Source: a bacterium (GTDB lineage: Bacteria > JAUVQV01 > DATDCY01). Taken from it: DNA of 54,964 nucleotides. A program made the position numbers and the translations under genes. The notes beneath the pieces are model-generated. The model saw only the letters and a program-made list of their open reading frames with translations. It made no database searches and was not told the DNA's origin. Where the stretch lies: contig DATDCY010000155.1 of assembly GCA_036524115.1 (NCBI GenBank), positions 1 to 54,964 on the forward strand. The letters run 5' to 3'. Shown one piece after another: positions 1 through 54,964 of this stretch (position 1 is the stretch's first letter; each line of letters starts with the position of its first letter).

Positions 1-1801
1 GCAGGGCCGCCGAAAGCAGCGACGCGCAGCCGAGCGGCGCCTGCGCCACCGTGCCGCCGGTTGCGCCGAGCAGCTCGCGGACGCGGTCGCGGTGGCCGGC
101 CTCGCCGGTGACGTCCGCCAGTCGCAGGAGGGCCTCCGCGGCGACGGCAGCGCCCGCCGGGACTGCCGCGTCGGTGACGATCACCTGCCGCAGGGGAAGC
201 AGCGGGTCGGCCGGCGCGAAGAACCAGGATCCCGCCCCGTCCGCAAACGCCCCGTCCAGCACGGCGACCAGACCCGTCGCCTCCCCGAGCCAGGACCGCT
301 CGCCCGTCGCGGCGTGCAACTCGAGGCACCCCCAGGCCAGGAACGCGTGATCGTCGATCACGCCGGGGCACCCCGCCTCGCCGTCGCGGTAGCGGTGCCG
401 CAGCGAGCCGTCGGCCCCCCGCAGCCGCGAGAGCGCGAACCGGGCGGCGCCGGCCGCCTCGTCGGCGTAGCGCGCCTCCCCGAAGACGGCCGCCGCGCGC
501 GCAAGCGCCGCGATCGTCAGGCCGTTCCAGTCGGCGAGGACCTTGTCGTCGCGGTGCGGGCGGACGCGCCGGCCGCGCGCGGCGAGCAGCTTGAGCCGCG
601 CGGCCTCCAGCGTCGGCGGCAGCCCGGCCGCCGGGAGCGTGAAGTCGCCGGCGGCGAGCGCCAGCGGCGTGAGGCGGTGCAGGATGTTGCGGTCGGTCCG
701 CTCGCCGACCTCGCTCGTGAAGTTGCCGCTCCCGCGCATGTGGAAGGCCGTCGTGAACTCCTCGGCGGCCGCGGCGCCGAGCACCGCCGTGACCTCGTCG
801 ACGGTCCAGAGGTAGAAGCGCCCCTCCTCGCCTTCGCTGTCCGCGTCCTCGGCCGCCGCGAAGCCGCCGCCGGGCGCCCGCAGGTCGCGCAGCACGTAGG
901 CCAGGATCTCCTCCGCGGTGCGGCGGAAGGCGCCGTCGCCCCAGAGACGGAAGGCCTCGATGTAGGTCATGGCCAGGAGCGCCTGGTCGGAGAGCATCTT
1001 CTCGAAGTGCGGCAGGAGCCAGCCGGCGTCCGTCGAGTAGCGGTGGAAGCCGTGGCCGAGGTGGTCCCAGATGCCGCCGAGGCGCATGGCGCGCAGCGTC
1101 TCCTCGAGCATGACGCGGGCGCGCCCGTCCCCGCCCCGCCGCGCCGCGTAGCGCGCCAGGAAGAGCAGCCACGGGACGGTGGGGAACTTCGGCGCGCCGC
1201 CGAAGCCGCCCCAGCGCGGGTCGTAGAGGCGCACCAGCTCGCCGTACGCCTCGTCCGCGACCTCGTCCGCGCGCAGCTCGCCGGGGAGCGGACGCAGCTG
1301 CGGCGCCAGCGTCCGCTCGAGCTGCTCCGCCGTCCGCAGCACCTGCTCGCGCTGCTCGCGCCAGAGGCGCCCGAGCAGGGGGACGAGCTCGAGCATCCCG
1401 GCGCGGCCGAAGCCGGACTCCCTCGGGAAGTACGTCCCCGCGAAGAAGGGCTTGCCGGCCGGCGTGAGCACGACGGTCAGCGGCCAGCCGCCGCTGCCGG
1501 TCATCCCCTGGCAGTAGGCCATGAAGAGGTGGTCGACCGCCGGCAGCTCCTCGCGGTCGACCTTCACGGCAACGAGGTGCTCGTTCATCAGCCGCGCCAC
1601 GTCGGCGTCCGCGAAGCTCTCGCGCTCCATGACGTGGCACCAGTGGCAGGCCGAGTAGCCGATCGAGACGAAGAGCGGCACGTCGCGCTCCCGCGCCGCC
1701 GCGAACGCCTCCGCGCCCCACGGGTACCAGTCGACCGGGTTGCCGGCGTGCGCGAGCAGGTACGGGCTCTTCTCGCGGGCGAGGCGGTTGCCGCCGCTCA
1801 C
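1..1801 (-). CDS. Thioredoxin domain-containing protein, DUF255/YyaL family (3' end outside window)
   Basis: The N-terminal 600 residues are visible; the C-terminus lies beyond the window edge. The start is a GTG at 1801 whose GTGA overlaps the mgtC stop. The N-terminus has the family signature NPVDWYPWG followed by [14 protein letters not shown], a thioredoxin-like fold with CxxC at C52/C55. A long alpha/alpha-barrel-like region, typical of the SPATA20/YyaL family (usually about 650-750 aa), follows. The family's biochemical role is not established; redox or sugar-processing functions have been suggested. Translational coupling to mgtC suggests one leftward operon. The long open frames on the opposite strand here are GC-rich shadows. 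Confidence 0.9.
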
Positions 1802-2469
1802 GGCTCGCTCTGCACCGCCACCCGCCGCACCTGCGGCAGGGCGGCCAGCGTGTCGACGATCGCGCGCTCCGAGATGTTGTGCTGCGAGGCGATCGTGAGC
1901 CGGTAGGTCACCTCCCCGGCCTGCGCGTCGAGCGCGTAGTCGACCGCCGAGATCCGCGGGCCGTGCCCGGTGATGGCGGCGCGCAGCCGGTCCTCGGGGA
2001 CGCCGCGGTCGGCGACGATCGTGACGTGCTTGTAGGCCAGGCGCGGCAGGTGCAGCTCCACGTAGCGCAGGAACCACAGCGAGCCGAGCGTGATCGCAAA
2101 CCCGAGCACCGCCACGAAGTGCTGCCCGGCGCCGACGGCAAGGCCGATGGCCGAGACCATCCAGAGGCACGCCGCGGTGGTCAGGCCGTGCACGCTGAGA
2201 CCGGACTTGAGGATCACGCCGGCGCCGAGGAAGCCGACACCGGTGATCGCGCCCGCGGCGAGGCGGCCGGGATCGAAGCGCGCGCCGTCCTCGCCGCCGG
2301 CCAGCGACTGCGAGACGATCATCAGCAGCACCGAAGCGACGCACACCAGCAGGTGGGTGCGAAAGCCCGCGGGGCGGCCGTGGACCTGCCGCTCCAGGCC
2401 GATGCCGCCGCCGAGCAGCGTCCCGAGGAGCAGGCGCGTGGCGGCGTCCGTCCAGGTCAAGTCGGTCAT
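1798..2469 (-). CDS. mgtC: MgtC/SapB family membrane protein
   Basis: A 223-aa inner-membrane protein. About five hydrophobic segments occupy residues 10-140, with the family motifs GGGIGLERQ (about 20-28), [25 protein letters not shown] and [11 protein letters not shown] soluble ACT-like C-terminal domain follows (about 145-223). MgtC proteins are linked to Mg2+ limitation and modulation of the F1Fo ATPase in pathogens; in free-living bacteria the role is unclear. It is transcribed divergently from the mannosyltransferase gene; a TATGAT -10-like box lies on the minus strand at 2492-2487. The stop overlaps the DUF255 start. Confidence 0.9.
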
Positions 2470-2522
2470 GGGGCCCCTCCGCGCCCATCATACCCCAACG
2501 CCGGGGCCGGCCGCGCCCCTGC

Positions 2523-2528
2523 TACAAT
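2523..2528 (+). promoter_or_regulatory. -10 box of a probably leaderless promoter
   Basis: TACAAT lies 8 bp upstream of the GTG at 2537. Transcription would start close to the start codon, and no Shine-Dalgarno sequence is present between them. No clear -35 is seen. Confidence 0.45.
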
Positions 2529-2536
2529 CCGGCCCC

Positions 2537-3676
2537 GTGAGCAAGCGCCTGCGCGTCCTGTTCGTCGAGCCCTTCTGCGGCGGCTCGCACCGGCTCTTCA
2601 CCGAGCAGGTCGCCGCGCGCTCGCGCCACCGCGTCGAGACGCTCACGCTCCCCGGGAGCTTCTGGAAGTGGCGGATGCGCGGCGGTCACCTCTCGCTGCT
2701 GCAGAAGGTGCGCGAGCGGCTGGACGGGACCGACGTCCTCCTGGCGAGCGGCATGCTCTCGCTCGCGGAGCTGGCCGGGGCGCTGCCGGGGCTGGCGGCG
2801 GTGCCGAAGGTCGTCTACTTCCACGAGAGCCAGCTCTCCTACCCGGTGCCGAAGGGCGAGGCGCCGGACGTGCACTTCGGTTTCACGAACCTCTCGACGG
2901 CGCTCGCGGCCGACGCGATCGTCTTCAACTCGCGGTTCCACCTGGAGGAGTTCCTCGGCGGCATCGAGCGCTTCCTCAAGCCGATGCCCGACCACCGCCC
3001 GCGGGGGCTTGCCGCGGCGCTGCGGCCGGGGTGCTCCGTCGTCTACCCGGGGATCGACTGCGACGAGCTGGACCGGCACCGCCACGAACCCGACCGCGCC
3101 GGCCGGCCGGTGACGGTCCTCTGGAACCACCGCTGGGAGTTCGACAAGCAGCCGGAGGTCTTCTTCGCGGCGCTTCACGCCCTGGCCGCCGAGGGCCTCG
3201 AGTTCCGCGTGCACGTCGTCGGCGAGAACTTCCAGGTGAAGCCGAAGCCCTTCCTCGAGGCGAGGGAGCGGCTCGGCGCGCGGGTCGCCACCTTCGGCCA
3301 CCTGCCGCGGCGCGAGGACTACGTCCGCGTCCTCTGGGACTCGGACGTCGTCGCCTCGACCGCCATCCAGGAGTTCTTCGGCATCGCCGTGATGGAGGCG
3401 GCGTACTGCGGGGCGCGGCCGCTGCTGCCGCGACGGCTCGTCTACCCCGAGCTGTATCCGCCCGCGTGCCTCTACGACGCGGACGGGGACTTCACCGGGG
3501 CGCTGCGGCGGGTCCTGGCCGGCGGGGCGGAGCAGCCCGTGGAGGCGGGACGGGCGCGCCTGCGCGCCGCGTACGACGTCGCCGTCAGCGTGGCGGCGCT
3601 CGATGACCTGCTCGAGCGCGCCGTCACTGCACGACGCAGATCGCCCGGTCCACCGCCTTGTGGATCAGCTTGCTGA
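2537..3676 (+). CDS. tRNA-queuosine alpha-mannosyltransferase-like glycosyltransferase (DUF3524 + GT4)
   Basis: A 379-aa GT-B glycosyltransferase. The N-terminal DUF3524-type domain carries VLFVEPFCGGSH, the SFWKWRMRGG segment and YFHESQLSYPV; the C-terminal GT1/4 domain has a typical EFFGIAVMEAA nucleotide-sugar motif. This arrangement is that of GTDC1/QTMAN, which adds mannose to queuosine in tRNA-Asp. Substrate assignment rests on family resemblance only. GTG at 2537 is chosen because the recognisable domain begins at once (VSKRLRVLF) and a -10 box sits just upstream; the frame is open further upstream but without family similarity. The last 53 bp overlap the 3' end of the opposing usp gene. 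Confidence 0.85.
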   Translation: MSKRLRVLFVEPFCGGSHRLFTEQVAARSRHRVETLTLPGSFWKWRMRGGHLSLLQKVRERLDGTDVLLASGMLSLAELAGALPGLAAVPKVVYFHESQLSYPVPKGEAPDVHFGFTNLSTALAADAIVFNSRFHLEEFLGGIERFLKPMPDHRPRGLAAALRPGCSVVYPGIDCDELDRHRHEPDRAGRPVTVLWNHRWEFDKQPEVFFAALHALAAEGLEFRVHVVGENFQVKPKPFLEARERLGARVATFGHLPRREDYVRVLWDSDVVASTAIQEFFGIAVMEAAYCGARPLLPRRLVYPELYPPACLYDADGDFTGALRRVLAGGAEQPVEAGRARLRAAYDVAVSVAALDDLLERAVTARRRSPGPPPCGSAC

Positions 3677-4103
3677 CGACGCTGCCGACGATGAAGTGCT
3701 TGCCGTCGGCCATCCCGCACCGCCCGACGACGATCGTCGTGTAGCCGCCCTCCGCGGCGATGTCCAGGAGGCTGTCGGCGACGTCCCCGGTCCCGAGGAC
3801 GATGTCCTTCCGCACGCGCTCCTGCGGGAAGCCGTGGCGGACCAGGTCGTACACCGCCCCCTGCAGGATCGGCTCGATGTACTCGCGCTGGCGCGTCGCC
3901 CAGGCCTCGATCACGCGCCGGCGCTCCTGCTCCTCCACCGGGCCGAGGATGTGACCGTCGTCCCAGTACATCGCCGGGAGATCCGGGATGATGTGCACGA
4001 GCGTCACCTCGAGATCGCGGACATCGGGGAACTGGCGCATCACCCAGGTCACCGCCCGCAGGGAACAGTTCTTGTCGTGGACCCCGATCAACAGCTTCCG
4101 CAT
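3624..4103 (-). CDS. Universal stress protein (UspA family)
   Basis: A 159-aa single Usp domain. It starts with the beta strand MRKLLIGVHD and ends with the ATP-binding loop GX2GX9GS (GRCGMADGKHFIVGS) followed by a C-terminal strand RAICVVQ. The ATG at 4103 is preferred over an upstream in-frame start because a GGGAGG Shine-Dalgarno sequence lies about 9 nt before it. Such proteins are cytosolic and respond to starvation or stress. The gene is convergent with the mannosyltransferase gene and overlaps it tail to tail by 53 bp, so no separate terminator is possible there. Confidence 0.88.
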   Translation of the reverse strand: MRKLLIGVHDKNCSLRAVTWVMRQFPDVRDLEVTLVHIIPDLPAMYWDDGHILGPVEEQERRRVIEAWATRQREYIEPILQGAVYDLVRHGFPQERVRKDIVLGTGDVADSLLDIAAEGGYTTIVVGRCGMADGKHFIVGSVVSKLIHKAVDRAICVVQ

Positions 4104-4214
4104 GTGTCCCGCCCTCCCGGAGAGTGTTCGTTCGAGACCGCCAGCGTTTCCCGTCAATCCATATTCTAACAGTTTGCCGCCGGCGCCGGCGGGCCCCCGC
4201 GCGCGCCGCGTGCG

Positions 4215-5060
4215 CTAGCGCCCGGGCGCGGGGGGCCGCTGTCGCACGCCGATGACGTTGGGGATCGGCCGGGCCGCCAGCCCCTGCTCGGCCGAGGGGA
4301 AGACCCCCTCGTGGCCGCCGACGAGCTCGATGCGCTCGCCACCGGCGGCGACGAACAGCTGCGCCTGCGAGCCGCCTTCGAGGTGCTGGGCGGCGACCAG
4401 GCCGATCGGCAGCTCGAGCAGCGCCGCGATGAGACGATCGAGCGCCAGCGGCGCGGCGCAGAAGATGAACAGCGCCCGGCCCTCACGGTCCTCGCCGAGG
4501 GCGGCCTCGCTCCAGCGGCGGGCCTGCGGCGCCCAGCGGTTCTCTCCCGGGCGCTTGACCATGCGCAGGTTCTGCACGACGCGCCGGTAGCGCGCGAGCA
4601 CCGCCTCCAGGGGCTCCTCGTCGAGGTCGACGATGCGGAACGGCGGGTCGGCGGGGTCGATCGGGGCGAACGCGGCGGCGGAGAGGTAGGGGTTGACCCC
4701 GCGGCTGAGGACCGCGCCGTCGGCGGCGAGATATCCCGAGTGCGTCCGGTAGTCTTCCTGGTACATCCCGGCGTTGATCGCCGCGGCCAGTCCCTCGCGC
4801 CGCGCCCACTCGCGCGCGCTGTAGCCCTCGCTCTCGCCGCGAGGCAGGCCGTGGAGCGTCAGCTCCCACAGCCGCGGGTCGACGCGCAGCACGTGCACCT
4901 GTGCCCCGGCGAAGCCGCTGCCGTCGAGCGCGAAGCGTCCCACCTCGAGGCCGCGGCCGAGGTCTTTCCAGCGCACATCGCCGGCCGCCGCCGGCGTGGC
5001 GGCGGCGAGCACCGCCACCCACGCCGCCACCGCCCACGCCATCGCGCCGCCGCGTCTCAT
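4215..5060 (-). CDS. Exported phosphodiester glycosidase (NAGPA/DUF2233) domain protein
   Basis: A 281-aa protein with a signal peptide (about 1-26, cleavage near AAAG) and one NAGPA domain. Visible signatures are AAINAGMYQEDY and SGYL in the middle, ALFIFCAAPL, and HLEGGSQAQLFV near the C-terminus. The fold is shared with the mammalian uncovering enzyme and with bacterial exopolysaccharide-associated proteins; the substrate is unknown. It probably acts in the periplasm. An alternative start is the methionine six codons in (5042). It is divergent from the PEBP gene. Confidence 0.8.
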   Translation of the reverse strand: MRRGGAMAWAVAAWVAVLAAATPAAAGDVRWKDLGRGLEVGRFALDGSGFAGAQVHVLRVDPRLWELTLHGLPRGESEGYSAREWARREGLAAAINAGMYQEDYRTHSGYLAADGAVLSRGVNPYLSAAAFAPIDPADPPFRIVDLDEEPLEAVLARYRRVVQNLRMVKRPGENRWAPQARRWSEAALGEDREGRALFIFCAAPLALDRLIAALLELPIGLVAAQHLEGGSQAQLFVAAGGERIELVGGHEGVFPSAEQGLAARPIPNVIGVRQRPPAPGR

Positions 5061-5115
5061 GCGGCCATCGTAGCACGTGCGCGGGAGGGCGATGGCCGCA
5101 CCCGCGCCCCCGGCC

Positions 5116-5121
5116 TATACT
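5116..5121 (+). promoter_or_regulatory. -10-like box upstream of the PEBP gene
   Basis: TATACT lies 26 bp before the ATG at 5147. A GGGAGG ribosome-binding site lies between the two. No good -35 is seen. Confidence 0.4.
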
Positions 5122-5146
5122 CTCGTTCGAAGGGAGGGACGAGACG

Positions 5147-5617
5147 ATGGAGCTGAGTTCATCCGCGTTCGCGCACCAGGGCGGGATCCCGCGGCAGCAC
5201 ACCTGCGACGGAGAGGACCTCTCGCCGCCGCTCTCCTGGACCGGCGTCCCCGCCGGGACGAAGAGCCTCGCGCTCATCGTCGACGACCCCGACGCGCCGG
5301 ACCCGAAGGCCCCGAAGATGGTGTACGTGCACTGGGTGCTGTACAACATCCCCCCGGAGGCCGCGGGGCTCCCCGAGGCGGTCCGCCCGGCCGCCCTCCC
5401 CGCCGGCACGAAAGAGGGCGTCAACGACTGGGGCCGCACCGGCTACGGCGGTCCCTGCCCGCCCATCGGGCGGCACCGCTACTTCCACAAGCTCTACGCG
5501 CTGGACACGGTCTTCCGCGACCTGGGCAAGCCCACGAAGAAGCAGCTGCTGGCGCTGATGGAGGGCCACGTCCTCGCACAGGCGGAGCTGATGGGAACGT
5601 ACCAGCGCAACAGGTAG
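5147..5617 (+). CDS. YbhB/YbcL family Raf kinase inhibitor-like protein (PEBP)
   Basis: A 156-aa phosphatidylethanolamine-binding-protein fold. Signatures are CDGEDLSPPLSW near residue 20, SLALIVDDPDAPD, the VHWVLYNIP strand, GPCPPIGRHRYFHKLYALD and a C-terminal helix. No signal peptide is evident, so it is probably cytosolic. Bacterial members are small ligand-binding proteins of poorly defined role. ATG at 5147 is chosen for its GGGAGG ribosome-binding site and because family similarity starts there. It is a single gene followed by about 240 bp with no gene. Confidence 0.92.
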   Translation: MELSSSAFAHQGGIPRQHTCDGEDLSPPLSWTGVPAGTKSLALIVDDPDAPDPKAPKMVYVHWVLYNIPPEAAGLPEAVRPAALPAGTKEGVNDWGRTGYGGPCPPIGRHRYFHKLYALDTVFRDLGKPTKKQLLALMEGHVLAQAELMGTYQRNR

Positions 5618-5781
5618 AGGCGGCCTGGGGAGTCAGGAGGGCTTCTTCCGCCCTGGGGGCGTCGCCGGGAGGCTCCGCTTGTGCGGCGGGCACCAGCCCG
5701 CCTCCGCACAGCCATCCCGGCTTCCTTCCCAGAACGAAAAATACCGCTCCTGCCTGACCCAGGCAGCCAATTCCAAACTGG

Positions 5782-5818
5782 GCCTAGACCAGTGCCTCGA
5801 GGACGGCCGGATGCACGA
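5782..5818 (-). pseudogene. Second, diverged copy of the 3' end of ald
   Basis: These 37 bp match the last codons and stop of ald (5854-5890) at 32 of 37 positions, exactly 72 bp downstream of it. Read on the minus strand the copy encodes VHPAVLEALV followed by a stop, against THPAVLEALA in the gene. Some differences are synonymous, which suggests a remnant of a second ald-like gene or an old tandem duplication. The rest of 5618-5855 shows nothing recognisable. Confidence 0.5.
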
Positions 5819-5855
5819 TACCGAGACCGGCAACGGAGAGTCGATCTCCGCGCGC

Positions 5856-6935
5856 CTAGGCCAGTGCCTCCAGGACGGCCGGGTGCGTGATGCGGCCCGC
5901 CTTCGCGTTCAAGCCCTTCGCGAGCCCGGGATCGGCCGCCAGCGCAGCGTCCACCCCGTCCGCGAGCCGCAGCGCGTAGGGCAGCGTCGCGTTCGTCAGC
6001 GCGAAGGTCGAAGTGCGCGGCACGAGTGCCGGCATGTTCGTCACGCCGTAGTGGATCACGCCGTGGAGCACGTACGTCGGCTCGGCGTGCGTGGTCGGCC
6101 GGATCGTGGCGACGGTGCCGCCCTGATCGATCGCGACGTCGACGACCACCGACCCCGGACGCATGCGACGCACCGTCTCCTCGGACACGAGGACCGGCGC
6201 CCGTGCGCCGGTCACGAGCACGCCGCCGACGAGCAGGTCGGCGTCCACGGCGGCCGCCTCGATGTTTGTCCGGTTGGACATCAGCGTCTCGACCTTGCCC
6301 GGAAACAGGGCGTCCGCCTCCTCGAGTCGCCGCAGGTCCCGGTCGATCAGGGTCACCTCGGCGCCCATGCCGATGGCGACGCGCGCCGCGCTCCGGCCGA
6401 CGGAGCCCGCCCCGAGGACGGTGACGCGCCCATGGCGCACGCCGGGTACGCCGCCGAGCAGGATGCCCTGGCCGCCGCGGTCCTTCTGGAGCAGCGTCGC
6501 GCCGATCTGGGTCGCCAGCCTCCCGGCGACTTCGCTCATCGGCGCCAGCAGCGGCAGCGAGCCATCCGGCGCCTCCACGGTCTCGTAGGCGATCGCGGTC
6601 ACCCGCCCCCCGGCGAGCCGGCGCGCCAGCTCCGGCACGGCCGCCAGGTGCAGGTAGGTGAAGAGCACGAGATCGGCGCGCAGGAAGCCGTACTCGGCAG
6701 GGACGGGTTCCTTGACTTTCACGACCATGCCGGCCCCGCCCCACGCGGCGTCCGCGTCGGCGACGATCTCGGCCCCGGCGCCGCGGTAGGCCGCGTCGGG
6801 GATGCCGCTGCCCTCCCCGGCGCCCGCCTGCACCAGCACGCGGTGGCCGGCGTCGACCAGGGCCTGCACCCCGGCCGGCACGAGACCGACGCGCATCTCG
6901 CCGACCTTCACCTCCCGAGGGACCCCGACGATCAT
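5856..6935 (-). CDS. ald: Alanine dehydrogenase
   Basis: A 359-aa protein of the AlaDH/PNT family, catalysing reversible NAD-dependent deamination of L-alanine to pyruvate and ammonium. The N-terminus MIVGVPREVKVGEMRVGLVP is typical. KVKEP contains the pyruvate-binding lysine, LAPMSEVAGRLA follows, and the Rossmann motif VLGAGSVGRSAARVAIGMGA is complete. The ATG at 6935 is taken because similarity begins there; the open frame extends upstream as a shadow. It is a monocistronic leftward gene. Ammonium release or assimilation links it loosely to the nitrogen genes that follow. Confidence 0.95.
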   Translation of the reverse strand: MIVGVPREVKVGEMRVGLVPAGVQALVDAGHRVLVQAGAGEGSGIPDAAYRGAGAEIVADADAAWGGAGMVVKVKEPVPAEYGFLRADLVLFTYLHLAAVPELARRLAGGRVTAIAYETVEAPDGSLPLLAPMSEVAGRLATQIGATLLQKDRGGQGILLGGVPGVRHGRVTVLGAGSVGRSAARVAIGMGAEVTLIDRDLRRLEEADALFPGKVETLMSNRTNIEAAAVDADLLVGGVLVTGARAPVLVSEETVRRMRPGSVVVDVAIDQGGTVATIRPTTHAEPTYVLHGVIHYGVTNMPALVPRTSTFALTNATLPYALRLADGVDAALAADPGLAKGLNAKAGRITHPAVLEALA

Positions 6936-7076
6936 GGAATCAGTGTACGACCGGCGACGGCCGCGCGCCAGCAGCCCGCCGCGCGCCGCGCCCCCGCTCA
7001 TTGACGCCCCGGGTCGGAAGGACCAAAATATCCGATGCGGCGTGGCACCGGGCTCCTGCGAGGCTAGAGGCGAACA

Positions 7077-8057
7077 ATGCGCGTGCGGTGGGTGAAGCGC
7101 AACCGTCCCGTGGGCGTGATCCCCTTCATCATCTGGGAGGAGGAGCTGCCCCGCGGCCAACGGGTGACGGCCTTCCTGCCGCACGCCGACGACGGCCGCT
7201 TCATCGGCGCCTCCCTTTCGCTGCTCAACCGGACCGAGGCCGGAGCGCCGCGCAACCGCGTGCGGATAGCGATCGTCTGTCCGGGCTACCGCAGCGTGGA
7301 GGGCGCCCAGTCGATCGAGGAAAAGAGCCGGCTGCGCGCGGAGGAGGCCGTCGACTGGGCGCGCGAGCTGGGCTACGCGCCGGAGCAGGTCATGCAGTTC
7401 CGCGCCGACCGGACGTATGCCCGCCGCCGCGTCGACCGTGGGGAGCAGGCGCGGATGCACCAGCTCATCCGCGAGGAGCGCCCGACGATGGTCCTGCTGA
7501 ACAACGTGGCGGACGTCGCGCAGCACGCCAACCACTGCACGCGCATCATGGTGCTGCGCTCGCTCACCGCCTGGCTGGCCGAGGAGGCCTCCCGCGCGGA
7601 CGGGGCGCGGGAGGTGCTCATCGTCGAGTACCCGACGCTCTACGTGCCGATCCTCCCGCCGGCGGACAAGAACGTCATCGTCGCCTTCCGCGATCCGGCC
7701 TTCGTGCAGATCAAGCACCGCGCCAACCGCTGCCACCGCAGCCAGGACGCGAAGTACCTCGAGATGCTCGGCAAGCTCGTCGAGGCCGTCGACGTGCTCA
7801 GCGGGGCCGACGTCGTCTGCGAGGCGCGGCGCGCCGGCACGCGCTTCTCCAAGCGGCTCTCCGCAGTGGCCCTCGACCCCGTCCGGTCCCGCGGCGAGCA
7901 CTTCGGCATCACCCGGCTGCGGCTGGTGGCGGGCCGGCCGGAGCCGACGATCGTCGAGGAGCGGGTGCCGTTCCCCCTGTCGGCCGAGGACGTCGAGAGC
8001 TGGGGCGTGAGGGCGCCGCAGGCCTGCTACCTGGAGGAACAGCCGCCGGCGCCGTGA
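7077..8057 (+). CDS. PIG-L/LmbE-like deacetylase
   Basis: A 326-aa protein with the layout of the PIG-L superfamily: an N-terminal FLPHADDGRFIGASLSLL motif corresponding to the PHPDDE metal site (here with Ala for Pro and Gly for Glu), a REERPTMVLLNN segment and QHANHCTR corresponding to the HPDH metal motif. These Zn enzymes remove N-acetyl groups from GlcNAc-type substrates. The degenerate first motif leaves catalytic activity uncertain. There is no signal peptide. It sits alone upstream of nifA1, and its substrate cannot be told from context. Confidence 0.65.
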   Translation: MRVRWVKRNRPVGVIPFIIWEEELPRGQRVTAFLPHADDGRFIGASLSLLNRTEAGAPRNRVRIAIVCPGYRSVEGAQSIEEKSRLRAEEAVDWARELGYAPEQVMQFRADRTYARRRVDRGEQARMHQLIREERPTMVLLNNVADVAQHANHCTRIMVLRSLTAWLAEEASRADGAREVLIVEYPTLYVPILPPADKNVIVAFRDPAFVQIKHRANRCHRSQDAKYLEMLGKLVEAVDVLSGADVVCEARRAGTRFSKRLSAVALDPVRSRGEHFGITRLRLVAGRPEPTIVEERVPFPLSAEDVESWGVRAPQACYLEEQPPAP

Positions 8058-8142
8058 GATAGACGGGCGACGGCGCCAGGCCGGAGCCAATTACAACACT
8101 GCCTGACCCATCCCGAGGAATCTTCGGTCATCTCCTATCTGG

Positions 8143-8171
8143 TTGACAGAGTCACCTGGTTTGCCTACATT
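8143..8171 (+). promoter_or_regulatory. Sigma-70-type promoter of nifA1
   Basis: A perfect TTGACA (8143-8148), a 17-bp spacer and TACATT (8166-8171) lie 27 bp before the nifA1 ATG. It is one of the clearest vegetative promoters in the window, so nifA1 is probably expressed independently of sigma-54. Confidence 0.75.
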
Positions 8172-8198
8172 CGCGTATGAATCAGATTTGGAGATGAC

Positions 8199-9764
8199 AT
8201 GCCTGACAGAATAGCCAGACCTGAGGTTCGCCGGGAGGTACAGGAGCTTTCCCTCCTCTTCGAGATCAGCCAGGTGCTCGACCGCTCCCTCGACCTGCGC
8301 GAGACGGTGCACCCCGTCCTCAAGGCGATGGCCGACAACATGGGGATGCTCCGCGGCAGCCTGACGCTGCTCAACCGGGAGACGGGCGAGATCTCGATCG
8401 AGGCGGCCTACGGCCTCTCCCCCAGCCAGCAGGAGCGAGGCCGCTACCGACTCGGCGAGGGGGTGACCGGCAAGGTCGTCGCCACCGGCGAGCCCGCGGT
8501 CGTCCCCCGCATCTCGGAGGAACCGCTGTTCCTCGACCGAACCGGCGCGCGCAAGAGCCTCAAGAAGAGCGATATCTCCTTCATCTGCGTGCCGATCAAG
8601 CTCGGCAACGAGGTCATCGGCGCGCTCTCGATCGACCGGTTGTTCGCCGAGGAGGTCTCGCTGCTCGAGGACGTGCGCCTGCTGACGATCGTCGCCTCGA
8701 TGATCGCCCAGGCGGTGCGGCTGCGCCAGAGCGCGCAGGAGGAGCGCCGGCGCCTCATGGAGGAGAACCGGCGGCTGCAGGAGGAGCTGCAGGACCGCTT
8801 CCGGCCCTCGAACATCATCGGCAACTCCAAGCCGATGCAGGCGGTCTACGACCTGATCGCGCAGGTGTCCAAGAGCGACGCCACCGCGCTCGTGCGGGGC
8901 GAGAGCGGGGTCGGCAAGGAGCTGGTCGCCGCCGCGATCCACTACAACAGCCACCGGGCCGCGCACCCGTTCATCAAGGTCAACCTGGCGGCGCTGCCGG
9001 AGACGATCATCGAGAGCGAGCTCTTCGGGCACGAGAAGGGGGCGTTCACCGGCGCGCTCGCGCAGCGCAAGGGGCGCTTCGAGCTGGCCCACGCGGGAAC
9101 GATCTTCCTCGACGAGATCGGCGATCTCTCGCCCGCGACCCAGGTCAAGCTGCTGCGCGTGCTCCAGGAGCGGGAGTTCGAGCGCGTCGGCGGCAGCCAG
9201 ACGATCCGCGCGGACGTGCGGATCATCGCGGCGACCAACCGCGACCTCGAGGCGCTCGTGGCGGAGGGGCGCTTCCGCCAGGACCTCTACTACCGGCTCA
9301 ACGTCTTCCCGATCCACGTGCCGCCGCTGCGCGAGCGCAAGGCCGACATCCTCCTGCTGGCCGACCACTTCGTCGACAAGTACGCGAAGAGCTCGCACAA
9401 GGAGGTGCGCCGCATCTCGACGCCGGCGATCGACCTGCTGATGAGCTACCACTGGCCCGGGAACGTGCGCGAGCTGGAGAACTGCATCGAGCGTGCCGTG
9501 CTGCTCGCCGACGGGGAGGTCATCCACGCGCACCACCTCCCGCCCTCGCTGCAGTCCGCCGAGTCCTCGGGGACGACGCACCACGGGACGCTGCAGGAGA
9601 CGCTGGACGCGCTCGAGCGCGACCTGATCGTGGATGCGCTCAAGACCTCGCGCGGCAACAAGGCCAAGGCCGCGCGGGCGCTCGGGACCACCGAGCGGCT
9701 CATCGGCCTGCGGATCGCGCGGCTCGGCGTCGACTGGCGGCGCTTCCGGCCGGTGCGCCGCTGA
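8199..9764 (+). CDS. nifA: NifA-type sigma-54-dependent transcriptional activator (copy 1)
   Basis: A 521-aa enhancer-binding protein. A GAF domain spans about 20-175. The AAA+ domain (about 205-440) has Walker A GESGVGKE (234-241), the sigma-54 contact loop GAFTGA (281-286) and Walker [11 protein letters not shown]-terminal Fis-type helix-turn-helix (about 490-515) follows. It would activate sigma-54 promoters of nif and related genes. There is no oxygen-sensing cysteine cluster in the interdomain linker and no nifL next to it. It has its own sigma-70 promoter and a good ribosome-binding site (GGAG). A sigma-54 promoter begins 12 bp after its stop. Nif assignment follows from the context and GAF-AAA-HTH layout; the ligand is unknown. 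Confidence 0.88.
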
Positions 9765-9775
9765 GGGAGTACTTT

Positions 9776-9792
9776 CAGGCACAACTCTTGCT
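9776..9792 (+). promoter_or_regulatory. Sigma-54 promoter
   Basis: CAGGCACAACTCTTGCT has the invariant GG (9778-9779), 10 bp and GC (9790-9791), with GGCAC and TTGCT both matching consensus. It lies between nifA1 and the permease gene, 64 bp before the permease ATG. Confidence 0.75.
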
Positions 9793-9855
9793 CCTTTCCG
9801 CTGCCATGATGTCGGCAAGGAAAGGAAGCTACCGGATGGTCGGCGGGCCGGAGTC

Positions 9856-11217
9856 ATGAGCGATCCGCACGTCGGCATGGTCGCGCCGTTCATCACGCTG
9901 TTGGGGACCATCGCACTCATGCCGTTCATCAGCCCGGGCTGGTGGCAGCGCAGGTACGCCTGGGTCTCCGTCGGCCTTGGTCTGCTGGTGGCGGCCTATT
10001 ACGTGCTCGTGCTGCACAACGGCCCGCGCATGCTTGCGGGCGCGGTTGACTACTGCGGCTTTATCGCGCTCGTCGGCTCGCTCTTCGTGACGGCGGGAGG
10101 CATTCACATCAACATGGCCGGCCGCTCCACACCTGCGGTCAACACCGGCCTGCTGGCCCTCGGGGCCATCCTCGCGAACGTCATCGGCACAACGGGCGCG
10201 TCGATGCTGCTGATCCGACCGTTCCTGCGGATCAACCGGCACCGGGTCGCACCGTTCCAGATCGTGTTCTTCATCTTCATCGTCGGCAACATCGGCGGCG
10301 CGCTCACGCCGATCGGGGACCCGCCGCTGTTCCTCGGCTACCTCAAGGGCGTGCCCTTCTTCTGGCTGTTGGCGACGCCCTCGGTCGTGCTCGCCTGGCT
10401 CGTGGTGGTCGGCTCTCTGCTCGCGGTCTTCTATCTCGTCGACCGGGCGCACTTCAGCCGCCACCAGCCATCCAGGGGCCGTGAAGCCCGCGATCGCGTC
10501 GAGCTGGAGGGTTCCCATAACGTCGTTTGGCTCATCCTCATCATCGGCCTCGTGCTTAGCCAGAAGACCGGGGTGCTTGACGGACTTTCGCGCTCGTCGA
10601 GCCTCGCCGCCGCCGGTGCGGCGCTGGGCTGGGAGCCGCACCAGGCCGTGGAGAGGGTATCGACGCTGCTCGTCGCCTCGCTCCTGGTGGCCGTCGCAGG
10701 TCTCGCGCACCGCTTCGCCAATCCGGACGCACTGCGCGAAAACGAGTTCGGTTTCGGTCCGGTGCGGGAGGTCGGCATTCTCTTTTTTGGCATCTTCACG
10801 ACAATGGTGCCCGCGCTGGATCTGCTGGAGCGGCACGCGGGGGATCTCGGCATAACGACTGCGGCAGGCTTCTACTGGAGCGCCGGCGGACTGTCGAGCG
10901 TTCTGGACAACGCGCCGACTTACCTGACCTTCCTCACGGCCGCCTTCGGTCTTCACGGCCTTTCGCTGGCGTCCGCGGCGGACGTCACCCGGGTTCTCGG
11001 CGACTCCGAGCTCCGTCGCTACGTCATCGCGGTTTCCCTCGGCTCCGTCTTCTTCGGAGCAGCCACGTACATCGGGAACGGCCCGAACTTCATCGTCAAG
11101 CACATCGCAGAGGCAAGTGGGGTGAAGTGCCCCGGCTTCTTCAGCTATGTGGTGAAATACTCGCTCCCCGTGCTTTTCCCGCTCTTCGCCCTCGTCTCCT
11201 GGCTCTTCCTCCGCTAG
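9856..11217 (+). CDS. Sodium:proton antiporter-like / citrate-transporter-like permease (ArsB/NhaD superfamily)
   Basis: A 453-aa integral membrane protein with about 11-12 hydrophobic segments. Motifs include NVIGTTGASMLLIRPFLR (about 115), NIGGALTPIGDPPLFLGYL (about 150) and, near the C-terminus, LSSVLDNAPTYLTF and YIGNGPNFIVKHIAE, the inverted-repeat hairpin regions of ion-transporter-type permeases. NCBI-type names for this group are sodium:proton antiporter or putative citrate transporter; the real substrate is unknown. ATG at 9856 fits a GGAG site. The sigma-54 promoter in front of it and its position directly after nifA1 suggest nitrogen or NifA control. Confidence 0.82.
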   Translation: MSDPHVGMVAPFITLLGTIALMPFISPGWWQRRYAWVSVGLGLLVAAYYVLVLHNGPRMLAGAVDYCGFIALVGSLFVTAGGIHINMAGRSTPAVNTGLLALGAILANVIGTTGASMLLIRPFLRINRHRVAPFQIVFFIFIVGNIGGALTPIGDPPLFLGYLKGVPFFWLLATPSVVLAWLVVVGSLLAVFYLVDRAHFSRHQPSRGREARDRVELEGSHNVVWLILIIGLVLSQKTGVLDGLSRSSSLAAAGAALGWEPHQAVERVSTLLVASLLVAVAGLAHRFANPDALRENEFGFGPVREVGILFFGIFTTMVPALDLLERHAGDLGITTAAGFYWSAGGLSSVLDNAPTYLTFLTAAFGLHGLSLASAADVTRVLGDSELRRYVIAVSLGSVFFGAATYIGNGPNFIVKHIAEASGVKCPGFFSYVVKYSLPVLFPLFALVSWLFLR

Positions 11218-11411
11218 GGGGCGCACGGGCCAGTGAGGGGGCTCTGACGCGGCCCCGGCGGTGTCGGCACGCCCCTCGGCTATGCGGCTGCGTGCCGGTT
11301 CAGAGGTTGTCTCGCAAACGATCCCGCTGATCGTGGTCTTTATTCTACCGAAATCTCTAAACGTCGATAGTGTACGTACATTCCAACTGGAAGCATTGAA
11401 TATGTATTAGG

Positions 11412-11441
11412 ACAATATTGTAACATAATTAGCATGATTGT
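11412..11441 (+). promoter_or_regulatory. NifA-like upstream activator array (amt1)
   Basis: ACA-N4-TGT-N10-GCA-N4-TGT. The first block, ACAATATTGT, is a perfect palindrome; the central TGT-N10-GCA is one base from the canonical NifA site TGT-N10-ACA. The array ends 80 bp before the -24 GG of the amt1 promoter, the usual position of an enhancer site. Confidence 0.6.
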
Positions 11442-11520
11442 ACATTTGTGTATCTATACTTCGGATTGCTGGAAACAGGCTGATCTAATTTTATCATTAT
11501 TTTTCAAAGTCTTACATGTC

Positions 11521-11536
11521 TGGCACGATCTTCGCT
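11521..11536 (+). promoter_or_regulatory. Sigma-54 promoter of amt1
   Basis: TGGCACGATCTTCGCT: GG at 11522-11523, 10 bp, GC at 11534-11535. The -24 element is a perfect TGGCAC. It lies 44 bp before the amt1 ATG. Confidence 0.85.
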
Positions 11537-11579
11537 AGATCAGTGCCAAGAAACTGGGTCATAACGGAAGGAGGATCCG

Positions 11580-13148
11580 ATGAAAAGGGCCCTGAGGTTC
11601 ACAGCAGCGGTACTACTCGCGGCGATTCTGCTGCACTGGCTACCGGCGCTTGCGGCCACCCCGGACCCGGCCGGGACTGCAACGGGGACGGCCGCGGATG
11701 TGGTCGGCGTCACGGCCGGCGCACCCACGAACGATGACCTGAAGACGCTCGGCGAGAAGGAACCGCTCGCGCTCAAGCTCGCGGACGTCATCGGGCACAA
11801 CCGCATCGCCATCAACTTCGTCTGGACGCTCATCTGCGGCTTTCTGGTCATGTTCATGCAGGCCGGGTTCGCGATGGCCGAGACGGGGTTCACGCAGGCG
11901 AAGAACGCGGGCCACACGATGGCGATGAACTTTATGATCTACGCCCTCGGCCTGCTCGGCTACTGGGCCATTGGCTTCGGCCTGCAGATGGGCGGCGTCG
12001 GCGGGGTCGCTACGCTCGGGGGTGGCGGCGTTCTCGACGGCGAGTTCACGATCACCCTTCTGGGGAAGACGTTCGGTCTTTTCGGGACGAAGGGCTTCTT
12101 CCTCTCCGGTGTGAGCTACGATGCGGTCGTCTTCGCGATCTTCCTCTTCCAGATGGTATTCATGGATACGACGGCCACGATCCCAACGGGCTCGATGGCG
12201 GAGCGGTGGACGTTCAAGTCCTTCGTGATCTACGGGCTCTTCATCTCGGCGATCACCTACCCGCTCTATGCCAACTGGGTCTGGGGCGGCGGGTGGCTCT
12301 CCCAACTCGGCAAGAACTTCGGCCTTGGCCACGGACACGTCGACTTTGCCGGTTCCTCGGTCGTGCACCTGACCGGCGGCGTGGCCGCCCTCGCGGGCGC
12401 AATAGTGCTCGGGCCTCGCATCGGGAAGTACAGGGACGACGGGACACCGAACGCCATCCCGGGGCACCACATCCCGATGGCGATCGTCGGCTGCTTCATC
12501 CTTGCCTTCGGCTGGTTCGGCTTCAACGCCGGTTCGAGCCTCGCGGGCGGAGATCTCCGCATCGCGGTCGTCGCGACGAACACGATGCTCGCAGGCGCGG
12601 CGGCGGCGTTTTCCTCGATGATGTACATGTGGCTGCGCTACGGCAAGCCCGACATCTCCATGACCGCGAACGGCATGCTCGCGGGTCTCGTGGCGATCAC
12701 GGCCCCCTGCGCCTTCGTGAATTCCGTCTCCGCCTTCATCATCGGGACGATCGCGGGCATCCTGGTGTGCGTGAGCGTCTTCTTCGTCGAGCGCACGCTG
12801 AAGGTCGACGACCCGGTCGGTGCGATCTCGGTGCACGGGGCGAACGGCGCCTGGGGCGTGCTCTCGCTCGGACTCTTCGCGGACGGCACCTACGGAGACG
12901 GCTTCAACGGGGTGGCCGGCCCTGTGAAGGGGCTCTTTTACGGCGACGCCTCGCAGTTCGGGGCGCAGGTCGTGGGGACATTGACGAACATGGTGTTCGT
13001 CTTCATTCTCATGTACTCTTTCTTCAAGGTGCTCGACAAGATCACGCCCCTGCGCGTGCCGGCGCAGCTCGAGCAAGAGGGTCTCGACCAGGCCGAGGTG
13101 GCCGTCTCGGCGTACCCGGACTTCAGCATTCGGAAGCTCTATCGCTAG
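11580..13148 (+). CDS. amtB: Ammonium transporter (Amt family), copy 1
   Basis: A 522-aa inner-membrane ammonium channel. It has a signal-peptide-like N-terminus (1-26, ending LPALA), a periplasmic linker, then 11 transmembrane segments. Family motifs include GFLVMFMQAGFAMAETGF, the pore-region DTTATIPTGSMAERW, DFAGSSVVHLTGGVAALAGA (twin-His region) and GWFGFNAGSSLAGG. It conducts NH3/NH4+ inward and is normally blocked by a PII trimer. Its PII partner gene follows 24 bp downstream. Transcription is from a sigma-54 promoter in an AT-rich leader. It is longer than copies 2 and 3 and clearly more diverged from them. Confidence 0.95.
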   Translation: MKRALRFTAAVLLAAILLHWLPALAATPDPAGTATGTAADVVGVTAGAPTNDDLKTLGEKEPLALKLADVIGHNRIAINFVWTLICGFLVMFMQAGFAMAETGFTQAKNAGHTMAMNFMIYALGLLGYWAIGFGLQMGGVGGVATLGGGGVLDGEFTITLLGKTFGLFGTKGFFLSGVSYDAVVFAIFLFQMVFMDTTATIPTGSMAERWTFKSFVIYGLFISAITYPLYANWVWGGGWLSQLGKNFGLGHGHVDFAGSSVVHLTGGVAALAGAIVLGPRIGKYRDDGTPNAIPGHHIPMAIVGCFILAFGWFGFNAGSSLAGGDLRIAVVATNTMLAGAAAAFSSMMYMWLRYGKPDISMTANGMLAGLVAITAPCAFVNSVSAFIIGTIAGILVCVSVFFVERTLKVDDPVGAISVHGANGAWGVLSLGLFADGTYGDGFNGVAGPVKGLFYGDASQFGAQVVGTLTNMVFVFILMYSFFKVLDKITPLRVPAQLEQEGLDQAEVAVSAYPDFSIRKLYR

Positions 13149-13517
<369 letters not shown>

Positions 13518-13534
13518 CCCGGACCCACATCACG

Positions 13535-13583
13535 CGCCGGCGAGGTGGCCGATCAGGCCCTTCGCCGGCGATCTCGTTTCTCT
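13535..13583 (+). terminator. Hairpin after amt1-glnK1, probable terminator
   Basis: CGCCGGCGA (13535-13543) pairs perfectly with TCGCCGGCG (13562-13570). The 18-nt loop can itself pair GGCC/GGCC. It is followed by a modest T-rich stretch (TCTCGTTTCTC). Confidence 0.55.
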
Positions 13584-13626
13584 ACTGATATTTCAAACCA
13601 AATAGCAATACATATTAGTATTTCAT

Positions 13627-13636
13627 ACATATTTGT
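13627..13636 (+). promoter_or_regulatory. ACA-N4-TGT half-site pair upstream of amt2
   Basis: ACATATTTGT has the same ACA-N4-TGT block found upstream of amt1 and nifK. It ends 105 bp before the amt2 -24 GG, but the second block of the array is not present. Confidence 0.35.
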
Positions 13637-13704
13637 AGATATCAATCGCTATTGGCACGACAATGAACTAGCAAGCATGTAACGTATTTTGTGTTTTATA
13701 TCAG

Positions 13705-13720
13705 TGTTTTACATCACACA
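13705..13720 (+). promoter_or_regulatory. Canonical NifA-type site TGT-N10-ACA, promoter-proximal
   Basis: TGTTTTACATCACACA matches TGT-N10-ACA exactly. It lies only 21 bp upstream of the -24 GG at 13742, much closer than a normal enhancer site. Confidence 0.5.
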
Positions 13721-13740
13721 ATGGCCGTTCGTATTCCTCC

Positions 13741-13756
13741 TGGCATGTCTGATGCA
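13741..13756 (+). promoter_or_regulatory. Sigma-54 promoter of amt2
   Basis: TGGCATGTCTGATGCA: GG at 13742-13743, 10 bp, GC at 13754-13755. It is a good match to TGGCAC-N5-TTGCA with two substitutions, 47 bp before the amt2 ATG. Confidence 0.72.
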
Positions 13757-13803
13757 GAGACACAGTCGCAGACTGGCAAAAGCAACCAGGGAGGGATCCA
13801 ACG

Positions 13804-15150
<1,347 letters not shown>

Positions 15151-15177
15151 GCGCCGAGGACAGAGGAGGAGCGCACC

Positions 15178-15519
15178 ATGAAATACGTCATCGCGATCAT
15201 CCAGCCGGACCGCGTCCAGGACGTGCTGGCGAAGCTCGAGGAGAAGGAAATCCACCTTGTGACCGTCTCGCAGGTGCTCGGCCGCGGGCGCCAGAAGGGG
15301 GTCGCGGAGGTCTACCGCTCCCACAAGGAGCCGGGCAACCTGCTCAAGAAGGTGAAGCTCGAGATCGCCGTCAACGACGCGTTCCTCGCGCCGACGATCG
15401 AGGCCATCACGGGCGGAGCCCGTACCGGCCAGATCGGCGATGGGAAGATCTTCATTCTCGATCTCGCCGAGGTGATCCGCATCCGCACCGGCGAGACGGG
15501 CGGCCCGGCGATCGGGTAA
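15178..15519 (+). CDS. glnK: PII signalling protein paired with amt2
   Basis: A 113-aa PII protein starting MKYVIAIIQPDRVQDVL, with the B-loop [13 protein letters not shown] and C-terminal VIRIRTGETG. The T-loop (VLGRGRQKGVAEVYRSHKEPGN) has Tyr46 and Arg47, but Glu at position 51, so uridylylation at the classical site is not possible. The GRGRQKG motif gives it a partial resemblance to nitrogenase-associated PII proteins. Linkage to amt2 points to control of ammonium uptake. A GAGGAG ribosome-binding site is present. Confidence 0.93.
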   Translation: MKYVIAIIQPDRVQDVLAKLEEKEIHLVTVSQVLGRGRQKGVAEVYRSHKEPGNLLKKVKLEIAVNDAFLAPTIEAITGGARTGQIGDGKIFILDLAEVIRIRTGETGGPAIG

Positions 15520-15547
15520 CCTGCGCGGCGCCGTCACGGCGAGAGCA

Positions 15548-15583
15548 GGGGGCGGGCGCGCGGCGTCCGCCCCCCGTTCCTTT
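15548..15583 (+). terminator. Hairpin between glnK2 and nifA2
   Basis: GGGGGCGG (15548-15555) pairs with CCGCCCCC (15567-15574). It is followed by a short pyrimidine run (GTTCCTTTC). Probably a weak intrinsic terminator. Confidence 0.5.
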
Positions 15584-15608
15584 CTGGGACGAGGGCAAGA
15601 GCACGACG

Positions 15609-18168
<2,560 letters not shown>

Positions 18169-18183
18169 CGCGCCCACGAAGAC

Positions 18184-18274
18184 CCCGTCTGCGGCGTTGG
18201 GCGGCGCCCTTCGTCACTGCGGCGTATGAACTATACGCCTCATTCCTCGGGGCTTGCCCGCCTTGCATCCGGGG
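18184..18274 (+). repeat. Structured intergenic repeat, copy A
   Basis: It shares with copy B (25505-25592) the ordered blocks TCTGCGGCGTTGG, CTGCGGCG, CGCCTCA and CCGCCTTGCA at nearly equal spacing. The centre is a perfect hairpin, GGCGTAT-GAACT-ATACGCC (18221-18239). It lies between nifH and nifD, where a stem-loop could also process or stabilise the nifH message. Confidence 0.65.
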
Positions 18275-18352
18275 CCTGCCCGGGCGCGTCACCGGTCGCC
18301 CGGCCCATGCCTTCCATGGACGAGGTGGATCACGAAGAGGGGAGATAGGAGC

Positions 18353-19798
18353 ATGACCAGGGCCACGCATACCAAGGAAGCTGTTGTCGAGATCCTCGCC
18401 AGGTATCCGGAGAAGACGGCGAAGAAGCGCGCGGGGCACATCGCGGTCAAGGAGGCGCCCGCCGGTGAGGACGGCGGTGCCTGCTCGACCTGTGCGGTCA
18501 AGTCGAACGCCAAGTCCATCCCCGGCGTCATGACCGCGCGCGGCTGCGCGTACGCCGGCTCCAAGGGCGTCGTCTGGGGGCCGATCCGCGACATGGTCCA
18601 CCTTTCGCACGGACCGGTCGGCTGCGGCTACTACTCCTGGAGCACGCGGCGCAACCTCGCGCAGGGGAAGCCCGGGGTGGACAACTTCGTCCCATTCCAG
18701 TTCACCTCCGACTATCAGGAGCGGGACATCGTCTACGGCGGCGCGCAGAAGCTCGAGCAGATCGGGCGTGAGGTGCGCCAGCTCTTTCCGCTGGCCAGGG
18801 GCCTGTCGATCCAGTCCGAGTGCCCGATCGGGCTCATCGGTGACGACATCGAGGCCGGCGCGAAGAAGATGCAGGCGGAGCTGGGCATCGACGTCGTCCC
18901 CGTGCGCTGCGAGGGCTTCCGCGGCGTCTCGCAGTCGCTCGGCCACCACATCGCCAACGACACCATCCGCGACCACGTCCTCGGCAAGGGCACGCTCGCC
19001 GATCCCGGCCCCTACGACGTGGCGATCATCGGCGACTACAACATCGGCGGCGACGCCTGGGCGAGCCGGAAGATCCTTGAGGAGATGGGCCTGCGCGTGG
19101 TGACGATGTGGTCGGGCGACGGCGAGCTCGAAACGATGAAGGTCACGCACCTGGCGAAGCTCACTCTCATCCACTGCTACCGCTCGATGAACTACATCGC
19201 GCGGCACATGGAGGAGGCCTACGGCATCCCCTGGATGGAGTACAACTTCTTCGGCCCGACGAAGATCGAGGCCAGCCTGCGGGCGATCGCGAGGCGTTTC
19301 GACGAGACGATCCAGACGAAGGCCGAGGAGGTCATCGCCAGGCACCGGCCGGCGATGGACGCCGTGATCGCCAAGTATCGCCCGCGCCTGGATGGCAAGA
19401 CCGTGATGCTCTACGTTGGGGGCCTGCGCCCGCGGCACGTCATCGGCGCCTACGAGGATCTCGGGATGCAGGTCGTCGGTACCGGCTACGAGTTCGCCCA
19501 CGCCGACGACTATCAGCGCACCTTCTCGCAGGTCAAGGATGGAACGGTCATCTACGACGACGTCACCGCCTATGAGCTCGAGGAGCTGGTCAAGCACCTG
19601 CGCCCCGACCTCGTCGGCTCGGGCATCAAGGAGAAGTACGTCTTCCAGAAGATGGGCGTCCCCTTCCGGCAGATGCACTCCTGGGACTACTCCGGCCCCT
19701 ACCACGGCTACGAGGGCTTCCCGATCTTCGCACGCGACATGGACATGGCGGTCAATTCCCCGACCTGGAAGCTGGTGAAGGACCCCTTCGCGGCGTAG
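18353..19798 (+). CDS. nifD: Nitrogenase MoFe protein alpha chain NifD
   Basis: A 481-aa alpha subunit. P-cluster ligands C65 ([10 protein letters not shown]), C91 (GPVGCGYYS) and C157 (SECPIG) are present, as are the FeMo-cofactor ligands C275 ([10 protein letters not shown]) and H442 ([13 protein letters not shown]); GVSQSLGHH holds the conserved histidine near the cofactor. The N-terminus has an extra CSTC (44-47) just before [12 protein letters not shown]. All features point to the Mo enzyme, not Vnf/Anf. ATG at 18353 follows a GGGGAGATAGGAG site. A strong hairpin follows the stop, so nifHD may form its own transcript. Confidence 0.98.
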
Positions 19799-19824
19799 GA
19801 CACTCCCTCCCCTGCGCCTCGAAA

Positions 19825-19859
19825 GCCCTCCCCCGGCGTGCCAGCCGCCGGGGGAGGGC
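19825..19859 (+). terminator. Strong hairpin after nifD
   Basis: GCCCTCCCCCGGCG (19825-19838) pairs perfectly over 14 bp with CGCCGGGGGAGGGC (19846-19859), loop of 7 nt. There is no T-tract, so it could be a terminator, an attenuator or a 3' stabiliser of nifHD mRNA. Confidence 0.6.
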
Positions 19860-19960
19860 GATGTGTTCTCACCGTTGTTCCCGGCGCTGTGCGCCCTTCA
19901 TTCCCTCGCGCCCGCCGGCGACGTCCCGCCCGATTCAGGGTCATGCGCTGGCGAAGCGTG

Positions 19961-19989
19961 ACACAATTGTCAGGCACCAACAGGGATGT
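19961..19989 (+). promoter_or_regulatory. NifA-like upstream activator array (nifK)
   Basis: ACA-N4-TGT-N9-ACA-N4-TGT. The first block, TGACA-CAAT-TGTCA (19959-19972), shares the 12-mer core GACACRATTGTC with the nifH array. The array ends 81 bp before the nifK -24 GG. Confidence 0.6.
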
Positions 19990-20047
19990 CACACGCCGTT
20001 TCCTGCCGGGGAGAGCGTGCCGACGACCTAACTATGCCGCCGACAAG

Positions 20048-20068
20048 TGTTTCCCGCATTCTGAAACA
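20048..20068 (+). promoter_or_regulatory. Inverted repeat abutting the nifK promoter
   Basis: TGTTTC-N9-GAAACA ends 2 bp before the -24 GG. Its position suits an operator or close activator contact more than a distal enhancer. Confidence 0.4.
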
Positions 20069-20069
20069 T

Positions 20070-20085
20070 TGGCACGCGCCGTGCA
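20070..20085 (+). promoter_or_regulatory. Sigma-54 promoter of nifK
   Basis: TGGCACGCGCCGTGCA: GG at 20071-20072, 10 bp, GC at 20083-20084. The -24 element is perfect. It lies 45 bp before the nifK ATG. Confidence 0.85.
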
Positions 20086-20129
20086 ATTCCTTCGGACGAC
20101 GGGACGGAATCCCGGGGAGGACGAACGAG

Positions 20130-21560
20130 ATGGCCACCGCCGAGCAGACCGCCGCAACCGCGGCGTGGATCGACACGGTCGAGTACAAGGAGCTGAACTT
20201 CGCGCGCCAGGCGCTGGTCATCAACCCGACGAAGGCCTGCCAGCCGCTCGGCGCGTTCTTCGCCGCCGCGGGCTTCGAGCGCACGCTCCCCTACGAGCAC
20301 GGCTCGCAGGGATGCACCGCGTACTTCCGCAACAACCTCTCGCGCCACTTCCGCGAACCGTTCCCCGCCGTCTCGGACTCGATGACCGAGGACGCGGCCG
20401 TCTTCGGCGGGCGCGCCAACATGATCGAGGGGCTGAAGAACGCCCACGACCTCTACCGCCCCGGCATGATCGCGATGTGCACCTCCTGCATGTCGGAGGT
20501 CATCGGCGATGACCTCAAGGCCTTCATCGACGGCGCGCGCGAGGCCGGCTCGATCCCGAAGGACTTTCCCGTCGCGGCGGCACATACGCCGAGCTTCGCC
20601 GGCTCGCACCTGACGGGCTACGACGCGATGCTGCTCGCGATCGTTGAGACACTCGCCGCCGGCCGTCACCGCCCCGAGGCGCGCACCGCGAAGGTGAACC
20701 TCATCCCCGGCTTCGACGCCCACGTGGAAAACATCCGCGAGTTGCGCCGCTACGCCGCGCTCATGGGGGCCGACGTCACGGTGCTCGCCGACAACAGCGA
20801 GACCTTCGACTCGCCGCTCACGGGCCGCTACGAGCTCTACCACGGGGGCACGACCCTCGAAGAGGCGGCGGAGTCGGTGAACGCCGCCGGGACGATCTCG
20901 CTCCAGGCCTACACCACGACCAAGACCATGGCGGCTTTCAAAGCCAAGTACGGGCAGAAGACGCGGGCCTTCAACTATCCGCTCGGGATCGGAGGCTTCG
21001 ACGCCTTCCTCGCCGAGCTGTCGGCGATGACCGGCCTGCCGGTCCCCGCGAGCGTCCGAGCCGAGCGCGGCCGCGCCGTGGATGCCGCCACCGACGCGCA
21101 CCCCTATTTCCACGGGCGGCGGCTGTCGCTCTTCGGCGACCCGGACCTCATGCTCGGCCTGACCGGCTTCCTCCTGGAGATGGGCGCCGAGCCGGTGCAC
21201 ATCGTCTCGACGAACGGGACATCCAAGTGGAAGAAGGAGATGGAGGCGCTGCTCGCTTCCTCGCCCTACGGCGCGTCCGGGCAGGTGCACCCGGGGCGCG
21301 ACCTCTGGCACCTGCGCTCGCTGCTGGTGACCGAGCCGGTGGACCTGCTCATCGGCAACTCGCACGGCAAGTACGCGGCGCGCGACGCGAAGATCCCGCT
21401 CGTGCGCATCGGCTTCCCCATCGTGGATCGCGTCAACGCCCAGCGCTGCGCGACGCTCGGCTACCGGGGCGCCATCAACCTCATCACCTGGATCGCCAAC
21501 GCGCTCATCGAGGAGCTCGACCGGACCTCGGACGACGCGCACTTCGAGCTGCTGAGGTAG
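20130..21560 (+). CDS. nifK: Nitrogenase MoFe protein beta chain NifK
   Basis: A 476-aa beta subunit. P-cluster ligands are C37 (PTKACQPLG), C62 (GSQGCTAYF) and C120 (MCTSCMSEVIGDD). It is shorter than the roughly 520-aa Azotobacter protein because it lacks the N-terminal extension, as in several anaerobes. ATG at 20130 has a GGGGAGG site. Unusually, it has its own sigma-54 promoter and activator array and is separated from nifD by a strong hairpin. NifEN follows 4 bp after the stop, so nifK heads the K-EN-X-I1-I2 unit. Independent control could unbalance NifD and NifK unless both promoters respond alike. Confidence 0.98.
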   Translation: MATAEQTAATAAWIDTVEYKELNFARQALVINPTKACQPLGAFFAAAGFERTLPYEHGSQGCTAYFRNNLSRHFREPFPAVSDSMTEDAAVFGGRANMIEGLKNAHDLYRPGMIAMCTSCMSEVIGDDLKAFIDGAREAGSIPKDFPVAAAHTPSFAGSHLTGYDAMLLAIVETLAAGRHRPEARTAKVNLIPGFDAHVENIRELRRYAALMGADVTVLADNSETFDSPLTGRYELYHGGTTLEEAAESVNAAGTISLQAYTTTKTMAAFKAKYGQKTRAFNYPLGIGGFDAFLAELSAMTGLPVPASVRAERGRAVDAATDAHPYFHGRRLSLFGDPDLMLGLTGFLLEMGAEPVHIVSTNGTSKWKKEMEALLASSPYGASGQVHPGRDLWHLRSLLVTEPVDLLIGNSHGKYAARDAKIPLVRIGFPIVDRVNAQRCATLGYRGAINLITWIANALIEELDRTSDDAHFELLR

Positions 21561-21564
21561 GACC

Positions 21565-24324
21565 GTGTCGGCTCAGGTGTCTCGAAGCCCCCTTCATCCC
21601 CCTGCGCCACAGGGGGAAAGAGAGGGTGTGCTCGCACGGGCCGTTGCCCACGCCTGCCGGCCCAACCCCCTCGAGGGGGTCTGCCGGCAGCGCGGGGGCG
21701 AATCGTGCGCCTACGACGGAGCGATGATCGTCCTCGGGTGCATCGCGGACGCGGCGCATCTCGTCCACGGGCCGATCGCCTGCCTCGGCAACTCCTGGGA
21801 GTCGCGCGGCACCGTCACCCGCAGGGGCGAGCTGCACCGGCGCGCCTACACGACCGACCTCGACGAGCTGGACATCGTCTACGGCGCCGCGGACAAGCTG
21901 CGCCGGGCGATCCTCGCGGTGGCGGCCGACGCGAGCCCGCGGGCGATCTTCGTCTATGCGACCTGCGTCACGGGCATGACCGGCGAGGACGTCGGCGCCG
22001 CGTGCCGCGACGCCGAGGCGCAGCTTGGCCTCCCCGTGATCCCCGTGGAGGCTCCGGGCTTCGTCGGCCCGAAGAACCTCGGCAACCGCCTCGCCGGCGA
22101 GGTGCTGCTCGCGCGGGTGATCGGGACAGCCGAGCCCGCCGTCGTCGCACCGCTGGCCGTCAACATCATCGGCGAGTACAACATCGCCGGCGATCTCGAC
22201 GCGATCGAGCCGCTGCTTGCGCGCGCCGGTCTCGCGGTGCACGCCCGGATCACCGGCAACGCCACCTTCGAGGAGATTCGCCGGGCGCATCGCGCTCGCC
22301 TCAACGTGCTCGTCTGCGGCCGCGCGCTCGTGAACGTCGCGCGCGGCATGGAGCGCCGCTGGAACGTGCCGTTCGTGGAGGGGTCGTTCTTCGGGATGAC
22401 GGAAACCGCCTCCACCCTGCGCGCGATGGCCGCGGCACTTGCCGGTGAGGACTCCGGCCTGCCCGGCCGGGTAGACGCTGTGATCGCCGAGGAAGAGCGC
22501 CGCTGCGTCGAGGTCCTCGCGCCGTACGCCGGCCTCGCGGGCAGGCGCGCCGTCCTCTACAGCGGCGGCGTGAAGAGCTGGTCGCTGATCTCGGCGCTGC
22601 GCGACCTCGGGATCGAAACCGTCGCGGTCGTGACGAAGAAGGCCACCTTCGAGGACGAGCGGAAGATCCGCGCGCTCCTGGGCCCGGATGTGCCGCCCGT
22701 CGAGAACGCCACCCCGGCGCACCTGGGGCGCCTGTGCCGCGAGCGTGGCGCCGACGTGCTCATCGCCGGCGGCCGCAACCAGTACCTCGCGATCAAGGAG
22801 GGGCTCCCCTTCGTCGACGTGAACCAGGAGCGGCACGACGCGTACGCCGGCTACGACGGCCTCGTCGCGCTCGCGCGGCGCATCCATCAGGCGATCGAGT
22901 TCTTCCGGCGCCAGCGCGAGGGAGCGCCGCCGGCTGCGCCTCGCGTCGCGCCGGCCGTCCGGCGCGATCTGAGCGTCACCCCGCTCAGGCACTCCCCGGC
23001 GCTCGGCGCCGCGATGGCGCTCCAGGGGATCGACCGGGCCGCCGTCCTCCACCACGGCGCGCAGGGGTGCACCTTCCTCGCGAAGGTGCTCCTGACAAAG
23101 CACTTCCGCGAGCCGATCACGCTCGTCTCGACGAAGGTCTTCGCCGAGGACCTGGTGCTCGGCGGCCCAGACGCGGTCACCCGCACGGTTGGCGATCTTG
23201 TAGCGCGCCAGCGCCCCGACCTCGTCGCGGCGCTCACCTCGGGTCTTTCGGAGGTCCGGGGCGACGACCTCGGCCCCGCCCTGCGGCAGGTCGACGCATA
23301 CGGGGCCGTGGTCCTGCCGGTCTCCACCCCGGATTACGCCGGGGGACTGGAGGAAGGGTACGCTGCGGCAGTCCGGGCCCTGCTCACGCTGGCCGAGCGG
23401 GGCCCCGAGTCGCGCCGTCGCGTGAATATCCTCGCCGGGCCGGGCCTGACGCCCGCCGACGCCCGTGAGGTGCGCCGGATCGTCGGCGCCTTCGGGCTCG
23501 AAGCCACCATCCTTCCCGACCTCGGCGCGCTCGACGGGAGCCGCGAGGGCTTCTCGCCGCTGACGTCCGGCGGCACCCGACGTGCCGAGGTTCGCGCGAT
23601 GGGCTCGGCGGCCTGCACGATTGCGCTCGGGGCGTCGTTGGCGCCGGCCGCGGCGGACCTGGCGCGGACCTGCGGCGTGCCCGCCGTTTCCGTCCCCCTG
23701 CCGATCGGGCTGGACGCGACCGACCGCTTCGTGGCCGCGCTCTCGGCCCTCTGCGGGCAGGAGGTTCCGGAGCGGCTCCGGCGCGAGAGGCGCGTGCTTG
23801 TCGACGGGATGCGGGACGCGATGACCGTCTTCGGAGGGCTGCGCGCGGCGCTCGCCCTGGAGACGGACGCCGCCGTCGCGGTCGCCTCGCTCTTCTCCGA
23901 GATGGGCGCGACCGTCACGCAAGCCGTGGTCCCGACCGCGGGGGCCGGGACCTTGGCCATCCGCGCCGCGCGCGTCGACGTCGGCGACTTCGCGGCGCTG
24001 CAGCCCGGGGCCGACCTCCTCGTGGCCGGCTCCCACGGCGAGCTGCCGGCGCGCGACATCGGCGCGGCGCACGCCCTCTGGGGCTTCCCCGTGTTCGAGC
24101 GCCTCGGCCACTGCCACCGCGTCAACGTCGGGTACCGCGGGACGCTGGCGCTGCTCAACGACCTTGGCAATACGTCGATCCGCGCGTCGGCGCAGATCCG
24201 GCAAGACAGCGGAACCTCTCAGAGGAAAAGCCTGGCTCGACCAGGGCGCGGGCGACAAGCCTGCTCCTCTGATCCGCGCTTGCGCGCCGACGTGGACAAC
24301 ACGCGAAAGGAGCGCACACCATGA
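21565..24324 (+). CDS. nifEN: Fused nitrogenase cofactor scaffold NifEN
   Basis: A 919-aa natural fusion. Residues about 30-450 are NifE: cluster-ligand cysteines C48, C59 and C73 in the ESCAYDGAMIVLGCIADAAH and GPIACLG regions, and IIGEYNIAGD. Residues about 465-880 are NifN (HHGAQGCTFLAKVLL, TSGLSEVRGDDL, STPDYAGGLEEGYAAA, FPVFERLGH). A proline/arginine-rich linker near 450-470 joins them. NifEN is the assembly scaffold on which the NifB precursor matures to FeMo-co. GTG at 21565 lies 4 bp after nifK; an in-frame GTG at 21628, after a 7-bp hairpin, is a plausible alternative because NifE similarity starts near there. The C-terminal 40 residues are low-complexity. The stop overlaps nifX (ATGA). 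Confidence 0.93.
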   Translation: MSAQVSRSPLHPPAPQGEREGVLARAVAHACRPNPLEGVCRQRGGESCAYDGAMIVLGCIADAAHLVHGPIACLGNSWESRGTVTRRGELHRRAYTTDLDELDIVYGAADKLRRAILAVAADASPRAIFVYATCVTGMTGEDVGAACRDAEAQLGLPVIPVEAPGFVGPKNLGNRLAGEVLLARVIGTAEPAVVAPLAVNIIGEYNIAGDLDAIEPLLARAGLAVHARITGNATFEEIRRAHRARLNVLVCGRALVNVARGMERRWNVPFVEGSFFGMTETASTLRAMAAALAGEDSGLPGRVDAVIAEEERRCVEVLAPYAGLAGRRAVLYSGGVKSWSLISALRDLGIETVAVVTKKATFEDERKIRALLGPDVPPVENATPAHLGRLCRERGADVLIAGGRNQYLAIKEGLPFVDVNQERHDAYAGYDGLVALARRIHQAIEFFRRQREGAPPAAPRVAPAVRRDLSVTPLRHSPALGAAMALQGIDRAAVLHHGAQGCTFLAKVLLTKHFREPITLVSTKVFAEDLVLGGPDAVTRTVGDLVARQRPDLVAALTSGLSEVRGDDLGPALRQVDAYGAVVLPVSTPDYAGGLEEGYAAAVRALLTLAERGPESRRRVNILAGPGLTPADAREVRRIVGAFGLEATILPDLGALDGSREGFSPLTSGGTRRAEVRAMGSAACTIALGASLAPAAADLARTCGVPAVSVPLPIGLDATDRFVAALSALCGQEVPERLRRERRVLVDGMRDAMTVFGGLRAALALETDAAVAVASLFSEMGATVTQAVVPTAGAGTLAIRAARVDVGDFAALQPGADLLVAGSHGELPARDIGAAHALWGFPVFERLGHCHRVNVGYRGTLALLNDLGNTSIRASAQIRQDSGTSQRKSLARPGRGRQACSSDPRLRADVDNTRKERTP
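21598..21616 (+). other. Hairpin near the 5' end of nifEN
   Basis: CCCCCTG-CGCCA-CAGGGGG, a perfect 7-bp stem with a 5-nt loop. It is either within the first codons of nifEN or, if the start is at 21628, in the nifK-nifEN spacer where it could affect translation or processing. Confidence 0.5.
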
Positions 24325-24758
24325 AGGTTGCCTTTGCGACCACGGACGGCCTGCTCGTGGACGAGCACTTCGGCCGGGCCGGCCGTTTCGCCCTCTACGA
24401 TTTCCGCGCCGACGGCTACGAGCGGCTCCCCGACATGGTGTTCACCGAGGGACGGGACGCGGCCGTCGAGGCCACGCGCGGCGCCGGCCTGGAGCACGAC
24501 CGCGCCGTCGAAGCCAAGGTCGAGCGTCTCGGCGACTGCCGTCTCGTCTACCTCACGCAAGTCGGCGGGCCTTCGGCGGCGCGGCTCACCCGGCGCGGCG
24601 TCATGCCGGTCAAGGTTCCCGAGCGTACCGTCATCCCCGAGGCCGCCGAGCGCCTCATGGAGCAGATCAGAACGTCGCCACCGCCGTGGCTGCGCCGCGC
24701 GCTGGCCGACGAAGAGGCACGCACCGACAACCCGACAGGAGAAGGAGCAGCGCGATGA
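24321..24758 (+). CDS. nifX: NifX-like FeMo-co carrier protein
   Basis: A 145-aa protein of the NifX/NifB C-terminal (dinitrogenase iron-molybdenum cofactor biosynthesis) family. The start MKVAFATTDGLLVDEHFGRAGRFALYDF is diagnostic, and GDCRLVYLTQVGGPSAARLTRRGVMPVKV is the second conserved block. It would carry NifB-co or the VK-cluster to or from NifEN. It overlaps nifEN and nifI1 by ATGA at both ends, indicating tight translational coupling. NifB in this cluster lacks a NifX-like tail, so this is the only such domain here. Confidence 0.9.
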   Translation: MKVAFATTDGLLVDEHFGRAGRFALYDFRADGYERLPDMVFTEGRDAAVEATRGAGLEHDRAVEAKVERLGDCRLVYLTQVGGPSAARLTRRGVMPVKVPERTVIPEAAERLMEQIRTSPPPWLRRALADEEARTDNPTGEGAAR

Positions 24759-25069
24759 AGATGATCAGGGCCATCGTCCGACCGGAGAAGGAGCACGACG
24801 TCGTGCTCGCCCTCGAGGGGGCGGGCTTTCCCGCCATGACCAAGGCGCACGTCTTCGGGCGCGGCAAGCAGAAGGGACTCCAGGTCGGGCCGGTGCGCTA
24901 CGACCTGCTCCCGAAGGTGCTGCTCCTGCTCGTGGTCAACGACGGCGACGTCGATACGGTGCTCGGGATCATCACCGACACCACGAAGACCGGCTTCATC
25001 GGGGATGGGAAGATCTTCGTCAGCGGCGTCGACCAGGCGGTGACCGTCCGCACCGGAGAAGGGCTGTGA
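24755..25069 (+). CDS. nifI1: Nitrogenase-associated PII protein NifI1
   Basis: A 104-aa PII-family protein with the NifI1 features: MKMIRAIVRPEKEHDV at the start, GRGKQKG followed by a shortened T-loop (LQVGPVRYDLLPKV), the B-loop [11 protein letters not shown] and C-terminal VTVRTGEG. With NifI2 it forms a complex that blocks NifDK when 2-oxoglutarate is low (ammonium shift-off), as known from methanogens and some anaerobic bacteria. It is usually placed between nifH and nifD; here it lies after nifX. It overlaps both neighbours by 4 nt. Confidence 0.93.
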   Translation: MKMIRAIVRPEKEHDVVLALEGAGFPAMTKAHVFGRGKQKGLQVGPVRYDLLPKVLLLLVVNDGDVDTVLGIITDTTKTGFIGDGKIFVSGVDQAVTVRTGEGL

Positions 25070-25488
25070 GGGAGCTGCTCGCGGTCATCCGCCAGGAGAA
25101 GGTGGGCGAGACGCTGGACGCCCTCTCCGCGGTCGGCGTCGACTCGGTCACCGTCCACACCGTCCATGGCCGGGGCCGGCAGGGCGGGAACATCATGGAG
25201 GAGGTGGACCCGCTCATGCGCGGGAACGTCGAGTCGGTCTCGAAGATCTGGAAATTCCCGACGCCCTCGAGCATGGCCGGCGCCTCCACGCTGACCAAGC
25301 CCGTCTGCTGGGTGCCGAAGAGCCTGCTGGACATCGTCGTCTCCGAGGTCCCGGTCGAGACAGTTGTCGGGGCCGTCACGCGGGTCAACCGCACCGGCCG
25401 ACCCGGCGACGGGAAGATCTTCCTGCTGCCGCTCGAGAACGCGGTGCGCATCCGCACCAACGAGCGCGGCGACGCCGCCATCGTGTAG
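25066..25488 (+). CDS. nifI2: Nitrogenase-associated PII protein NifI2
   Basis: A 140-aa PII-family protein starting at GTG 25066, which overlaps the nifI1 stop (GTGA). It has GRGRQGGN and the long inserted T-loop (about residues 40-85, ending STLTKPVCWVPKSLLDIVV) characteristic of NifI2, then RPGDGKIFLLP and AVRIRTNERGDAAIV. It is the partner of NifI1 in post-translational nitrogenase control. The presence of both proteins and absence of draT/draG in the window suggest this is the switch used. Confidence 0.93.
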   Translation: MRELLAVIRQEKVGETLDALSAVGVDSVTVHTVHGRGRQGGNIMEEVDPLMRGNVESVSKIWKFPTPSSMAGASTLTKPVCWVPKSLLDIVVSEVPVETVVGAVTRVNRTGRPGDGKIFLLPLENAVRIRTNERGDAAIV

Positions 25489-25504
25489 CGAAGGCCGATA
25501 GTGG

Positions 25505-25592
25505 CCCATCTGCGGCGTTGGACTCCTCCCGCCTCCCTGCGGCGGCCACGAGGCCGCCTCAGTCGCCGGGTCGTCGTCCGCCTTGCACCTGG
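25505..25592 (+). repeat. Structured intergenic repeat, copy B
   Basis: It matches copy A (18184-18274) in the same four blocks. The central hairpin is GGCGGCC-ACGA-GGCCGCC (25541-25558). Both arms differ from copy A (GTAT/ATAC replaced by GGCC/GGCC) yet pairing is kept, a compensatory change. It lies between nifI2 and the ferredoxin gene. Confidence 0.65.
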
Positions 25593-25647
25593 ACCATTCT
25601 CGGCCTTCGCTCAAGCACAGGCGCGCAGATGAAGCGAACGAAGGAGG

Positions 25648-25827
25648 ATGCCCTGCGGGCGCACCGTGCTCGCGCTGATCGAGAAGCCGTTCGCGGGCGA
25701 GGACGAGTATGGCGACGCGATGGGCAACAAGGTGATGTCGGTGGCGGACCGGGGCGACTGCATCGGCTGCGAGGCCTGCGCTCGCGCCTGCGCCAAGCGA
25801 TGCCACACGCACGCCCCGGCGGCGTGA
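25648..25827 (+). CDS. Small 4Fe-4S ferredoxin-like protein upstream of nifB
   Basis: A 59-aa protein ending in DCIGCEACARACAKRCHTHAPAA, with a CxxCxxCxxxC motif and an extra cysteine three residues on, but without the proline that normally follows the fourth cysteine. The N-terminal half (ALIEKPFAGEDEYGDAMGN) is not a ferredoxin repeat. It is probably an electron donor or cluster carrier for NifB or nitrogenase. The start is uncertain: the ATG at 25648 directly abuts an AAGGAGG sequence with no spacer. A downstream in-frame ATG at 25720 would keep the cluster. It ends 9 bp before nifB. Confidence 0.7.
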   Translation: MPCGRTVLALIEKPFAGEDEYGDAMGNKVMSVADRGDCIGCEACARACAKRCHTHAPAA

Positions 25828-25836
25828 GGGGGAGCC

Positions 25837-26754
25837 ATGGGCATGACACTGTCGGAAGGAAGCGCCGCAGCGGCGACCGTGACCAAGGACGTGAGCGTCA
25901 TCGAGTTCCACCCCTGCTTCAATCGCGGGGCGCACACCAAGTACGGGCGGATCCACCTCCCGGTCGCCCCGCGGTGCAACGTGCGCTGCGGTTACTGCGT
26001 CAGGAAGTTCGACTGCGTCAACGAGTCGCGCCCCGGCGTCGCCTCCGTCGTGCTCACGCCGGAGGCGGCAATGCAACGGGTGCGGGCCGTCGTCGAGCGC
26101 GACGGCCGGCTCTCCGTGGTTGGCGTCGCGGGACCCGGGGACCCGCTGGCGAACGACGAGACGCTGCGCGCCCTGCGCCTCGTTCACGCCGAGTATCCGC
26201 AGGTCACGCTCTGCCTCTCGACGAACGGGCTGCTGCTCCCCGAACGGGTCGAAGAGCTGCGCCGTCTCGGGCGGCTGACGCTGACCGTCACGGTCAACGC
26301 CGTGCGCCCCGGGACCGCAGCGAGGATCTACCGGTGGGCGCGCCTCGACGGCGTGACGCTCCACGGCATCGACGCCGGCATGCTCATGGTCGAGCGGCAA
26401 TGGGAGGGGCTCCGACGCGCGGACGAGGCGGGCATCGTCACCAAGCTCAACAGCGTCCTGATCCCCGGGGTCAACGACGCCGAGATCCCCCTGATCGCGC
26501 AACGGGCCGCCGGTCTCGGCGTCCACGTCATGAACCTCACGCCGCTCATCCCCCAGGGCGACTTCGCCGGGGTGATGCCGCCGACGCCTGCTGACATTCA
26601 CGCCATGCGCGAACGCTGTGCCCCGTTCCTGCCGCTCATCAACCACTGTCGCCAGTGCCGGTCCGACGCCTGCGGGATGCTCGGGGAGGACCGGGACATG
26701 GAGACCGAGACGCTCCTCGCACGCGTCGGCGAGGAGTACTGCGACACCGTATAG
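25837..26754 (+). CDS. nifB: FeMo-cofactor biosynthesis radical SAM protein NifB
   Basis: A 305-aa protein containing only the SAM-radical domain; the C-terminal NifX-like domain of many NifBs is absent. It has HPCFNRGAHTKYGRIHLPVAPRCN, the radical-SAM triad C47/C51/C54 (CNVRCGYC), GVAGPGDPLAN, and a C-terminal CRQCRSDACGMLGED cluster motif. It fuses two [4Fe-4S] units and inserts the central carbide to make NifB-co. ATG at 25837 follows GAGGGGGAGCC. It forms a rightward group with the ferredoxin upstream and modABC downstream. Confidence 0.96.
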   Translation: MGMTLSEGSAAAATVTKDVSVIEFHPCFNRGAHTKYGRIHLPVAPRCNVRCGYCVRKFDCVNESRPGVASVVLTPEAAMQRVRAVVERDGRLSVVGVAGPGDPLANDETLRALRLVHAEYPQVTLCLSTNGLLLPERVEELRRLGRLTLTVTVNAVRPGTAARIYRWARLDGVTLHGIDAGMLMVERQWEGLRRADEAGIVTKLNSVLIPGVNDAEIPLIAQRAAGLGVHVMNLTPLIPQGDFAGVMPPTPADIHAMRERCAPFLPLINHCRQCRSDACGMLGEDRDMETETLLARVGEEYCDTV

Positions 26755-26776
26755 ACCGCCGGAAAGGAAGATCATC

Positions 26777-27547
26777 ATGAAAACGGCTGCCGCCCTGCTG
26801 CTTGCGGTGTTCGCGCTGACCGTGGCCCGTCCTGCGTCCGCCGCCGACCCCGCCCTCGTCTCCGCGGCGCTCAGTCTCAAGGCCGCCTTCACCGAGATCG
26901 GCGCCCTTGTCGCCTCGGCCGCCGGGGGGCCGCCCGCATTCAACTTCGGCGCTTCGGGGGACCTCGTGGCGCAGATCCGCGGGGGCGCCCCCGTCGACGT
27001 CTTCGCCTCGGCTTCCCCCAAGGACATGGACGATCTTGAAAGGTCCGGCATGCTCCGGCCAGGGAGCCGCGTCGACTTCGCGGCCAACGAGCTGGTGCTG
27101 GTCGTCCCCGCTGGCGCGGGCGGGCGGATCGCGAGGCTTGCCGATCTCGCCGCTGCGGGCGTCGCCCGGGTGGCCGTTGGCAACGCCGCCACGGTCCCCG
27201 CGGGACGCTATGCCGCCGAGGTTCTCGCGAGCGCCGGTTTGACCGCCGCGCTGCAGCCGAAGCTTGTCCCGGCCGAGAACGTGCGCCAGATCCTGGAATG
27301 GGTTGCCCGGGGCGACGTCGACGCCGGGATGGTCTATGCGACGGACGCGATGACGAGGCCGGGCGACGTCAGCGTCGCCGCCACGGCGCCGGCGGACAGC
27401 CACCAGCCGATCGTGTACCCGGTCGCGCTTCTTGCGTCCGCCCCGCGCCCGGACGCCGGCCGGGCCTTCATCGCCGCGGTGCTCTCTCCGGCCGGCCGGG
27501 CCGTCCTCGCCCGCCACGGCTTCAAGCCCGCGGTCGAGACCAGGTAA
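26777..27547 (+). CDS. modA: Molybdate ABC transporter substrate-binding protein ModA
   Basis: A 256-aa periplasmic binding protein with a signal peptide (about 1-22, ending ASAAD). It has the ModA pattern SLKAAFTEIG, FNFGASGDLVAQI, GAPVDVFASAS and a GMVYATDA segment. It binds molybdate or tungstate for ModBC. It starts 22 bp after nifB with a GGAAAGGAAG site, so molybdate uptake is tied to FeMo-co synthesis. Confidence 0.92.
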   Translation: MKTAAALLLAVFALTVARPASAADPALVSAALSLKAAFTEIGALVASAAGGPPAFNFGASGDLVAQIRGGAPVDVFASASPKDMDDLERSGMLRPGSRVDFAANELVLVVPAGAGGRIARLADLAAAGVARVAVGNAATVPAGRYAAEVLASAGLTAALQPKLVPAENVRQILEWVARGDVDAGMVYATDAMTRPGDVSVAATAPADSHQPIVYPVALLASAPRPDAGRAFIAAVLSPAGRAVLARHGFKPAVETR

Positions 27548-27577
27548 CGGCCCCAGCGCAACACCGGGGGAGAGGCC

Positions 27578-28242
27578 ATGCTCGACCACGCAGCGCTCTC
27601 GGCCCTCGCGCTCTCGCTGCGGGTCGCCGCCATCGCGACGGCCCTGGTGGCGCTCGCCGGCATCCCGGCCGGCTACCTCCTCGGCCGTCGCCGATTTCCC
27701 GGCCGCGAGCTGCTCGACGCTGCGATCACGCTGCCGCTGGTCCTGCCCCCCACCGTGGTCGGCTACTACCTCATCCTGCTCCTCGGCCGCAACGGGCTTC
27801 TTGGCGGCCCACTGCACCGCTGGACGGGCTGGAGCGTGATGTTCACCTGGGAGGCCGCCGTCGTCGCTTCCTTCGTCGTCGCGCTCCCGTTCATGATCAA
27901 GACGAGCCGGGCTGCGGTCGAGGCGGTCGACCCCATGTTCGTCGACGCGTCCCGAACCCTCGGCCACTCCGAGTTGTGGACGGCGTTGAGGGTGACCCTC
28001 CCGCTCGCGCGGCGTGGCATCGCGGCCGGCGCGATCCTGGCGTTCGCGCGGGCCATGGGGGAGTTCGGCGCGACCCTCATGCTCGCGGGGAATATCCCGG
28101 GACGCACGAGCACCATGCCGCTGGCGATCTACGGCGCGGTTGCGGGCGGCGAATGGGGCCATGCCCACGCGCTCGTGGCGCTCTTCACGGGGATCTCGGC
28201 GCTGGCGCTCTTCGGGGCCAACTGGCTGGTGCGGGGCGCAGC

Positions 28243-28246
<4 letters not shown>
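27578..28246 (+). CDS. modB: Molybdate ABC transporter permease ModB
   Basis: A 222-aa inner-membrane permease with five or six hydrophobic segments. The EAA loop region (VEAVDPMFVDASRTLGHSELW, then ARAMGEFGATLMLAGNIPGRTSTMPLAIY) is typical of ModB. It forms the membrane channel with ModC and ModA. Its stop overlaps the modC GTG (GTGA). Confidence 0.93.
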
Positions 28247-28914
<668 letters not shown>

Positions 28915-28924
28915 GCGCCGCGCG

Positions 28925-29367
28925 GGCTGCCGCTCGCCCTGGTGCTCTTCATGACGCCCGGGCTGGCCTTCTCCTCCGGGGGGCTGGTGCGTCGGAAGAC
29001 ATCCTCTCCGTCCTCATGCAGTACTTCATCCTCGTCTGGGTCGTCGGCGTCCAGTGGGCCCTCTTCGGCTACAGCCTGTCGTTCGGCCCCGACGTGAGGA
29101 GCCTGATCGGCGGCCTCGACTGGTTCGGGCTCAAGGGCGTGAGGCTCGAGCCCTTCAAGGACTACGCGGCCACGGTGCCGCGCCAGGCCTTCATGGTCTT
29201 CCCGATGATGTTCGCCGCCCGACGGTGCTCGGCGTCATCACCGGCGCGGTCGCCGGGCTGGTCGCGATCGCTCCGGCCTCCGGTCTCGTGAATCCCGTCG
29301 GCGCGATCTGGATCGGCATCGGCGCCGCCGGTCTCTGCTACCTGTCGGCGGTGGTGATGGTCCGCGC
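28925..29367 (+). pseudogene. Ammonium transporter pseudogene (amt fragment)
   Basis: Similarity to amt2 and amt3 begins at LVLFMTPGLAF and runs to VGAIWIGIGAAGLCYLSAVV. There is a one-base deletion near 28998 (AAGAACATC reduced to AAGACATC). An internal deletion of about 442 bp (relative to amt2 14242-14683) is joined at a GCC microhomology around 29217. Both ends are missing. The first part resembles amt3 (FILV...VQWALFGY) and the rest amt2 (SLIGGLDWFGLKGVRLEPFKDYAATVP), so it may be a recombinant. The right end meets the toxin gene within 2 bp of its stop. Confidence 0.9.
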
Positions 29368-29368
29368 T

Positions 29369-29782
29369 CTACGGCACCGTCACCCGGGGCTTCAAGCCGA
29401 TCTTCGCGGCCCGCCGGGCGAACCGCCGGTCATCGAAGGAGGCCATGGAATCACATTCCCGATAGCTGGCATGGTGCAGGGCGTCCGCGAAGTCCAGGCC
29501 TGCCGCGCAGTGCGAGAGGGCGAGAGCCACCGTTTCACGATCCTCGACGGTCACGTGCGGCAAAGACAGCAGATGACGCAGGACCTTCAGGATGTCCTTC
29601 GCCGGCAGCTCGTAGTAGCCGCGCATGACAAACTCGAATTCCAGCACGACGGTCTTGGCGACCAACAGCGGCTCGCCGGCGTCGACGAGGCGAGCGGCCG
29701 CCTGGTGCTGTCGGGCAGCCTCGGCATCCGACTCGTCCGCGACGTAATAGCGGGCGAGGACGTTCGTGTCGAGCCCGATCAT
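29369..29782 (-). CDS. PIN-domain toxin (VapC-like ribonuclease)
   Basis: A 137-aa PIN protein. Acidic active-site residues are visible in MIGLDTNVLARYY (D5), in the central VVLEFEFVMRG (E) and in GLDFADALHHA (D); DSMASFDDRRFARRA is the C-terminal block. It is expected to be a Mg2+-dependent endoribonuclease neutralised by the antitoxin encoded just upstream. The start ATG overlaps the antitoxin stop (ATGA). It is a two-gene module placed between an amt pseudogene and an intact amt, which suggests acquisition by transfer. Confidence 0.85.
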   Translation of the reverse strand: MIGLDTNVLARYYVADESDAEAARQHQAAARLVDAGEPLLVAKTVVLEFEFVMRGYYELPAKDILKVLRHLLSLPHVTVEDRETVALALSHCAAGLDFADALHHASYRECDSMASFDDRRFARRAAKIGLKPRVTVP

Positions 29783-30012
29783 GGCTTGAGCAGGCTCGCG
29801 GGATCGAAGTCGGCCGGGACCGTCCGTCGCCTGCTCCTGACCATGGCGAAGCCGCTCCTCGACTCTTCCACCGGCGCGCCCTTCACGCGGAATTCCGCGT
29901 GGTCGCCCACGACCGAAAACTCGATCCGCGAGCCCTGACGGATTCCCAGCCGCTGCCGGAGCGCCTTCGGGATCGTCACCTGCCCCTTGCTCGTCACCAG
30001 TGTCGTTTCCAT
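29779..30012 (-). CDS. AbrB-family antitoxin (SpoVT/AbrB swapped-hairpin domain)
   Basis: A 77-aa protein starting METTLVTSKGQVTIPKALRQRLGIRQGSRIEF, a typical AbrB/MazE DNA-binding N-terminus. The C-terminal tail (ADFDPASLLKP) would bind the toxin. ATG at 30012 is chosen over an upstream GTG or ATG for its GGGGAG site and domain start. It probably represses its own promoter through the palindrome at 30047-30059. Confidence 0.87.
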   Translation of the reverse strand: METTLVTSKGQVTIPKALRQRLGIRQGSRIEFSVVGDHAEFRVKGAPVEESRSGFAMVRSRRRTVPADFDPASLLKP

Positions 30013-30046
30013 GGTCTTCTCCCCACCGCAGCTGCCGGTGTCGTGA

Positions 30047-30059
30047 CAAGTAATACTTG
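30047..30059. promoter_or_regulatory. Palindromic operator at the antitoxin promoter
   Basis: CAAGTAATACTTG is a perfect 13-bp palindrome. On the minus strand it contains a TATTAC -10-like box about 35 bp before the antitoxin ATG, as expected for autorepression. Confidence 0.55.
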
Positions 30060-30113
30060 GTAAGAATATCACTCCACGCCTGCCGCGCGCAATGACCGCT
30101 CTTCCGGCCGGTA

Positions 30114-30128
30114 ACGTTGCAGCAACGT
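30114..30128. promoter_or_regulatory. 15-bp perfect palindrome of unknown role
   Basis: ACGTTGC-A-GCAACGT. It lies about 100 bp upstream of the antitoxin start and 149 bp upstream of the amt3 -24 GG, so it could serve either direction. Confidence 0.35.
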
Positions 30129-30276
30129 CCGCGGCGATGGAATTCGTACCGTCCGCCCATCCTTTTCCTGAAGATCAGACCGATCGGTCGCGCGCAGCGG
30201 ACAGTTCGGCGAAGCGCCCGGGTCTCCTTTTTCTAAATGGCTCGCAATATCAAGTTGTTCGGCCAAGCCTCGCATC

Positions 30277-30292
30277 GGGTACGCATCTTGCG
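30277..30292 (+). promoter_or_regulatory. Probable sigma-54 promoter of amt3
   Basis: GGGTACGCATCTTGCG: GG at 30278-30279, 10 bp, GC at 30290-30291. The -12 TTGC is good; the -24 (GGTAC for GGCAC) is weaker. No TGT/ACA array is seen at the usual distance. Confidence 0.55.
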
Positions 30293-30355
30293 AACAAGGT
30301 ACGGCATGCAGCGCAAATCCAACGAATGCGTAGGAACACTACCTCGGGAGGCCGC

Positions 30356-31693
<1,338 letters not shown>

Positions 31694-31713
31694 AAGGGCG
31701 GGCGGCGCGGGGC

Positions 31714-31740
31714 GGCGCTCGGCCCCTTCAGCCGAGCGCC
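31714..31740. terminator. Bidirectional hairpin between amt3 and the histidine kinase
   Basis: GGCGCTCGGC (31714-31723) pairs with GCCGAGCGCC (31731-31740), a 10-bp stem with a 7-nt loop. It overlaps the last codons of the kinase gene. There is no T-tract on either side. Confidence 0.5.
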
Positions 31741-33824
31741 ACCCGCAGCGCGTTCCTCAACGTCTCGAGCGTGTAGGGTTTCTGGACGAAGCCCGCAAGG
31801 CCCCTGCCGGAGAACCGCCCCGCGATCTCCATCTCGTTGTACCCGCTCGAGACGACCACCCGCGCCTGCGGGTCGAGCGCGCGCAGCTCGCGGAAGGCCT
31901 GCTCGCCGTCCATCTGCGGCATCGTCAGATCGAGGAGCACGAGATCGGCGGGCCGCTCCCGGTAGCGTTCCAGCGCCTCGCACCCGTCCCGGGCGATCAT
32001 GACCTCGAAGCCCAGCTCGCGGAGCATCTCCGTCCCGACGGCGCGCACGCTCTCCTCGTCGTCGACGAGCAGGGCGAGCCCGCGGCCGCGCCAGCCGTCT
32101 TCCCCCTGCGGGGCGGCGAGCAGCTCGGGCTGGCTGGCGCTGGCCGGGAGGAAGACCTTGAATGTCGTGCCCTTCGCCGGCTCGCTGTAGACCTTGATCG
32201 CGCCGCGGTGCCCGCGCACGATCCCGAGGACGGCGGCCATGCCGAGCCCGCGGCCGGTGAACTTCGTGGTGAAGAAGGGGTCGAAGATCCGCGCGACCGT
32301 TCCGCGGTCCATCCCGCAGCCGGTGTCGGCGACCTCGAGCGTGACGTAGAGGCCCTCGGGGAGTTCCTCGTCGACCCGCAGCTCGCGCAGGTACTCGCGG
32401 TTGCAGCGCAGGCAGCCGGTGCTGACGGCGATCACGCCGCTTCTCTCGCCGATCGCCTCCGAGGCGTTGATGACGAGGTTCATCAGGACCTGGCGGATCT
32501 GCGTCCGGTCGACGTCCACCGCCGGGAGGGGGCGCGCGGGCCGCAGGCGCAGCACCGCCTTCTTGGAGATCGAGACGCGCAGCATCTGCTCCATCTCCTC
32601 GACGAGCCGGTTGAGGTCCGTGGCCTCGGCCGTGAACGTGCCCTTGCCGGAGTAGGCGAGCATCTGCCGGGCGAGGTCCGCGGCCCGGCCCGCGGCGAGC
32701 TCGATCTGCCGCAGGTTCTCGGCGACGGGCGACTCCGGCGCCACGCGCAGCCGCGCCAGCCCCGCGTTGCCAAGCACCGACATGAGGATGTTGTTGAAGT
32801 CGTGGGCGATCCCCCCGGCGAGCACGCCGAGGCTCTCGAGCTTCTGCGCGTGCAGGACCTGCTGCTCGAGCTGGCGGCGCTGCTCGTCCGCCCGGCGCCG
32901 CTCGGTGATGTCCTGGATGGTGCCGAACATTCGGACGACGCGCCCGCCCTCGTCGCACTCGATGCGGCCGAGCCCGTGGACCCAGCGCACCTGCCCGTCG
33001 GCGGCGCGCTGGACGCGGTACTCGCGGTCGAACGGAACCCGGGCGCCGACGACCTGCTCCACGAGGTACGCGCGCATCGCCTCCCGGTCGTCGGGCTGGA
33101 CGATGCGCAGCCAGCCGTCCATGTCCCTCGGGTCGGCGGCGCCGATGCCGAAGATCTCGTCGAGCATCGGCGAGCTGGTCCAGCGGTCGCCGGCCACGTC
33201 GTAGTCGTAGTGGCCGATCCGCGCGACCCGCTGTGACTCGGCGAGGCGCGCCTCGCTGTCGCGCAGCGCGCGCTCGGCCCGCGCGCGGTCGAGGCTCTTC
33301 CAGACCCCGTCCATCAGCAGGCGCAGCTGCAGGGCATCCCGCCCGGTGTAGTCCGACTCCCGGTTGGCCACGCCGACGACGGCGATGATGGACTCGCCGC
33401 GGAGCACGGGGACCGTGAGGTACCTGCGCAGGGCGACGTGTCCCTCGGGATAGCCCTTCTTCAGCGGGTGCTCCGCCTCGAAGTCGTTGATCAGTATCGG
33501 CCGGCGCTGGCGCACCGCCTCGCCCCAGATGCCGGTCCGGTCGAGCTCGTAGCAGGTCTTCGGCGAGGCGACGGCGCAGTCCGCCATGACGTCGCGCGAC
33601 CAGGAGTTCAGGGTGAACACCCGCTTCCCCTCGTCGTAGCGATAGATGTAGCCGTACCGGCTGCCCGTGAGGGCGAGCGCCTCGTGGAGCGCGTGGTCCA
33701 GGAACGCCTGCTCGCTCTCCACGGGCTGCTGCGAAATGCGGTAGAGGCTCGCCAGGCGCGCCTCCTCCATGCGTTGCTCCTCCTCCAGGACCATCCCCAG
33801 GCCGCGCGCGGATGGCCGCGCCAT
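31728..33824 (-). CDS. Hybrid sensor histidine kinase (GAF-PAS-HisKA-HATPase-REC)
   Basis: A 698-aa soluble hybrid kinase. A GAF domain (about 30-185, SRYGYIYRYDEGKRVFTLNSW, YLTVPVLRG) is followed by a PAS domain (about 195-310), the dimerisation domain with phospho-acceptor H341 (GGIAHDFNN), the ATPase domain with N453, DTGCGMD and GRGLGMA, and a receiver (about 580-698) with D632 (LVLLDLTMPQMDG). There are no transmembrane segments, so it senses a cytoplasmic signal. Internal methionines at residues 11 and 19 are alternative starts. It is convergent with amt3; no output regulator is adjacent. Confidence 0.93.
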   Translation of the reverse strand: MARPSARGLGMVLEEEQRMEEARLASLYRISQQPVESEQAFLDHALHEALALTGSRYGYIYRYDEGKRVFTLNSWSRDVMADCAVASPKTCYELDRTGIWGEAVRQRRPILINDFEAEHPLKKGYPEGHVALRRYLTVPVLRGESIIAVVGVANRESDYTGRDALQLRLLMDGVWKSLDRARAERALRDSEARLAESQRVARIGHYDYDVAGDRWTSSPMLDEIFGIGAADPRDMDGWLRIVQPDDREAMRAYLVEQVVGARVPFDREYRVQRAADGQVRWVHGLGRIECDEGGRVVRMFGTIQDITERRRADEQRRQLEQQVLHAQKLESLGVLAGGIAHDFNNILMSVLGNAGLARLRVAPESPVAENLRQIELAAGRAADLARQMLAYSGKGTFTAEATDLNRLVEEMEQMLRVSISKKAVLRLRPARPLPAVDVDRTQIRQVLMNLVINASEAIGERSGVIAVSTGCLRCNREYLRELRVDEELPEGLYVTLEVADTGCGMDRGTVARIFDPFFTTKFTGRGLGMAAVLGIVRGHRGAIKVYSEPAKGTTFKVFLPASASQPELLAAPQGEDGWRGRGLALLVDDEESVRAVGTEMLRELGFEVMIARDGCEALERYRERPADLVLLDLTMPQMDGEQAFRELRALDPQARVVVSSGYNEMEIAGRFSGRGLAGFVQKPYTLETLRNALRVALG

Positions 33825-33892
33825 TCTTACCTACCAGCTCCCCCGCGAAAGTCAAACGCCGCTTGCCCGGGCGCGGCTGGCACCCGCGCCCT

Positions 33893-34585
33893 TCAACTGA
33901 AGAGTCTGAGCACCGTCCGCACGAAGGCGTGGACGCCGGCCGCGGCGTCCGCCAGCGGGGGGAGCGAACCCCCATCCCCTCCGGCGGCTGCCCCGGCCCG
34001 GACCAGGGCGGCGTCGCGGGAGCGCCGCCGCTCCAGCTCCAGCTCCTCCGCCAGCCGCTCGGTCTTGCGTTGCTGGTCGAGGATCTGGCCCCCGGCCTTG
34101 CGCCACTCCAGCAGCCGCCGCAGCTCGCCGCTCTCGAGCCACATCCCGTGCTTCGGACACTGGTCGACGATGACCCCGCTGCGGGCGCCGAAGTTGACGC
34201 GGTTCATCGCCGTGCGGCAGACCGGGCAGGGGTAGTAGCGCGCCGCCGACGCCGCGTCGGGCCGCCCGCGCGCGATTTCCTCGAGGCGGGCCCGGTCCAC
34301 CTGGAAGACGGCGGAGGTCGACTTCTCGAGGAGCGTCTCCACCTCGTTGGGGTCGAAGAACAGCGAGAGGCAGCGCTCGCAGCGCTCGATGTAGAACGTC
34401 CCGCCGAGCCGCAGGTCGATGGTCTGCATGGGCACGCCGCAGGCCGGGCAGATCCGCGGCGATGCGGGCACGCTCACCGTGAACTCGTGCACCCCCTGCA
34501 GATCGACGTCGTTGCGCCGCCCGCAGTAGCCGCAGAGCGCCACCCCGGGCGGCAGCGGCGCCGTGCACCACTGGCAGCGGGCCAT
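33893..34585 (-). CDS. Zinc-ribbon (TFIIB-type) protein
   Basis: A 230-aa protein with three CxxC zinc-ribbon units: CQWC...CGYC (4-21), CPAC...CERC (about 46-72, the TFIIB-type zinc-ribbon pattern) and CPVC...CPKHGMWLESGELRRLLEW (about 118-150), then a charged coiled-coil-like stretch (about 160-195) and a short hydrophobic tail. Function is unknown. It sits just downstream of an SPFH gene in the same direction (42-bp gap), a pairing that suggests a membrane-associated protein quality or stress module. Confidence 0.75.
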   Translation of the reverse strand: MARCQWCTAPLPPGVALCGYCGRRNDVDLQGVHEFTVSVPASPRICPACGVPMQTIDLRLGGTFYIERCERCLSLFFDPNEVETLLEKSTSAVFQVDRARLEEIARGRPDAASAARYYPCPVCRTAMNRVNFGARSGVIVDQCPKHGMWLESGELRRLLEWRKAGGQILDQQRKTERLAEELELERRRSRDAALVRAGAAAGGDGGSLPPLADAAAGVHAFVRTVLRLFS

Positions 34586-34627
34586 CGTGACCGACCGACC
34601 GTTCCCCCGGCGCCCCCGGTGCGGGCG

Positions 34628-35638
34628 TCAGAGACGGTCGAGGATCTCCTTCCTCTTCGCGCGGTACTCCTCCTCGGTGACCAGGGAGGCCGCGCGCAAC
34701 TTCTCCAGCTGCTCCAGCCGGGCCGCGGCGTCGCCCCCGCCCGGGGGGGCCGCGCCCGGCGCGCCGGTCACGGCCCCGGCCATCATCTGGCCGAAACCGA
34801 CCCCTGCGCCGAGGCCGAGCCCGACGCCGGCGCCGCCGCCCTCGTTGCGCGCCGCCTCGCGCAGGCCCTCGAGCTGCTGGAGCCGGCCGAAGTCCAGCCC
34901 GGCGGCCAGGGCGCCCCTGGCCTCGGCGGAGAGGTCTGCGATGCGACCGATGCGCCGCACCGTGTCCGCGTCGAAGCCCGTCCCCTCGATGCGGAAGTCC
35001 GTGATCTCGAAGCCCAGCTGCGCGAACTCCGCCTGGAGCCGGCCCTGCATCCCGGCCGCGATCTCCTCGCGCTGCGCGTCGATGTCCGCATAGGAGTGCC
35101 GGGCCTCCGCGAGGTGGTCGCCCAGCGGCTGGACGATCCGGTCGTTCATCACCCGCCGGAAGTCCTCCACCGTGAAGACCGGCGCGCCGGCGACCACGTT
35201 CACGAAGAACCAGCGCGGGTCCTTGATGCGGAAGCTGTAGTTGCCGTAGGCGCTCAGGCCCACGGGGATGCCGTACTTCGGGTCCTCGTAGCGCACCGGC
35301 GACGCGGTGCCCCATTTCTGGTCGAGCACCTTCGCCATCCGGAAGTAGTGGATGCCCGCCTTGTGCTCGCTCGCGAAGAACTGCATGAACCTGCTGACCG
35401 TCGTCCAGAAGGGGACGTTCTCGGTCTTGAGGTCGACGAGGCACTCCTTCTCGATGACCGCCTCGACCCGCCCCTCGTAGACGAAGATGCAGCCCTGCCC
35501 CGGCCCGACGATGAGCTTCGAGGCGTTCTTGATCTCGTCCCCGTTGTCCGTCCACCGGACGAACAGCGTCTCCGGGGAGGGGTCCTGCCACTGGATCACC
35601 GAGCGCAGCTGCCGCCGCAGGCCGTCGATCATGGTCAC
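34628..35638 (-). CDS. SPFH domain protein with C-terminal SHOCT motif (YdjI/virion-core-like)
   Basis: A 336-aa protein. The SPFH/band-7-like region (about 1-215) has the virion-core family features SVIQWQDPSPETLFVRW, IVGPGQGCIFVYEG and YGNYSFRIKDPRWFFVNV. A Gly/Ala-rich low-complexity stretch (about 265-300) precedes a SHOCT motif, LEQLEKLRAASLVTEEEYRA (about 305-325). Homologues form membrane-associated assemblies; precise function is unknown. It is probably co-transcribed with the zinc-ribbon gene. The start lies close to the ORF start, with MTMIDGL giving two options. Confidence 0.85.
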   Translation of the reverse strand: MTMIDGLRRQLRSVIQWQDPSPETLFVRWTDNGDEIKNASKLIVGPGQGCIFVYEGRVEAVIEKECLVDLKTENVPFWTTVSRFMQFFASEHKAGIHYFRMAKVLDQKWGTASPVRYEDPKYGIPVGLSAYGNYSFRIKDPRWFFVNVVAGAPVFTVEDFRRVMNDRIVQPLGDHLAEARHSYADIDAQREEIAAGMQGRLQAEFAQLGFEITDFRIEGTGFDADTVRRIGRIADLSAEARGALAAGLDFGRLQQLEGLREAARNEGGGAGVGLGLGAGVGFGQMMAGAVTGAPGAAPPGGGDAAARLEQLEKLRAASLVTEEEYRAKRKEILDRL

Positions 35639-35759
35639 CGTCGCCCTCCTCCTCTCCCCCGGGTCGCCGCGCCCGGGCGGGCCGCGCGGCCACGCGGGAC
35701 CCGGCCCCCACTCTTACGGGATCGGGCGCTGCCCGTCAACACCGTCGCGCCGCCACGCC

Positions 35760-36401
35760 CTACCGGAACAGGCCCGCGCTGGCCCTCCGCGTGTCGACGG
35801 CCTCGTACTCCCCGCCGCGGAGCAGCACCACCAGGTTGTCGGCGGTCACGCGGCGACGAAAGCGCGTGAAACAGTCACCGACGTCCTCGGGCCGGTGGGC
35901 GTCGGAGCCGCCGGTGACCGGCAGCCCGAGCCGCCGCGCCGCCTCGATGGCGCGCCGGTTCAGTCCACCGGCGTTGCAGCCGTTGTGCCCCTCGACCGCC
36001 GTGATGCCGCGAAGCGCGAGGATGCAGTCGCCCAGCCCGGTCCCGCCGCCGCGGTAGGGGTGCGAGGGGATGACCGCGCCGCCCCGCTCGCCGACGAGCC
36101 GGACCAGTTCCGCCGCCGGCGCGTACGGCGCGCAGAGACGGTCGGTGTCGACCCCGAAGACGAGGCAGTGCCCTTCCGCGGTGGAGAACTCCACGCCGCG
36201 CACGACCAGCAGCGCGGCGCGGTAGCGCTCCCGCAACCCCTCGATGGGCTCGGAGACGCCGTAGGAGTAGTGCTCGGTGAACGCGATGCCCTGCAGCCCC
36301 CGCTCGATCGCCCGCGCGACGCACTCCTCGGGGTCGGCGGCGTTGTCGCCGCTCAGGTGCGTGTGCACGTGCAGGTCGATGGCGAAGCCGGGGGCGGCCA
36401 T
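35760..36401 (-). CDS. PHP domain metal-dependent phosphoesterase
   Basis: A 213-aa PHP-fold protein. Metal-binding motifs are DLHVHTHLSGD (9-19), FTEHYSY, the glutamate in VRGVEFS, IPSHPYRG and GGSDAHRPEDVG near the C-terminus. These enzymes hydrolyse phosphate esters, such as nucleoside 3',5'-bisphosphates or histidinol phosphate; the substrate here is unknown. It lies 67 bp downstream of the HIT gene on the same strand. Confidence 0.85.
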   Translation of the reverse strand: MAAPGFAIDLHVHTHLSGDNAADPEECVARAIERGLQGIAFTEHYSYGVSEPIEGLRERYRAALLVVRGVEFSTAEGHCLVFGVDTDRLCAPYAPAAELVRLVGERGGAVIPSHPYRGGGTGLGDCILALRGITAVEGHNGCNAGGLNRRAIEAARRLGLPVTGGSDAHRPEDVGDCFTRFRRRVTADNLVVLLRGGEYEAVDTRRASAGLFR

Positions 36402-36468
36402 GGGCGAAACGAGACGTCACGCCGCCGCGGCCCCTCGGGAGCGCCGCGGCGGACGTCCATGCGGGACG

Positions 36469-36822
36469 CTACCCGGGCGGCCAGCCGAAGGAGCGGCCGG
36501 AGAGCACGTGCAGGTGCAGGTGGGGCACGATCTGGCCCGCCGGCCGGCCGTTGTTGATCACGAGGCGATAGCCGTTGCTCTCGAAGCGCAGCTCCTTCGC
36601 GACCTTCCGCGCCGCCTCGAACATGCGCGCGACGATGTCGCTGTCCTCCGCGCCGATCGCCTCGAGGTCGGTGATGTGCTTGAGCGGCACGATGAGCACG
36701 TGCACCGGGGCCTGCGGGTTGATGTCGTGGAACGCCAGGACGTGCTCGTCCTTGTGCAGAATGTAGGCGGGGAGCTTCCCGCGCGCGACCTTGCAGAATA
36801 CGCACTCCTCCACGTCAGCCAT
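36469..36822 (-). CDS. HIT family protein (histidine triad nucleotide-binding)
   Basis: A 117-aa HINT-like protein. It opens MADVEECVFCKVARGKLPA, has the DINPQAPVHVLIVPLKHI strand and ends with the catalytic HLHLHVLSGR triad. It hydrolyses purine nucleotide phosphoramidates. ATG at 36822 is selected because of its GGAGG site; an upstream GTG at 36876 lacks family similarity. It is in the leftward group with serA and the PHP gene. Confidence 0.93.
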   Translation of the reverse strand: MADVEECVFCKVARGKLPAYILHKDEHVLAFHDINPQAPVHVLIVPLKHITDLEAIGAEDSDIVARMFEAARKVAKELRFESNGYRLVINNGRPAGQIVPHLHLHVLSGRSFGWPPG

Positions 36823-36895
36823 CACGGTCCTCCGCTCGTGTTGTTCCCTGCCACCCGCCGCCCGGCCGGCGGCCACTTGACGCTCCGACCCTCCC

Positions 36896-38476
36896 TCAGA
36901 CCCGGATCTGCTTGACCGACAGGACGTTCGGCAGCTTCTTCAGCCGCTCGATCACGGCCGCCGGGGCGGGGCTGTCGATGCTGACGACGGACATCGCGCG
37001 GCCGCCGGCGCTCTCGCGCCCGAACTGCATGCGGGCGATGTTGATGCCGCTCTCGCCCAGCAGCGTGCCGGTGCCGCCGATGACCCCCGGCTTGTCGTTG
37101 TTCATGAGCACGAGCATCTCGCCGTCGGGGACCGCCTCCATCGGGAAGTCGTCCACGCGGACGATCCGCGGCTCCTTGCGGCTGTTGAGCGTCCCCGCGA
37201 CGGCAAGCTCCTTCCCGCCCGACTTGATCCGGATGGTGATCAGGCTCGTGTACTCCGTGCCGCCGGAGGAGGTCGAGACCTTGACCTCGATGCCGCGGTC
37301 CTTGGCGATCAGCGGCGCGTTGACGTAGTTGACGTTCTCCTCGAGGATCGGCGTCAGCAGGCCCTTGAGCGCGGCCAGCGTGATCGGCTCGAGCTTGAGG
37401 GCCGCGACCTCGCCGCTGTACTCGACGCGCACCTCGGTCAGCCCGCCGTCGCTCAACTGCGCCTGGAAGAGGCCCATCTTCTCGGCGAGTCCGATGTACG
37501 GCGCGAGCGCCGGGAGCTGGTCCGCCGGCACCGAGGGAACGTTGACCGCGTTGCGCACCGTGCCCTGCACGAGGTAGTCCACCACCTGCTCGGCCACGGC
37601 CGTCGCGACGTTCTCCTGCGCCTCGGCCGTCGAGGCGCCAAGATGCGGCGTCGCGATGAAGTTCTCCAGCGCCATCAGCGGGTGGTCAGGCGCGGGCGGC
37701 TCCTTCTCGAAGACGTCGAAGGCCGCCATCGCGACCTTGCCGCTCTTGAGCGCCTCGGCCAGCTCCGCCTCGTTGACGATGCCACCGCGCGCGCAGTTGA
37801 TGATGCGCACGCCGTCCTTCATCTGGGCGATCGTCGCCGCGTTGATGAGGTTGGCGGTATCCTTGGTCTTCGGGGTGTGCAGCGTGATGAAGTCGGCGCG
37901 CTTCCAGATGGTCGGCAGGTCGGCCAGCTCGACGCCGAGCGCCCTGGCCTTCTCCGTGGAGATGAAGGGGTCGTAGGCCAGCACCTTCATGCCGAGCGCG
38001 GCGCAGCGGTTGGCGACGACGCTGCCGATCGCGCCGAGGCCGACGACGCCGAGGGTCTTGTCCCAGAGCTCGACGCCCTCGAACTTCTTCTTCTCCCACT
38101 TGCCGGCCTTCATCGAGGCGTAGGCCTGCGGGATCATGCGCGCGCAGGCGAACAGCATCCCGATGGTGTGCTCGGCGGTGGTGACGGTGTTGCCGCCGGG
38201 CGTGTTCATGACGACGATGCCCTTCTTCGTCGCCGCGGGAATGTCGACGTTGTCCAGGCCGCTGCCGGCCCGGCCGATGACCTTGAGCTTTCCGGCTTTT
38301 TCGAGGAGCCCCGCCGTGACCTTCGTCGCGGAGCGGATGATGAGGGCGTCGTAGCCGGGGATGAGCTGCTCGATCTCCTCCGCGGAGGTCTTGCTGCGGA
38401 AGTCGACCTCGAGCCCGGCCTTCTTGAGGATCTCCACCCCGCGGGGCGAGAGGTTGTCGCTGATGAGTACCTTCAT
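36896..38476 (-). CDS. serA: D-3-phosphoglycerate dehydrogenase SerA
   Basis: A 526-aa enzyme for the first step of serine synthesis. It has a substrate/NAD-binding domain (MKVLISDNLSPRGVEILKKAG; Rossmann motif VVGLGAIGSVVANR), catalytic Arg/Glu/His region (INCARGGIVNEAEL, PHLGASTAEAQENVA), an intervening ASB domain (about 315-445) and a C-terminal ACT domain (about 455-526) for serine feedback. It has the length of the long-type (Mycobacterium-like) enzyme. Its good ATG is preceded by a GGAGGG site. Confidence 0.97.
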   Translation of the reverse strand: MKVLISDNLSPRGVEILKKAGLEVDFRSKTSAEEIEQLIPGYDALIIRSATKVTAGLLEKAGKLKVIGRAGSGLDNVDIPAATKKGIVVMNTPGGNTVTTAEHTIGMLFACARMIPQAYASMKAGKWEKKKFEGVELWDKTLGVVGLGAIGSVVANRCAALGMKVLAYDPFISTEKARALGVELADLPTIWKRADFITLHTPKTKDTANLINAATIAQMKDGVRIINCARGGIVNEAELAEALKSGKVAMAAFDVFEKEPPAPDHPLMALENFIATPHLGASTAEAQENVATAVAEQVVDYLVQGTVRNAVNVPSVPADQLPALAPYIGLAEKMGLFQAQLSDGGLTEVRVEYSGEVAALKLEPITLAALKGLLTPILEENVNYVNAPLIAKDRGIEVKVSTSSGGTEYTSLITIRIKSGGKELAVAGTLNSRKEPRIVRVDDFPMEAVPDGEMLVLMNNDKPGVIGGTGTLLGESGINIARMQFGRESAGGRAMSVVSIDSPAPAAVIERLKKLPNVLSVKQIRV

Positions 38477-38629
38477 GAGCCCTCCGTGCTGTGAAGAGAT
38501 CCACGTGCCCGGCCGGCGCGGACCCCCGGCCGCACGTCACCCCATCCCCTGTCAAACGGAGGGATTTTCGGCCCCCCGGCCCCTCCTGTCAAGAAGAACC
38601 GGGGCGCCGGAAGACAGCGGTGGGGGCCC

Positions 38630-39091
38630 TCAGTTGGTGGGCTTGTGGATGGTCAGGATCTCGGCCTCCCGGAAGAGCCCGACGTGGGTCTCGCAGTTCG
38701 AGACGAACTTGCCGAGGTGCACGCCGATCTCGGAGAGCTTCGCCCGGATGACGGCCTGGTCGCCGATGCTCAGCTTGAGCCCCCCATCGACGTCGTTCGT
38801 CCGGAACAGCAGCATGTAGCACCCGCCCGGGTAGTTCCAGTCCTTGATCTCGATCCACGGCGGGTCCTGGCCCTGCGGCTTGTAGTAGTCCACGTCAGAG
38901 ACGGTGATCGTCCCCTCGTACCACGTCCCCTCGGGCAGCCCGACCTCCTTCTGGGCCGATGTGGCGCGGATATCGGTGAATTTCTTGACAAAACCGCTCA
39001 GCGGGAGCGGGTTGGCCTTCTCCTGCGCGACCGCCGCGCCCCCGACCAGCCCGGCGACGACCAGCGCCACGACGGCGACCGTCCATTTCAT
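38630..39091 (-). CDS. Exported protein of unknown function
   Basis: A 153-aa protein with a clear signal peptide (1-22, cleavage AVA/QEK). The mature part is mostly beta (WYEGTITVSDVDYYKPQ, GCYMLLFRTND, GDQAVIRAKLSEIGVHLGKF), suggesting an OB-like or small beta-barrel fold, with only two cysteines. I do not recognise the family. ATG at 39091 has a GGAGG site. It is leftward between the thioredoxin-DsbD fusion (70-bp gap) and serA. Confidence 0.75.
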   Translation of the reverse strand: MKWTVAVVALVVAGLVGGAAVAQEKANPLPLSGFVKKFTDIRATSAQKEVGLPEGTWYEGTITVSDVDYYKPQGQDPPWIEIKDWNYPGGCYMLLFRTNDVDGGLKLSIGDQAVIRAKLSEIGVHLGKFVSNCETHVGLFREAEILTIHKPTN

Positions 39092-39161
39092 CTCGCACCT
39101 CCGCCGACGGCTGGTTTGCGCCCGGTCCCGGCGGCCGTCCCGCGCGGGGCTGGCTCGCGCG

Positions 39162-40508
39162 CTACAAGGGCCCGACCGCGCTCCGCGGCACCTGGGGGTG
39201 GTGTCCGTGCCCGCCTCCGACGGCCTTCCACGCCCGCCCCAGCGCAACGATCGCGGCCGCAACGGCCAGGGACAGCGCCAGCAGCCCGACACCGGCGAGC
39301 ATGCTGTTGAAGAGGGCCGGGCGGATCAGGACGACGAGGCCCAGGCCGAGCATCATCAGCCCGGAGACGAGCTTCATGACCCGCCCCTGCTCCTCGGTCA
39401 GCTTGCGCGCGCCGAGGGTGAACGAGAAGACGGCGACGACGCACGCGAGGGGGAGGACGTAGACGAGGTTGTAGATCCCGAGATAGAGGTAGTGCTCGGC
39501 CGGCGAGAGACGATTCAGGGTCAGAATCCTCGCGAAGACCATCGGGAACCCGGCGGTGCAGAGCAGTTCGTAGGTGTTCGCCGCGAGCGCGAGGAGCACG
39601 GTGCCGAGCACCAGCGCCGGAACCGACGACGCCTGGACTAGGCCGCGCATCCGCTCGAAGAGCCTGGGCTTCCGGCTCTCGGGGATTGTCATTGAGACCC
39701 CCCGTTTGAAGAAGAAGTAGTCCTTGATGTTGATGGCAGCGATGACGAGGACGACGACCCCGGCGGCCGTCGTGACCGCGCGCAGCTCCCCGAGGTGCAG
39801 GAAGAGGTTCAGCCACGCCGCCATGAAGACGAAGTAGACGAGGCCCGAGAACACGACGAACGTCCCGCCGACAAAGAACATCCGGCGGCGGGAGTGGGCG
39901 TGCACGAGGATGCCGAGCAACGAGAACAGCACGAAGAAGGCGCAGGGGTTGAAACTGTCCATGGCGCCGAGGACCACCGAGATGGTCACCAGGGGCAGGC
40001 GCGCGAGGTCGGTGGCGCCGACGAGGGGCAGATCCATGACGGTGCTGCCGGTCTCGGCGGGAGCGCCTCGTTCCCTGGCGAGCCGCGACGCCTCCTCGCC
40101 CCTGCCGGCAAGCAGCAGGGCGATCGGGTCCTCGCACCCGAGGGCGAGGCAGCGGCGCACGCGCTTCTCGATCGCCGCCCCCGTCTCGGCGTCGTCGTGG
40201 TAGCCGATGATCGGCTCGGTCGCGCCGATGAAGGTCACCGGGACGACGGTGACGTCGAACCCGTAGAGCCCGGCCGCACGTGCCAGCAGCGCGCCGTTCT
40301 TCTCGTCGAACTGCGCCTCGAAGAGCCGCACCTCCAGCTCCGGGATCTGCGCCGTGAGGCGCGTGAGGAAGGCCTTCTCGGCGCTGCAGGAGGAACAGCC
40401 TTCGGCATAGAAGAGGTAGACGGGAACCTTCGCGCCGGCCGGGCACACGACCGGGGCCGCCAGGAGGGCAAGGGACAGAAGACCGGTGACCGTTGCGCGA
40501 GCGCCCAT
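39162..40508 (-). CDS. Thioredoxin-like domain fused to a DsbD/CcdA-type membrane domain
   Basis: A 448-aa fusion. A signal peptide (about 1-26) leads into a periplasmic thioredoxin-like domain with CSSC (VYLFYAEGCSSCSAEK) and a cis-proline region (VVPVTFIG). A membrane domain of six to eight segments follows, with DsbD-like cysteines in DSFNPCAFF and ELLCTAGFP. It probably moves reducing equivalents across the inner membrane to periplasmic thiols, which would support cytochrome c haem attachment. The start at 40508 is preferred because of the GAGGTGG site; starts at 40520 and 40529 are possible. Confidence 0.8.
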   Translation of the reverse strand: MGARATVTGLLSLALLAAPVVCPAGAKVPVYLFYAEGCSSCSAEKAFLTRLTAQIPELEVRLFEAQFDEKNGALLARAAGLYGFDVTVVPVTFIGATEPIIGYHDDAETGAAIEKRVRRCLALGCEDPIALLLAGRGEEASRLARERGAPAETGSTVMDLPLVGATDLARLPLVTISVVLGAMDSFNPCAFFVLFSLLGILVHAHSRRRMFFVGGTFVVFSGLVYFVFMAAWLNLFLHLGELRAVTTAAGVVVLVIAAINIKDYFFFKRGVSMTIPESRKPRLFERMRGLVQASSVPALVLGTVLLALAANTYELLCTAGFPMVFARILTLNRLSPAEHYLYLGIYNLVYVLPLACVVAVFSFTLGARKLTEEQGRVMKLVSGLMMLGLGLVVLIRPALFNSMLAGVGLLALSLAVAAAIVALGRAWKAVGGGHGHHPQVPRSAVGPL

Positions 40509-40538
40509 GATCCACCTCATGACACCCACAGGTCCGTA

Positions 40539-40544
40539 TATAAT
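40539..40544 (+). promoter_or_regulatory. -10 box of the peptidase gene
   Basis: A perfect TATAAT lies 10 bp before the GTG start at 40555, so the transcript would be nearly leaderless. No convincing -35 is seen. The 46-bp gap to the divergent gene is shared. Confidence 0.5.
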
Positions 40545-40554
40545 CTACGTCTTG

Positions 40555-41685
40555 GTGAAGCCACACGCTACCCGGTCGTGCCGCCGCCTCGCGGTCGCAG
40601 CCGCCCTCGCGATCGCCGCTCCCGCCTCGCTCTGTCGCGCGGCCGACGATCCGGACGAACTGGTGCGCCGGAGCCGGGAGCACCTCGAGGCCGGCAGGCT
40701 CCAGGATGCGACCGAGGACCTGGAACACGCGGCCGAGGCGCGCCCGGAGGACGCGGGCCTGCGCCTGGCGCTGGCGCGGGTGCTCTTTCTGCGCAATGAC
40801 CTGCGCGGCGCGCGGCGCGCCGTCGACGAGGCCCTGGAGCTTGACCCCGGGAGCGGGCCGGCGCACGAGCTCTCCGGCGACCTCTACGATCGCGAGGGAC
40901 TCCTCAACAAGGCCGTCGGCGAGTGGGAGACCGCGGCTGCCGCCGGGGGGTCGCACGCGCTGGCCGCGAAGATCGACCGGGCCCGCCGGGAGATGGCGGC
41001 GGAGGAGGGCATGGGCCGGGAGAGCGGCCGCCACTTCATTGTGCTCTACGAGCGCGACGTGCCCCAGGCGCTGGTGCGGGGCTTCTTCGGGTTCCTCGAC
41101 CGGGCGTTCGATGTCCTGCACGACCGCCTCGGCGAGTACCCCCGCGGCGACATCACGGTCATCCTCTACTCGCGCGACGCGTTCCGCGACATCACGCGGA
41201 TGCCGGATTGGGCGGGCGGGGCCTACGACGGCAAGATCCGCATTCCGGTCGGCGGGCTCTCGGACGTGGAGGAGGCCGCCGGCCTGCCCGGGATCCTCGT
41301 CCACGAGATGACCCACGCCTTCCTGCACCAGATGGCGCCGCAGGGGTTGCCGCTCTGGTTCAACGAGGGGATCGCCACCGCCTTCCAGGGGTGGGATGTG
41401 GCCGCGGCCCGGGCCTGGTTCGCCGCTCACGGGGACCAGGCCGAGCTGCTCACGACGCTCGACGACGTCGACCGGACGCTCAGGGGACGCGGCGGCAGCG
41501 TCACGGCCGGCTACGCCGCCGCCCGGCTGGCCGTCGCCGACCTCGAGGAGCTGCGGGGGTTCGGGGCCGTGCGCCGCATCGTGGCCGCGGTGGGCGAGGG
41601 CCGGCCCTTCGCGGAGGCCTTCCGCGACGAGACGCGCCTGGAGGTGGGCGAGTTCGAAGAGCGTTGGGCGAAGGGACTGCGCTGA
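40555..41685 (+). CDS. Exported TPR-peptidase MA family protein
   Basis: A 376-aa protein with a signal peptide (about 1-29, ending SLCRA). TPR-like helices (about 33-115: LEHAAEARPEDAGLRLALARVLFLRNDLRGARRAVDEALEL) are followed by a gluzincin metallopeptidase domain with HEMTHAFLHQ (HExxH) and a downstream glutamate in WFNEGIATAFQG. It is expected to be a periplasmic zinc protease or chaperone-like factor. The start is uncertain (TTG 40552 or GTG 40555) because the promoter sits so close. The stop overlaps aroK (TGATG). Confidence 0.78.
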   Translation: MKPHATRSCRRLAVAAALAIAAPASLCRAADDPDELVRRSREHLEAGRLQDATEDLEHAAEARPEDAGLRLALARVLFLRNDLRGARRAVDEALELDPGSGPAHELSGDLYDREGLLNKAVGEWETAAAAGGSHALAAKIDRARREMAAEEGMGRESGRHFIVLYERDVPQALVRGFFGFLDRAFDVLHDRLGEYPRGDITVILYSRDAFRDITRMPDWAGGAYDGKIRIPVGGLSDVEEAAGLPGILVHEMTHAFLHQMAPQGLPLWFNEGIATAFQGWDVAAARAWFAAHGDQAELLTTLDDVDRTLRGRGGSVTAGYAAARLAVADLEELRGFGAVRRIVAAVGEGRPFAEAFRDETRLEVGEFEERWAKGLR

Positions 41686-42212
41686 TGCGCGCGGACGGGA
41701 ACATCGTCCTGATCGGCATGCCCGGCGCCGGGAAGAGCACCGTCGGCGTGCTCCTGGCCAAGCACCTCGGCCTCGACTTCGTGGACACGGATCTGCTCAT
41801 TCAGCGGGCGGACGGGCGGCGCCTGCAGGAGATCGTCGACGAGGACGACTACCACGAACTGCGGCGGCTCGAGGAGGCGGCGATCCTCGGCATCGAGGCG
41901 CGCGGGGCCGTGATCGCCACCGGCGGCAGCGCCGTCTACAGCGCGCGGGCCATGGAGCACCTGCGCGGCCTGGGGACGATTGTCCACCTGCGGGCGAGCC
42001 TCCCGCTCCTGGCGTCGCGCATCGACGACTACGGCCGCCGGGGGATCGCCAACGCATCCGGCCAGACGCTCGCGGACATCTTCGCGGAGCGCACGCCGCT
42101 GTATGAGCGTCACGCCGACATCGCGGTGGATGTCGATGGCCGCCCTCCCGCGGCGATCGTCCGTGCGGTGGCCCGGGCGCTCCGCACTCGGGCGGCAGCG
42201 ACCCGCCGCTGA
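41685..42212 (+). CDS. aroK: Shikimate kinase
   Basis: A 175-aa P-loop kinase for shikimate phosphorylation in aromatic amino acid synthesis. It has Walker A GMPGAGKST (about 11-19), the shikimate-binding FVDTDLLIQ, the adjacent RRLEEAAIL, GGSAVYS (usually GGG) and a lid with RTPLYERHADIAVD. It is one base coupled to the peptidase gene. Confidence 0.9.
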   Translation: MRADGNIVLIGMPGAGKSTVGVLLAKHLGLDFVDTDLLIQRADGRRLQEIVDEDDYHELRRLEEAAILGIEARGAVIATGGSAVYSARAMEHLRGLGTIVHLRASLPLLASRIDDYGRRGIANASGQTLADIFAERTPLYERHADIAVDVDGRPPAAIVRAVARALRTRAAATRR

Positions 42213-42475
42213 GCGTCGCGGCCCTCCAGAGCGCAAGGCGCGGCCCGTCAAGGGCCGAATCCGAACCGATGTCCCCCCCGGGAGGCGAAGGCCTCTCGGC
42301 TGCGCAATTGGGGTCTTTTCCTCAGAGGATTCCCGCAACCTCGGTGCATACATTGAACTCAATGACGCCAGCCCCGGGTGTCATGGCCGCGGACGAGTGC
42401 CCCCGAGGCGCTCAGAGGACGTTTCTGCGGTTGTGAACCGCGGCGGGCGCACGCTCTTGCGGGAGGAGGTTCGCC
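42213..42475 (+). other. Intergenic region upstream of the cytochrome cluster
   Basis: No gene is seen. There is a small hairpin GCGGTT-GTG-AACCGC at 42427-42441 and a strong GGGAGGAGG ribosome-binding site just before the next gene. No clear sigma-70 or sigma-54 promoter could be assigned. Confidence 0.5.
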
Positions 42476-43723
42476 GTGGGGATGAGAAGCGCTCTGCTGC
42501 TCTTGCTGCTGCTCCTGACGCCGTTGCTGTCCGCCGACGAGGCGCGCGCCGGGACCGAGGGGACGTCACGCACCTATCTACGCTCCTGGGAGTCCAACGA
42601 CGATGAGCGCCACGCTCCCCTCGCAGAATTTCTCGAGTTCTCCTCCGCCCTCGGGAAGGGCGGTGCGTTCTCCCTGAACGTCGGCGGCTGGGGACGGGTC
42701 GACCTCGGCGAGGAGACGAACGGCGACACCACCAGGGGAGAACTGCAGTACGGGCATCTCGCATGGCACGGCGCCACCGGGAACCGTGTCGCGCGGCTCG
42801 GACGCCTCGAGGTCACGGGCGGGGTGGCGTTGGCCGAGCGGTTGGACGGCCTTTCGTTCGGTGGCGACCTTGCCGGCGGCTTGTCGGCCGCGGCGTACGT
42901 CGGCGTTCCCGTGGAGACCGACGACGACGGACGCGATGGCGATCTCATCTACGGCGCCCGCATCGCGCACCGGCGGTACGGACGCTGGGACGTCGGCGCC
43001 TCGTACCTCAAGGAACGGAATGACGGGGCGGACCTGCGCGAGGAAACGGGATTCGACATCTTCCTTCGCCCCTTCCGGATGGTGACGCTGGACGGAAGGT
43101 CTGCCTACAGCATCGATCAGTCGGCCTGGATGGAGCACCACTACCGGGTCAGCGTCGTCCCCCTCCCGGCCCTCACGCTCGGCGGGGAATACCAGGACGT
43201 GGACTACAAGGCCTTTTTCCGCGCCGCGGACGTCACCGCCTTCCTCCCGGCAAACCTCGCCGGCGAGGAGGGGATGCGCCTGGCGGGCGTCGAGGCGTCG
43301 TACGCATTCACGGTCGGCCTGACGGCCTCCGTCTCGTGGCGGGACTATGCCTACGACGTCGCGGGGGACGCCCAGGCGGCCGGTGCCGGACTGCGGTACG
43401 CGAGCGGCAGCCTGGGCGCCGGCCTCTCGTACAACCGGGTGGACGGGGACTCCCCGAACCTGCGCTACCGGGAGTATCGCGGTTACGGCACCTGGCGGCC
43501 GGGACGCTTCGACCTCGCGCTGGATCTCGGCAGCCAGCACTACGACGAGGCCATCGACGGCGAGGACGTCGGGACCACCGGGACCGTGGCCGTGGGCTTT
43601 GCGCTGCGCCCGGCGCTGCGCCTCGCGGCGGACCTCAGCTACACGGCGGACCCGTACTTCAGCAGTGACGTGCGGGGGATGATCAAGCTCGTCTACGGCT
43701 TCGCCGCCGGGCCGAAGCCATGA
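42476..43723 (+). CDS. Outer-membrane beta-barrel protein (porin-like) of the cytochrome cluster
   Basis: A 415-aa protein with a signal peptide (about 1-25, ending EARA). Its mature part is a regular series of amphipathic strands (e.g. FSLNVGGWGRVDLG, GELQYGHLAWHG, YGARIAHRRYGRWDVGASYL, GLSYNRVDG) ending in an aromatic strand, MIKLVYGF. There is no haem motif or CxxC. Translationally coupled to a pentahaem lipoprotein (ATGA at 43720) and followed by two more cytochromes, it resembles the porin part of porin-cytochrome conduits. Sequence family is not recognised. The start is GTG 42476 or ATG 42482. Confidence 0.72.
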   Translation: MGMRSALLLLLLLLTPLLSADEARAGTEGTSRTYLRSWESNDDERHAPLAEFLEFSSALGKGGAFSLNVGGWGRVDLGEETNGDTTRGELQYGHLAWHGATGNRVARLGRLEVTGGVALAERLDGLSFGGDLAGGLSAAAYVGVPVETDDDGRDGDLIYGARIAHRRYGRWDVGASYLKERNDGADLREETGFDIFLRPFRMVTLDGRSAYSIDQSAWMEHHYRVSVVPLPALTLGGEYQDVDYKAFFRAADVTAFLPANLAGEEGMRLAGVEASYAFTVGLTASVSWRDYAYDVAGDAQAAGAGLRYASGSLGAGLSYNRVDGDSPNLRYREYRGYGTWRPGRFDLALDLGSQHYDEAIDGEDVGTTGTVAVGFALRPALRLAADLSYTADPYFSSDVRGMIKLVYGFAAGPKP

Positions 43724-43734
43724 GGAGGTGCGCG

Positions 43735-44178
43735 ATGAGACAACGACCTGCACGAATCCTCCGTGTCCTCGCGCTGCTCGTGGCGTTCGCCGCCCTCGGG
43801 GCCTGCGCGGCCGGCAAGAGTCTGCAGACCACCCACCCGGAAAAGGTCGAGGGCAGTCCCCGCTGCAGCGAATGCCACGACGACTGGCGGAACATCTACG
43901 ACCACACGCCGGCGTTCGCCCGGGCACACGGCGCCCCGGCCTCGCGCGACCGCGACCTCTGCGGGAGCTGCCACCGGGCGTCCTTCTGCGCGGACTGCCA
44001 CGCCTACCGCGACGAGATCGCTCCCGCCGAAAAGTACGCCGACGCCCCGGAGCGCATGATGCCGCACCCGCGCTCCTACGTCGCCCAGCACCGCATCGAC
44101 GGACGTCTCAACCCGGCCGCCTGCTTCCGCTGCCACGGCCGCACGAGTGAAGCGAGGTGTCAGCAATGTCACCGCTAG
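43735..44178 (+). CDS. Pentahaem c-type cytochrome lipoprotein
   Basis: A 147-aa protein. The signal peptide has a lipobox (ALGAC), so it is probably membrane anchored. Five CxxCH motifs are present (CSECH, CGSCH, CADCH, CFRCH, CQQCH). ATG at 43735 is preferred to the overlapping ATG at 43720 because a GAGGAGG site lies 6 bp before it. The 3' end overlaps the next cytochrome by 13 bp. In a porin-cytochrome complex it could be the periplasmic-side or barrel-embedded cytochrome. Confidence 0.88.
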   Translation: MRQRPARILRVLALLVAFAALGACAAGKSLQTTHPEKVEGSPRCSECHDDWRNIYDHTPAFARAHGAPASRDRDLCGSCHRASFCADCHAYRDEIAPAEKYADAPERMMPHPRSYVAQHRIDGRLNPAACFRCHGRTSEARCQQCHR

Positions 44179-45404
44179 CTGGAGTGGGCCGGTTGCGGCG
44201 CAGCCTCCCCTGGCTGCTCCTGCTCGTCGTGGCGGTCGCGGGCTGCAGCAAGTCGCGAAATGACGTGCTCTTCACGCCGGGGGTCGGTCATCCCGAGGAC
44301 TGGATCGCCGACCACGGAAAGGCCTACCGGAAGGCCCCCGCGCGCTGCGTCGAGTGCCACGGGACGGACCTCAAGGGCGGGGTCTCCGCCGTGAGCTGCT
44401 TCAGCGCGAGTTTCAAGGGCACGGCCTGTCATCCGGGCGGTCCGGCCACGTTCATCCACCCGGAAGGCTGGGGTGCCTGGCAGCGGCACGGTGCCGCGGC
44501 CAAGGCCGCCCCGGGGCCCTCCGGCGGTTTCGCCTGGTGCGAGAGCTGCCACGGGACGGATTTCGCCGGCGGGATCGTCAACACGCCGTGCGCGCGCTGT
44601 CACGGGGTGCCCGCTCCCCACCCGCGCGCGCCGTGGCGCGGCGGTCCGCAGACGCACGCCACGACCAACACCGCCAACGCCCCGGTCTGCGCCCAGTGCC
44701 ACCGCCACGCCGGCTCGGGCGGACAGCCGGGGTGCTTCAACGGCACCCTGTGCCACACCCAGCGCGGCGTGCACCCGGGAGGCTGGGGCGACCCCACGAG
44801 CCACGGGCCGGCCGCCAAGGGCCGGCCGGGGCCTTCCTCGGGCTTCCTCTTCTGCACGGGGTGCCACGGGTCCGACTACCGCGGGAACGGCGCGGGAGTT
44901 TCCTGCTTCCCCTGCCACGGGGTCGATGCCCCGCACCCGCCCTCGCCCTGGCGCGCCCGCTTCACCCACACCACCACCGACCAGGGCAACGCCCCGGTGT
45001 GTCTCGCCTGCCACCGCAACGCTCATCCGCCGGCCGGCGCGGCGCCCGGGTGCTTCAACAACACCCTGTGCCACCCCCACCCGCCAGGCTGGGCCAGTCC
45101 CGATCTGCACGGCGCCGGCGCCAAGGAACGGCCCAGCCCGACGCGGGGCTTCCCGGCCTGCCAGAGCTGCCACGGGAGGCTCTTCAGCGGGAGCGTGCCG
45201 GGGGGAAGCTGCTATCGGTCCGCCAGCTGCCACACGGCGCCGACGCCGCACTCGCCCGCCCCGTGGCGGCCGCCGGGACGGACGCACACGACCACGCAGG
45301 ACGGGAACGCCGGGGTCTGCGGTCTCTGTCACCGCCGGCCCAGCGCGCCACCCAGTCTGCCGGACAACTGCTTCAACAACTCTCTGTGCCACACGCAACG
45401 GTGA
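44166..45404 (+). CDS. Multihaem c-type cytochrome lipoprotein with CX2CH and CX5CH motifs
   Basis: A 412-aa lipoprotein (lipobox VAGC) made of three tandem repeats of roughly 95 residues. Nine canonical CxxCH motifs are visible, plus four CX5CH (CFNGTLCH, CFNNTLCH, CYRSASCH, CFNNSLCH) and one CX9CH near the N-terminus. In the repeats the second motif of the GTDFAGG-type unit is sometimes CX2CH (CARCH, CFPCH) and sometimes CX5CH (CYRSASCH). ATG at 44166 (GAGG site) is taken over GTG 44157. It is probably periplasmic or outer-membrane and part of an electron conduit with its neighbours. Confidence 0.85.
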   Translation: MSPLAGVGRLRRSLPWLLLLVVAVAGCSKSRNDVLFTPGVGHPEDWIADHGKAYRKAPARCVECHGTDLKGGVSAVSCFSASFKGTACHPGGPATFIHPEGWGAWQRHGAAAKAAPGPSGGFAWCESCHGTDFAGGIVNTPCARCHGVPAPHPRAPWRGGPQTHATTNTANAPVCAQCHRHAGSGGQPGCFNGTLCHTQRGVHPGGWGDPTSHGPAAKGRPGPSSGFLFCTGCHGSDYRGNGAGVSCFPCHGVDAPHPPSPWRARFTHTTTDQGNAPVCLACHRNAHPPAGAAPGCFNNTLCHPHPPGWASPDLHGAGAKERPSPTRGFPACQSCHGRLFSGSVPGGSCYRSASCHTAPTPHSPAPWRPPGRTHTTTQDGNAGVCGLCHRRPSAPPSLPDNCFNNSLCHTQR

Positions 45405-45444
45405 GGGCCTGGCCTGACTAGGCAAAGGCGAAGGAGGAACCAGC

Positions 45445-48141
45445 ATGAAAGCACTACGCGGTGGGAACAACAGACGACTCTGGGCCACAGCCGTGGCGAC
45501 GGCGTTGCTGCTCGTCATCGGCGGGGTCGCCACTTCGCTCGCGGAAGCATCGACGCTGCGCGTCACCGTGAACGGCACGATCGCCCAGCGCCGCAGGGTC
45601 ACCGTCCAGGTCGTGGGCAAGGACCTCGGGAGAACGGCGACGCGGGTCACGGGCGACACCGGGGTGGTGAGCTTCGCCGGCCTTCCCGGCGACACCTACA
45701 CCGTGACACCGTCCCGGTACGGCTTTCGCTTCCAGCCCGCGGCGCGGCTCCTCGCCCTCGCCAACGGGGTGACCATGGCGACCACCTTTGTGGTGAGCCC
45801 GTTGCCCGCCGTCGGCAGCCTCGCGGTGAGCGAGACGGCGGTCAGCATGGCTCAGACCCTCTCCACGACCATTGTCGTGACCGCGCTCACGGGCGCGGGC
45901 GACGGGATCGCCGGGGCGCCGGTACATGCCGCAAGCTCCGCCCCCTACTACGTGAAGGTCACGCCCGCGGTCGCCACCACCGATGCCCTCGGGCGGGCCG
46001 TGTTCACGCTCACCGCCTTCGGCTCCCTGGCGTTCTCGAACCCGGCGCCGGAAGTGCAGCCGGTGGTTGCCACCGCGACGATCAACTTTGCGAGCGGGGG
46101 CTGGCGCGGAACCACGGTCAGGAGAGCCCAGACACTCGTGTCCGTCACCAGGGCCCTCGAGGGGGAGCTCTGGGTGACCTCGGGCCACGCGGACGCCAAC
46201 GGCGAGCCCTTCAGCCACTGGGACAAGGACGGCGCGATACCGACGTCGTGCGCCCGCTGCCATAGCAAGCCCGGGTATCTGGAGTACGTCGCCACCGGCG
46301 CCATCGCGAACCCGGTGCCCGTCGGCACCGTCGTCGACTGCCTGCTCTGCCACGACCCGACTTCCTTCGCCCTCACACAGGTGACATTCCCCTCCGGGGT
46401 CACGGTGACCGGCCTCGGGCACGAGTCCATCTGCTCGACCTGCCATCAGGGGCGGGAGTCGAGCGTGAGCGTCGACCGCAGGCTCGCCGGCAAGCCCGAG
46501 GACACGATCGACACCTCCATCAGCTTCACCAACATCCACTACTTCGCCGCGGCGGCCACCATGTTCGGAGGCGTCGCCAAAGGCGGCTATCAGTACCCCG
46601 GCCAGGTCTACGACCAGCGCCTGCTGCACGTGTCCGCCGCGAACGTCTGCCAGGAGTGCCACAACCCGCACTCGCTCGCCCTGGACCTCCAGCTCTGCCG
46701 CACCTGCCACCCCGCGGCCGTCGACTACGCCGGCGTCAAGACCATCCGCATGGCCGGGTCGACCCAGGACTACGACGGGGACGGGAACGTCACCGAGGGG
46801 ATGGCGGCCGAGCTCGCCGGTGTCGCGGCGAAGCTCTACGAAAAGATCCAGGAGTACGGCACGGCGCAGGGCTTCCCCATCGTGTACGACGCGGCCACGT
46901 ACCCCTATTTCCTCTATGCCGCCGACCGCACCGGTTACAAGTCCTTCACGCCGCGGCTGCTGAAGGCCTGCTACAACTACCAGGTGTATCAGAAGGACCC
47001 CGGGACCCACGCGCACAATCCCAAGTACCTGGTGGAGATCATGTACGACTCCATCCAGAGCCTCGCTTCCTTCCTGCCGAGCGGTCCGGTGGCGGGCCTG
47101 GCGCGCAACGACCTCAACCACTTCGATGCCGCCAGCGAGGCCTTCCGTCACTGGGACAACGACGCCGACGGTCTTGTCGACGCGGCCTGCACGCGCTGCC
47201 ACTCCGGGGAGGCGGGCTTCCGCTACTACATCGAAAACGGGTTCACGAACTCGCCGAATCCGCTGCCGCCGGCCTCACGCATGTCATGCGAGACCTGCCA
47301 TACGGGAACGAACTTCGCATCGGCCCCGCCGCTGCGCCTCGTGTCGCAGGTGACCTTCCCGAGCCCGCCGACCGACCCGACGACCATCCTCAACGATCCC
47401 CTCAACCCCGACGAGTCCTTCATCTGCATCACCTGCCACCAGGGCCGGGAGTCCAAGAAGACGATCGACGTCGCCATCGGGACGATCGGTGACGACGTGA
47501 TGGACCCCTCGCTGAAGTTCCTGAATGTGCACTACCTGTCGGCCGGCGCAAGCCTCTACGGCAAGCAGGCCGGCGTGGGGTACGAGTACCCGGGCATGAC
47601 GTACGCCCTCAAGTTCAACCACTGGGGCGGTCAATCGGCGTGGTGCGCCTACTGCCATGACATCACGGCGACGCGGCACACCTTCCTGCCCCGCCTGACG
47701 CCGGTCTGCGCGAACTGTCACACGGAGATCACCGGCGGCGACATCGAGACGATCCGCCTCAACCGGCCGTACGACTACGACGGCGACGGGAACACCGCGG
47801 AGAAGCTGATCGACGAGATCCACGGACTGCGCGACGACCTCTATACCGCGATGCGCGGCTACGCCCGGACCACCCTCGGCTTCCCGATCGCCTACAGCCA
47901 GACCCAGTACCCGTACTTCTTCAACGACGCGAACGACAACGGCATCGTCGACCCGGGTGAAACCAGCTTCGATCACTGGACCCCGCGCCTTCTCAAGGGC
48001 GCGCACAACTTCCAGATGGCCTTCAAGGAGCCTGGCGACTGGGCCCACAACACGAACTACACCGCCCAGATCATGATCGATTCCATCCGCGATCTCAACG
48101 GAGGAGCCCCCGACAACTACCAGCGCCCGGTCGGCTTCTGA
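45445..48141 (+). CDS. Decahaem c-type cytochrome with Ig-like N-terminus
   Basis: An 898-aa exported protein with a signal peptide about 1-34 and no lipobox. Residues 35-230 hold two beta-sandwich domains (a carboxypeptidase-regulatory-like one and a Big_1-like one). Ten CxxCH motifs then occur as two five-haem modules (about 260-430 and 565-775) with the same order (C..CHS, C..CH, C..CHQGRES, C..CH, C..CH). Each module is followed by a calcium-loop-like DYDGDGN and a conserved YPYF...FTPRLLK block. It is a candidate cell-surface terminal cytochrome of the adjacent porin-cytochrome set. A strong terminator follows. Confidence 0.88.
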   Translation: MKALRGGNNRRLWATAVATALLLVIGGVATSLAEASTLRVTVNGTIAQRRRVTVQVVGKDLGRTATRVTGDTGVVSFAGLPGDTYTVTPSRYGFRFQPAARLLALANGVTMATTFVVSPLPAVGSLAVSETAVSMAQTLSTTIVVTALTGAGDGIAGAPVHAASSAPYYVKVTPAVATTDALGRAVFTLTAFGSLAFSNPAPEVQPVVATATINFASGGWRGTTVRRAQTLVSVTRALEGELWVTSGHADANGEPFSHWDKDGAIPTSCARCHSKPGYLEYVATGAIANPVPVGTVVDCLLCHDPTSFALTQVTFPSGVTVTGLGHESICSTCHQGRESSVSVDRRLAGKPEDTIDTSISFTNIHYFAAAATMFGGVAKGGYQYPGQVYDQRLLHVSAANVCQECHNPHSLALDLQLCRTCHPAAVDYAGVKTIRMAGSTQDYDGDGNVTEGMAAELAGVAAKLYEKIQEYGTAQGFPIVYDAATYPYFLYAADRTGYKSFTPRLLKACYNYQVYQKDPGTHAHNPKYLVEIMYDSIQSLASFLPSGPVAGLARNDLNHFDAASEAFRHWDNDADGLVDAACTRCHSGEAGFRYYIENGFTNSPNPLPPASRMSCETCHTGTNFASAPPLRLVSQVTFPSPPTDPTTILNDPLNPDESFICITCHQGRESKKTIDVAIGTIGDDVMDPSLKFLNVHYLSAGASLYGKQAGVGYEYPGMTYALKFNHWGGQSAWCAYCHDITATRHTFLPRLTPVCANCHTEITGGDIETIRLNRPYDYDGDGNTAEKLIDEIHGLRDDLYTAMRGYARTTLGFPIAYSQTQYPYFFNDANDNGIVDPGETSFDHWTPRLLKGAHNFQMAFKEPGDWAHNTNYTAQIMIDSIRDLNGGAPDNYQRPVGF

Positions 48142-48160
48142 TCGGCGCGGGGGAAACAAT

Positions 48161-48195
48161 GGGGGCGGCCCGGACGGGCCGCCCCCTCTTTTTTT
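48161..48195 (+). terminator. Rho-independent terminator after the cytochrome cluster
   Basis: An 11-bp perfect stem, GGGGGCGGCCC-GGAC-GGGCCGCCCCC, followed by TCTTTTTTT. It closes the 42.5-48.1 kb unit. Confidence 0.93.
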
Positions 48196-48275
48196 CAGCC
48201 CCGGGACGGCGTCCGGGGCTCATTCGCCAGGCTGCCGGGATGCCCGGCCGCGGGGCGGCCGTGTGCGGTCCGGCC

Positions 48276-50132
48276 TCAGGGGCTGACGTCGAAACTCTTG
48301 GACGCGCTCCAGCTCTTCCACGTGTCGAGGTAAGCGCGCACGCGCCAGGAATAGACGCCCGCAGCCACGACCAGCGAGGGGGTCGCGGTGCAAACGCCCG
48401 TCGCGCAGGCCGCTGTGCCGACGACCCTGTTGCAGAAAGGCGTGCCGCCCGCGGAGATCTCGACCTGGTACTTCGACGCGCCGGGGACCTTCGTCCAGCG
48501 GTAGGCCGGCGTCGGGTCGGCAATGGTTCCGCCCGGCGAGAGAGGCCTGGGCCGCTCCAGCTCGACGATCGCCCTCTTCAGGTTCGGGCGCGGCCCGATG
48601 TGCTGCGACGCAGGGAAACCCGGCGCATCCTGCTGCGGGCTGCCCGTGGAGGAGAGCAGGAAACGGACGCGCGCGGGCAGCAGGAGCGATCCCCGTTGCC
48701 GGGTGATGCCGCTGAGCAGCGCGGCGGCGCCGGCCACGATCGACGCTGCGCTCGAGGTGCCGGAGAAGGAATCCGAATACCACTGGTTCACGCCGGAGCC
48801 GGCATGGAGATCGCCGTACCCGGTCGTGACCACCCGGAATCCCCAGCCCTGGACGTCCACCCGCCTGCCGAAGCTGGAGTAACTCAGGCGGGAACGATCG
48901 TTCTGCGTGTACCCCGGCGGCGCCCCCGCGCCGACGATGATCGCACCGGAGTCGTTCGCCGTCGTGCCGAAGACTCCCAGGCAATTGGGCGAGTCCAGGT
49001 CCACTGCGCCGTTGCCAGCCGCCTGGACGACGATCCGCTTCCCGGCGGTCGCCGTCTTGATCGCGTCACGGACCGACCAGATCCACTCCAGCGGTCCATA
49101 CCCGCTGCTGCACGCCGAGGTCTGCTGCTCAATCAGGATCACATCCCCGGGCGAGGTGGCCAGCCGCGCTGCGTTGATCGCGGCCGCTGGCGCGTACGGG
49201 CGGCAAGAGGTGTTCGGGCACGGGGAGGCGAACTTGAGCGAGGCCGCCGAGGCAATGCCGCGGACGCCGAGGCCGTTGGCGACCCCCGCCAGTTCGCCGA
49301 GGACAGCCGTGCCGTGGTCGGATCCCCAGCCCTGGTAGAAAACCCCGCTGATGAGCGGCACGGACGGCAGGTCCTCGTGGGCCGGATTGAAGCTGTACTC
49401 GACGTCCACGATCGTCACGCGACCACCGCTTCCGTCGGCTTTCGTCCAGGCGAAGGTGGCGTCGATGCCTTCGGGGGCGGTCTTGACGTAGCCCTGCAGC
49501 GTGCTGAAGTCAGGGGTGGATGTCTCGGCCATGCCGGCGAAGGGAGACATCCTGGCGATCCCTGGATCGCCCGGCGGCGGCGACGGCAGCGGCGCGGCGT
49601 AGGCGATCTCCACCTCGGGCAGGGCGTTGAGAGCGTCGATCAGCGACTCGATGTCGGCCCCCGGGGCAACCCTCAAGCGGTACCACAGGTTCAGGTCGGG
49701 CAGCTCCTCCCCGCCCAGTTCCTCGAGGGCGTGCCGCTCCCGTGCGATCTCCGCCTCTGGCTGGGGGAAGAGGCGCTCGACCGCCTCCACGGAGTGCGCT
49801 GACAGCACCGCGTGCACGCCGACGAGATCCCGCCCGTCGAGCGAGGTCAGACATCCCTCTCGAAGCCGGACTTGCCCGCCCTGGGCGAATTTGACCTCGA
49901 TCGCCTCGCGCGACTGTCGCGCGAGGAGCCGGGTGTGCGCCGGCTTGGGCGGGGGCAGCCGCGCCCGCAGACCCGGGGCCGCCTCGGTGGCGCGGACCGG
50001 AGACGGGAGCGGCGCCAGGACAGCCACCCACAAGGCGACGATCGCGGCCGCCCCGCGGCGACCACTCGAGGCGCGGATGCCCTGCGCCCCACCGGGGGAC
50101 GGTGCGCCGTGCTCAGCGAGCGCCGGCGCCAC
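48276..50132 (-). CDS. Exported subtilisin-like serine protease (S8 family)
   Basis: A 618-aa protease with a signal-like hydrophobic segment at about 28-48. The S8 domain (about 205-480) has the triad D243 (TIVDVEYSF), H273 (SDHGTAVLGE) and S460 (SGTSSAAS), with oxyanion N374 (QAAGNGA). A propeptide-like region (about 75-185) precedes it and a fibronectin-III-like C-terminal domain (about 525-618) follows. The DVE rather than DTG motif around Asp is atypical. The GTG start at 50132 lies 6 bp after the metF stop, and an internal start is possible. Confidence 0.85.
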   Translation of the reverse strand: MAPALAEHGAPSPGGAQGIRASSGRRGAAAIVALWVAVLAPLPSPVRATEAAPGLRARLPPPKPAHTRLLARQSREAIEVKFAQGGQVRLREGCLTSLDGRDLVGVHAVLSAHSVEAVERLFPQPEAEIARERHALEELGGEELPDLNLWYRLRVAPGADIESLIDALNALPEVEIAYAAPLPSPPPGDPGIARMSPFAGMAETSTPDFSTLQGYVKTAPEGIDATFAWTKADGSGGRVTIVDVEYSFNPAHEDLPSVPLISGVFYQGWGSDHGTAVLGELAGVANGLGVRGIASAASLKFASPCPNTSCRPYAPAAAINAARLATSPGDVILIEQQTSACSSGYGPLEWIWSVRDAIKTATAGKRIVVQAAGNGAVDLDSPNCLGVFGTTANDSGAIIVGAGAPPGYTQNDRSRLSYSSFGRRVDVQGWGFRVVTTGYGDLHAGSGVNQWYSDSFSGTSSAASIVAGAAALLSGITRQRGSLLLPARVRFLLSSTGSPQQDAPGFPASQHIGPRPNLKRAIVELERPRPLSPGGTIADPTPAYRWTKVPGASKYQVEISAGGTPFCNRVVGTAACATGVCTATPSLVVAAGVYSWRVRAYLDTWKSWSASKSFDVSP

Positions 50133-50138
50133 GGACGG

Positions 50139-51125
50139 CTACGCCTGGGCGAGGGTCGGCCGCGGGTAGAGGCCGGCGCCCTTGACGATCGGCTCCAGGG
50201 CGCTCTCCCACTCGATCGCCATCACGTGCACGCCCTTGACGTGCGGGATGTCGAGAACCTGCTTGATCAGCTCGATCGCGATCTTGATCCCCTCGGCCTC
50301 CTGCAGCTCCTTCATCTTCTTCTTGTCGTCGCCCGCGGCCTCCTTGGCCTTTGCCATGCGCGCGATCAGCTCGGGGGGCACCGAGATCCCGGAGACGGAC
50401 GTGTCCATGTACTTGAGCATCATCGCGCTCTTGGGGACGATGATTCCCGCCAGCATCGCCGTGTGCTCGAAGCAGCCGAGGTCGGCGGCCTTCTTCATCT
50501 GCGAGCGGAAGAGCTCGACGTCGTAGATCCCCTGCGTCTGGATGAAGTCCGCGCCGGCCTTGACCTTCTTGAGCAGGTTGACCGGCCGGAAGTCCATCGG
50601 GTCGCCCAGCGGCGTCCAGGAGGCGCCGATGTGGAACTTCGGGGCGACCTGCAGCTTATCGCCGCCCTGCTGGAGGCCCTCGTCGCGCATCTTCTTGAGG
50701 ATGCCGACGAGCTGGACCGTGTCGATGTCGTAGACGTTCTTCGCCCCCGGGTGCCCCATGAGCTTGCCGGCCTTGCCGAAGGACTGGTGGTCGCCGGCGA
50801 TGCAGAGGCAGTTCTTGATGCCGAGCGCCGAGGCGCCGAGGAGATCGGCCTGCATCGCGATCCGGTTGCGGTCGCGGCAGGTCATCTGCATCACCGGCTC
50901 GAGGCCCTCGCGCGCGGCGACGACGGCCGCAGCGATGCTCGAGATGCGCACGACCGCGGTCTGGCAGTCCGTGATGTTCGCCGCGTCGCAGAAGCCCTTG
51001 AGCTGATGCGCCTTGTGGACGACCTCCGCCGGGTCCGCGGACATCGGCGGCCCGAGCTCGCCGGTGACCGCCGGCTGCCCGCTCGCGATGACTCTCTCGA
51101 GATTGCTCCCGCTCTTCGTCGTCAT
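50139..51125 (-). CDS. metF: Methylenetetrahydrofolate reductase MetF
   Basis: A 328-aa TIM-barrel flavoprotein that reduces methylene-THF to methyl-THF. VTGELGPPMSADPAEVVHKA, NITDCQTAVVRISS, QMTCRDRNR, CIAGDH and GADFIQTQGIYD are recognisable MTHFR blocks (Gly-Pro replaces the usual EL.PP start region of the E. coli enzyme). Position after hdrA-mvhD-metV and the 4-nt overlap with metV indicate the HdrA/MvhD-linked reductase used in the methyl branch of the Wood-Ljungdahl pathway. Confidence 0.93.
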   Translation of the reverse strand: MTTKSGSNLERVIASGQPAVTGELGPPMSADPAEVVHKAHQLKGFCDAANITDCQTAVVRISSIAAAVVAAREGLEPVMQMTCRDRNRIAMQADLLGASALGIKNCLCIAGDHQSFGKAGKLMGHPGAKNVYDIDTVQLVGILKKMRDEGLQQGGDKLQVAPKFHIGASWTPLGDPMDFRPVNLLKKVKAGADFIQTQGIYDVELFRSQMKKAADLGCFEHTAMLAGIIVPKSAMMLKYMDTSVSGISVPPELIARMAKAKEAAGDDKKKMKELQEAEGIKIAIELIKQVLDIPHVKGVHVMAIEWESALEPIVKGAGLYPRPTLAQA

Positions 51126-51814
51126 TTCTTCGCCTCCGCCTCCGCGGGAGCAGCGATGTGCTCCAGGACGATCTTCTTGGGCCCGCCGTCGCGGGCGGTC
51201 GACCAGTTGCGCGGCGGCTGGATCTCGGCGAGCCTGTCCAGCCGGCCGAGCTCCTTCATCCGCTCGACGATCAGGTACCAGGCGCAGTCGATGTCCTTGC
51301 TGACCTCGCACTTGCCCTGGTTGGTGCCGCCGCAGGGGCCGTTCATCAGCGACTTGGAGCAGCGCGCGATGGGGCAGATCCCGCCCGTCAGGTGCAGGAT
51401 GCAGTTGCCGCAGCCGGCGCAGAGCTCGACGAAGACGCCCGCCGCCGGCACCGCGCCGTAGAACGAGGTGTTGATCCCCGGGAAGACCGGGACCTTGCCG
51501 ATCAGCCCGGAGAGGAAGTTCACGCCCACGCCGCACGCGGTGGAGATGACCAGCTCGTACTCGCGCAGCTGCTCGAGGACGGGCTCGAAGTACTCCGGCT
51601 CGCACTGGCGCTGGACCGCCGTGAAGTCGGCCTGCAGCGCGACGCCCTCCTCCGTGGCCTTCATGCGGAGCATCGTGGCGAGGATCTCCGCCTCCTTGGC
51701 GCCCCCGGCGTGGCAGATCGCGACGCAGGTATTGCAGCCGATCACCATCACCTTCTTGAAGCCCTTGACCATCTCCCAGGTTTCCGGGAACGGTTTCTGC
51801 GACCCGACGATCAT
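51122..51814 (-). CDS. metV: MetV-like methylenetetrahydrofolate reductase C-terminal (zinc/Fe-S) domain protein
   Basis: A 230-aa protein of the MTHFR_C family, rich in cysteine (IGCNTCVAICHAGG; ISTACGVGVNF; CAGCGNCILHLTGGICPIARCSKS; GPCGG...KCEV). In acetogens MetV forms the core MetVF complex with MetF and mediates electron entry to its FAD. ATG at 51814 overlaps the mvhD stop and the 3' end overlaps metF, both by ATGA, so the three are tightly coupled. Confidence 0.9.
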   Translation of the reverse strand: MIVGSQKPFPETWEMVKGFKKVMVIGCNTCVAICHAGGAKEAEILATMLRMKATEEGVALQADFTAVQRQCEPEYFEPVLEQLREYELVISTACGVGVNFLSGLIGKVPVFPGINTSFYGAVPAAGVFVELCAGCGNCILHLTGGICPIARCSKSLMNGPCGGTNQGKCEVSKDIDCAWYLIVERMKELGRLDRLAEIQPPRNWSTARDGGPKKIVLEHIAAPAEAEAKK

Positions 51815-52323
51815 GACTGGCTCCCCTGGCACTGCTGTTTCAGTTGCGCCGCATGGATCGGCGTGGGCCCGAGGGCGCGCACCTTCTCCACGAACTCCGT
51901 GCAGATCTGCGCCCAGCGCGGGCCCATCGCCGCCGAGAGATTGAACATCTCCAGCCGGTCCGGGTCGATGCCGAGCTTCTTCAGGAGCGTCTTCACGTAC
52001 TCGATCCTTCTCGCCGCGAACGCATTACCTTCCAGGTAATGGCATTGTCCCTTGAGTCAGCCGGCGACGAAGACGCCGTCGACCCCCCTCTCGAACGCCC
52101 GCAGCAGGTGCATGTGGTCGAGCTTGCCGGTGCAGGGCAGCCGGATGACCTTGACGTTCGGCGGGTACGACAGGCGCATCACGCCCGCCAGGTCCGCCGC
52201 CGCGAACGCGCAGTAGTGGCACGCGAACGCAATGACGTTGGGCTCCCAGCCGACCGGGACGGGCTGCTTCGCCTCGATCGAGGGGACCGCGGCCGGCGCC
52301 GCGGCCTCAGCGACAGTCGTCAT
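51811..52323 (-). CDS. mvhD: MvhD-type hydrogenase iron-sulfur subunit, probable selenoprotein (UGA = Sec89)
   Basis: The frame from ATG 52323 (GAGGAG site) reaches an in-frame TGA at codon 89 (52059-52057) and continues open for 81 more codons to the real stop overlapping metV. Translated through, it is a normal-length (170-aa) MvhD protein: FACHYCAFAAADLAGV, VIRLPCTGKLD, GVDGVFVAG-U-LKGQCHYLEGN, then KTLLKKLGIDPDRLEMFNLSAAMG. MvhD proteins have GCxxGxCHY here, so UGA sits exactly at a conserved [2Fe-2S]-region cysteine. A 7-bp hairpin with GG in its loop lies 15 nt downstream. The protein passes electrons between HdrA and its partners. Selenocysteine is inferred; a nonsense mutation is the alternative. 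Confidence 0.85.
52023..52041 (-). promoter_or_regulatory. Bacterial SECIS-like hairpin in mvhD
   Basis: In mRNA sense CATTACC-TGGAA-GGTAATG, a perfect 7-bp stem with a 5-nt loop. The loop begins 22 nt after the UGA and has G at its second and third positions, within the known range for bacterial SECIS elements. The codons it uses (CAT, GGT, AAT) are rare in this GC-rich sequence. Confidence 0.7.
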
Positions 52324-52334
52324 ACGCTCTCCTC

Positions 52335-54964
52335 CTACGCCTCGACGAGGCCGGGTTCCGATTCGGCCGCCGCGTCGATCATCGCGAAGATCTGGTCGTC
52401 GCGGAAGTTGTTCACCTGGAAGGCCTTCGCCGGGCAGATCCCGGCGCAGATGCCGCAGCCCATGCACTTGACCTCGTTGTGCGAGATCATCCCGTCCTTG
52501 TCGATGTACGGCGAGCCGAAGGGGCAGACCCGCAGGCACGAGAGGCAGGACATGCAGAGCGCGCGCTTGTGCTTGGCGATGATCCCCGAGACCGCGAGCC
52601 GCTCGTGCGAGAGCACGACGCCGGCGCGCCCGGCCGCGGCGAGGGCCTGGCCGATGGTCTCGTCGAGGTTCTTCGGCGCGTGCCCGAGGCCGCAGACGAA
52701 GAGTCCCTCGGAGGGGAAGTCGACCGGGCGCAGCTTCACGTGCGCCTCCAGGTAGTAGCCGTCGGGGTTGCGCGTGACCTTGTACATCGCGCCCACGGCG
52801 TCGGTCGTCGGGTGCGGGCGCAGCCCGGTGGAGAGCACCACGTGGTCCGCGGCGATCTCGACCTCGCGGTCCAGCATCGGGTCGAAGGCGCGCACCGTCA
52901 GCGGCCCCGCGCCCGCCTGCTCGACGACCGGCTTGCGCTCCACGTCGTAGCGCACGAAGAGCACGCCGAGCTCGCGCGCCTTGCGGTAGTAGTCCTCCCG
53001 CAGCCCGTACGTGCGCACGTCGCGGTAGAGGATGACCACCTGGGAGCGCGCGTTGGCCTCCTTGATGCGGATCGCGTTCTTGATCGCGTCCTGGCAGCAG
53101 ACGCGCGAGCAGTACTGGTTCGGCTCCTCGCGCGAGCCCACGCACTGGATCATCACGTAGGAGCCCGACGGCGTCTCGCCCGCCGCGAGCTGCTGCTCGA
53201 GCGCGCGCTGGGTGATGACGCGGTCGCTCTTGCCGTAGAGGTACTCCGTCGGCTGGTACTCGACGCCGCCGGTGGCCAGCACGATCGCGCCGTGCTCGGC
53301 CGTCGCGCCGGTGGTCAGCGTCGTCACGTAGTTGCCGACGAACCCTTCCGTCTTCACGACCTCCGCGCCGAGGTGCACCGTGATCCGCGGGTGCGCCTTG
53401 ACCGCCGCGATCCGGCCGGCGAGGAACGCCGGGACGTCGCCGCCCTCGAGCGTGTAGCGCAGGTTGCGGGCGAGACCACCGAGCTCCTTCTCCTTCTCCA
53501 CGAGATGGACCGCGAAGCCCTGGTCGGCCAGCGAGAGCGCCGTGGTCATCCCGGCGACGCCGCCGCCAATGACCAGGCACGCGGGCGTGACGCCGACCGT
53601 CTCGCTCTGGAGCGGCTCCTGGAGGCGCGACTTCGCGATCGCCATCTTGACGATGCCCACCGCCTTCTTCGTCGCGGCCTCGGGCTGCGCCTTGTGGCAC
53701 CACGAGCACTGCTCGCGGATGTCCGCCAGGTCGAAGAGGTACTTGTTGAGGCCCGCCTCGCGGATCGTCTCCTGGAAGAGCGGCTCGTGCGTCCGCGGCG
53801 TGCAGGAGGCGACGACGACGCGGTTGAGCTTCTGCTCCTCGATGATCTTCTTCATCGACTCCTGGTGGTCCTGGGAGCAGGCGTAGATCGCGTTGGTCGC
53901 GAAGACCACCCCCGGCTGGTGCTTCGCCGCCTCGACCACCTCGTCGATCTTGACCGTGGAGGAGATGTTGATGCCGCAGTGGCACACGAAGACGCCGATG
54001 CGCGGTTCCTGGCCGGTGACGTCGCGCTCGGGCGGCAGCTCCTTCTTCACGACCTCGGTGCCGCGCGCCTCGGAAAGCAGCGCCATCGCGCCGCCGGCCA
54101 CCGCGCTGCCCTGGACCACCGTCTCCGGGATGTCCTTCGGGGCCTGGAACGTGCCGGCCACGAAGACGCCGGGCCGCGAGGTTTCGACGGGCGCGAACCC
54201 GGAGGTCTTCGCGAAACGATAGTCGGTGGCCTCGATGCCGCAGGCCGCAGCCAGCTGCACCGCGTCCTTGTGGGGCTGGAAGCCGATGGAGAGCACGACC
54301 ATGTCGAACGTCTCGTCGACGAGCTCCCCGTTCTCGAGCGCGTGACGCAGCACGAGGTTGCCGGTCCCCGGCTCCTCGCGCACGCTCGAGACCATGGCGC
54401 GCTGGTACTTGACGCCGTACTCGTTCTTGGCGCGCTCGACGTACTTGTCGAAGTCCTTGCCGAAGGCGCGCATCTCCATGAAGAAGATCTTCGGCTCGAT
54501 GTGCGCGTCGTGCTCCTTGGCGATGATCGCCTGCTTGGTCGCGTACATGCAGCAGACCGAGGAGCACCAGGGGTTCGCGTTGTGCGGGTCGCGCGAGCCG
54601 ACGCACTGGATCCAGGCGACCTTCACCGGGTGCTTGCCGTCCGAGGGACGCTGCACCACCCCCTTGGAAGGACCGGAGGCCGAGAGGATGCGCTCGAACT
54701 GGATCGAGGTCACGACGTTCGGCCAGCGCCCGAGGCCCAGCTCGCCGCGCACGCGCCCGTCGTAGAGCTCGAGGCCGGGCGAGAGGATCACGGCGCCGAC
54801 GTCCAGGTCGAACTGCTCCTCGTACGGAGCGTCGTGGACGATCGCCTTGGCGAGGCAGGCGTCCACGCAGTAGTAGCACTCGCAGCAGCCGGCGCAGTTG
54901 AGGCAGCGGCCGGCCTCGGCGAGCGCGACCGGCTCGGGGAAGCCCAGCTCGACCTCGCGGAAGT
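52335..54964 (-). CDS. hdrA: HdrA-like FAD/iron-sulfur subunit, double type (5' end outside window)
   Basis: About 875 residues are visible; the N-terminus is cut. The protein holds two HdrA-like halves. The first has an Fe-S motif (CLNCAGCCECYYCVDAC) and IQCVGSRDPHNANPWCSSVCC. The second has GVFVCHCGINISS, a Rossmann FAD motif VIGGGVAGMTTALSLA, IQCVGSREEPNQYCSRVCC, and two C-terminal 4Fe-4S motifs (CMSCLSCLRVCPFG; CMGCGICAGICPAKAF). Such proteins carry flavin and several Fe-S clusters and can bifurcate electrons with MvhD. The stop lies 11 bp before mvhD. Linkage to mvhD-metV-metF suggests it supplies or splits electrons for methylene-THF reduction. Confidence 0.9.
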   Translation of the reverse strand, partial: FREVELGFPEPVALAEAGRCLNCAGCCECYYCVDACLAKAIVHDAPYEEQFDLDVGAVILSPGLELYDGRVRGELGLGRWPNVVTSIQFERILSASGPSKGVVQRPSDGKHPVKVAWIQCVGSRDPHNANPWCSSVCCMYATKQAIIAKEHDAHIEPKIFFMEMRAFGKDFDKYVERAKNEYGVKYQRAMVSSVREEPGTGNLVLRHALENGELVDETFDMVVLSIGFQPHKDAVQLAAACGIEATDYRFAKTSGFAPVETSRPGVFVAGTFQAPKDIPETVVQGSAVAGGAMALLSEARGTEVVKKELPPERDVTGQEPRIGVFVCHCGINISSTVKIDEVVEAAKHQPGVVFATNAIYACSQDHQESMKKIIEEQKLNRVVVASCTPRTHEPLFQETIREAGLNKYLFDLADIREQCSWCHKAQPEAATKKAVGIVKMAIAKSRLQEPLQSETVGVTPACLVIGGGVAGMTTALSLADQGFAVHLVEKEKELGGLARNLRYTLEGGDVPAFLAGRIAAVKAHPRITVHLGAEVVKTEGFVGNYVTTLTTGATAEHGAIVLATGGVEYQPTEYLYGKSDRVITQRALEQQLAAGETPSGSYVMIQCVGSREEPNQYCSRVCCQDAIKNAIRIKEANARSQVVILYRDVRTYGLREDYYRKARELGVLFVRYDVERKPVVEQAGAGPLTVRAFDPMLDREVEIAADHVVLSTGLRPHPTTDAVGAMYKVTRNPDGYYLEAHVKLRPVDFPSEGLFVCGLGHAPKNLDETIGQALAAAGRAGVVLSHERLAVSGIIAKHKRALCMSCLSCLRVCPFGSPYIDKDGMISHNEVKCMGCGICAGICPAKAFQVNNFRDDQIFAMIDAAAESEPGLVEA

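Follow-up and report, generated by a model that had tools for sequence, protein, structure and literature searches.

The window analysed here, a 54,964-nucleotide stretch of bacterial DNA, ends in the minus-strand genes hdrA, mvhD, metV and metF (Table 1); hdrBC are absent from the contig. The mvhD (flpD/frhD) frame contains a single internal TGA and is otherwise open, and its product reads MTTVAEA...FVAG-U-LKGQCHYLEGN...SQS before the stop. As the sequence-only reading had proposed, the TGA occupies the first Cys position of the GCxxxxCH motif, at codon 89 in FVAG-U-LKGQCHY. Its description of the frame as open and family-like on either side of the TGA also holds: the PF02662 (FlpD/MvhD) match covers residues 30–152 and spans the TGA (E = 3.2e-48). 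The AlphaFold model of the full-length protein has a pLDDT of 84, and its best Foldseek matches are the solved MvhD chains 5odh_D, 5odc_D and 7bkb_F, with a TM score of 0.9 by target length. The gene's own stop codon is a TGA (51813–51811) within the ATGA overlap with metV (start at 51814), an overlap that had been read correctly from the sequence, so that UGA would serve as both stop and selenocysteine codon within one gene.

Table 1 Features of the mvhD locus and the evidence for each.
Feature	Position	Strand	Evidence
metF, methylene-THF reductase	50139..51125	-	PF02219 E=4.7e-33; 74/80 relatives
metV, methylene-THF reductase Fe-S subunit, ATGA overlap with mvhD	51122..51814	-	PF12225 E=1.7e-36; 80/80 relatives
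mvhD (flpD/frhD), predicted Sec at codon 89	51811..52323	-	170 aa; PF02662 and AlphaFold/Foldseek
Predicted SECIS hairpin, 8-bp stem CATTACCT/AGGTAATG, loop GGA	52023..52041	-	perfect inverted repeat, 8/8 complementary
UGA codon predicted to be read as selenocysteine, residue 89	52057..52059	-	TGA in 80/80 relatives
hdrA, 5' end cut by contig end	52335..54964	-	solved HdrA chains, 5odc_A E=1.5e-144

Alignment shows that all five conserved Cys/Sec positions (35, 38, 64, 89 and 94) are present in the window MvhD, and that column 89 is Cys in MetVF-linked orthologues and in the solved MvhDs. The Cys/Sec exchange that the sequence-only reading had suggested looking for is therefore seen. The coding part past the hairpin has a median dN/dS of 0.12 (51 non-saturated pairs) versus 0.03 upstream, which indicates purifying selection. 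Scored against the archaeal VhuD model NCBIfam NF045873, the protein reaches 143.7 bits, below the curated cut-off of 215 bits; by this model it is a relative of VhuD and no VhuD proper.

The hairpin begins 15 nt past the UGA and places its first loop G at 23 nt from it, the arms being 52041–52034 and 52030–52023. The sequence-only reading had described a perfect 7-bp hairpin with GG in the loop; the perfect repeat and the loop (GGA) stand, but the stem is 8 bp long. Bacterial SECIS elements, as defined for bSECISearch, consist of a stem-loop directly downstream of the UGA with a G in the apical loop, and the window hairpin has both characteristics. The contig is 70% GC, and the local shares of the codons involved are low (CAT 0.11, GAA 0.09, GGT 0.07, AAT 0.08 and CAA 0.03), with a joint expectation of about 2e-5 for the six hairpin codons; the earlier remark that these codons are unusual for the genome was thus justified. 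The fold of the single sequence is unexceptional compared with shuffles (z −1.4), and mean fold energy does not separate Sec from Cys genes. Fold energy being uninformative, the case for a SECIS relies on pairing and conservation. The hairpin sequence pattern occurs once in the window; Rfam yielded no match within the window, and a pattern search of viral contigs yielded none.

Scanning 84,980 genomes gave 80 loci, 61–81% identical, all of them in Nitrospirota or Desulfobacterota, and the TGA is present at the codon 89 site in every one of the 80 fetched relatives. Some of these loci come from cultured strains or complete chromosomes: L094 and L102 are isolates with complete chromosomes, L095 is Desulfoprunum benzoelyticum DSM 28570 and L098 is Desulfopila aestuarii DSM 18488. 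When 296 Nitrospirota genomes were sampled evenly, 19 contained a close orthologue (≥ 250 bits), all with the TGA, and the next matches dropped to about 150 bits and correspond to other family members. Among 395 Desulfobacterota genomes, the six closest matches (≥ 235 bits) all carry the TGA, which brings the close orthologues of both phylum samples together to 25 of 25. The family- and phylum-level search around the window's own genome reached one other genome only, which has no close orthologue. Three further Nitrospirota MvhDs (L117, L121 and L122) have Sec89 with no adjoining metV, and their hairpin loops are GGTCA or GGTCC versus TGGAA; the predicted SECIS thus differs at an unchanged Sec site.

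The hairpin follows the TGA through these sequences. In raw counts that ignore relatedness, its inner 6 bp are paired in 79/80 Sec relatives versus 1/29 Cys orthologues beside metVF. The hairpin codons of the relatives are near-invariant at synonymous sites (CAT 80/80, TTC 51/51, CTG 80/80, GAA 75/77 and AAT 79/80), a freezing that is confined to them and does not extend to the codons before or after. Pair 22–32 covaries in 92 Sec genes, again as raw counts, with A-U in 37 (Tyr TAC and Gly GGT), U-A in 54 (Phe TTC and Gly GGA) and one exception, whereas it varies freely in the 29 Cys orthologues, which have the same kind of operon and much the same amino acids. These orthologues are the best sequence control, sharing the protein motif and the operon without Sec and without the hairpin. 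From these comparisons of sequences (TGA conservation, frozen synonymous sites and one covarying pair), the hairpin is judged to be more than chance.

The genome is a metagenome-assembled genome of 3.9 Mb in 374 contigs, 95% complete with 4% contamination. It encodes a tRNA-Sec (anticodon TCA, 71.9 bits over Rfam cut-off), selA (TIGR00474, 595 bits) adjoining selB (TIGR00475, 345 bits) on contig C292, and a SelD above cut-off. The four genes proposed as a check of the reading, selA, selB, selC (tRNA-Sec) and selD, are accordingly all present, and homologues with a stop followed by decayed downstream sequence, another outcome named as contrary to it, were not encountered. SelD itself has an in-frame TGA at CGUAAK, and FdhA has one at CARLUHS; together with MvhD, at least three selenoproteins of independent families are predicted. 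SelB was over cut-off in 33 of the 40 carrier genomes tested among the relatives. The remaining seven yielded fragments or related GTPases only, below cut-off, which may reflect incompleteness.

The neighbourhood is as constant as the codon. In all 80 relatives hdrA lies upstream of mvhD and metV downstream; metF was counted within the piece of each relative examined. The order hdrC-hdrB-hdrA-mvhD-metV-metF is seen in L030, and a folD-like gene precedes hdrC in L025 and L034, names in these loci being given by recognition of the ORF sequences. Another contig of the window's own genome, C131, ends with hdrC-hdrB-hdrA, and its end (L176 5045–5780) overlaps the window end (54229–54964) over 738 bp with 90.8% identity. 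At that identity, C131 would hold either the missing half as it occurs in another strain, the assembly being broken at that point, or a second copy. The HdrA on C131 (L176 3229–5778) carries an insertion that the HdrA of L030 lacks, a GltD-like domain for NAD(P)H binding; on sequence grounds, this would agree with NAD(P)H being the electron donor.

Given the UGA, the hairpin, the machinery, the conservation and the operon, all read from sequence, mvhD is almost certainly a genuine selenoprotein gene, and the operon to which it belongs is probably that of a type IV methylene-THF reductase. The explanation in which we place high confidence is that of a Sec-MvhD decoded via a SECIS in an hdrCBA-mvhD-metVF operon. 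SelB and Sec-tRNA-Sec, held by the hairpin past codon 89, would decode the UGA as selenocysteine, so that a full-length FlpD/MvhD-family protein with a [2Fe-2S] cluster results, the cluster being assigned from relatives. Placed between HdrA and MetVF, MvhD would most likely shuttle electrons between the bifurcating flavin module of HdrA and the remainder of the complex, in the Wood–Ljungdahl pathway; the electron transfer role, the complex and the direction are drawn from characterised relatives. The bacterial Sec-MvhD of a MetVF operon put forward by the sequence-only reading gains support from the machinery of the genome, the conservation of TGA and hairpin, and the hairpin-less Cys orthologues.

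The alternative that survives best accepts the Sec-MvhD and has it serve another Hdr-linked module, the MetVF neighbourhood being incidental. Elsewhere MvhD links HdrA to hydrogenase or formate dehydrogenase (PMC12350162), and the window's own genome holds five other FlpD genes. However, metV adjoins mvhD in 80/80 relatives from two phyla, with a 4-bp overlap in the window, and purification from Moorella has yielded a complex made up of HdrCBA, MvhD and MetVF (Mock 2014, as related in PMC5861303 and PMC8760232), so that service to another module appears improbable. Separately, in contig C88 of the same genome (L016), a second metV-metF pair follows a divergent FlpD-like protein of about 30% identity that has Cys only.

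Two other readings retain the conserved gene and dispense with selenium or with the fusion of its halves. Because the frame is open whatever residue occupies codon 89, the UGA might be read as another residue through a reassigned code or simple read-through. We regard this as very unlikely, since mvhD itself terminates in TGA, the genome has tRNA-Sec, selA, selB and selD, relatives have Cys at position 89, and the hairpin tracks the TGA and not the protein motif. Conservation of both halves would equally suit a truncated MvhD and a separate downstream protein made by re-initiation past the UGA, but PF02662 and the predicted fold span the UGA, and the LKGQCHYLEGN codons, several of them invariant in the alignment, include no ATG; this reading is very unlikely too. 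A pseudogene or a sequencing or assembly error that cuts MvhD at residue 88, which a single contig of a fragmented assembly might bring to mind, has a negligible chance of being correct and is refuted by the conservation of the TGA in all relatives, the complete-chromosome isolates L094 and L102 included, by purifying selection on the downstream half, and by the maintenance of the hairpin at synonymous sites.

The selenocysteine assigned to MvhD is found at one of two positions. The lower-scoring Desulfobacterota matches are mostly MetVF-linked MvhDs with Cys at both sites, Sec89, or Sec38 (CxxU). When the MetVF-linked loci were aligned by tblastn anchoring, the whole set comprised 87 Sec89, 13 Sec38 and 17 Cys proteins, and none with both Sec. 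The Sec38 MvhDs (L136, L139, L141, L143–L145, L152–L156, L158 and L159) are MetVF-linked and from Desulfobacterota; most of their genes have a hairpin GGACCT-GGC-AGGTTC after the UGA, with the loop GGC, at about the same distance as for Sec89. At least six changes of state between Sec89, Sec38 and Cys are counted among the MetVF-linked sequences on a quick tree with long branches. Chain K of PDB entry 9SFI (9sfi_K) has X (non-standard) residues exactly at columns 38 and 89, which are probably two Sec, and would in that case differ from the window MvhD, which has Sec at one position; no paper citing 9SFI was found in the open-access literature searched.

Since Sec and Cys swap only at 38 and 89 in the sequences examined, we think that selenium would tune a redox site formed by cysteines 35, 38, 64, 89 and 94. 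In MvhD relatives a [2Fe-2S] cluster lies near the HdrA flavin, and the final electron step has been called one of unknown mechanism (2025 Elp-Hdr paper, PMC12350162). A more specific and tentative proposal, which we hold as possible though rather less than even, is that residues 38 and 89 form a pair directly engaged in electron transfer, either by ligating the [2Fe-2S] cluster, which would then be a naturally occurring Fe-S cluster with a selenolate ligand, or by forming a redox-active selenenylsulfide, and so supply the missing step from the MvhD cluster to the HdrA flavin. The hint is the occurrence of Sec at 38 or 89 and never at both in this set, together with its presence at both in 9sfi_K if X is Sec.

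Bacterial selenoproteins of this family have been reported before. Sec-FrhD, of the same family as MvhD, was catalogued in 19 bacterial proteins in 2006, including those of Moorella, Syntrophobacter and Syntrophus (PMC1794560); four Sec mvhD genes were described in D. autotrophicum in 2009 (PMC2702500); and in D. multivorans, Sec mvhD was reported and mvhD2 adjoins hdrA2BC (PMC5109826). These resemble the window gene in belonging to the FlpD family, in having Sec for a conserved Cys, in the bacterial SECIS past the UGA and in the hdrA neighbour. They differ in reported context: theirs is either hdrA-frhD-frhG-frhA together with glpC or some other Hdr locus, that of the window MetVF. In a 2026 review the motif appears as CxxU and contains two Sec (PMC13188914), whereas the window MvhD has Sec solely at the other position, GUxxxxC. 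Archaeal SECIS elements are located in the 3' UTR (PMC11227280), unlike the window element inside the coding region past the UGA. The type IV methylene-THF reductase HdrCBA-MvhD-MetVF has been described for Moorella thermoacetica (PMC8760232, PMC5861303), with the gene set and order of the complete relatives found here, and a Sec FrhD and a Sec HdrA are catalogued for Moorella with no locus given (PMC1794560). The sequence-only reading had hinted at novelty; this does not apply to bacterial Sec-MvhD/FrhD as such, known since 2006. It may apply to the MetVF linkage and the alternating Sec position, for which no description was found, the open-access literature yielding no statement of a Sec MvhD linked to MetV or MetVF. 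The strict conservation of Sec in the HdrCBA-MvhD-MetVF context and its alternation between positions 38 and 89 thus seem undescribed.

Gene finders that take UGA as a stop would halve MvhD, an electron-transfer subunit. In genomes of Nitrospirota and Desulfobacterota the reductase would then look defective or partial, and their one-carbon pathway could be misjudged. In these bacteria, a step of the Wood–Ljungdahl pathway would be linked to selenium supply. With Sec found now at one and now at the other of two fixed cysteines, nature supplies variants in which the passage of electrons from MvhD to the bifurcating flavin could be tested.

Elsewhere in the window, positions 43720–48141 hold a run of CxxCH-rich proteins that resemble multihaem cytochromes, followed on the opposite strand by a long, subtilase-looking ORF (48276–50132).
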